Positions 1 through 30,502 of a DNA stretch of 30,502 nt are shown piece after piece. The stretch is taken from positions 1 to 30,502 of the IMG/VR virus record IMGVR_UViG_3300014913_000324; one strand, 5' to 3'. Position numbers and translations under genes: made by a program. This DNA is from a virus. Numbering within the stretch: the first letter of the stretch is position 1; each line of letters opens with the position of its first letter. The notes beneath the pieces were generated by a model. It was given only the letters and a program-made list of their open reading frames with translations, had not been told where the DNA came from and searched no databases.

Positions 1-218
1 GGGATTCTTCCAACACGCTCCTCAACATTGTTTGAGACTGACTCGATAAACTTGGCCTTTTGCTGGTCGTTAGCTCCCAAGGCTAGATCGTGCTGCCTTT
101 TAAGAAACTTAACAATAAAGTCGTGATTGCCTTGGGCTGCACCCCTAAGATCGTCGGCATATGCTCCGATCTGTCCTAGCTCATCTTCTAATCGTTGTGT
201 GAATGTTTGATCTGCCAT
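1..218 (-). CDS. Partial hypothetical protein, N-terminal 72 residues
   Basis: The gene begins at the ATG ending at 218 and runs off the left edge of the window. An AGGAG ribosome site sits just before the ATG. The visible part is hydrophilic and mostly helical, rich in Q, D, E and K, with no membrane segment or recognisable motif. It is the last gene of the virion block seen here and follows the 211-residue beta-rich gene by six bases, so a structural or tail-tip role is plausible. The family is not recognised. Confidence 0.7.
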   Translation of the reverse strand, partial: MADQTFTQRLEDELGQIGAYADDLRGAAQGNHDFIVKFLKRQHDLALGANDQQKAKFIESVSNNVEERVGRI

Positions 219-224
219 ATGCTC

Positions 225-860
225 CTAAACTATAACTGATGTAAATGTTGACGGTGCTGGTGCGAAACTGGCGATGATACCCATTTGATTACCTGAAATA
301 CTGGTTACTGATAGGCTTTGTGATCCCGTGTCTTTGGCTGAGTTGCTATCAAATATCTCGTTACGTGAAACTAAGGCTCTTAATTTAGTCCCTGCTCCTG
401 CGGCGGCGGCGCTTGCATCGTCGTGTATTAGCCCCATAATCAACCAAGATTGGCCAGCCACAACCATAGTTGAGAGGGTTTTGGATGTTCCACTTGTGGC
501 GGTGTACTCATTGTCTGAGTCGGGTTGTCCCGCTTGTTTGGCTCCCACATACGAGGTAGAGGTTGAATATATCTGATTAACAGACTGTGAAGAGGTGACG
601 ACTACACTATTAGATCCCTCGCTCGGGCTGAGTAGATACCACAACGAAGCATAATTGGATGATGTTCCCGATCGGTTGTCGTCAATCTTGGTCATAGCAA
701 CAGAGTCGTAGGTGATACCCGTGATTGTATGAGATGCGGCATTGACCACTTCTGCAAACACGAACAAAATTCTATTCCCTCCTGTACAGGTATGAGAGTA
801 GGTTAGTGTGGTGTTTGAGTTTACGAACCCAGATGAGGCTACGTCGAATTGTATCGCCAT
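225..860 (-). CDS. Beta-rich hypothetical virion protein (211 aa)
   Basis: The protein is rich in Ser, Thr, Val and Gly with alternating hydrophobic residues, as in a beta-sandwich (jelly-roll) domain. It has almost no Lys or Arg in its first half and has no signal peptide or membrane segment. Its ATG overlaps the stop of the preceding fibre-like gene, so the two are translationally coupled. Proteins of this composition next to tail genes in metagenomic phages are usually fibre or decoration proteins, but no specific family is recognised. A role at the virion surface is inferred from context. Confidence 0.75.
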   Translation of the reverse strand: MAIQFDVASSGFVNSNTTLTYSHTCTGGNRILFVFAEVVNAASHTITGITYDSVAMTKIDDNRSGTSSNYASLWYLLSPSEGSNSVVVTSSQSVNQIYSTSTSYVGAKQAGQPDSDNEYTATSGTSKTLSTMVVAGQSWLIMGLIHDDASAAAAGAGTKLRALVSRNEIFDSNSAKDTGSQSLSVTSISGNQMGIIASFAPAPSTFTSVIV

Positions 861-1426
861 TATGTTTTCCTGATTTTAAGACTAATTGTACATCTTGTTA
901 TGGTGGCGGCAGAGTCAACATTGAATCTCAAAACATCCCCTGCGGTGATTGCTACCGTCCATCCTGAGAGAGTGGTGTCCTGTGACTTGGCGGCACTAGA
1001 GATAGTGATTGGTGCTGCTGCTGTGATTGAGTCCGCATTGGTTGCGGGATAGTTGGCGTAGGTGTCACTCCAAACATCTACTACAATGTCGCCTGTCTGA
1101 TCTGCTAGTGCTGTGGCTGAGACAATCGAGCAGTTGAAAGGAATCTCCAAATCTCCCTTGATTCCTGTTTGTATTGCTCCTCCCGCCCCGTCTATGACTA
1201 TCTCAATGGCTCCCAGCTTGATGTCTGCTGTGTTTGAAACGTCAGTATCCGTCACGCTTAGTGAAAGATTGAGCTTTGAGTAAGCGATAGCTGCACTTGC
1301 GTTGATGTTGTCGTTGTCGATATTCCCGTTTACTAGCGTGTAAAGGGTTGTCTCGTTTCCTGTGTTCTCATCGGGGTCGATTGTGTTCCCCGCTGTGTAA
1401 GTGTTAGGTCTAGTTATAAGTCCCAT
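860..1426 (-). CDS. Tail-fibre-like protein (188 aa)
   Basis: The first 50 residues have the layout seen at the start of many short phage fibre proteins: an 'RPNTYTAGNTIDPDENTGN' stretch, then 'NGNIDNDNIN' and 'SKLNLS'. The rest is a beta-rich, Thr/Ser/Ala-rich domain ending in a basic 'KIRKT' tail. The start ATG at 1426 lies eight bases after the stop of the 523-residue nozzle-like gene. A distal fibre or head-fibre role fits the neighbours. The fibre-start pattern is visible in the sequence; receptor binding is inference. Confidence 0.65.
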   Translation of the reverse strand: MGLITRPNTYTAGNTIDPDENTGNETTLYTLVNGNIDNDNINASAAIAYSKLNLSLSVTDTDVSNTADIKLGAIEIVIDGAGGAIQTGIKGDLEIPFNCSIVSATALADQTGDIVVDVWSDTYANYPATNADSITAAAPITISSAAKSQDTTLSGWTVAITAGDVLRFNVDSAATITRCTISLKIRKT

Positions 1427-1434
1427 GAATCCTC

Positions 1435-3006
1435 CTATTTAATTTTCTTCGGCTTGATAGCGATTGTGAAAGGGTTAATTTTTACGTCTTGGTTGGCTGC
1501 GTTGTTTCTCTGTCTAACCATGATCTGTTTCGAAGCTCGACCAAGTGCGAACTTCTCCTCGATTGTGGTGGCATATCCCCAGGTGGCCGTGTCCCAGACC
1601 CCTGTATTCCATAGATCCCCAGCGTTCAGGCTTAGATCCCCATGTTTTAAGAATGTATTACCATCTAAGCTGGTTGAAACCTCTATGTTGTAGTTTCCCC
1701 CACTCTCACCTGACACGATAAGGAATCGGCTGGTCTTGTGCATGGCTGGTTGTTTGAAGTCGATCATTGGCCCCTGATAATCGAAATCTATCTTCCCAGA
1801 GTTGGCCAAGGTTCCAACCATCTCAGCGTCAGCACTTCCTGTCTCAACCTGGACGGTTATCGAGTCGGCCGATCCGTTTCCATAGTAAAGTTGTGGGGTG
1901 GTAGAGGGTGTGTAGGCAGACCACACGGCGGGTTGCCAATTGGTGTACTCAACCCAGGGGTGTGGATTATCCACGTCCTCTAATCGGTTTCTAGTTTCAG
2001 CTACCATGACCAGATCGTTGAATGTGCTGCTGCCGTCTGGCATAGCAAAATAGACTCTTCCGTTAAATGTGATGGCTGCAACTTCGCTCAATTTGCCGTC
2101 GTTTAGTCCTGACAGGGTAGTTAGGATGTGACCACAAACAATACCCGATAACGGCGTTCCACCACGCTCATTCTTTACGATTGATCTAATAAGGCCGTCA
2201 GATCCCATGTACCACACATCTGATCCAACTTGGGTTAGTGATCTATGGGAAGCAAGGCCGATACTATTCTCTAGGATGCGTTGGTTGTTAGATGAGGACG
2301 AAAGCACCCACTCGTCTGGATTGTTGCCTGTAATGAGGTGGATGGTTTTCTCTTTACCGATAGCTAGGAAGTCAGCGTGTGCGAATATCCCCCGATCCTC
2401 CTGACCGTCGTTCTTGGCTACATCAAACCATTGGGTGGCGGTGGTGTAGGTGTCGGGATCTCCCAGGTCTGAGATGTAGGTGCGTCCCTTGTAGGTGTTC
2501 TCTTCGAACAAAGCGTCACCGAATACAAGCATGTAGTCTTTCCAGTAGACCGCATACTTACCCGTTGGAACGCCAGAACCCATGTCCACTAAGCCTGAGT
2601 TTAGGGCGGTTGTGGTTCCATCCCATGAGTGTGTATTATCTGTCCCGTTGTAGATGTATAGCTTACCCGCTGCTGCCACAAACTCTGTCTTTAATCCCGT
2701 CGTAAACCCGTCGTCCATTGCTGTCCAATTAGATCCTGATAGGAATTGCAGCTCTGTGCCTGTAGACCTTAGAAAGTAGGTTGTCCCTCCTGGGGATGTC
2801 CACGATGTTTGTCCTGTGATTGCCGTGTTGCCAGTATCGTCACCAGTTACCTCACTACCCGCTCGTTTCTCTAAAGCTCCGAGCTGGTGAATGTAGGCGT
2901 TTTTAACAACCGTTCCCTGATTCTCACGAAGCTGGGCGGGTTCGTCAGTATCGTTCTGACCACCCGAGTATGATTGGTTGACGTAGTTGACAAAGTTTCG
3001 ACTCAT
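1435..3006 (-). CDS. Phage stabilisation / tail-nozzle-like protein (523 aa)
   Basis: The N-terminus (SRNFVNYVNQSYSGGQNDTD, then 'LRENQGTVVKNAYIHQLGALEKRAGSE') follows the pattern of podovirus stabilisation or nozzle proteins: a Gly-rich start, an 'xxNQ' element, a conserved Asn and a 'G-x-L-x-K-R-x-G' motif. The remaining ~450 residues are a series of Trp/Gly/Asp-rich beta strands consistent with a beta-propeller. Members of this group plug the portal-adaptor channel in P22-like virions. It lies directly after the adaptor-like gene (TAATG junction), the usual order. The fold assignment is a motif reading, not a search result. Confidence 0.65.
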   Translation of the reverse strand: MSRNFVNYVNQSYSGGQNDTDEPAQLRENQGTVVKNAYIHQLGALEKRAGSEVTGDDTGNTAITGQTSWTSPGGTTYFLRSTGTELQFLSGSNWTAMDDGFTTGLKTEFVAAAGKLYIYNGTDNTHSWDGTTTALNSGLVDMGSGVPTGKYAVYWKDYMLVFGDALFEENTYKGRTYISDLGDPDTYTTATQWFDVAKNDGQEDRGIFAHADFLAIGKEKTIHLITGNNPDEWVLSSSSNNQRILENSIGLASHRSLTQVGSDVWYMGSDGLIRSIVKNERGGTPLSGIVCGHILTTLSGLNDGKLSEVAAITFNGRVYFAMPDGSSTFNDLVMVAETRNRLEDVDNPHPWVEYTNWQPAVWSAYTPSTTPQLYYGNGSADSITVQVETGSADAEMVGTLANSGKIDFDYQGPMIDFKQPAMHKTSRFLIVSGESGGNYNIEVSTSLDGNTFLKHGDLSLNAGDLWNTGVWDTATWGYATTIEEKFALGRASKQIMVRQRNNAANQDVKINPFTIAIKPKKIK

Positions 3007-3716
3007 TAGTTACCCAATACTGTAGTTGATGATGTTGTTCTGTTTGGATGGACGTACCCAAAAAGGCGTTTGTTCTGAATGATCTTGGTTCGTTGTCCTC
3101 TTTTCCTCTTCTCGCTGTCACGGATAGCCAGATTAACAATGTAGTGGTAAGTCCCTGGCATATTCGATCTCTGGCTTCCCATCAAGGCTCGGGCTTCGTC
3201 ATGTTCCTCATCATAGGTGTTGTAGACCGAGAAAGCATAGATAACCAGAGCTTCGTGGAACTCCTCAGGCATGGACGCTTTTGAATCGTCACTTGGTGAG
3301 TCACTCCCTGCGCTTAAATCAACAGGCTTCTTGATATACCACATCTCGAGGTTGTTAAGCCCTGTGCTTGTGGGTGCGGGGTGCATCTTCATCACACCGT
3401 TAAATATAGAGAAGGTTTTGTTTGTATTACTTTCGAGTACCCTCATCTCGTGTGAGGTGTAGCGGTATGGTGTGGGCTTGGCGGTAGATCCGTCAATCTG
3501 TACCTCTACTATATTCTTGAAATCAGTTGGTAGGGTGTAGTCCTCCTGGTCGGCTACAGTCGAGGTGGTTACTTTCTTCTCCAACCAATCGAAGTCATGC
3601 TCTGCACAAAAGCCTCTCTGAGCCTGATTGATCCAGGTGGTCATGTTCACATTGGGAACCTCGGGGGTTGATCCGATTCGTTTATTTAAGTCTGTTAGCA
3701 TTTCATCTAAAGTCAT
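3006..3716 (-). CDS. Head-tail adaptor-like protein (236 aa)
   Basis: The start 'TLDEMLTDLNKRIG' followed by 'WINQAQRGFCAEHDFDWLEK' is the typical helical opening of podovirus adaptor proteins (gp4-like): a conserved 'lN-x-a-x-r-x-i' helix and a 'fdWl' element. Then come a 'DYTLPTDFKNIVEV' beta segment and a C-terminal helix around residues 150-200 (EEFHEALVIYAFSVYN). The length is normal for such connectors. It would bind the portal ring and receive the nozzle protein encoded next. The basic, Thr/Ser-rich C-terminus has no recognised function. Confidence 0.6.
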   Translation of the reverse strand: MTLDEMLTDLNKRIGSTPEVPNVNMTTWINQAQRGFCAEHDFDWLEKKVTTSTVADQEDYTLPTDFKNIVEVQIDGSTAKPTPYRYTSHEMRVLESNTNKTFSIFNGVMKMHPAPTSTGLNNLEMWYIKKPVDLSAGSDSPSDDSKASMPEEFHEALVIYAFSVYNTYDEEHDEARALMGSQRSNMPGTYHYIVNLAIRDSEKRKRGQRTKIIQNKRLFGYVHPNRTTSSTTVLGN

Positions 3717-3718
3717 GT

Positions 3719-4915
3719 TTACCTTTCGAAGGGAATAATTCCTGATCCTATTACGTCTTGTAGTGCTGTGGCTGCTCCTCCTGATTCGACTGCATAGAAG
3801 GTTGAAGGTGAGTTTTGATTCTCATACTCTGTAGCTACCCAATCAGCATCAATGATTCCAGAGTAAAGCCTGACTTCTTCCAGGATGCCGTCAATAAAGT
3901 TTGCTGCCCCCTCATCACTCGCACCCAGAACGAAAGAGGCGGTTCCGTCTCCTATCGCTGTTGGCGTACCCCCAAAGGTTCCACCCGCACTTGCTATAGA
4001 AGATCCGTTTTTATAAAGAACGTATGCTTGGCCTGATACATCCAATGAGAATGCGAAGTGGAAGAACGTACCCTCATCTCCGCCTGTGAAAACAACAGCA
4101 TCAGAGGTTGCCCACGCTGCGGGAACACCATCGGTAGCATCACTAGCGAACCAGTGTCTAAACTTGTCGGTATTAAGCATACGAACACGATGCTCGAATT
4201 TGGGATTAGCTGCTAGATACTTAGAAACAGGGACAACTTGATCTCCTACTGTTGAAGGTAGGATGTCTAAAGCCTGCCAAAAGATGATCGAAAGATCACC
4301 AGTTATCGAAAGTGAGGCGGTGTCTGTCTTTGAAAGGAACTCGGAGTTGGCTGCCACAAAGTCTGCTCCCCTGAAAATCTTACCCGTTCCGCTTGCGGTG
4401 GTGTTGTTGTCGGTTAAGTCATTACCGTTTGTTGTGGAGTCATATCTAGTCACCGCTCCAGAAGCATCAGAGTATTCTGCTAGATGCCAAACACCCTTGT
4501 AAGCTGCTATCCAAGTACCCGCTACATCCTCTTGGGTAGTTGTCACTCCAGAGTCGTTGTAGATAATGTAGATCACCGTATCATCATTAAAATCGAGCGT
4601 TGGGATCTCCACATAGGCTACGATCTGGCCTGTAGTCTTAGCCCAATACACAATCTCAAAATCAAGTATTCCCGAGCCATCTAAGTTGTCAGTAGATGAG
4701 AAGATAAAGTCAGCAGGTACAGACGCACCCGCCGAAGCTCCGCCCGAGGTGTCCTCGTTTTGAATATCACCACCCGAGCCAGTGATTCTCAGATCAGGCT
4801 CCCCATCAGTGCCATCGTAAGTACCCGAGAAAAGCATAGGGAAGTTTGTAAGATCACCCGATCCTGAAACCTTGGTATTATCAATCGTTACTGATCTTGC
4901 TGTTGTATAAGCCAT
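3719..4915 (-). CDS. DUF2341/LamG-like concanavalin-fold virion protein (398 aa)
   Basis: The N-terminal ~130 residues match the layout of DUF2341: 'TNFPMLFSG', 'DLRITGSGGD', 'FEIVYWAKTTGQIVAYVEIPTLD' and 'VIYIIYNDSGV'. Residues ~140-370 look like a LamG/concanavalin A-like lectin fold: 'GVWHLAEYSDASGAVTRYDS', 'DFVAANSEFL', 'GDLSIIFWQALDI' and 'GILEEVRLYSGIIDADWV'. This pairing occurs in large extracellular and phage adsorption proteins, where LamG domains bind carbohydrate. It lies between two other virion genes. Carbohydrate binding on the host surface is inferred. Confidence 0.75.
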   Translation of the reverse strand: MAYTTARSVTIDNTKVSGSGDLTNFPMLFSGTYDGTDGEPDLRITGSGGDIQNEDTSGGASAGASVPADFIFSSTDNLDGSGILDFEIVYWAKTTGQIVAYVEIPTLDFNDDTVIYIIYNDSGVTTTQEDVAGTWIAAYKGVWHLAEYSDASGAVTRYDSTTNGNDLTDNNTTASGTGKIFRGADFVAANSEFLSKTDTASLSITGDLSIIFWQALDILPSTVGDQVVPVSKYLAANPKFEHRVRMLNTDKFRHWFASDATDGVPAAWATSDAVVFTGGDEGTFFHFAFSLDVSGQAYVLYKNGSSIASAGGTFGGTPTAIGDGTASFVLGASDEGAANFIDGILEEVRLYSGIIDADWVATEYENQNSPSTFYAVESGGAATALQDVIGSGIIPFER

Positions 4916-5211
4916 TAGTCTCCCTGGTTAGGTAAATCGTCTTGGTACAAAACCCACCCAGAATCGTCTGGTCTATCTTCTGGCCCAAAGTGAACAATGC
5001 GGTTATACACATCCTCACCCTCGGTTGCTTTAACCAACACACTCCAACCGTGTCCAAGAGGCCCACCGTAAACATGAACTTGGGCATCAGTCCGATCCTC
5101 AAGGCGTTTAATCTGCCTAAAGTTAGGACCATCCTTATTGTTCTTAACGAAAGTGATCACTTGATCCCTGTGATCTTGAAACCAGGTGGTAATCTGCGAG
5201 CGTGTTGCCAT
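4915..5211 (-). CDS. Small hypothetical protein (98 aa)
   Basis: I place the start at the ATG ending at 5211 (MATRSQITTWF). An upstream in-frame start would overlap the previous gene further and adds an atypical basic leader. The protein has an N-terminal helix (residues 3-20) and then a compact alpha/beta part with 'VHVYGGPLGHGWSVLVKA'. There is no signal peptide or membrane segment. Its stop overlaps the start of the LamG-like gene. The family is not recognised; context suggests a minor virion or assembly protein. Confidence 0.65.
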   Translation of the reverse strand: MATRSQITTWFQDHRDQVITFVKNNKDGPNFRQIKRLEDRTDAQVHVYGGPLGHGWSVLVKATEGEDVYNRIVHFGPEDRPDDSGWVLYQDDLPNQGD

Positions 5212-5213
5212 AT

Positions 5214-6482
5214 TTATACACTTACGATTGCGTAACTGATCCACCCGTCTAGGGCGGCGTCTGTTACATCTACTTCTAAATCTTTGTCTGTGTCTAGTTT
5301 CCAGATCGGCATGGCAAAGTTGCCTGAGGCTCCTACACCCATTCCTGAGTTAGCAGCGTGATCCATTATGCCTGTAATGGCGGTATCATCCTCGTCTTGG
5401 AATGAAACCGTACCCGCTACCGAGCAGGTATAGGCTACTGAGTACACCCAAACCTGCTTACTGGCGGCACTAGATACTAAGACTTGATTGGCTCCTGCGT
5501 CTAGGTTGATAGCCACTTGAGTGAACGAGTCGATGGTTGGCTCTGCTGGACCATTGATGGCTCCGTTGGCCAGGCTTGTTACATCTACGTCACCAATATC
5601 AACCCCCGTGTTGGCGGCCAACTTACCTATGGCGTTCGTGCCTGCTGGGAGGGCGGAGGCGATGTCTACGTTTCCAATGTTGTTGTCACCTGCGGCGATT
5701 GAAAGGATGTCTACATCTCCAATGTCTACTCCCGAATTGGCTGCGAGCTTTCCAATACTTGCTGTTCCTGTGGTCAACACGACCGCACCCGTATTACAGG
5801 CGGTGATCTTCCCATCAATCGAGGTAGTATCACTTGCGATTGTTGTGGTGTCAGCGTCGATGGATGTGGTGTCTGCGGCGATAGTGGTTGTATCGGCATC
5901 TATTGAGGTGGTGTCGCTGGCGATCGTTCCTGTGTCGGCGGCGATGTCGTTGGTGTCACTTAGAAGGGCATCAGAGTTGAAGTCTTGAGTCCAAAGGGCT
6001 CCTTCGGCGGTTCCACGCATCCTAACCCAATCACCTTCGACTGGTGTAAGAGACGATAGAGCATCGTCACGTTCCATAATGGTTGCGGTTCCTGTTGAGG
6101 GGTCTGCTGCTACTGAGTTGGTAGCGTATTGAGTACCTCCACCGATTCCCACATCATCTGCAACAATAGTTACTTGCATTGAGTCGTCGGTGTCCTCTGT
6201 GATCTCATCCCCTGTGGCGGTCACTAATCTCATCTTGCCTACAACATTGGTTCCTGCGGCAATCGAGGCCACATCAACATCTCCGATATTGTTGGTTCCT
6301 GCGGGTACTGCGGTTGTGAGGGTTACTGAAAGACCATTAGAACTATCTACAGGGGCTACCCCTGCGTTAGTTGCTGGATCTCCCAAGACAATTACTTGTC
6401 TGTGATTCCCGTTTGTACCCTCGGTTCGAGTGTCAACATTTGTACCCGAGCCCGCTGTTACTGCTATAGCTGTATCTGCCAT
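5214..6482 (-). CDS. Repeat-rich beta-structured virion protein (422 aa)
   Basis: The protein is very acidic and Thr/Ala/Gly-rich. It carries two repeat classes. 'IGDVDxxSIAAGxN' units occur near residues 65-80, 253-275 and 294-306, with a degenerate 'IGNVDIASALPAGTN' unit at 269-283. A run of seven-residue 'DTTSIDA/DTTTIAA' repeats spans residues ~176-223. The C-terminal 100 residues look like a separate beta-sandwich. Such repeats are typical of trimeric fibres or elongated decoration proteins. It sits among virion genes and is preceded by the duplicated 122-residue gene. Surface location and trimerisation are inferred. Confidence 0.7.
   Translation of the reverse strand: MADTAIAVTAGSGTNVDTRTEGTNGNHRQVIVLGDPATNAGVAPVDSSNGLSVTLTTAVPAGTNNIGDVDVASIAAGTNVVGKMRLVTATGDEITEDTDDSMQVTIVADDVGIGGGTQYATNSVAADPSTGTATIMERDDALSSLTPVEGDWVRMRGTAEGALWTQDFNSDALLSDTNDIAADTGTIASDTTSIDADTTTIAADTTSIDADTTTIASDTTSIDGKITACNTGAVVLTTGTASIGKLAANSGVDIGDVDILSIAAGDNNIGNVDIASALPAGTNAIGKLAANTGVDIGDVDVTSLANGAINGPAEPTIDSFTQVAINLDAGANQVLVSSAASKQVWVYSVAYTCSVAGTVSFQDEDDTAITGIMDHAANSGMGVGASGNFAMPIWKLDTDKDLEVDVTDAALDGWISYAIVSV
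5814..5957 (-). repeat. In-gene 21-bp tandem repeats coding for DTTxIxx heptads
   Basis: Within the 422-residue gene, about seven successive 21-base units encode the heptad D-T-T-(S/T)-I-(D/A)-(A/S). The DNA copies differ at many third positions, so the protein repeat is conserved better than the DNA. The heptad places Ile and Asp/Thr on a regular seven-residue register, as in a trimeric stalk or coiled coil. This is a coding repeat, not a CRISPR array. Confidence 0.85.
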
Positions 6483-6851
6483 TTATTCCTCCGTCCAACT
6501 AGTTATTGTTTGATCTAATTCTGTCCACGCCACACCGCTTGTCTCTGTAACTGTCACGGTGTCGGCATAAGTTATTCCTAAAAGTAATCCCATGGGGTTT
6601 CCTGCCTGTAGGGTGTATGTCCTGGTGGTTGAGTCGTCTGTGGGTTCAGTCCAAGCCGTCCGTACATCTTCATCATCAACCCATGCCACACCACTCGAGG
6701 TAGAGATTGTTTGATTCTCTGCGTAGGTCAAAACAAGACCAAGACCCATAGGGCTACCCTCTGATAGGGTAAATGTCCGTGTTGATCCGTCCTCTGGATC
6801 TACAGTAGTCCAGGAAGTTGTTTGTTGGGTTGTGTCAGTCCATGAAGTCAT
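6483..6851 (-). CDS. Small virion-associated protein with internal duplication (122 aa)
   Basis: The protein is two copies of a ~45-residue unit. Residues ~22-58 (STRTFTLSEGSPMGLGLVLT through SGVAWVDDE) and ~74-112 (TTRTYTLQAGNPMGLLLGIT through SGVAWTELD) align almost without gaps. Each is flanked by 'xxTSWT/TAWT' segments, and the C-terminus repeats the 'TSWT' motif seen at the N-terminus. It has no Lys. A 5-bp hairpin (GGAAC/GTTCC) sits one base before the ATG and no strong ribosome site is visible. Function is unknown; a beta-rich decoration or adhesion unit is likely. Confidence 0.65.
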   Translation of the reverse strand: MTSWTDTTQQTTSWTTVDPEDGSTRTFTLSEGSPMGLGLVLTYAENQTISTSSGVAWVDDEDVRTAWTEPTDDSTTRTYTLQAGNPMGLLLGITYADTVTVTETSGVAWTELDQTITSWTEE

Positions 6852-6880
6852 AGGAACAAGAGGGTTCCGTCACATTAAGA

Positions 6881-7309
6881 CTACACCATCTTTTCAATAT
6901 CTTCAAGCACCGCACCACGTAAGGTTTCCAAGGCTTTCATTTTTTGTTTAGCGTTAATCATTCCTAGTACCTTTTTAATCCTGTAAAGCCCTGTGTCCTT
7001 GTCTTGTAGGTTCATCTCGTCGGATATTTGGTCGAGTAGGCTCTTGGCTGCAAACACAATACTCTCCCCCTCCGTCTCTTTGATTAGGTACTCCGTGACC
7101 GTGTCTACTTGTTGAGCTATCTCGGGGTTGGTCTTGTACATATGCTTTAGGCCGAAGTAGTCGGCGGCAAAGGGTGAATCGTGGGTGGCTCTGTATCCTG
7201 CTATGTCCAGTCCCTCATCAAGAATAGCCCCCTCGTCGGTGGCACTCTTCTCTTTAACGTCAACTATTAGCTCTGGTTCAGTGTTTGGAGTCGCGACAGG
7301 TTCGCTCAT
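6881..7309 (-). CDS. Hypothetical acidic helical protein (142 aa)
   Basis: Residues 1-35 are disordered and acidic (Glu, Pro, Thr). Residues 60-142 are predicted helical, with 'EIAQQVDTVTEYLIKE', 'AAKSLLDQISDEM' and 'KALETLRGAVLEDIEKM'. It has no Cys, membrane segment or known motif. Its start overlaps the 3' end of the glycosyltransferase gene by 32 bases. It sits at the junction between the sugar cassette and the tail genes. The layout recalls small scaffolds or chaperones for tail parts, but this is only a guess. Confidence 0.65.
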   Translation of the reverse strand: MSEPVATPNTEPELIVDVKEKSATDEGAILDEGLDIAGYRATHDSPFAADYFGLKHMYKTNPEIAQQVDTVTEYLIKETEGESIVFAAKSLLDQISDEMNLQDKDTGLYRIKKVLGMINAKQKMKALETLRGAVLEDIEKMV

Positions 7310-8303
7310 ATAATGAAACCCATTTCTTGTAATGATCCTCTAGGTTGTAGTTGTCGAAAACATCCTGGAAAGCGTCTCTTCTTATGATCTTTCTGACCTG
7401 TGTATCAACGATTAATTTCTCTAGGTATTTATACCAGTCGTCTGGTGTCTTTGCTAAGAATCCTGTCACTCCATGCTTGACGGTGTCTCGGTAGACGATG
7501 GTGTCTGAGTAGACTCCTGGTACTCCATTCGCCGAGTATTCATAGTATTTAATAGCAGACTTACCAGCATTGAAACCATCATCGACAAGAGGAGCAATTC
7601 CGATATCCAGACCAAGAGTTTTAGACTTATAAGGCCAGTACTCCAGATTGACCCCTGGATAGTATTCCCTCTTTGCAGGGGGGATGTCTTTAAATATATC
7701 TTTTCCATATATTCCACTTTTACCTCCAAATCCACAAAATATAAATTTAACAAAGTCGAACTCTTTCATGACCCGCTTCATCACGGGGGCGATAAACTCC
7801 AGGTCGGCTTTATGAGACTTAGACCCCATCCACCCTATGCGTAGTTGGCCGTGGTTCTTGATCTTGAGGGGTTCACCCCACCACATATAGTCCATGTAGT
7901 TGGGAAGCACCACCACATTGTCATTATATTGCCTATAATGCTCGGCTAGAGCCTCAGTTGTTACTGTAATAACATCTACCTTCTCATAGGTTTCTATTGT
8001 CTGTTTCTTGTGCTTCTCGTTTAGATCCATCAACTCTTCTCTGTCGTTTCCCAATCCCAAGATGATGTCGTCGGCATCAAATACAACGGGAACCCCTTTA
8101 GAGTGTGCGAAGTCCACACCCTTGGGATTCCTCCACATCTGGGCTACCACCAAATCTATCTCAGGCATCCACGCTTCCTCGTTCCAGTAATTAGATGATG
8201 CTACGAAGTATTGATTCTTGGTTCGTGCGTTGATGTAGTTGGCTGGCCCCTGGAGTCGCCACTGTGCGCTCCCCGTGTTGTTTGTGAATCCTGCTATGTT
8301 CAT
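7278..8303 (-). CDS. GT4-like glycosyltransferase (341 aa)
   Basis: I chose the ATG ending at 8303 (MNIAGFTNNTGSAQWRL) because it overlaps the deacetylase stop as ATGA and is a normal Rossmann-type start. The N-terminal half has an acceptor-domain feel ('VVFDADDIILG', 'VDVITVTTEALAEHY'). The C-terminal half has the GT-B donor pattern: 'LRIGWMGSKSHKADL', 'VKFIFCGFGG', 'DIGIAPLVDDGFNAGKSAIKYYEYSANGVPGVYSD' and 'GVTGFLAKTPDDW'. The 'K-x-x-K-Y-Y-E-Y-x-A-x-G-V-P' segment is the equivalent of the conserved E-x7-E/GxP region of GT4. It probably transfers a sugar from a nucleotide-sugar donor. Substrate is unknown. Confidence 0.85.
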   Translation of the reverse strand: MNIAGFTNNTGSAQWRLQGPANYINARTKNQYFVASSNYWNEEAWMPEIDLVVAQMWRNPKGVDFAHSKGVPVVFDADDIILGLGNDREELMDLNEKHKKQTIETYEKVDVITVTTEALAEHYRQYNDNVVVLPNYMDYMWWGEPLKIKNHGQLRIGWMGSKSHKADLEFIAPVMKRVMKEFDFVKFIFCGFGGKSGIYGKDIFKDIPPAKREYYPGVNLEYWPYKSKTLGLDIGIAPLVDDGFNAGKSAIKYYEYSANGVPGVYSDTIVYRDTVKHGVTGFLAKTPDDWYKYLEKLIVDTQVRKIIRRDAFQDVFDNYNLEDHYKKWVSLYERTCRDSKH

Positions 8304-8884
8304 AACTCCTCGCTTAAAAACACCCACTCGGCGTTCTCTGGTACTTTGAATAGATTTAACAACGTCTCGTCCATGCCGTTGTCCACCCCGTTGCCGTCGG
8401 CTATGTGGCCATGTGCCAACAACTTCTTTTTCTTAGGCATCTTGTCTTTCAGGTTCCAGTTATAGTAGCCGTCCTCTACCACCTTCAAACCAAGGCTTTC
8501 GACTCCCTTCTTGGCGTTCTCATTGAGTAGCCAGAATGGGGCCTTGAATAGTCCGTTGGTCTTGATCCCCTTGTTCTCAAACAACTTTAGACCAATCATG
8601 GCTCGCTTTTTGGCCTCATCGTAAGTCAGGGATAGGAACTCTTGGGGTGCGTGAGTTAGCCCATGTAGGGCTATCTCCATCCACCCGTCGTCTACCGCCT
8701 GTTTAACATGGTCACAAAAGTCTGGATATTCTGTAACTGGCGTTCCCTGTTTATTGTCGATGTTAAATCGGATGTCCCAGGGGATAGTAAAGTATGTGAC
8801 CTTGAAGTTGGGGTATCTGTCCCGCATGGTTTTCTCCAGATCAAAGCGGTGACTCATTGCTGATAGATCATCAGTCATAGTCAA
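8300..8884 (-). CDS. Polysaccharide deacetylase-like (NodB/DUF2334) protein (194 aa)
   Basis: The motifs of the carbohydrate esterase 4/DUF2334 fold are visible: 'TDD' at residues 4-6 (catalytic Asp region), 'HGLTH' at 74-78 (metal-binding H-x3-H), 'KAPFW' at 114-118 and 'AHGH' near 157. The enzyme would remove acetyl groups from an N-acetylated sugar using a divalent metal. The N-terminus is odd. The annotated start is TTG, with an ATG two codons on, and no ribosome site lies before either. A short overlapping ATG frame upstream reads 'MRISLDYD' and stops. The HNH gene immediately upstream may have displaced the original 5' end. Confidence 0.8.
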   Translation of the reverse strand: MTMTDDLSAMSHRFDLEKTMRDRYPNFKVTYFTIPWDIRFNIDNKQGTPVTEYPDFCDHVKQAVDDGWMEIALHGLTHAPQEFLSLTYDEAKKRAMIGLKLFENKGIKTNGLFKAPFWLLNENAKKGVESLGLKVVEDGYYNWNLKDKMPKKKKLLAHGHIADGNGVDNGMDETLLNLFKVPENAEWVFLSEEL

Positions 8885-9315
8885 GCGATATTCGCATCTT
8901 TCTTGACTTCATAGAGAAACCACCCCCTTCAACCAGTGTCTATTGTGGACTCTGGGATGGCAAGATCTACATAATATAACCAAGTTGTCTGGGTGGTTGT
9001 TGAGATCCTTGCCTTTTTTCCCATTACAACCGTCTTTGTGGTGTATGACTAAACTTTCTTTTGTACCACACATTTCACAAGAACCACCAACAATTGTTGC
9101 GTTTCCGTCAAATGATTTTTGTTCCCACCATTTTATCTTTGCTAATTTAGTTGACTGCTTTCGATTATATTTAGTCCAACATTTTTTCCTAATACGTGGA
9201 TTTTTCTTGGTGTACTCTCTTGTTTTACGAAGTATCTCATCCTTGTTTTTGAGGTAATATCTTCTGCTTTGTTTCTTGGCATCTTCTGGGTTGGTGTAGG
9301 GCATGAAGTCATAGT
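8873..9315. repeat. 9-bp direct repeats flanking an HNH gene
   Basis: AGTCATAGT occurs at 8873-8881 and again at 9307-9315, just outside the two ends of the HNH reading frame (8909-9304). The downstream copy covers the start of the deacetylase gene. Short direct repeats at both borders are what an insertion with target duplication, or a homing event with microhomology, would leave. The match could be chance, but two such short flanks share a 9-mer rarely. Confidence 0.5.
8909..9304 (-). CDS. HNH endonuclease, probable free-standing homing enzyme (131 aa)
   Basis: The N-terminal ~60 residues are a basic helical segment ('PEDAKKQSRRYYLKNKDEIL') common in phage HNH proteins. The C-terminal domain has the zinc-supported HNH motif: 'CEMCG' near 77-81, 'VIHHKDG' near 87-93, 'HPDNLVILCRSCH' near 104-116 with the second Cys pair, then a further His. 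It would nick or cut DNA at a target in relatives that lack the gene. It is AT-rich compared with its neighbours and separates the deacetylase from the 79-residue gene. Weak TTGAAG and TACTAT boxes spaced by 17 bases lie upstream, but no strong ribosome site does. Confidence 0.85.
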   Translation of the reverse strand: MPYTNPEDAKKQSRRYYLKNKDEILRKTREYTKKNPRIRKKCWTKYNRKQSTKLAKIKWWEQKSFDGNATIVGGSCEMCGTKESLVIHHKDGCNGKKGKDLNNHPDNLVILCRSCHPRVHNRHWLKGVVSL

Positions 9316-9348
9316 ATCATTATGATCTTATTCCTTCAAGTGCTATCT

Positions 9349-9588
9349 TCATTCAAAATCTCCATTGATATGGTCTGTTAATTTGGGCAATCCATCGAAA
9401 GATACATAAAAAGCAGTGCCTTTGTCCAGCCTGGTACTCCTATATTTTGTAACAATCCTCGTTTTCCAAAACACCGTATTTTTTCTGTATCTAACCAGTG
9501 CCCACAAGACTCTCACAAAATACGTCGGCTGTCTTGCTGTGAATGCGAATTTCAAATCGTCTCTAAGTATTGCTGTCAGATACCTCAC
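9349..9588 (-). CDS. Small basic hypothetical protein (79 aa)
   Basis: It starts with GTG at 9588 inside the end of the GT2 gene, preceded by a good GGAGGG ribosome site. The protein is basic and aromatic ('YFVRVLWALVRYRKNTVFWK'), with no clear transmembrane segment or Cys motif. The ribosome site and translational coupling to the glycosyltransferase support it as real. Function is not recognised. It may be an accessory to the sugar cassette or the remnant of a longer gene cut by the HNH insertion that follows. Confidence 0.6.
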   Translation of the reverse strand: MRYLTAILRDDLKFAFTARQPTYFVRVLWALVRYRKNTVFWKTRIVTKYRSTRLDKGTAFYVSFDGLPKLTDHINGDFE

Positions 9589-10288
9589 GAAATCCCTCCA
9601 ATCTCTCTAGGAATAACTTTGTATTGTTGTCGGTGTCTTTTCTCTCTTTGTGGTGGTCGTGGTAGATGATGGCCTTGGGGAACACTTTGAGATCATAACC
9701 GTTGTATTGAGCCCAGGCCGCCATGTCCCAATCCATCTTCCCATACCCCTCATCATAACCTGAGTGTATGCCACCCATCTCATTAAACATTTTGGTGGGC
9801 ATGATCATGGAGTTAAGAGTCATAGAGCTGTACGCATTATCTCCAGAAACCAACAAAGACTCCTCTGTTAGTTTGTCTTTGATGTTTGCGATCCTCCAGT
9901 CGTGGGAGTGATACTTTCCCTTTTTATCTATGTTGATACGAATACCAGAGGCTAGGGTGTTGGGTGATATATGACTGTCTACCATGTGAAGAAAGTCGTC
10001 TTGTGGGTAGCTATCCCCCATAATCCACACTAAGTATTCACCCTCTGCTTCTGTGGCTGCCTTGTTGAGTATCTTAGTCAACCTGTACCCAAAGTCGTGT
10101 TGGAATACGTACTTGTCGGTGTTCTTCTTAACCCACTTGTCTGTCCCATCATTTGATCCATCGTCGGCAACGATCCTGTCATAATCGGTGAATTCCTGGT
10201 TGTTTAAGTGTTCTCGCAACCGTTTCAATTGATCGAGTTGGTTGTAGGTACTTGTGATGACACTAAAGCTGTATTTTGCTTTCCTCAT
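9563..10288 (-). CDS. GT2-family glycosyltransferase (241 aa)
   Basis: This is a GT-A fold enzyme. 'FSVITSTYNQLDQLKRL' forms the first strand and helix, 'RIVADDGSNDGTDKW' (~39-53) carries the nucleotide-binding Asp pair, and 'LVWIMGDSYPQDDFL' (~86-100) is the DxD-equivalent region, here G-D-S. 'GYGKMDWDMAAWAQYNGY' near 190-210 fits the acceptor-side ED-like motif of GT2 enzymes. It would add a sugar to a glycan or lipid carrier in the cytoplasm. The length is normal for a soluble GT2, with no membrane helices. It overlaps the upstream epimerase gene by 26 bases. Confidence 0.85.
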   Translation of the reverse strand: MRKAKYSFSVITSTYNQLDQLKRLREHLNNQEFTDYDRIVADDGSNDGTDKWVKKNTDKYVFQHDFGYRLTKILNKAATEAEGEYLVWIMGDSYPQDDFLHMVDSHISPNTLASGIRINIDKKGKYHSHDWRIANIKDKLTEESLLVSGDNAYSSMTLNSMIMPTKMFNEMGGIHSGYDEGYGKMDWDMAAWAQYNGYDLKVFPKAIIYHDHHKERKDTDNNTKLFLERLEGFREVSDSNT

Positions 10289-11153
10289 ACCATTGAACTG
10301 TCTTTTGTAGGCCGTCCTCTAATTTAACCATATCATTTACCAACCACCCCAAAGGCTCGAGAGTGAGAGGCTCCCCGATCACGATTGATCTCTTGGGTTC
10401 ACCCTGACGCATAGGAAGGTGTTTGATCCCTCCTGTGCTTCCCGTGATTGCATTGACCATGTTGGCTATCTCTAAGATCGTGGTCTTTCGACCCGTACCC
10501 GCTTCGAATACTGTCTCTGTTACCCTATGATCGTCCACTAAAGCATCGACTAGAATCTCGGCCACGTCCCCAACAAAAATCATGTCCATGACCTGTAGGC
10601 CGTCACCATACACCTCAATAGGGATGTTGTTTAGGGCTCTTAGAACGAAGTTAGGTATCACCTTGCGAATTGGCTTGTGGTGTTGTCGTGGTCCGTAGGC
10701 GTTCAAGGCTCTGACGATAGATATGTCTGTCCCGTTCTCTTTGTTATACATCAGGGCGAATCGTTCGGTGGTTGATTTGGTTATGGCGTAGCTGTTGTTC
10801 ATGAAGTGATTCCCTACCGTAATCTGAACGGCTTTCTTGTTGTGAGCCCTGCAAGCGTTGAACACGTTGATCGCTCCATAGATGTTCACGTCTATTGATG
10901 GGATGGGGTTGTTGACAGTCTCGGCTGTTCCTAGAATCCCAGCCAGGTTAATCACACCGTCGCTCTCTTTAACCACGTAATTCACCTGCTCAGCGTCTTT
11001 AATGTCCCCTATGAAGTAGTCGTGCTTTCCTTCTGGTAGGTGTCTCTCTCCGTACTGCCTGTCGAAAATGAGAGGTTCTATGTCTCGACTTTGCAATTCC
11101 TCCACCACATACCTTCCAATAAATCCCGAACCACCAAGTACCGCTACTTTCAT
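10263..11153 (-). CDS. NAD-dependent epimerase/dehydratase, SDR family (296 aa)
   Basis: An extended SDR enzyme. The Rossmann motif GGSGFIG is at residues 7-13, 'NLAGILG' near 69-75 is the strand-4 motif, and the catalytic Y-x3-K is at Tyr122/Lys126 (SYAITK). 'RALNAYGPRQHHKP' then 'EVYGDGLQVMDMIFVGDVA' is the usual nucleotide-sugar-binding region of UDP- or dTDP-sugar epimerases. It would act on a nucleotide-activated sugar for the adjacent glycosyltransferases. Start ATG and upstream stop overlap (ATGA). The exact sugar cannot be read from sequence. Confidence 0.9.
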   Translation of the reverse strand: MKVAVLGGSGFIGRYVVEELQSRDIEPLIFDRQYGERHLPEGKHDYFIGDIKDAEQVNYVVKESDGVINLAGILGTAETVNNPIPSIDVNIYGAINVFNACRAHNKKAVQITVGNHFMNNSYAITKSTTERFALMYNKENGTDISIVRALNAYGPRQHHKPIRKVIPNFVLRALNNIPIEVYGDGLQVMDMIFVGDVAEILVDALVDDHRVTETVFEAGTGRKTTILEIANMVNAITGSTGGIKHLPMRQGEPKRSIVIGEPLTLEPLGWLVNDMVKLEDGLQKTVQWYEESKIQL

Positions 11154-11974
11154 AAAGCCTCCATTGTTAGTTTAATACCGTCTTTTAGTTTAGTCTTTGG
11201 TTTCCAACCTCCCACCCTAGAAATATCCTTATTATCCGAAACATAGACCATTGCATCACCCTTACGCTTCTCTCCAAACTTGTGTTTTAAGTCGAGGAGA
11301 CCTACAGTCTCTAACAGACTTACAGCCTCTTCTCCACCGACCTTGTATGTTCTACCTTGATACAGTTCGAACCGTTTCGTTTGGTCAAGTAAAAGGTCAA
11401 CATAATCGTCAACATACAAGGGATCACGTACCTGCTCTCCGTCTCCAAATATGGTTACTTCCTTATCTTCCTTCTTGGCTTGCATGAACCACCCCAACCA
11501 CCCAGACTCGGGTGATCCCTGCTGTCCTGGTCCGTAGATCGTCCCTGGTCTGTTGATGATGTATTTAAGCCCGTAGCTGGCTGCGTACTCCTCAACGATC
11601 TCCTCTGCCATTCTCTTAGTCAGTCCGTATGGTGTCTTAGCTCCGTCGTCGCCTGGTTCTACCTTGCAAGTTGACGTAAGTATCACAGGGATGTTCCTGG
11701 TTCGATTCCCTTCAATCAAGTTGAAGGCCGAGATCACGTTGTCTCTAAAGTCCACACTTGGATTGACTAGGCTGTTGCTGGTCGAACACGTGGCCGCCAG
11801 GTGGTGAATGATATCTGGGTTGAATAGGCCGATCTTCCTTGAAAGGTAAGGATCACTTGCTAGATCACAACCAGACTTCTTATCTAAGGAAAGGACGTGG
11901 TGTCCCTCCTTGTTTAGACGTTCACACAAGTGACCACCTATAAATCCATCAGACCCCGTTACTATTATGTTCAT
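11150..11974 (-). CDS. NAD-dependent epimerase/dehydratase, SDR family (274 aa)
   Basis: A second, distinct SDR. GSDGFIG is at residues 7-13, 'HHLAATCS' near 57-64, 'STCKV' near 101-105 supplies the active-site Ser/Thr, and Tyr116/Lys120 form Y-x3-K (PYGLTK). 'RPGTIYGPGQQGSPESGW' and 'TIFGDGEQVRDPLYVDDYVD' are classic sugar-epimerase signatures. It is coupled by an ATGA overlap to the next SDR, so the two probably act in sequence on one nucleotide sugar. A GGGAG ribosome site lies before the ATG. The HNH gene upstream splits it from the methyltransferase. Confidence 0.9.
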   Translation of the reverse strand: MNIIVTGSDGFIGGHLCERLNKEGHHVLSLDKKSGCDLASDPYLSRKIGLFNPDIIHHLAATCSTSNSLVNPSVDFRDNVISAFNLIEGNRTRNIPVILTSTCKVEPGDDGAKTPYGLTKRMAEEIVEEYAASYGLKYIINRPGTIYGPGQQGSPESGWLGWFMQAKKEDKEVTIFGDGEQVRDPLYVDDYVDLLLDQTKRFELYQGRTYKVGGEEAVSLLETVGLLDLKHKFGEKRKGDAMVYVSDNKDISRVGGWKPKTKLKDGIKLTMEAL

Positions 11975-11993
11975 TTGATACCTACTCCCATGA

Positions 11994-12485
11994 TTATTTT
12001 ATTAAAAACTCTTTTTGACAATGAGGGCAAGTCATTATCCCTTGGTGGTTTTTACGAGTTAATAATTCTAAATTTTCTATTTTATTGTTTGCCCTATTTC
12101 CGTCCTTGTGGTGAATAATTTCGTTCCTTTTCAACAATCTTCCCACATGTTTAGCCATAACCAACCTGTGTTCCAACGCCCGACCGTCTCTACCAGCCAT
12201 TTCAATATATTCATCTTCCTTTTCTATCCAAATCCTTATATATCCCTGCTTGGTTTTTGATCTCCCACCCCTCCATCCAGGACCCCTTTCGTTTTCCTTT
12301 CTGTGTTTTTCAAGCAACAATCTGGCAGTGCATGAACCACACTGTTTGGTTTTCATTTTCTTAAATGCGTATTTATCTACCCACCGTTTTTCTTTACAGA
12401 TGGGACATTTAATTTTTGCCCTATAACTCTTCTGTTTGTATTTCTTTTTATTAAGAGATTTAACATAATATGGTTGGAACTTCAT
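11994..12485 (-). CDS. HNH homing endonuclease with zinc-ribbon ends (163 aa)
   Basis: The core 'RALEHRLVMAKHVGRLL' followed by 'EIIHHKDGNRANNKIENLEL' is the HNH_3-type motif, with its paired His, Asn-rich turn and terminal Asn. An N-terminal zinc element ('CPICKEKRW' with 'CGSC') and a C-terminal 'CPHCQKEF' Cys pair flank it. It would cut DNA at a homing site. The coding region is markedly AT-rich against the surrounding sugar genes. It interrupts the epimerase-methyltransferase part of the cassette, which points to recent insertion. Confidence 0.9.
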   Translation of the reverse strand: MKFQPYYVKSLNKKKYKQKSYRAKIKCPICKEKRWVDKYAFKKMKTKQCGSCTARLLLEKHRKENERGPGWRGGRSKTKQGYIRIWIEKEDEYIEMAGRDGRALEHRLVMAKHVGRLLKRNEIIHHKDGNRANNKIENLELLTRKNHQGIMTCPHCQKEFLIK

Positions 12486-12503
12486 GACTCCATTGTATTT
12501 ACT

Positions 12504-13121
12504 TTATCCCTTAATGGCAACAGCCATTATTGTGTCCCAGTTACCAGACCCGTATTTTATATTTCCATCCGATCCCCTAACACACCTACCAGATCCCCAT
12601 GGATACACCCAACAATGTTCAAAGTGCTTCATAAACATCATTAAAATGTCTTTGTAATCAAACTCCCACACATGGTCGCTGCTTGGTATGTGATCTTTGT
12701 AGGGGGTTGTCAGTATTGCTTTGCCTCCCTTTTTAAGAACACCAGCCATTGTCTTAACCACGCTGTCGGGATCGTCTATGTGTTCCAGAGTTTCGCTACA
12801 GATAACATAATCATAATCGTGAAACCCTGTTGTTTTAGTTATGTCGCCAACCATTGCGGGTATGCCCATATCTCTAACAGTCTCCACAGCCTGTGCTGAG
12901 AAGTCCACACCCATCAACTTACATCCAGGTCGCTTCATACTCAAAACCTTCAAAAGCACACCCACACCACACCCCAACTCTATAACCTTGGTTTCGTTTT
13001 CGATCATGTTGGCTATATTGGCAAACTTCACATCATCAAATTCAAGGTCGTAGTCGTCCCTTGCGTAGCGGTCACTCCACCACTCCTCTGTGTTGATGTT
13101 ACCCTTTTGTAGTCTTTTCAT
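12504..13121 (-). CDS. Class I SAM-dependent methyltransferase (205 aa)
   Basis: The AdoMet-binding motif I 'VIELGCGVG' is at ~46-54, followed by 'LMGVDFSAQAV' (acidic loop after strand 2), 'GDITKTT' near 92 and 'YVICSETLEHIDDPD' (motif IV region) near 105-119. This matches Methyltransf_11/25-type small-molecule methyltransferases often found in sugar and O-antigen clusters. It probably methylates a sugar made by the neighbouring enzymes, though a protein or lipid substrate is possible. The start overlaps the 66-residue gene upstream. Confidence 0.88.
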   Translation of the reverse strand: MKRLQKGNINTEEWWSDRYARDDYDLEFDDVKFANIANMIENETKVIELGCGVGVLLKVLSMKRPGCKLMGVDFSAQAVETVRDMGIPAMVGDITKTTGFHDYDYVICSETLEHIDDPDSVVKTMAGVLKKGGKAILTTPYKDHIPSSDHVWEFDYKDILMMFMKHFEHCWVYPWGSGRCVRGSDGNIKYGSGNWDTIMAVAIKG

Positions 13122-13299
13122 TTTTGTCTTTTATATTTAGTCCTGGTACACGAATTGATGTAAAATTTCGTTTTCTTTCCCCACCAACCTGTCCTAGCCA
13201 AAATGTCACAATCTCCCCACATATTTCAAAATCACCGTTGATATACAAACCATCGTCATAATCGACATGAAATTGATAAGCCTTATACTTTTTTTTCAT
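13099..13299 (-). CDS. Small hypothetical protein (66 aa)
   Basis: Starts at ATG 13299 inside the end of the large glycosyltransferase gene and ends inside the start of the methyltransferase gene. The middle is beta-like ('YQFHVDYDDGLYINGDFEIC', 'IVTFWLGQ') and the C-terminus is very basic. It has no motif I recognise. Tight overlap on both sides favours a real gene, but size and composition leave doubt. Confidence 0.5.
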   Translation of the reverse strand: MKKKYKAYQFHVDYDDGLYINGDFEICGEIVTFWLGQVGGERKRNFTSIRVPGLNIKDKNEKTTKG

Positions 13300-14686
13300 G
13301 AACCCGCCTTTTGAAGTACCTTTTATGCTTCTCTTGTTGTCCTAGTGTGCTGTCACGGTGGCAAATACGGTGCTTTGGGTAGTAACAGGGCATATACCCC
13401 TTGAGGCGGAACGCATGGGATGCCTCTAAATCTTGGTTGCCGTGCAGGTGATCATCTTCCCATCGGAATGATTCATAGGCTTTAGCAGATACGGCTGCAA
13501 ATATGCCTCCGACGTGGTTTGTGACCTCCACATACTCATCCCCGACCATTCCGTTACCCACACGAACCGATCCACCAGGATTGTGATACAACCCTTCGAC
13601 GTATGGAGATATATAGATCATGTTGTTTCGCTTCCACATATCCACAATGTCCTTCAACCAGTCGTAGGTTTGAAACTCCACATCGTTGTCGATCTTAATG
13701 ATGATGTCGTGTTCCTTGTCGTTGAGGATGAATTGGATCATGTCGTTACTTGATTTGGTGATTCCCACATTCTTTCCATATCTTTTCCACAATCGTGCCT
13801 TACTTTTCAACAACCTCCCTGTGGTGTCTTTTCCACCATTATCGGCACAGTACCAGTCGAAAGGGTATCCAGACGTTGCCGCCATCTCCGTGTAGGAGTC
13901 TTTGGAGTATTTGGGCCTGTCGTAGTGAAGGGTGAAGATGGCTACCTTGGGATCGAATAGGTCTGTTAGATACGGAACCTTGATGTAACAACCAGCGGGA
14001 GAGAACGTCGGATAGAACAGAGTACCTAGTTTAGGATGTTCGTACACATCAGTCTCAACCAGCATAGACTTACTGTTCTTGTGAAGGGTGTAGTTGAAGG
14101 TTAGCTCGTGAACACGTTTGAAAGACTTCCCCGCCTTGGCCATACGCACCCACAGGTTCCAATCCACGAACTTGGGTAGAGTCTCATCCCACCCACCCAC
14201 ATCGAATACTGCCTGTTTCTTTACTAGGGCCGAGGATGTGTCAATGTAGTTCTTGAGCATGAGTAGCTGTCTGTCGAAGTCGTGGGCTACTCCTGGTTGG
14301 TTTTGGGGCATGATCCACATATCACCATAAACAACGTCGTTGTCGCCGATATTATCCATCATGGTCTTGAAGGTGTGCCGCCTGAGTTGAACGTCGTCGT
14401 CTAGGTAGTACAGATACTTACCCACCGCCGCCCTGGTTCCCATGTTCTTGGGCTTCGTGTCCGACCCACTATTGTGATCCAGTTTGATATAGACGGTTCT
14501 CTTTCGTCCGTTCTTGCCCTTGATCTTCCTGAAATACTTCTTAACCACCTCTTCCGTGTCGTCAGTCGAGCAGTCGTCAACAATAATCAACTCCCACTCT
14601 TTGTGGGTCTGGTTCATCACCGACTCTATGGCCCTAGGTAGGAACTCGGAGGCTCGGTTGTATGTGCTAATGATGCAACTAATCAT
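13283..14686 (-). CDS. Two-domain GT-A glycosyltransferase (467 aa)
   Basis: Residues 1-~240 are a GT2 domain: 'CIISTYNRASEFLPRAIESV', 'IIVDDCSTDD' (Asp pair at 37-38), 'YLYYLDDDVQ' (DDD at 96-98) and 'VGGWDETLPKFVDWNLWVRM'. Residues ~248-467 are a second GT-A-like domain: 'VAIFTLHYDRP', 'WYCADNGGKDTTG', 'IIIKIDNDVEF' (DND at 333-335), then 'HLHGNQDLEASHAFRLKGY'. A fused pair of transferases could add two sugars or a repeating unit. It is the first gene of the sugar cassette in transcription order. The domain split is read from repeated motif sets; the sugars are unknown. Confidence 0.85.
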   Translation of the reverse strand: MISCIISTYNRASEFLPRAIESVMNQTHKEWELIIVDDCSTDDTEEVVKKYFRKIKGKNGRKRTVYIKLDHNSGSDTKPKNMGTRAAVGKYLYYLDDDVQLRRHTFKTMMDNIGDNDVVYGDMWIMPQNQPGVAHDFDRQLLMLKNYIDTSSALVKKQAVFDVGGWDETLPKFVDWNLWVRMAKAGKSFKRVHELTFNYTLHKNSKSMLVETDVYEHPKLGTLFYPTFSPAGCYIKVPYLTDLFDPKVAIFTLHYDRPKYSKDSYTEMAATSGYPFDWYCADNGGKDTTGRLLKSKARLWKRYGKNVGITKSSNDMIQFILNDKEHDIIIKIDNDVEFQTYDWLKDIVDMWKRNNMIYISPYVEGLYHNPGGSVRVGNGMVGDEYVEVTNHVGGIFAAVSAKAYESFRWEDDHLHGNQDLEASHAFRLKGYMPCYYPKHRICHRDSTLGQQEKHKRYFKRRVHEKKV

Positions 14687-14825
14687 TTATGTCTCTCCTG
14701 TATGAAAAAAGGGAGTTACCCTGCTGCTCATAGTAAACATGAAGTAGCCTGAGACAGTGGGTGCATTGGTAGATCGCATCATCCTCAACATCATGTAGCT
14801 TCTCCCAAACAACACAATCACTCAT
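14679..14825 (-). CDS. Small Cys-containing protein (48 aa)
   Basis: An open frame from ATG 14825 to TAG 14679, coupled by ATGA to the gene upstream and overlapping the glycosyltransferase start by eight bases. The sequence (MSDCVVWEKLHDVEDDAIYQ, then CTHCLRLLHVYYEQ) has a C-x2-C pair plus another Cys and two His, so it may bind a zinc ion. Function unknown. The coupling and lack of any gap argue that it is expressed. Confidence 0.6.
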   Translation of the reverse strand: MSDCVVWEKLHDVEDDAIYQCTHCLRLLHVYYEQQGNSLFSYRRDIND

Positions 14826-15109
14826 AACAACCCATATTTTAACTTGACCGATTGGATACGGTTCATAAAACCACGCTTCATAAGGATCATAGCTGTGTCG
14901 GATCTACCTCGTTTCCTGATCTTCTCACTATACCTATCACCCCTCTTGTAGATGTAACTCATGGTGTTCAAGGGGATGTCACCCTTGGATATCGTCACCA
15001 GGAAATCATTCCTGAAAAACACACCAGCCACGCCACCAAAATACCTCTGTCTCACTCTTAACTCTGGGTTGATCTTCTTTAACTGCTGCTCAAAATGGTG
15101 CAGGTTCAC
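14822..15109 (-). CDS. Small basic hypothetical protein (95 aa)
   Basis: Residues 1-15 form an amphipathic helix, followed by 'RQRYFGGVAGVFFRNDFLVTIS', a beta hairpin-like stretch, and a strongly basic C-terminal half (Arg/Lys-rich helices). No Cys, membrane segment or known motif. It overlaps the co-chaperonin stop by four bases and so is co-translated with it. It recalls small nucleic-acid-contacting phage proteins of unknown role. Confidence 0.65.
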   Translation of the reverse strand: MNLHHFEQQLKKINPELRVRQRYFGGVAGVFFRNDFLVTISKGDIPLNTMSYIYKRGDRYSEKIRKRGRSDTAMILMKRGFMNRIQSVKLKYGLL

Positions 15110-15369
15110 TTCTCTAAGCCTCTAATGTCAAAGACATTAAGTAACTGATATTCACCGTCATCATCGGTAATCCATGCCCCCGAGTATGCCGAGTAGATAA
15201 CCTTGTCACCCTTCTTGAACTCGCTCTCTCCAGGATGAACAATCTCACCAAACCTCAAGCTCTCTTCTTGCATCTCTTGACCACCCGCTAGGTAGATACC
15301 TGAGTTGGTTTTCTCTTTCTTACGTTTCAACGGCTTGATAAGCACGTCTGTGTTTTGGGGAACAATCAC
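15106..15369 (-). CDS. GroES-like co-chaperonin (87 aa)
   Basis: The small beta-barrel pattern of GroES/Cpn10 is clear: 'IVPQNTDVLIKPLKRKKEKT', 'SGIYLAGG' (start of the mobile loop), 'RFGEIVHPGE', 'KKGDKVIYSAYSGAWI' and 'EYQLLNVFDIRG'. The usual length is ~95; this one is slightly short with a compact roof loop. The mobile loop binds GroEL, so the protein would cap the host chaperonin, as T4 gp31 does for its capsid protein. It lies one HNH gene away from the major capsid gene. The start is GTG with a good AAAGGAG ribosome site. Confidence 0.9.
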   Translation of the reverse strand: MIVPQNTDVLIKPLKRKKEKTNSGIYLAGGQEMQEESLRFGEIVHPGESEFKKGDKVIYSAYSGAWITDDDGEYQLLNVFDIRGLEK

Positions 15370-15371
15370 AA

Positions 15372-15770
15372 CTATCTCCTTTTAATTCTTAAATTTGAGT
15401 GGTGTTTAGTACACAACCACACTACTTCAAACGGTTTGGTGTAGTCTTCGTGGTGAGCTTCCACCCTTATCTCATTAACCCCACAAACAACACAAGGTCC
15501 CTTCTTAATCTTGCCAGACCTTATTAGTTGATTGAACTTTTCATATACTTTAACTTTTTTCTTGTTTTTCTCCTGCCACCTCTTACTATAAAGTTTAACC
15601 TTGTCTCTATTGTTTTCCTTCCATTTCTTTTCGTATTCTTTGTTTCTGTTCAACCTTCCTCTCTTGTTGTCACACAACCTACACCGATAATCCCTTCCGC
15701 CTGGTTTGGTTTTATCACGATGAAACTCGTCCAGTTCTTTTGTCTCTCTGCAAATACAACACTCTCTCAT
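15372..15770 (-). CDS. HNH endonuclease (132 aa)
   Basis: I use the ATG ending at 15770 (MRECCICRETKELDEF); an upstream start lacks support. An N-terminal treble-clef-like zinc element ('CCICRETKELDEFHRDKTK', then 'RCRLCDNKR') is followed by a long basic helix. The HNH motif is 'CVVCGVNEIRVEAHHEDYTK' and 'VVWLCTKHHSNL'. This is a common phage HNH layout. It has no obvious ribosome site and lies just after the capsid terminator, so expression may be low. It probably entered between the capsid and co-chaperonin genes as a homing gene. Confidence 0.88.
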   Translation of the reverse strand: MRECCICRETKELDEFHRDKTKPGGRDYRCRLCDNKRGRLNRNKEYEKKWKENNRDKVKLYSKRWQEKNKKKVKVYEKFNQLIRSGKIKKGPCVVCGVNEIRVEAHHEDYTKPFEVVWLCTKHHSNLRIKRR

Positions 15771-15808
15771 ATCATTTATATAACACAATCCCACACAACA
15801 TTCCACAC

Positions 15809-15837
15809 AAAAAACACCCCCTCATTACAAGGGGGCG
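15809..15837 (-). terminator. Rho-independent terminator after the capsid gene
   Basis: On the minus strand an 8-bp stem (CGCCCCCT paired with AGGGGGTG, one G-U pair) closes a short loop and is followed by six T residues. It lies 25 bases past the major capsid protein stop. It would end most capsid transcripts here and separate highly expressed head genes from the HNH, co-chaperonin and sugar genes. Confidence 0.9.
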
Positions 15838-15861
15838 TAAAAAGTAAGTTTTTAAGTGTTG

Positions 15862-16779
15862 TTACTGGGTTGCACCAGATTCGAGGCTGTACATGAATGC
15901 GTCGTTGAGGATTGAAGTAGCGAATCCTGCTTTCCATCCGACATCGCTGTAAAGGCGAAGGGCCGAACGGGGCGAGGGGCTATCAACAAAAGTGCTTAGG
16001 TTTTGAAGCTCGGATACACCGAAGGCTTCTTCACCGAAGAACAATGATTGATAAACTTCGACACCAGCTGAACCAGAATTGGTCAGTACTGGAGCTTGAG
16101 TGGTGTTGAGGAATCTCACACCATAAAGTTTACCAACTTCACCGTTATACACACCCTTTAGACCTGAGTCTGTGTAGGTGTGGGCATCAGTCCATGCTGA
16201 GTCACCTTGAAGGTCATATTCCACATCGGGGTGGATTACGGCCATGAAGGAACCAGACTTGGCTTGAGGCTTGGCGTTGTTGCTTTTCAATTCTCTAACA
16301 ACCTTACGAACGTCGGTTACGGTTACAATATCGGTTGCAATGAGGGAAGTTCTATTTGCTACACCAGAGGCGTAGAGGATAGAAGTAGTTCCATCAATAA
16401 CGTCACGAACGACAGTGTCGATACTGATAGCTGCCTCGTAAGCGAGAAGATCAACTGCGGATGCAATTGAGTTGTCGATAGAGGTTAAGCTAAGAACATC
16501 GGTGATCTGTTCGAAGTTACCATATTGAGCGATCGTTGCAGACACTAGCGTTGCGCTGAGTCCTGCGGGTGTGGGGTCTGTACCCTCAGTTAAAGCGGTG
16601 ATCTTGGCGGTTGGATTCGTGTAACGATTCCAGACGACAGTATTACCTTCCCCTTTGGGGATTACTCCCTGTCTACCTAATTGTTTGTAGACAAAGTTGG
16701 CCTCTGCTCTCATAAGAAAGCGGCGGTCATAGTAAGCTTTAACAACTGAGGACAGTGTCCCTGTTGTAGTTAGAGCCAT
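15862..16779 (-). CDS. N4-gp56-family major capsid protein (305 aa)
   Basis: The N-terminus 'TLSSVVKAYYDRRFLMRAEANFVYKQLG' and 'IPKGEGNTVVWNRYTNPTAKIT' followed by 'LTEGTDPTPAGLSATLVSATIAQYGNFEQITDVLSLTS' is the hallmark of N4-gp56-like capsid proteins. Then come the helical spine 'DVRKVVRELKSNNAKP', 'FMAVIHPDVEYDLQGD', 'GEVGKLYGVRFLNT' and a C-terminal beta region. This is the HK97-fold shell protein. The gene follows the scaffold gene and is followed by a strong terminator, as expected for the most abundant virion product. Length is normal for the family. Confidence 0.92.
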   Translation of the reverse strand: MALTTTGTLSSVVKAYYDRRFLMRAEANFVYKQLGRQGVIPKGEGNTVVWNRYTNPTAKITALTEGTDPTPAGLSATLVSATIAQYGNFEQITDVLSLTSIDNSIASAVDLLAYEAAISIDTVVRDVIDGTTSILYASGVANRTSLIATDIVTVTDVRKVVRELKSNNAKPQAKSGSFMAVIHPDVEYDLQGDSAWTDAHTYTDSGLKGVYNGEVGKLYGVRFLNTTQAPVLTNSGSAGVEVYQSLFFGEEAFGVSELQNLSTFVDSPSPRSALRLYSDVGWKAGFATSILNDAFMYSLESGATQ

Positions 16780-16797
16780 TTTACTCCGTTATAATTA

Positions 16798-17526
16798 TTA
16801 TCCTTTTCGCAAAGTCCCCTTGGAATCTATAAAATCCCCTGACGATGGAAGGATGTTTTCAAGCTCCTCTAGGGTTAGCTTTGAATAGTCCACGCTGCCA
16901 TCAGACTTGGAGGTCTTTGCTGTCTCTACAAAGGCTCTATTCTTTGCTTGAGACTTTTCAGCTTTGCCCTGCTGAACTACAGAATTTGTTGTGACTCTCC
17001 CGTAAGAGACTACTTTAGCTGCATCGGACAAGGACAAACTTGGGTTGTTCTTAACCATAGCTACAGCGTCTTGAATCTCGTAGTCAGAAATCCCGTGTAA
17101 TTCTGACTTAACTGACTCAATCTCCTCCCTGGCCTTTCTGACCTGGGTATCTTCTCTTAGAGGTTGGATCTTTTTATCGACCACATCGTCAACGACAGAC
17201 CTAAGCATTTTTAGAGCTTCTTGCTGCTCAGGTGAAGCGTTGGCGAGAGGATCATCTGCTTGAGGGGTAGCTACTTTCCTTATCTCCTCAGATAGTCCTT
17301 TGACCTCTTGGGATAGACGAGTGGACATACCTTCTACATTCTCGTAGGCACGTGCCATATCGTCTGCGTCTTTGAATCCCTTCTTCTCTGCCAACTTTTC
17401 GAATGCCGTTGGCTCGGAAGTTTCTTGAGGGCTAGCATCGGTAGATTCTGTTTGATCAGCCTCTACCGCTTGTTCCAACTTTTGAAGTTCGTTGGAGGCG
17501 GGTTTATCGGTTGTTGAATCCGACAT
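16798..17526 (-). CDS. Capsid scaffolding protein (242 aa)
   Basis: The sequence is acidic and low-complexity at the N-terminus (Ser/Thr/Glu/Gln), with a long central coiled-coil-like stretch ('RLSQEVKGLSEEIRKV', 'VVDKKIQPLREDTQVRKAREEIESVKSEL'). The C-terminus ends in a basic 'SKGTLRKG', the part that usually binds capsid protein. Position between portal and major capsid gene supports scaffold identity. A good AAAGGAG ribosome site precedes the ATG. The recognition is by composition and gene order, not by a unique motif. Confidence 0.8.
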   Translation of the reverse strand: MSDSTTDKPASNELQKLEQAVEADQTESTDASPQETSEPTAFEKLAEKKGFKDADDMARAYENVEGMSTRLSQEVKGLSEEIRKVATPQADDPLANASPEQQEALKMLRSVVDDVVDKKIQPLREDTQVRKAREEIESVKSELHGISDYEIQDAVAMVKNNPSLSLSDAAKVVSYGRVTTNSVVQQGKAEKSQAKNRAFVETAKTSKSDGSVDYSKLTLEELENILPSSGDFIDSKGTLRKG

Positions 17527-17542
17527 AATTCTCCTTTGCTAT

Positions 17543-17620
17543 GTATGGGCTGATCAAGTGGGGATGATTTGACGGAACAGCCAAATTTTTAGTAGCTACC
17601 CCCACTTGAACAACCCATAC
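17543..17620 (-). promoter_or_regulatory. Large two-part stem-loop before the scaffold gene
   Basis: On the minus-strand RNA, GTATGGG pairs with CCCATAC (7 bp). After a symmetric 5x5 internal loop, CAAGTGGGG pairs with CCCCACTTG (9 bp). The 36-base apical part contains a GTAGCTAC palindrome and a 5-bp ATTTG/CAAAT hairpin. It fills most of the ~95-base gap between the 90-residue gene and the scaffold gene and ends 16 bases before the scaffold ATG. No U-run follows, so it is not a plain terminator. An RNase processing site or a translation or stability element is more likely. Confidence 0.75.
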
Positions 17621-17622
17621 GC

Positions 17623-17895
17623 TTATTTCTTTAATGTGCGCTCGGCTGCTTTACCTTTGCTGACATACTTGTCAACAATTCTGCCGAGTTGAGTTAAACC
17701 GATCCACAGGTTCTTCCTTGCGATGAACTCTTCGTGGGTTTGGGATTCGACGATGCTCGTATAGGCATTGTCGGTGATCTTCTCCAAGTCACTCATAACT
17801 AATTTATATCCATCATGCTCCGCCAGTTCAAAGACTAGCTGAGCTTGTGTAATTTTCTCTTGTTTAGCGTCTCTATATTGTTTCTGCGTTTGCAA
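17623..17895 (-). CDS. Small helical hypothetical protein in the head module (90 aa)
   Basis: It starts with TTG at 17895, preceded by an AAGGAG site, and overlaps the portal stop. Predicted almost wholly helical ('QAQLVFELAEHDGYKLVMSDLEKITDN', 'EEFIARKNLWIGLTQLGRIVDKYV'), with a basic C-terminus. No Cys or known motif. Many phages carry one small gene between portal and scaffold whose role is unclear. The ribosome site and the large structured element downstream support it as a real, separately regulated gene. Confidence 0.75.
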   Translation of the reverse strand: MQTQKQYRDAKQEKITQAQLVFELAEHDGYKLVMSDLEKITDNAYTSIVESQTHEEFIARKNLWIGLTQLGRIVDKYVSKGKAAERTLKK

Positions 17896-19621
17896 GCGTA
17901 CTCCTTAAAATACCTTCTTGATCAAGCTGGCCATCTGGGATTGCCGCCTGTGGACCAGGTTGTGTTGGTTGAATCCCCTCTGGGGCAATTCCTTGGTTAG
18001 CTTGCTGTCCTAATAGCTTGTCGGTGTCACCGTCGGGGAGAATGGTTTTAAGTACCATACGTTTAAGCTCGGTTTGGTTGATCTCTGGATCACCTGCGAA
18101 TATCTGGAAGGCTTCCATTGTTTGTTTACGGTTGACTGCCTCGTTAGATGGGAGGGTTGAACCAGCGGCCACTTTAACGTCGAGATTGCCTCTCATGTCG
18201 TCGGGTCTAACAGTCACCCACTCGGCTCCTGCGTCACCCATGATTCGAATGACTTGCTCATCGTTGATGAATTGCTCGTTGAGAGACACCATCATCTGGC
18301 CGATCTTTTGGATACCCATTTCAAGGTTCTTGATCTTTAGACGGAAGCGGGCGTTACCTGCCTCTTGGATGAGTGAGATACCTGTAGCCGTATCGTTGGC
18401 TAGAGCGTCAGATCCCACACCTCGGGTGAAGTCTGAGACTCCTGTGGCCTGTTGTATGTCGGCTTTGATAAGTGTCTCTTCCTGGTAGGAGGAGGCTGTC
18501 ACGTCGGGGGTGGTCATTTGCTCAACCTTGTCTTTGTCGTGGGCGTGTACTACAAATCCTGGTTCTGAGACTAGCTCGTCCTCATCTACACCAGATCCCT
18601 CTTCAACCAACCATCCTCGGTTTAATGCGAGTGTCACGTTGTCCATTCTCTGATTACGTCGGTCGTTGAGTTCGTACTGTAGGGATTCGATGGGCTCAAG
18701 CTCTCCGATACCAAGGAACTCGTGTTGAACGGCTTGGTCTACGATTCTCACAAAGGGCTTCTTGCCGTGTTTATAGGGGTTGTCCTCTTCACGGATGATG
18801 ATGGATCGGTTGGCTACCGTAACAACACGGTCGTCTTCCCAATACTCAATAAGCTCAATTAAGTCCTCTTTCTTTCCTGGGTCGGTTACGTCGTCGGGGA
18901 TAGCTACACCCAACACACCACGTCTCATTGATTTCTGGTCGTCCTCATACGAAAGACCTGTTCCTTTAACCAGCTTGACGTTCTTGTATATGCCTCGTTT
19001 CTGTTGCTCCTCTAGGTGCTTCTGTGTGCGGTACATCCTGTGGGCAACCCAGCGACAAGATTCAATATCAATACCTCGGGGGTCCCAAAAGAAATCTATT
19101 AAGTCTACATTTTCGACCGCTGGGTTGTCCGCAAAAACCTCTTCCACTTCCTCTTCAATGTGTCCCAACTCGGGGTTTAACTCATCTACTAATACCTTAC
19201 TCATTGTTTTTCGTTCTTGTCTGTCCCAATACACCTTCAAGATTGAGGTTCCATACATTGCCATTCCCTTTGCAACCTCGGGCATCATTTCGTTCATGCC
19301 CATCTTTTCCCATTGGAAGTCGATTAGTTGTGATTGGATCTTGGCGTATTCAATGTCGTTGGGTTCACGGGGGAGTATGTCTATCTGGGGTTGGTTGGAA
19401 ACCATACGGGGAACAAGCGTCTCGACAGTAGAGAAAGAGTACGGAACCCACAGTTTAGACTGCCATGGGTAGGCTGTCTCTGTCATGTGCGAACGATACA
19501 TTTTATAGAACCTGTCCCATTTTTGTTTGAAGGGTTCTCGCCAGGTCATCGAGTGGGTGAACTTTCTAACTACCTCTTTTGCTAAAGACTCATTGGTCTT
19601 TGCTTTGCCTTTATTAGCCAT
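17873..19621 (-). CDS. Portal protein, P22 gp1-like (582 aa)
   Basis: The N-terminus 'FKQKWDRFYKMYRSHMTETAYPWQSKLWVPYSFSTVETLVPRMV' matches the opening of P22-like portals found in many environmental phages. Then come 'VENVDLIDFFWDPRGIDIESCRWVAHRMYRT' in the clip/stem region, 'ELNDRRNQRMDNVTLALNRGWLV' and 'QQATGVSDFTRGVGSDALANDTATGISLIQEAGNARFRLKIKNLE' (crown and stem helices). The dodecameric ring would form the DNA entry vertex and bind terminase and adaptor. It ends in a Gln/Pro-rich tail. It follows the large terminase gene. Confidence 0.9.
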   Translation of the reverse strand: MANKGKAKTNESLAKEVVRKFTHSMTWREPFKQKWDRFYKMYRSHMTETAYPWQSKLWVPYSFSTVETLVPRMVSNQPQIDILPREPNDIEYAKIQSQLIDFQWEKMGMNEMMPEVAKGMAMYGTSILKVYWDRQERKTMSKVLVDELNPELGHIEEEVEEVFADNPAVENVDLIDFFWDPRGIDIESCRWVAHRMYRTQKHLEEQQKRGIYKNVKLVKGTGLSYEDDQKSMRRGVLGVAIPDDVTDPGKKEDLIELIEYWEDDRVVTVANRSIIIREEDNPYKHGKKPFVRIVDQAVQHEFLGIGELEPIESLQYELNDRRNQRMDNVTLALNRGWLVEEGSGVDEDELVSEPGFVVHAHDKDKVEQMTTPDVTASSYQEETLIKADIQQATGVSDFTRGVGSDALANDTATGISLIQEAGNARFRLKIKNLEMGIQKIGQMMVSLNEQFINDEQVIRIMGDAGAEWVTVRPDDMRGNLDVKVAAGSTLPSNEAVNRKQTMEAFQIFAGDPEINQTELKRMVLKTILPDGDTDKLLGQQANQGIAPEGIQPTQPGPQAAIPDGQLDQEGILRSTLANAETI

Positions 19622-19671
19622 AAACTCCTAGGTTTACGACTGTTCCGTGTGTACAAAAAGATTAACACCTT

Positions 19672-20811
19672 TTATCGGAGTTGTCCATATAACAGTTTGC
19701 GGGATGGCTGCTTACGCGGTCTAGAGGCTACATTACCCAGGTTGTTGATTGCATAGCGTATGGAGTCCATGTGGTGATCATAACCCGATTCGGGGGTATT
19801 GAGGATCTTCCCATCCCTATCCACCATCCACAGGAAGTTGCGGTACTCCTTCCAAATATTCACACTCTTTTTAGTTACTGATATCCTTTGATCTTGTACG
19901 AATTGGATTCCGTGGGCTATTGAGTCCTTACCCTTCCTACACGGCATCATGGGGAGGCCGTAGCTCTTGATCTCGTCGATACTCTTAGGCTCGGCACTAT
20001 CGGCAATGATTAGGGCGTAGTCCAGGTTCTTCATGTAGTCGGCGAGTTGTTTGTTGCTCATTCCCTTTCGATAGAGGATCTCATCAATGATGAAGCCGCC
20101 GTCATATCTATATATCGCAACTACCGAAGCGGGATCGTTACTGTACCCAAAGTCCATGCCGTATCTCTCCAGTCGTGCCTCGTGAGGTATCTCGTCGATA
20201 GCTTTCCAGTTGGTGTATATCTTTCCTTCAACTTCACCCAGCTGTCCCATACCATACACGGCCCACCAGTTCTTATTCATCCTTCGAGACTCAATCGCCT
20301 CAACGATGTTCTTGTCTAGTGCTTCGTTGTCTTTGTAGGTCAGGGTGATGAAGTCCACATCCATAACAGGCTCCACCTCGGTGTACCACCAAAACTCTGA
20401 CACGGGGTTCCAGTCTAACCAAATCAGGTCTTTTGTTCTGACCTCTAATTGGGTGTATGTCTCATACGGGATGTTGTTGGCTTCGTTTATGAAAAGGATA
20501 TCCCTACGTGGTCCTCTAACCTTCCCAGGCTGGTCGGCCGAGAAGAACTCAATCTTTGATCCAGTCTCGAAGGTGTATATGTAGTCTGTTTTGTTCCAGG
20601 AGTTTCGTTTGAAATAACCATGCTCTTCCAAGATGTCCATGAAGTCTCGGATTGCTCCCCGTTTAAGATGGGGGAAGGATTCACTAACCACACTCATTAT
20701 CTTTCCATCAACACTCTGTGCGTAATCTATCAACCACAGTAGGATCGAGATGGTCTTGCTTGCAGATGTTCCCCCACTAACTCCTCTAATCCTCTTGTTC
20801 AGCTTCAACAA
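19672..20811 (-). CDS. terL: Terminase large subunit (379 aa)
   Basis: This is the packaging motor. Walker A 'GGTSASKT' is at 13-20, Walker B 'ILFINE' at 105-110, and the RNase-H-like nuclease Asp residues are Asp220 (GMDFGYSND), Asp271 (IIADSAEP) and Asp349 (HHMDSIRYAI). It belongs to the PBSX/terminase_3-like type. The protein is short for a terminase, because the N-terminal region before Walker A is almost absent. The start is TTG (MLKLNKRIRG) with no obvious ribosome site, and it overlaps the small subunit gene by 26 bases, so translation is probably coupled. Confidence 0.93.
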   Translation of the reverse strand: MLKLNKRIRGVSGGTSASKTISILLWLIDYAQSVDGKIMSVVSESFPHLKRGAIRDFMDILEEHGYFKRNSWNKTDYIYTFETGSKIEFFSADQPGKVRGPRRDILFINEANNIPYETYTQLEVRTKDLIWLDWNPVSEFWWYTEVEPVMDVDFITLTYKDNEALDKNIVEAIESRRMNKNWWAVYGMGQLGEVEGKIYTNWKAIDEIPHEARLERYGMDFGYSNDPASVVAIYRYDGGFIIDEILYRKGMSNKQLADYMKNLDYALIIADSAEPKSIDEIKSYGLPMMPCRKGKDSIAHGIQFVQDQRISVTKKSVNIWKEYRNFLWMVDRDGKILNTPESGYDHHMDSIRYAINNLGNVASRPRKQPSRKLLYGQLR

Positions 20812-21262
20812 TTTGTGTGTCGCCGTCGTTGCTTCGTACAGTCTTGCCTCCTAATATCTGCTTTACGTTTACCTGTATATTAACATCTGCTTCTTTTTGC
20901 ACACCCAACCACTTACCTGCCGTCTCTAGAAACTTGTGTCTCACTGCGTGATCTGGAACCTCTATGAAGTCTGATGTTGCTCCTGATGCTTGTTTGCCTG
21001 TGTTCACTGCGCTTATCACTCTGTTTGCTTCCAACCCATCATCTAACACATCCACCAACCTTCCGAGACTCAAACCCTTCTTTTCCATTAATGTTTTCAC
21101 GTGGCTATCTAGTTTTATCAGGTTCTCGTATGCTATTTGGGCTGCTGATCCAATATCGTCCGTATCATAGGCATAAAGTGCCGCTTCTGTTCCATTACCT
21201 GTCTCGAAGTATTTCTTGAGAAACTTACTTTGCTTTAGTGTTAATCCTTTAGTCTTTGGCAT
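20786..21262 (-). CDS. terS: Terminase small subunit (158 aa)
   Basis: The N-terminus 'KTKGLTLKQSKFLKKYFETGNGTEAALYAYD' followed by 'AQIAYENLIKLDSHVKTLMEKKGLSLGRLVDVL' is the familiar small-terminase helix-turn-helix plus oligomerisation region (terminase_2-like). 'DHAVRHKFLETAGKWLGV' near 105-122 is also typical. It would bind the packaging start site on phage DNA and bring the large subunit to it. The acidic C-terminus (VEAEQED) overlaps the large subunit start. Length and order are normal. Confidence 0.88.
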   Translation of the reverse strand: MPKTKGLTLKQSKFLKKYFETGNGTEAALYAYDTDDIGSAAQIAYENLIKLDSHVKTLMEKKGLSLGRLVDVLDDGLEANRVISAVNTGKQASGATSDFIEVPDHAVRHKFLETAGKWLGVQKEADVNIQVNVKQILGGKTVRSNDGDTQIVEAEQED

Positions 21263-21341
21263 CTTCCTCTACTCCCTCCAAATACTCACTTATTGGTATT
21301 AGATCCTCGTCTTTGATTATTGGCAGATCATCTTCGTTCAT
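21249..21341 (-). CDS. Acidic micro-ORF (30 aa)
   Basis: ATG at 21341 has a perfect GGAGGAAGA ribosome site, and the frame overlaps the small terminase start by 14 bases. The product (MNEDDLPIIKDEDLIPISEY and ten more) is very acidic. Its main role may be translational coupling of the terminase. Function unknown. Confidence 0.55.
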   Translation of the reverse strand: MNEDDLPIIKDEDLIPISEYLEGVEEDAKD

Positions 21342-21442
21342 TCTTCCTCCCAACATTTTTCACACCAAGCATCAAAGGTTTGTATTCTTGGTATATACCC
21401 GATTGTTTTTCCACACTTGAAGCATTTAATTGGTGTTGTCAT
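21338..21442 (-). CDS. Zinc-ribbon micro-protein (34 aa)
   Basis: ATG at 21442 to TGA at 21338, joined to both neighbours by ATGA overlaps, with a GAGGAAGA ribosome site. The sequence has 'CFKCGK' and 'CEKCWEEE', two C-x2-C pairs 20 residues apart, which is a minimal zinc ribbon. Such micro-proteins are common in phages. Role unknown. Confidence 0.65.
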   Translation of the reverse strand: MTTPIKCFKCGKTIGYIPRIQTFDAWCEKCWEEE

Positions 21443-21588
21443 TCTTCCTCTATCAGCTTTTTTGTATTTCTTACTATTAACTTAGTCCAGTCATGTAGTG
21501 CTTCTTTGACTGCTTCTTCGTCTAGAGGATGTTCACCCCAGGCTGCGAGAAGTTCTAGGTATAGTTGTTGGATTGTGTCTGGTTTCAT
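21439..21588 (-). CDS. Small acidic helical protein (49 aa)
   Basis: ATG at 21588 with a GGAGGAAGA ribosome site, ending in an ATGA overlap. The product is helical and acidic ('TIQQLYLELLAAWGEHPLDE', 'AVKEALHDWTKLIVRN'). No motif recognised. It is the first gene of the packaging operon after the 154-base gap upstream. Confidence 0.65.
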   Translation of the reverse strand: MKPDTIQQLYLELLAAWGEHPLDEEAVKEALHDWTKLIVRNTKKLIEEE

Positions 21589-21710
21589 TCTTCCTCCAAT
21601 TACTTATTAACCTCTCAAATTGACCTTGGGGCAAGGATGGTGTTGCAACTTACAGCCTCTTTCCTCTCCTTGCCAAGCTCGGCTTACCACCCAAGGCCAG
21701 TCTGAATTGT

Positions 21711-21737
21711 TATCGACGTTTAACGACGTTTATCGAC
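21711..21737. repeat. 10-bp-period tandem repeat CGACGTTTA in a gene-free gap
   Basis: CGACGTTTA occurs at 21714-21722 and 21724-21732, with a third partial copy (CGAC) at 21734, giving a period of exactly one DNA helical turn. It sits in the 154-base gap (21589-21742) before the packaging genes. Further along the same gap, a CCTTG/CAAGG hairpin occurs on the minus strand. Same-face 10-bp repeats suit a protein-binding site, for example for the small terminase or a regulator. No clear promoter was found in the gap. Confidence 0.55.
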
Positions 21738-21742
21738 ACTGC

Positions 21743-21940
21743 CTATCTTCCATTTAACTCCTTACCTAGTAGTGATTCTTTTTTTGTTTCCTGGCACTTC
21801 GCACATTCCCACAATATCTCTGTTACACCATGAGACAGTTCGTCAGTAAGCACATCTATTTTGACTTTGTTTAAACGTCTTTCAAAAATAGACGGTGAGT
21901 ATGTTCTAGCTATCTCTATCCACTTATGTTTGTGGAACAT
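21743..21940 (-). CDS. Small zinc-binding-like protein (65 aa)
   Basis: ATG at 21940 with a GAGGAG ribosome site. The protein starts 'MFHKHKWIEIARTYSPS' and ends with 'LWECAKCQETKKES', giving a His pair near the N-terminus and a C-x2-C pair near residue 46, a possible zinc site. The layout (HKW at the start, a single C-x2-C late) is common among phage hypothetical proteins. It overlaps the His-repeat peptide by 17 bases. Function unknown. Confidence 0.65.
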   Translation of the reverse strand: MFHKHKWIEIARTYSPSIFERRLNKVKIDVLTDELSHGVTEILWECAKCQETKKESLLGKELNGR

Positions 21941-22031
21941 TTAACTCCTCTTTCTTTTTGGGCTTCTTCTTTGGTTTGGGTGGGTGATCCATGTGGATGT
22001 GGATGTGGATGTGAACTTCTTTACTAGGCAT
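21924..22031 (-). CDS. His-repeat micropeptide HIHIHIHMDH (35 aa)
   Basis: ATG at 22031 with an AGGAGGAAGA ribosome site, eight bases after the transporter stop. Residues 7-16 are HIHIHIHMDH, so five His lie on alternating positions, followed by a Pro/Lys run (PPKPKKKPKKK). The His run is coded by an ATGTGG hexanucleotide tandem (21991-22013). Alternating His on a beta strand or turn is a possible Ni, Zn or Cu ligand set, and the Lys tail could bind nucleic acid or membrane lipid. The ribosome site and tight spacing support translation. Role unknown. Confidence 0.6.
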   Translation of the reverse strand: MPSKEVHIHIHIHMDHPPKPKKKPKKKEELNVPQT

Positions 22032-22039
22032 TCTTCCTC

Positions 22040-23404
22040 CTATTTCCATGTCCCAAAGTAATCACCCAGGGAAAGGACAAATATATAATATGGCAACATG
22101 ATACCAGCAGAGATTCCTATACCGTAGGGCATGAACCTACCAAAGGTTATACGATCCTCGGGGTCGTTATCTTTAGTCTCGTTAAGTAGGATTACACCAG
22201 CGGTTGCCGCGGTGATGAGTGACGAACTACCAGCACAGATTCCAGATCCTAGAGCCCAGGCGGATACAGTTGATTGAGATATGTTGTGGACGATTGGAGA
22301 AGCAGCTGTGGCCCAACTTGCAGCTTCTGTTAGGAGTGTTCCAAAGTAGCTAATTAACACAATCACTGGAATAGCGGCGTTACTTGCTTCAAGTAGGGTT
22401 GCTAGTTGTGTACCCACCCCGATTGAGGAGTTGGCCATTACTTGAGCTAGGACAAAGATTGAGATAAGTGTGGCGTATGTTTCCATGCCTAGAGCGAATA
22501 GTGCTTTACTCCTATGCTCGGCGTAATCTCCAAACACACTCACAATGATTCCCAGCGATGCTAGAACCAACTCGTAAGAGGGAAAGAAGAGCGACCCACC
22601 CACTCCTATAATCAGACCCAGCAGGCCAAACCCTGCAAGCCTCTTGTCAATTATTGTATTGCGCTTCCTTGACCTAAACTCCACCATAGAGTAAGCAATA
22701 GAGGCTCTGTCTAGTGCCTTATCTTTTCTCTTCCCCATAGTTCTTTTAACAATGAAGGTGATTAGGGTGGTGAGAATCAAAACCAATCCAAGATTAACCC
22801 ATAATATCTGGGTGAAGAATTGGGAGTGAGTTAATCCCCAGGTTTGCGCCTCAATGATGTTTGGTGTGTCACCCCAGCGGGTACTAAACCCCCCCAGGTT
22901 AGAAGCTACCAAGGCTCCAGCTAGAACAGGTACGGGTGGTACTTTATAAGACTTACACAAAACAGTCACAATCGCAGCGGAGATAAGAATAGAGGTGGTG
23001 TTGTGGAGTGTTCCCGCAAAGAACCAAGTCATAAACATGGAGGCTGCTACCACCAAGAATACGTGGTCTATGTTGGTGTGTAGGGTCTTCTCTAGTTTTG
23101 ATCTTCCTCTAGCTGCTCTACCAATCTTCTCTCCTAGCCACATACCCACCTTATCCAAAGCATCACTACGAGCCAGCATATGAGACGGGACAGCAATGGC
23201 GGTGAATAGTACGGCGATGTTTGCAAACTCAGCGAAGCCGTGTTGTAGGGCCGTCAGTGATTCGTGTGGATCTACAAACCCAACCAAGATTAGTGATGCA
23301 AGGGCAGTAAGTGTCATTCCCACATCTGCTTTAAGCACCCCCCTTGTCATGAGGACAAAGTTGGTGAGGATTGTGAGAACCAACAGAATTGTTAGTGGGT
23401 TCAT
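22040..23404 (-). CDS. Ion-transporter-superfamily (ArsB/NhaD/SLC13-like) permease (454 aa)
   Basis: About eleven hydrophobic segments span the protein. The family signatures are 'VFLVVAASMFMTWFFAGTLH', 'PVLAGALVASNLGGFSTRWGDTPN' (cf. 'SNxGGxxTxxGDxPN' in NhaD, ArsB and citrate carriers) and, in the second half, 'ISYFGTLLTEAASWATAAS' and 'GSGICAGSSSLITAATAGVILL', the mirrored repeat. It would move an anion or exchange cations across the host inner membrane. It is coupled by ATGA to the HTH gene upstream. A complete carrier of this type inside a phage late region is unusual. Substrate cannot be read from sequence. Confidence 0.88.
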   Translation of the reverse strand: MNPLTILLVLTILTNFVLMTRGVLKADVGMTLTALASLILVGFVDPHESLTALQHGFAEFANIAVLFTAIAVPSHMLARSDALDKVGMWLGEKIGRAARGRSKLEKTLHTNIDHVFLVVAASMFMTWFFAGTLHNTTSILISAAIVTVLCKSYKVPPVPVLAGALVASNLGGFSTRWGDTPNIIEAQTWGLTHSQFFTQILWVNLGLVLILTTLITFIVKRTMGKRKDKALDRASIAYSMVEFRSRKRNTIIDKRLAGFGLLGLIIGVGGSLFFPSYELVLASLGIIVSVFGDYAEHRSKALFALGMETYATLISIFVLAQVMANSSIGVGTQLATLLEASNAAIPVIVLISYFGTLLTEAASWATAASPIVHNISQSTVSAWALGSGICAGSSSLITAATAGVILLNETKDNDPEDRITFGRFMPYGIGISAGIMLPYYIFVLSLGDYFGTWK

Positions 23405-24210
23405 ACGTGTATGATTTCAAAACCGTAAGCGGAAATGTCTACAACATTAAAACTCTGACCTTTGGGAATGTGGGGGATTCTATGAAAGAAAATGGTTTTA
23501 AGGTTGGGTGAGAGTACGGGGATGCAGGCCGCTATGTTTGATCTAACCAAGAGTTTGCCGTTCATCCTCTGTCCGTCTAAAGCTATGGAGGTACAACCAA
23601 CCAGTTTTCCACAAACATCCGAGATGTTCTCTATAGTTAGCTTCTCAGCCCTTAAGTGCTGCTCGTGTTTGGGTTGTTTGGGTTCGGTGCTAAAGCACAT
23701 ACCCTCGGGGATTGTTGAGTCTATTGATCTGACTACATTTGGGGGGAGAGGTAGGAACACAGCCATTCTTCCGCTTAATAGCTCTTGGTTCATCTTCTTG
23801 TGGGCGGCTCGGGTTTGTTTGTACTCTTCCTCAATCAGTAGTTTGATGAAACCATTCACACTATTAACACCCTTGGCTCTTAAATCCTCACAAATAGGTA
23901 GGAGGTGGGGATCTCTGATCTTGATGAAATCTTCAATCTCGGCAATCTCGGCAATGCTGGATGAGATTTCCTGGAGGGTTTCGGTGGTTGTGAAGTTGTA
24001 GCTGGGGTTGTGTTTAATGGAACCAACCCTCTTCTTTTCTTTGGGGGTTTCGTTGTCGGTACTCAACAGGCTTCTAAGATCCTCGTTCTTAACCCGATAC
24101 TCTTTGCCGATCTTGGTTGCTTTGAGTTTACCTGATGCTATATAGCGCCTTACAGTAACAACACTGACTTTTAATTCTTCTGCCACCTGCTTTAATGAAA
24201 GTAGTTCCAT
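23401..24210 (-). CDS. Excisionase-type HTH protein with unknown C-terminal domain (269 aa)
   Basis: I use the ATG at 24210 (MELLSLKQVAEEL); an upstream TTG adds three residues. Residues ~3-50 are a MerR/excisionase-type winged helix ('LSLKQVAEELKVSVVTVRRYIASGKLKATKIGKEYRV'). The remaining ~210 residues contain a helical segment (~75-150) and a beta-rich part with 'GCTSIALDGQRMNGKLLVRS', which I do not recognise. It is likely a DNA-binding regulator of its own operon, with the C-terminal part sensing a ligand. It is read from a strong promoter 33 bases upstream and is followed directly by the transporter. Confidence 0.8.
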   Translation of the reverse strand: MELLSLKQVAEELKVSVVTVRRYIASGKLKATKIGKEYRVKNEDLRSLLSTDNETPKEKKRVGSIKHNPSYNFTTTETLQEISSSIAEIAEIEDFIKIRDPHLLPICEDLRAKGVNSVNGFIKLLIEEEYKQTRAAHKKMNQELLSGRMAVFLPLPPNVVRSIDSTIPEGMCFSTEPKQPKHEQHLRAEKLTIENISDVCGKLVGCTSIALDGQRMNGKLLVRSNIAACIPVLSPNLKTIFFHRIPHIPKGQSFNVVDISAYGFEIIHV

Positions 24211-24242
24211 AGTGGTCAATAGCTAACATATAATTGTTGTAT

Positions 24243-24270
24243 AGTATAACATAGTGTGTCACCTAGTCAA
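24243..24270 (-). promoter_or_regulatory. Strong sigma70-like promoter of the HTH-transporter operon
   Basis: On the minus strand TTGACT (24270-24265) and TATACT (24248-24243) are separated by 16 bases, each one mismatch from consensus. Transcription would begin near 24236, about 26 bases before the HTH gene ATG. This is the best promoter I see in the window. It lies between the HNH gene and the HTH gene and suggests expression independent of the phage's late programme. Confidence 0.8.
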
Positions 24271-24273
24271 CAA

Positions 24274-24292
24274 TAGCGATCAGTAGCGATCA
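24274..24292. repeat. Direct repeat TAGCGATCA x2 at 10-bp spacing beside the -35 box
   Basis: TAGCGATCA at 24274-24282 and 24284-24292, one helical turn apart, lies four bases upstream of the -35 hexamer and overlaps the end of the HNH gene. Position and phasing fit an operator or activator site for the adjacent HTH protein, since excisionase-type proteins bind phased direct repeats. Binding is inferred. Confidence 0.5.
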
Positions 24293-24660
24293 TGTTGGTC
24301 TTTTAAGAACTCTGCAATAATCTCGTAGTCTCTAGGTAATTTGATGATGTCTTTGCGTTTGTATATCTTTTGGATCTCTTTGGCTCTCTTGGGAAATTTG
24401 TTATCGAACCACTGTCTCCCCCCACTCTCTGCATGCCATTTGATGCGGTGGCATCTAAAGCAGAGCAGTTTCACGTTGTTGAGGTTGTATCTGAACGCCA
24501 GCCCTTGTGCTTTGGGTACTACGTGGCTTACATCACCTTTTTTGTTTGTTAAGTCTGCCTTGCACCACTGGCAGGTATTATTGTCTCTCTTGAGGACAAA
24601 CTCGCGCTGGAGTTCGTCGAGTTTTCTTCTTGCACCTTTAGTGGTTATTTTTCTCGTCAT
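24280..24660 (-). CDS. HNH endonuclease (126 aa)
   Basis: The N-terminal basic helix 'RKLDELQREFVLKRDNNT' leads to the HNH core: 'CQWCKADL' (~30-37), 'VSHVVPKAQG' (~44-53), 'YNLNNVKLLCFRCHRIKWH' (~58-76). The second Cys pair and final His complete the zinc and catalytic sites. HNH genes near terminases often assist DNA packaging cuts, so this one could be a packaging HNH rather than a homing gene, although the transporter module lies between. A good ribosome site (AAAGAAAG) lies inside the preceding gene. Confidence 0.88.
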   Translation of the reverse strand: MTRKITTKGARRKLDELQREFVLKRDNNTCQWCKADLTNKKGDVSHVVPKAQGLAFRYNLNNVKLLCFRCHRIKWHAESGGRQWFDNKFPKRAKEIQKIYKRKDIIKLPRDYEIIAEFLKDQHDRY

Positions 24661-24796
24661 ATTCTTTCTTTAGCTCTTCCCATTGATAATCTGGGATGTT
24701 GTATGGATCGGCCATTCTGTGACTCTCGGTTGATTCCCTACCCTTCTTTGTTCTTAACCACTCTAGGAAGTTGAATAGTTCTTGTCCTTTTCTCAT
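24638..24796 (-). CDS. Small hypothetical protein (52 aa)
   Basis: I place the start at ATG 24796, which has an AGGTGG ribosome site at good spacing; an earlier in-frame ATG lacks one. The product is basic then acidic ('KGQELFNFLEWLRTKKGRES', 'YQWEELKKEYDEKNNH'), helical, with no motif. It ends inside the start of the HNH gene. Function unknown. Confidence 0.6.
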   Translation of the reverse strand: MRKGQELFNFLEWLRTKKGRESTESHRMADPYNIPDYQWEELKKEYDEKNNH

Positions 24797-24870
24797 GTAA
24801 TCCACCTGATTAAATAGATTATTATTGCGATCCAAATTGCTGCGCCGATTATGGTTAAGTCTTTATTCAT
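24793..24870 (-). CDS. 25-residue single-membrane-span micropeptide next to the endolysin
   Basis: ATG at 24870 overlaps the endolysin stop as ATGA, and the TGA at 24793 overlaps the next start, so the frame is coupled on both sides. The product is MNKDLTIIGAAIWIAIIIYL followed by IRWIT: a charged start, one continuous ~18-residue hydrophobic helix and an Arg/Trp end. Position beside the endolysin suggests a pinholin-like, antiholin-like or lysis-accessory membrane peptide. It is very short, so the call rests on coupling and hydrophobicity. Confidence 0.55.
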   Translation of the reverse strand: MNKDLTIIGAAIWIAIIIYLIRWIT

Positions 24871-25379
24871 TGTCCTAAATAATTCTTTTGAAATACTCTG
24901 TGTGAACAGGTCCAGGCTGTCCACTTGCGTCCTGCTCTCTCGAAAATCTTGAAGGCTGCATCAATGTTTTGGTGGGGGTCTTGCATCTGTTCTAGGGAGT
25001 AGCCGTGTGCTTGGTTGATTTGAAAGACTCCTGTGTCCCAGGTTCCATTTCTGTTGTAGTTTGTGGCTGTGGGGTTGAGATGACCATTCTCACACTTGAG
25101 GACGTTGAACGCATCTAGTGCATCACCTTCAAAAGTCTCGACAATGTAATCCATGATTTCACACTTCTCACCCTCACATGGGGGGAGGTCTACTTCCTTC
25201 TCCACTTCTAGGACAGTCTCATAAGCTCTAACGTATGCTTTGGGGAGTGGGGAGATCAACGGAAGGGGAACGCTGGTTATGACAATGAGGATAAAGAGTA
25301 GTAAGAAGAGAATGATGATGAGATATGTGTTGCGCATCTTCTTCTCTTTTTCAAAGAGTTCTTTGTAGTGTGGTCTCAT
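24867..25379 (-). CDS. Membrane-anchored lysozyme-like endolysin (170 aa)
   Basis: Residues ~17-36 are a strongly hydrophobic helix (LIIILFLLLFILIVITSV) after a basic N-terminus, with no cleavage motif, so the enzyme is probably anchored or released as a SAR-type protein. The catalytic domain (~85-165) is lysozyme/transglycosylase-like: 'AFNVLKCENGHLNPTATNYN' with the probable catalytic Glu in 'CENG', 'GTWDTGVFQINQAHGYS' and 'NIDAAFKIFERAGRKWTAWTC'. Several Cys could form disulfides outside the membrane. It would cut peptidoglycan at lysis. An AGGAA ribosome site precedes the ATG. Confidence 0.85.
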   Translation of the reverse strand: MRPHYKELFEKEKKMRNTYLIIILFLLLFILIVITSVPLPLISPLPKAYVRAYETVLEVEKEVDLPPCEGEKCEIMDYIVETFEGDALDAFNVLKCENGHLNPTATNYNRNGTWDTGVFQINQAHGYSLEQMQDPHQNIDAAFKIFERAGRKWTAWTCSHRVFQKNYLGQ

Positions 25380-25402
25380 GGCTGTTCCTTTCGTTTAATT
25401 CC

Positions 25403-25453
25403 TCCAAGGAGTAGTCGAGTAAAGCGTTGAAACTAACTCAACTACCCTTTGGA
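25403..25453 (-). promoter_or_regulatory. Intercistronic hairpin upstream of the endolysin gene
   Basis: On the minus strand, GTAGTTGAGT pairs with ACTCGACTAC (10 bp, one G-U), extended by TCCAAAGG with CCTTGGA (one bulged A), around a 15-base loop. It ends ~24 bases before the endolysin ATG and has no U-run. A second perfect 6-bp hairpin (GGTAAG/CTTACC) overlaps the stop of the gene before. The pair may set RNA processing or delay endolysin translation. Confidence 0.6.
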
Positions 25454-25464
25454 AGAGGTAAGCG

Positions 25465-25887
25465 TTACTTACCTTTTCCTGGCTTGTAGTTACACCATTC
25501 GCCGTTGTCTAGTTTGGTTCCACAACTCCAGAATGAGTAGGTGTCACCAGCTTTGGAATACTGTGTGTCGTTTTTGTAGGTTCCCGTGACCTTCTTCATT
25601 TGAGTATTGTGGTAGGGGCATTCAGGATTGTCACCTTGTGCGCTGTCGAAGTTTTGTGTTTGTTTCTTCCCCTCTTGCATCGCCCCCTTGAGCTTCTTAA
25701 AAATGGGTAGAGCTTTCTTCATTCTGTTCTCAAGCTCCCTGGTGTGGTCTGCCCGAATCACGAGGCCAGGGTTGCCATTAATGATTGAAAGAGTGTAGGT
25801 AGCGTCGGTGTATTCCCCCCGAACCTCTTTCTCGTTGACCTCGTGGGCTTCGTTTAGTGATTCAACTATGTCTTTTTCGTTATCCAT
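25465..25887 (-). CDS. Zinc-finger-like hypothetical protein (140 aa)
   Basis: The N-terminal half is acidic and helical, ending in 'ADHTRELENRMKKALPIFKKLKGAM'. The C-terminal half has 'CPYHNTQMKKV' and 'SFWSCGTKLDNGEWCNYKPGKGK', a Cys/His set that fits a single zinc ribbon with a basic tail. C-terminal ribbons of this kind are common in phage early or middle genes. DNA or RNA binding is likely, the exact role unknown. The gene overlaps no neighbour but follows the 41-residue gene by one base. Confidence 0.7.
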   Translation of the reverse strand: MDNEKDIVESLNEAHEVNEKEVRGEYTDATYTLSIINGNPGLVIRADHTRELENRMKKALPIFKKLKGAMQEGKKQTQNFDSAQGDNPECPYHNTQMKKVTGTYKNDTQYSKAGDTYSFWSCGTKLDNGEWCNYKPGKGK

Positions 25888-25888
25888 G

Positions 25889-26014
25889 TTAGTTGTAGTT
25901 TGTTGCTAATTCTTCCTTGTCGAGCATGAATTCTTTTTTGGCTTTCTCGGTTAAATCCTCTTGGGTTTCCTGGTAGACCTTGTCGCCTGTTTCGTCGGTG
26001 TTGAAGTAGTTCAT
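25889..26014 (-). CDS. Small acidic protein (41 aa)
   Basis: ATG at 26014, coupled by ATGA to the gene upstream, with a GGAGG ribosome site inside that gene's end. The product (MNYFNTDETGDKVYQETQED and 21 more) is acidic, helical and without a motif. Function unknown. Confidence 0.55.
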   Translation of the reverse strand: MNYFNTDETGDKVYQETQEDLTEKAKKEFMLDKEELATNYN

Positions 26015-26241
26015 TTCGCCTCCATCTTGTGTAGTATTGTTAATATCTGTCCGACTTCGCTATTGTATTTATCGTCGTTGTGGGCGGACCATTGATCTAG
26101 TTCTCCGACCGCGTCTCTGATTAGCATAACAATGTCTGCGGCTTCCTTGTTTGCTTCGTTCTCTTTGCACATTTCGTTATGCTCTGGCTCGTTGTCCATG
26201 TCGTAGTTTGTTTCGCAAATAAAACAGTATGTTGCGCTCAT
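26011..26241 (-). CDS. Small N-terminal zinc-finger protein (76 aa)
   Basis: 'YCFICETNYDMDNEPEHNEMC' at residues ~5-25 gives a C-x2-C...H-x3-C zinc-finger-like set. The rest is an acidic helix pair ('ADIVMLIRDAVGELDQWS', 'EVGQILTILHKMEAK'). An AGGAGG ribosome site precedes the ATG, which overlaps the upstream stop as ATGA. A role as a small nucleic-acid or protein adapter is possible; not recognised. Confidence 0.65.
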   Translation of the reverse strand: MSATYCFICETNYDMDNEPEHNEMCKENEANKEAADIVMLIRDAVGELDQWSAHNDDKYNSEVGQILTILHKMEAK

Positions 26242-26375
26242 TCTGCCTCCTCGTTTAGTGTTGCTAAGGTTTCAAACAGTTCATCGGTGGCTAGTATGTA
26301 GTTCTCGGGTGTTAGGATGGCTCTAGTTCGGCGGCAGAAGTCTTTAATGATGAAGTCTTGATCTTTAATGTTCAT
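26238..26375 (-). CDS. Small hypothetical protein (45 aa)
   Basis: ATG at 26375 with a CAGGAGGAC ribosome site, overlapping its neighbours by ATGA at both ends. The product 'MNIKDQDFIIKDFCRRTRAI' plus an acidic helix is not recognised. Coupling supports expression. Confidence 0.6.
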   Translation of the reverse strand: MNIKDQDFIIKDFCRRTRAILTPENYILATDELFETLATLNEEAE

Positions 26376-26548
26376 TTGTCCTCCTGTTGTCTCTCGTAGC
26401 GATCTACGTGATATTTAATAGAGCTTGGATTACACTTGAAGTGGTTGGCAACTTTAGACATAGAACCTAGAGTCTGATACATGTTGTATACCTCTTCGGT
26501 GTTGAATCCTCTTTGTTTGGTTGGGAGTTCTTTTTGTTTATTCATACT
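26372..26548 (-). CDS. Small HTH-like DNA-binding protein (58 aa)
   Basis: I start at ATG 26548 (MNKQKELPTKQRGF). Residues ~16-50 ('TEEVYNMYQTLGSMSKVANHFKCNPSSIKYHVDRYE') form a homeodomain-like helix-turn-helix of the resolvase/sigma type, with 'SMSKVANHF' as the turn and 'SSIKYHVDRY' as the recognition helix. It would bind DNA as a dimer. A TTG start further up is possible; neither start has a strong ribosome site. It may regulate the run of small genes around it. Confidence 0.65.
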   Translation of the reverse strand, partial: SMNKQKELPTKQRGFNTEEVYNMYQTLGSMSKVANHFKCNPSSIKYHVDRYERQQEDK

Positions 26549-26562
26549 CATACTATACCAGT

Positions 26563-26796
26563 CTACAACGTAGGATGCAATACGCAATTCCTACACACAT
26601 CACAAACTAAAACATCGTCGTCGATTTTCTTAACATACTTGGGGGAAAGAGCCACAAAAGGCACTTGTGTACCACACTCTTGACAGAATCCTTGGGGTAT
26701 CTTGTAGACCCTCTTTTTGTTTGACTGTGCAGCCACACCCCTAACCTGGCCCCGCTTCATACTGTCTTTTCTTGAATAGAGTACAAACTCACGCAT
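26563..26796 (-). CDS. Cys-rich zinc-ribbon protein (77 aa)
   Basis: Start placed at ATG 26796, inside the end of the previous small gene. Residues ~1-35 are basic; residues ~38-72 contain 'CQECGTQVPF' and 'CDVCRNCVL', two Cys pairs plus an extra Cys, a typical zinc ribbon. The basic N-terminus suggests nucleic-acid binding. Family not recognised. Confidence 0.65.
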   Translation of the reverse strand: MREFVLYSRKDSMKRGQVRGVAAQSNKKRVYKIPQGFCQECGTQVPFVALSPKYVKKIDDDVLVCDVCRNCVLHPTL

Positions 26797-26926
26797 TTTG
26801 TTTTTCAATAGCCCACTCTAGTAATTTAGCTCGTTGCTCAATTAGTCTACGGTCACTAACTTTCGCTAGTTTGTACTCGTTACGGAGGATTTGGAGTTGG
26901 GCTTCTAGGTTTTCGAGAGTTGGCAT
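26789..26926 (-). CDS. Small coiled-coil protein (45 aa)
   Basis: ATG at 26926 to TGA 26789. The product is a single amphipathic helix (MPTLENLEAQLQILRNEYKL then 'RRLIEQRAKLLEWAIEKQNA') with a Leu/Ile heptad pattern, so it probably forms a coiled coil. No clear ribosome site, which lowers confidence. First gene after the 214-base gap upstream. Confidence 0.5.
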   Translation of the reverse strand: MPTLENLEAQLQILRNEYKLAKVSDRRLIEQRAKLLEWAIEKQNA

Positions 26927-27034
26927 GGTGGTGTTAATTGTAACTGTTTAAAGAAAACGAAAGAAGATCAAGAACAACACGAAACAAGATATAGAAGAAA
27001 GAAAAGAAAAGCCCCTAAGGAAAAGAAACGTCCT

Positions 27035-27053
27035 CGGCTATGCCGCATAACCG
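27035..27053 (-). other. 8-bp hairpin in the 26927-27140 gap
   Basis: CGGTTATG-CGG-CATAGCCG on the minus strand forms an 8-bp stem with one G-U pair and a 3-base loop. It is followed on the RNA by a pyrimidine-rich tract (27030-26950). It could be a weak terminator after the HNH gene or a leader structure for the small-gene operon. The rest of the 214-base gap holds only the promoter-like pair noted next. Confidence 0.5.
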
Positions 27054-27092
27054 ACACAGCCCCACTAACCATCAAACGAGTCTGTTTCAGCT

Positions 27093-27120
27093 CCAATATT
27101 CTTTCAGTTTAGATTGTCAA
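27093..27120 (-). promoter_or_regulatory. Possible promoter with perfect TTGACA -35
   Basis: TTGACA (27120-27115) is followed after 16 bases by TATTGG (27098-27093) on the minus strand. The -35 is perfect and the -10 is poor (3 of 6). It lies ~20 bases past the HNH stop and ~165 bases before the next gene, a sensible place for a promoter of the small-gene run. Confidence 0.35.
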
Positions 27121-27140
27121 GGTTTCCCTCACCAGGCGAC

Positions 27141-27656
27141 TTAGCGCAAAGTATTTTGTACCAACTCGTCTGGGTAGAAACCTCTAATAAAATTAACATA
27201 TGCTTTTTGTGATTCCTTGAGAGACCTTGATTCATAAGAAAAGACTATCTTTTTGTCTTTGACCAGCTTTGCTCTCCATGTTTTGTCTCTTTTGTGAAAC
27301 GTCAAACCCCGATAACCACTCATGTTGTTCTTTTGTTTTTTACGATACCAGTTGTTTAAAGAATAGGAACACCACCTCAAATTATCAACAGAATTATTTT
27401 GCTTGTTCATGTCTATGTGGTCTATTGTAGGAAGATTGTTTGGATTGGGTAAGTAAGTTAAAGCAACCACCCGATGTATTGACTTGGTTATAGTACTGCC
27501 CAACCCAGAGCTGAAACCAGTGATTAAATAACCACCGTCGTTTTTAGAACCATTAAGAAACTTGTTTGTCTTAGTGTTGAACACCTCTCCAAGAGAAGAA
27601 ACTAAGTAGGTTGGTGCTAGTGGAAATTCAGACCAGTATTCGTTTGTTTTTGTCAT
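27141..27656 (-). CDS. NUMOD4/HNH/AP2-type homing endonuclease (171 aa)
   Basis: Start chosen at ATG 27656 (MTKTNEYW), which overlaps the preceding micro-gene stop as ATGA. 'EYWSEFPLAPTYLVSSLGEVFNTK' is a NUMOD4 motif. 'SIHRVVALTYLPNPNNLPTI' with 'DHIDMNKQNNSVDNLRWCS' is the HNH_3 core. 'SGYRGLTFHKRDKTWRAKL' followed by a long helix is an AP2-like DNA-binding domain. This is a complete homing enzyme. It lies directly after the structured RNA region, and homing genes often target conserved RNA genes. Confidence 0.92.
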   Translation of the reverse strand: MTKTNEYWSEFPLAPTYLVSSLGEVFNTKTNKFLNGSKNDGGYLITGFSSGLGSTITKSIHRVVALTYLPNPNNLPTIDHIDMNKQNNSVDNLRWCSYSLNNWYRKKQKNNMSGYRGLTFHKRDKTWRAKLVKDKKIVFSYESRSLKESQKAYVNFIRGFYPDELVQNTLR

Positions 27657-27793
27657 AAATAAAAAAGAACACCACACGGGTGTCCTGCTTTTGTCTTGGT
27701 ATCTCTTAGAGATAGAAACATATCAAACCCAAGCTTGGGGCAGTCTTGTGAGTGCTTGAATCGTTCACCGCAATATTTACACTTGTTTTCCAT
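27653..27793 (-). CDS. Zinc-knuckle micro-protein (46 aa)
   Basis: ATG at 27793 has an AAGGA ribosome site, and the stop overlaps the HNH start as ATGA. The product begins 'MENKCKYCGERFKHSQDCPK', a C-x2-C...H-x3-C zinc knuckle of the retroviral or zinc-ribbon type, with a neutral helical tail. Its distal part contains a terminator-like hairpin. It may bind RNA, which is notable because it is the first gene after the structured RNA region. Expression is inferred. Confidence 0.6.
   Translation of the reverse strand: MENKCKYCGERFKHSQDCPKLGFDMFLSLRDTKTKAGHPCGVLFYL
27661..27685 (-). terminator. Terminator-like hairpin with six T residues
   Basis: GGACACC-CGTGT-GGTGTTC forms a 7-bp stem directly followed by TTTTTT on the minus strand, a good intrinsic terminator shape. 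It lies inside the 3' end of the zinc-knuckle ORF, so it would end the transcript of the structured region and that ORF just before the homing endonuclease gene. Confidence 0.65.
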
Positions 27794-27815
27794 TTATTCC
27801 TTATTAGTTAATCTC

Positions 27816-27948
27816 TGACAGGACGAGGTTGGGTTTGATACCAACAACGAGTTTACCCTGCGTTCAGTCACCCCGCTTCATAACCACAAACTCAGTACGC
27901 AACGGCTTGTGGCCTTATGGCCTTTATCTTTGGCTACTCGTCCTGTCA
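27816..27948 (-). ncRNA. tRNA-like element A with extended anticodon arm
   Basis: A 12-bp perfect inverted repeat (TGACAGGACGAG at 27948-27937, complement at 27827-27816) closes the unit. Inside, in tRNA order: 'TA' then a D-arm GCC-AAAGATAAA-GGC; an extended arm CATAA-(GG)-CCACAA / TTGTGG-TTATG with a 17-base loop where the anticodon arm should be; a ~33-base variable region; a T-stem GTTGG/CCAAC with loop UAUCAAAC (one base longer than UUCAAAC); then directly the acceptor strand CTCGTCC. The last base and following GUC are not CCA. Not an ordinary tRNA; a tRNA-like RNA or a tRNA with an intron-like expansion. Confidence 0.5.
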
Positions 27949-27972
27949 ACTATTAACTTGTTAAAATACTAT

Positions 27973-28141
27973 TTGGAGAAGGCAAGGATTTGCCGAGACT
28001 CCCAACGAGGTGTTTGACGTTATCGCGCTCCCATTGATTGCAACTCGTATAGTCACCTTGCATGGAGGGCTTAGAGTCTAATCCAGCACTTTCCAACCTT
28101 TAGACTATGGCTTGCGTCTACCTATTCCGCCACTTCTCCAA
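27973..28141 (-). ncRNA. tRNA-Leu-like element B with interrupted T-arm
   Basis: The 5' end reads GGAGAAG then TGGCGGAATAGGTAGACGC, which is the acceptor strand, U8 and complete D-arm of a bacterial tRNA-Leu, including the G18-G19 pair. The 3' end CTTCTCC pairs with it (9 bp with flanks). The two T-stem halves GCAAGG (28061-28056) and CCTTGC (27987-27982) are present, the latter adjacent to the acceptor, but ~68 bases apart. If the ~62 bases between U (28055) and CAAAU (27992-27988) were removed, a near-normal T-loop would result. The anticodon position has AGTCTAA/TTAGACT with an 18-base loop. Confidence 0.5.
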
Positions 28142-28162
28142 GTAATTTTCTATTTGTTAAAT

Positions 28163-28374
28163 ATTTAAGAGTCGGAACCTGTAAACTCATCAGCCCCACC
28201 GCTCATGCTGTTTGGTTGTTGTTCTATTTCGCTACCTTTTGGGAAGCTATCCCATATTCTAACGTAACTCCTGGCTAGCAACAGGTTTACAGTAAACAAC
28301 TGGGTGTCTAATTTAATCTGTTAATTCAGGTTCCCTCGGCAATTACTCCGATTCGCAGATTCCAATTCTTAAAT
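28163..28374 (-). ncRNA. Structured element C
   Basis: The unit is closed by ATTTAAGA/TCTTAAAT (8 bp). Inside, GGAACCTG (28334-28327) pairs with CAGGTTCC (28181-28174), 8 perfect bp across ~145 bases. Local hairpins are CGG-CCG near 28345, GTTTA-CTG-TAAAC, CCTG-CAGG and TGGGA-TCCCA. The order of nested helices suggests a multi-branched RNA fold. No tRNA D-arm or T-loop is recognisable here. The pairings are seen; the fold and function are inferred. Confidence 0.45.
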
Positions 28375-28391
28375 CTTTAACTTTAATGTAC

Positions 28392-28418
28392 AAAAAAATC
28401 GCTCTTCGGAGGGGGCGA
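28392..28418 (-). terminator. Possible terminator inside the structured region
   Basis: TCGC-(CCCC)-TC-CGAA-GAGCGA followed by seven T residues on the minus strand. The stem is six base pairs interrupted by a 4-base C bulge, with a CGAA tetraloop. The U-run is good, the stem is modest. It would separate the upstream part (28419-28608) from elements C, B and A. Confidence 0.4.
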
Positions 28419-28608
28419 CAAGGGCTGGAACAACCCAACCCACTCCAAAAAACGATCTTTTGTTCCAATTTATGTCTAACTATTTATCCCAAATTCTCAC
28501 TCACCTGTCAATCCCTAAATTCCACCAATGAAGTCTAAGTCAAGAGAACCACTCTTCGCAGCGTTGGGTCTAAGCATATAGAGATGGTTAGACTGTATTA
28601 CTCGCCAA

Positions 28609-28953
28609 TTAACTACAGGTTACTTTCAGATCATTGGTGGATGTTAAGGATCTACCTAAGTATAACTCCATTATTATCCTAGATGTGTCAACTGAAACGG
28701 GGTTCTCTTCTTCCATGACGAGACAGTCCATCATCATCTGTTGATAGACCTCTGGCTCTGTCCCTGTAAGACTCATGAGGCTGCACCATTCCCCCCAGAA
28801 TCGCTCTGTTTGTTCTCCTCGCTCCTGGTGGGCTAGGAAGTCTTGCATAGCTCTTTGTGATTCTTCTGCATCGGCGGTGTAAACCTCCCACGCTTCAAAA
28901 GGGATCTCTTGTCCATTTCGCTCATAGTCTAGTATGTGTTTTTCTTTATTCAT
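28609..28953 (-). CDS. Acidic hypothetical protein (114 aa)
   Basis: Residues ~1-60 are helical and acidic ('WEVYTADAEESQRAMQDFLA'), then 'FWGEWCSLMSLTGTEPEVYQQMMMDCLVMEEE' and a short C-terminal tail. It has three Cys without zinc spacing and no membrane segment. The ATG is coupled by ATGA to the 35-residue gene upstream. Not recognised; it is the last protein gene before the structured RNA region. Confidence 0.65.
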   Translation of the reverse strand: MNKEKHILDYERNGQEIPFEAWEVYTADAEESQRAMQDFLAHQERGEQTERFWGEWCSLMSLTGTEPEVYQQMMMDCLVMEEENPVSVDTSRIIMELYLGRSLTSTNDLKVTCS

Positions 28954-29057
28954 TTGGCCTCCATTTGTTCAATAGCATCTTTTTCTATCTGTTCCAACAT
29001 TTCCTCACGGCTATCAAAATCATCTTCCTTGTATTCTCCCAAGTTGATTGTATTCAT
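28950..29057 (-). CDS. Acidic micro-protein (35 aa)
   Basis: ATG at 29057, coupled by ATGA overlaps at both ends, preceded by a GAGGAG ribosome site. The product (MNTINLGEYKEDDFDSREEM and 15 more) is an acidic helix. Function unknown. Confidence 0.55.
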   Translation of the reverse strand: MNTINLGEYKEDDFDSREEMLEQIEKDAIEQMEAK

Positions 29058-29212
29058 AATGACTCCTCGTATTTACTAACTTCTTTGTTTAATATTTCCA
29101 TAATAGCTCTAACATCATCTACCCCACCCTTGAGATCCCATATTACATCACCCTTATCTTCTGACTTCTCTACCATTATTCCTTCTATTCTGGCTATGGT
29201 TTTCTCTATCAT
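29054..29212 (-). CDS. Small acidic helical protein (52 aa)
   Basis: ATG at 29212 with a GGGAG ribosome site, one base after the phosphoesterase stop, ending in an ATGA overlap. Two amphipathic helices ('IEKTIARIEGIMVEKS', 'DDVRAIMEILNKEVSKY') suggest a dimer-forming adapter. Not recognised. Confidence 0.6.
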   Translation of the reverse strand: MIEKTIARIEGIMVEKSEDKGDVIWDLKGGVDDVRAIMEILNKEVSKYEESL

Positions 29213-29213
29213 A

Positions 29214-30077
29214 TTACTCCCTGTGTTCTTTGTTGGCGGTCAATATATCGTCATAGTATACGATGTGGTCTGAGTCTCGGTCTAGTCGTACGGCAGCACC
29301 GTACATCTGTTCTGGATCTTGCATCTTGAATCCCTTCTTGGCCAACCATCCGTCGGTGGGTTTGTAGGCTCCTAGTGCTACGTAGTGTGTCTGGTGAGTT
29401 CCGTCAAAGTTCTGCTGCCAGTCGGTAGAGTATCCCTTGCCGTGATTGTGTGCGCTTGCAATAACATCTGCTCCCCTGAGTCCTCCAAACCTCTCTGCTC
29501 TAACCTGGGGATGTGTTTTGTTATACATTGAGTGGCCTGGTAGCTGGTGCGCTACTCCCACCTTATACTCTTGCGCTCCCACATTAGCTTTCACCTGAGT
29601 GACTCCAGCAGTTGCGTGTGCGCCGTATCTTTCCGAGGCTTCAGCAAGCATATCAAAGCCTGATTTTAACAACCAACCATCGTGATCGCCACGTACCACA
29701 AGAAGTAGTTTCTGGTAGCTGGCTAGGTAGTCCATGTAGGATCTGAAATACTCAATCTGTTCTGGGGTCTGCTCCATCTCCTCCATCTGTCCTGGATTCC
29801 AGTTCATATTATTGATCATGTCCCCGAGAAGAAAAACGAAAGAATTGGGAGTCTGCACAATTTCATCGGCCTCTTGTTCAAGCCTCTTGTAGTCGGTAGC
29901 AGGGTGTCCGATGTGGCCGTCTGCTATCAGGTTGATAACGATAGGGGCGAAGAAGTCATATTCTACATTCTGATATGGCTGGTTGACTACTTCCTGGCGG
30001 TCTTGGAATCTTTGTGACCAGTCATGAAAACTCCCCTGTTCGGGGAGAGGTGTTTTGTATACGACTTCTTTGCTCAT
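29214..30077 (-). CDS. Calcineurin-like metallophosphoesterase (287 aa)
   Basis: The five metal-binding motifs are in order: 'ADGHIGH' (Asp53, His55), 'LLGDM' (Asp86), 'RGDHDG' (130-134; the usual GNHD Asn is replaced by Asp), 'VAHQLPGH' (His177) and 'SAHNHGKG' (210-214). The fold is a two-metal phosphoesterase. Many phages encode such enzymes near DNA-repair genes, acting as nucleases or nucleotide phosphatases. Substrate is unknown. The GNHD-to-GDHD change affects a metal ligand position and is odd. An AGGAGGAAGA ribosome site precedes the ATG. Confidence 0.88.
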   Translation of the reverse strand: MSKEVVYKTPLPEQGSFHDWSQRFQDRQEVVNQPYQNVEYDFFAPIVINLIADGHIGHPATDYKRLEQEADEIVQTPNSFVFLLGDMINNMNWNPGQMEEMEQTPEQIEYFRSYMDYLASYQKLLLVVRGDHDGWLLKSGFDMLAEASERYGAHATAGVTQVKANVGAQEYKVGVAHQLPGHSMYNKTHPQVRAERFGGLRGADVIASAHNHGKGYSTDWQQNFDGTHQTHYVALGAYKPTDGWLAKKGFKMQDPEQMYGAAVRLDRDSDHIVYYDDILTANKEHRE

Positions 30078-30340
30078 TCTTCCTCCAAAAATAAAACCCT
30101 GTTAGGGCTTAGTTGTAATTCTCCATCAATCTCTACGTAGGGGGGAAGATAAACCGCCCCACTAAAGGGGACAACGGGTAGCTTCAACTTGTCTCGGTAT
30201 CCAGTACAGTATCCATAATGTTTTTCTCCTCCAACCTCATACTCGCAAAGTCCACCAATCCAGGGATCATTCTTGAACTTCTGATAGTCTGGCCCACGTT
30301 CAGGAGATACTCCAACCACAATAGATACAATTTCTTTCAC
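30074..30340 (-). CDS. Small beta-rich hypothetical protein (88 aa)
   Basis: It starts with GTG at 30340, overlapping the stop of the partial gene upstream. The sequence is beta-rich ('SIVVGVSPERG', 'LCEYEVGGEKHYGYCTGYRD', 'GAVYLPPYVEIDGELQLSPN'), possibly an SH3-like or small beta-barrel domain, with an acidic tail. No motif recognised. Coupled to the phosphoesterase by an ATGA overlap. Confidence 0.6.
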   Translation of the reverse strand: MKEIVSIVVGVSPERGPDYQKFKNDPWIGGLCEYEVGGEKHYGYCTGYRDKLKLPVVPFSGAVYLPPYVEIDGELQLSPNRVLFLEEE

Positions 30341-30502
30341 AATGGCAACCTATGCACGAGGTTGTTATAGTCGCCGCTGGCAATCTTCTCTCTTAGGGCT
30401 TTTCCTGCTGCAACCAGGCCACCAGAGAAGGCACTAATTAAGACCGCCCGTAGTGCGCTCCAGTCCCCACTTGCTATGTTTGGGATACCAGTACCTAACA
30501 AC
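30337..30502 (-). CDS. C-terminal part of a holin-like membrane protein
   Basis: An open frame enters from the right edge and ends at TGA 30337. Its C-terminal 54 residues include 'IASGDWSALRAVLISAFSGG' and 'LVAAGKALREKIASGDY'. A 'G-D-W-x-A-L-x-A-x-L-I-x-A-x-x-x-G' hydrophobic helix is common near the end of phage holins and holin-like proteins. It may therefore be the lysis holin, although the endolysin lies 5 kb downstream. The N-terminus is outside the window, so this stays tentative. Confidence 0.5.
   Translation of the reverse strand, partial: LLGTGIPNIASGDWSALRAVLISAFSGGLVAAGKALREKIASGDYNNLVHRLPL

Follow-up and report, generated by a model that had tools for sequence, protein, structure and literature searches.

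A large, apparently uncatalogued phage RNA family with the acceptor, D and T arms of a tRNA and no anticodon arm

What does a phage encode in 815 bases that hold no gene? The stretch in question, 27794-28608, lies in a 30,502-base IMG/VR fragment, hereafter the window, from a phage with an SU10-type portal and terminase large subunit. The minus strand is the coding strand here and holds practically all long ORFs. In transcription order, the 5' neighbours of the stretch are a metallophosphoesterase-like gene and a 114-aa ORF that matches no known family and for which a search for relatives found none; on its 3' side follow a 46-aa ORF and a NUMOD4/HNH endonuclease gene, with a lysozyme-like gene and the terminase genes further downstream. 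The original prediction had read the stretch as one large ornate RNA of three units, perhaps a GOLLD or ROOL RNA or a new class, with a zinc-knuckle ORF and a homing endonuclease behind it. That endonuclease is confirmed as an HNH enzyme; the 46-aa ORF before it gave no family match. Elsewhere in the window (22040-23404, minus strand), a 454-aa protein strongly matches the citrate transporter family CitMHS (71 bits), here in a phage genome.

The gene-free stretch and its folded units

The stretch is gene-free, as had been claimed, and no ORF within it exceeds 62 aa on either strand. For its minus strand the folding energy is -245 kcal/mol, where dinucleotide shuffles give -213 ± 7 (z -4.68) and none of 20 is as good; the plus strand shows a weaker excess (z -2.45). 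The RNA lies on the minus strand, which the original prediction left unstated. Resolved by part (Table 1), units A and C are exceptional in folding energy, whereas unit B and the remainder at 28382-28608 are not. The evidence for unit B, which is not unusually stable, is conservation and covariation.

All three inverted repeats that had been proposed to close the units exist: a 12-bp repeat, TGACAGGACGAG/CTCGTCCTGTCA, at 27816-27827 and 27937-27948 (unit A); a 9-bp repeat, TTGGAGAAG/CTTCTCCAA, that encloses unit B; and an 8-bp repeat, GGAACCTG/CAGGTTCC, whose arms lie 145 nt apart. The last is probably not the true closing helix of unit C, because a longer, 26-nt pair with 85% complementarity (28156-28181 with 28356-28381) is a rival for the same arm, and it is the pair found in the minimum-energy fold.

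At gathering score no Rfam model matched the window, nor did any match 26900-29300 at E up to 5, and ARAGORN, with introns allowed, found no tRNA in the window; it was also negative on relatives. The same Rfam library picks up ROOL in Listeria phage P100 at 86 bits. On these searches GOLLD, ROOL, tmRNA, group I intron and tRNA were rejected as identities, and the suggested GOLLD or ROOL membership is unsupported. The broader idea of a structured RNA in a phage that might represent a new class was right, and homologues carry compensatory changes. Instead of a single large RNA, we find separately closed units, and the region is best explained as a minus-strand array of structured RNAs that are read along with the neighbouring genes.

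Table 1. Features of the gene-free stretch (window coordinates; z, folding energy relative to shuffles)
Feature	Positions	Strand	Details
Unit A, structured RNA of tRNA-like layout	27816-27948	-	z -5.25; acceptor GGACGAG/CTCGTCC; D-like arm 27920-27936; T-like arm 27828-27845
Unit B, member of the tRNA-like family (inserted form)	27975-28139	-	z -1.32; R1 model 55.4 bits, E 1.1e-12; collinear blocks in relatives; architecture common to 54 viral stretches
Unit B acceptor stem, 7 bp	28133-28139	-	5' strand GGAGAAG; partner CTTCTCC at 27975-27981; covaries
Unit B D arm	28114-28130	-	GCGGAATAGGTAGACGC; preceded by TG at 28131-28132; near tRNA-Leu sequence
Unit B variable domain	28063-28113	-	Replaces the anticodon arm; hypervariable among relatives; short forms have no anticodon arm
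Unit B T stem, 6 bp	28057-28062	-	5' strand GCAAGG; partner CCTTGC at 27982-27987; conserved block 28064-28043; T stem covaries in short forms
Inserted T-loop arm of unit B	27994-28048	-	Closed by CGAG 28045-28048 and CTCG 27994-27997
Unit C, structured RNA	28156-28381	-	z -4.58; inverted repeat; closed by 26-nt helix, 85% complementary
5' part of the gene-free stretch	28382-28608	-	z -1.85; long hairpin ending in a T run; not claimed for the family

A family built on tRNA arms

Phages whose portal proteins share 64-66% identity with that of the window provided the entry point to relatives. Comparison of the RNA region with their records gave three collinear short matches, all within unit B, one of them the identical 22-nt block at 28064-28043. 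A 17-mer from the conserved block, AAGGTGACTATACGAGT, occurs in 54 stretches of the viral collection and in only 3 of the bacterial and archaeal genome collection. The flanks of these 54 stretches share one architecture: an acceptor strand, GUGGCGGAAUAGGUAGACGC, a hypervariable part, AUGCAAGGUGACUAUACGAGU, a variable part, CUCG(U/G)CAAAUCCUUGC and the acceptor complement. A few of the contigs have no recognisable acceptor, and at least 6 of 7 pairs were required for the acceptor statistics of this form (45 sequences). A separate search with the 3' motif alone (CTCGKCAAATCCTTGCC) returned 51 stretches, 28 of them already known; about half of the 23 others have a variant 5' motif, and most of those also have the D arm.

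The D arm of unit B resembles that of one particular tRNA. In RNA letters it reads GCGGAAUAGGUAGACGC, almost identical to the D arm of tRNA-Leu, with U8-G9 kept; sequence comparison of the arm and the preceding TG gives 19 of 20 bases as in bacterial tRNA-Leu, whose D-arm sequence is generally known and was also seen in one locus examined (L220). It is conserved in loci that were retrieved by a different motif. When a query joining the D arm to the other motifs was run on known phages, it revealed unannotated copies in the Lactobacillus phages Lenus and phiJL-1, Listeria phage B025, Bacillus phage phi3T and Enterococcus phage phiSHEF16, and further ones in VEsP-1, BtpYZU01, zrk29-2, EG-TP1, KLEB27-1, WC29P3 and R24.2; a second query added a copy in SPP1, between head genes 9 and 11. 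The unannotated copies include those in SPP1, phi3T and phages of Listeria, Enterococcus, Lactobacillus and Weissella. Each of the 12 copies in the first two groups was a D-arm match, and each has the plain T loop UGCAAAU. Those D-arm matches with AATTGG that we examined were tRNA-Leu or ambiguous. Just downstream of the SPP1 element, at about 2620-2675 of L221 (SPP1), lies a second short tRNA-like sequence, with a T-arm-like CGGGTTCAATTCCCG within ACGGAC...GTCCGT.

The family comes in two forms. The short form has the T loop UGCAAAU on a 6-bp T stem, and a gapped pattern for it matches at least 120 viral stretches; counting copies found by other routes, there are at least 119 distinct short-form sequences. 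Acceptor pairing was no part of the pattern, so this set was not selected for it, and all 7 acceptor pairs form in 101 of the 119, with 6 pairs in another 12 (113 with 6 or 7). The search did fix the D arm and GGTGCAAATCC, and because it fixed them, their conservation within the short-form set is not evidence; we took that evidence from the inserted forms, which were found by another motif, and from the known phages found by the D arm. In the inserted form, which the window carries, sequence comparison shows the short-form loop with an arm put in after GGU or GGUG, which splits it into GGUGACUAUACGAG...CUCG. The CGAG/CTCG closing this arm is present in nearly all inserted forms, too invariant for a covariation test, and the inserted arm was recovered from the 3' motif alone. 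An early reading of the insertion as an intron in the T loop was dropped, there being no sign of splicing. A covariance model, R1, built from short forms only, matches 41 of 47 records, mostly of the inserted form, as well as unit B of the window, and the two forms are therefore one family.

Covariation is decisive that this altered fold is under selection. When 48 short forms are aligned, 98.7% of the cells are paired; shuffled partners give 72.7%, and a shift of one to three columns gives 36-42%. Cells in which both sides have changed number 203 against 56. The first six acceptor pairs are 95-100% paired among 65 non-redundant short forms (39-53% shuffled) and 98-100% among 41 non-redundant inserted forms (39-56% shuffled), and the compensatory changes sought in the closing stem of unit B are found, its pairs covarying across the 41 inserted-form sequences with distinct acceptors. 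Short forms also show covariation in the T stem and, only weakly, in the D stem. Within the family, then, the acceptor and T stems are supported by covariation, and the D arm by sequence together with weak covariation.

The anticodon arm is what has gone. Its canonical version is found in 0 of 85 non-redundant short forms (0% against 3% shuffled), and a hypervariable yet structured domain of 40-140 nt stands there. A helix occupies the place of the arm, its 3' strand stopping exactly 2 bases short of the T stem; a 6-nt partner for it is present in 43.5% of sequences when sought in their own sequence and in 4.9% when sought in others, and the signal peaks sharply at that offset. A general H-type pseudoknot in this domain is unsupported, with a 5-bp helix in 43% of own sequences against 38% in the cross-control; an earlier score against shuffles looked better because the real P3 helix was counted in. 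Unit B belongs to a large phage RNA family with the acceptor, D and T arms of a tRNA and without its anticodon arm, and it is most likely descended from tRNA-Leu, of which the acceptor, U8-G9, the D arm and the T stem have been kept.

For the other two units of the window no relatives were found. Unit A has a tRNA-like layout: a 7-bp acceptor, UA, a 3-bp D-like arm and a 5-bp T-like arm with an 8-nt loop. R1 scores it at 6.6 bits (E 0.21) over its full length, and a search through its D-arm and T-arm motifs found no relatives. Apart from its strong fold, unit C is an orphan, with no relatives by blastn among the loci compared and no R1 match within 28156-28381 even in an unfiltered search at E up to 10. 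In a related phage (G002), the relative of unit B lies inside a similarly dense array of structured units (L021 600-1480, z -6.99), so that the arrangement, if not the sequence, recurs. One neighbouring unit in that array also carries the T-loop-like UGCAAAU.

The two forms in their genomic surroundings

Short and inserted forms differ in how they end. The terminal helix of short forms stops at 7-9 bp, about as long as a tRNA acceptor, whereas in inserted forms pairing continues at about 0.7-0.9 over some 14 more positions, giving a closing stem of more than 15 bp. Directly after the acceptor stem, A is found in only about 59%, and the next bases are not CCA, which could be added after transcription.

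Elements lie mostly on the strand of their neighbours, and 38 of 41 downstream neighbours of inserted forms are co-oriented. Short forms often sit next to late transcription regulators (phrog_36 matches 23 and phrog_248 18 of 140 neighbouring proteins, some of them annotated ArpU), and HNH endonucleases and terminase small subunits are also frequent; inserted forms are flanked by, among others, HNH and NinG endonucleases and RNA ligases. The window, whose array precedes an HNH gene and lies upstream of the terminase, resembles this family context. Scores for a promoter of the elements' own equal those of shuffled sequence, with none above chance. Terminator-like sites come after 18% of the short forms; in shuffled sequence the figure is 0%.

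Some copies lie between phage tRNA genes. A tRNA occurs within 600 nt, always on the same strand, of 16 of 85 short forms, against about 9 expected on a rough estimate from overall tRNA density. Only 3 of 45 inserted forms have one within that distance, and proximity to tRNAs is therefore not a general feature of the family. One contig filed under a Patescibacteria MAG (L084) has at least 23 tRNA genes with two inserted-form motifs between them, and may be a misbinned virus. Another record, IMGVR_UViG_3300028274_000006 (74,772 bases; L004, L010), has two portal genes and carries RNA elements that differ from each other, near 33.9 and 72.3 kb; it may be a chimeric assembly or else a dimer of related phages.

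What the RNA might do

We tentatively favour, at somewhat less than even confidence, a trans-acting tRNA mimic that would bind an acceptor-side tRNA factor and whose variable domain would be specific to the phage. Such an RNA would fold into a tRNA-like elbow and bind a host factor that reads the acceptor, D and T side and not the anticodon; candidates are RNase P, the tRNA 3'-end enzymes, LeuRS and a tRNA-modifying or tRNA-attacking defence enzyme. It could serve as a decoy or a scaffold, with the variable domain providing phage-specific binding. We prefer this reading because the features kept are those that acceptor-side tRNA factors read and the anticodon is the one lost; D and T arms that are kept while the rest is free, across many phage groups, are what would be expected if the tRNA-like face is recognised. 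The 7-9 bp stem of short forms suggests that they are excised from a longer transcript in a tRNA-like manner, whereas the inserted form, with its longer stem, more probably works as an unprocessed folded RNA. That long stem is not tRNA-like, which is a point against the mimic. The elbow, too, may not be standard, since T-loop position 55 is G in the short form, where normal tRNAs have U, and some members have lost one G of the D-loop GG pair.

The likeness to bacterial tRNA-Leu has its limits. The 7-bp acceptor stem, U8-G9, the D arm and the T arm are shared; the family differs in its absent anticodon arm, its 6-bp T stem, its UGCAAAU or arm-split T loop and its discriminator, which is not the fixed A73 followed by a 3' CCA of tRNA-Leu. 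Having A after the acceptor in only a little over half of cases speaks against leucylation as a general function. Like tmRNA (RF00023 and relatives), these RNAs join a tRNA-like end domain to a domain that is not tRNA; unlike tmRNA, they have a normal D stem, show nothing that suggests a tag reading frame and lack an Rfam match, and in phiSHEF16 the tmRNA call and the family element are at different places.

The main rival, which we consider rather unlikely, is punctuation in cis, in which the tRNA-like fold would be an RNase P/RNase Z cutting site that divides polycistronic late messages and the excised RNA would be inert. It fits the short form well, with its acceptor stem of tRNA length and its position within co-oriented operons beside late regulators, HNH and terminase genes, and it would account for the SPP1 copy between two head genes and for the lack of a promoter above chance. 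It would, however, leave the structured variable domain needless; RNase P is not expected to cut at the tRNA-like position of a stem longer than 15 bp; and copies also lie between tRNA genes.

Improbable, in our judgement, is a scaffold of the Y-RNA kind, in which a Ro/TROVE-type protein would bind a long closing helix and a tRNA-like module would dock a nuclease. Inserted forms share that general shape, and with the YrlA bacterial Y RNA (RF02553) the family has in common a long closing helix in the inserted form and the character of a non-coding tRNA mimic. The divergent copy in P100 (39.6 bits) also lies in the same tRNA cluster as gp165 (DUF2828/DUF7788), whose counterpart in a P100-like phage has been termed Rsr-like (PMC12282133). 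Yet TROVE (PF05731) was found in 0 of the 47 element-bearing records, which are partial, by a search that did match a control genome, and RF02553 exceeds its cut-off in 0 of the 47, the places it lists differing from the elements. One such place is in phiSHEF16 (L090, 45651-45773), where the model reaches 47 bits against a cut-off of 69, away from the element.

Nor do we give much credence to a self-assembling ornate RNA like GOLLD or ROOL, in which the array or its units would form an RNA-only multimer. The strong folds of units A and C would suit it, and such RNAs are phage-encoded, structured and often near tRNA islands (PMC12286853); ROOL and GOLLD are, however, about 0.5-0.9 kb with other folds, the window has no Rfam match to either, and family members are as small as about 91 nt. 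A decayed or intron-bearing tRNA-Leu gene without function, to which the near-tRNA-Leu sequence of the D arm might point, is scarcely credible given covariation that shows selection for an altered fold, the consistent loss of the canonical anticodon arm, the absence of an ARAGORN call with introns allowed in the window and the altered T loop in every one of the 12 known-phage copies sampled by the D arm.

Returning to the trans-acting mimic, a more specific version holds that phages of many hosts use a tRNA-Leu scaffold, its anticodon arm turned into an exchangeable domain that differs from phage to phage, to capture a host factor that binds tRNA and may be a defence enzyme. We regard this as possible and rather doubtful; if true, it would make the family a major overlooked class of phage non-coding RNA.

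RNAs that mimic tRNAs are already known as such. No family in Rfam 15 matches unit B of the window or the copies tested, the copies examined in phage records are unannotated, and we found no description of the family in the open full-text literature; an earlier account may exist elsewhere. The family is large and apparently uncatalogued. It is common in viral contigs, is present without annotation in the model phages SPP1, phi3T and Listeria B025, and is directly testable in B. subtilis; it would explain some of the annotation gaps in late operons and tRNA clusters. It also bears on why phages keep tRNA-like genes, as mimicry without an anticodon points to targets outside decoding.

Listeria phage P100 brings several of these elements together. 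Its divergent family member (L333 31404-31544, minus strand) has the T loop UGAAAAU and lies in a tRNA cluster that also holds a ROOL-like RNA (L333 29073-29624, minus strand), which scores just under the Rfam cut-off of 99.1, and the remote DUF2828 protein. Very strong unexplained transcription near tRNA genes has been described in a P100-like phage (PMC12282133), and, judging from its position, the ROOL-like RNA of P100 may be one of those highly transcribed unannotated regions.
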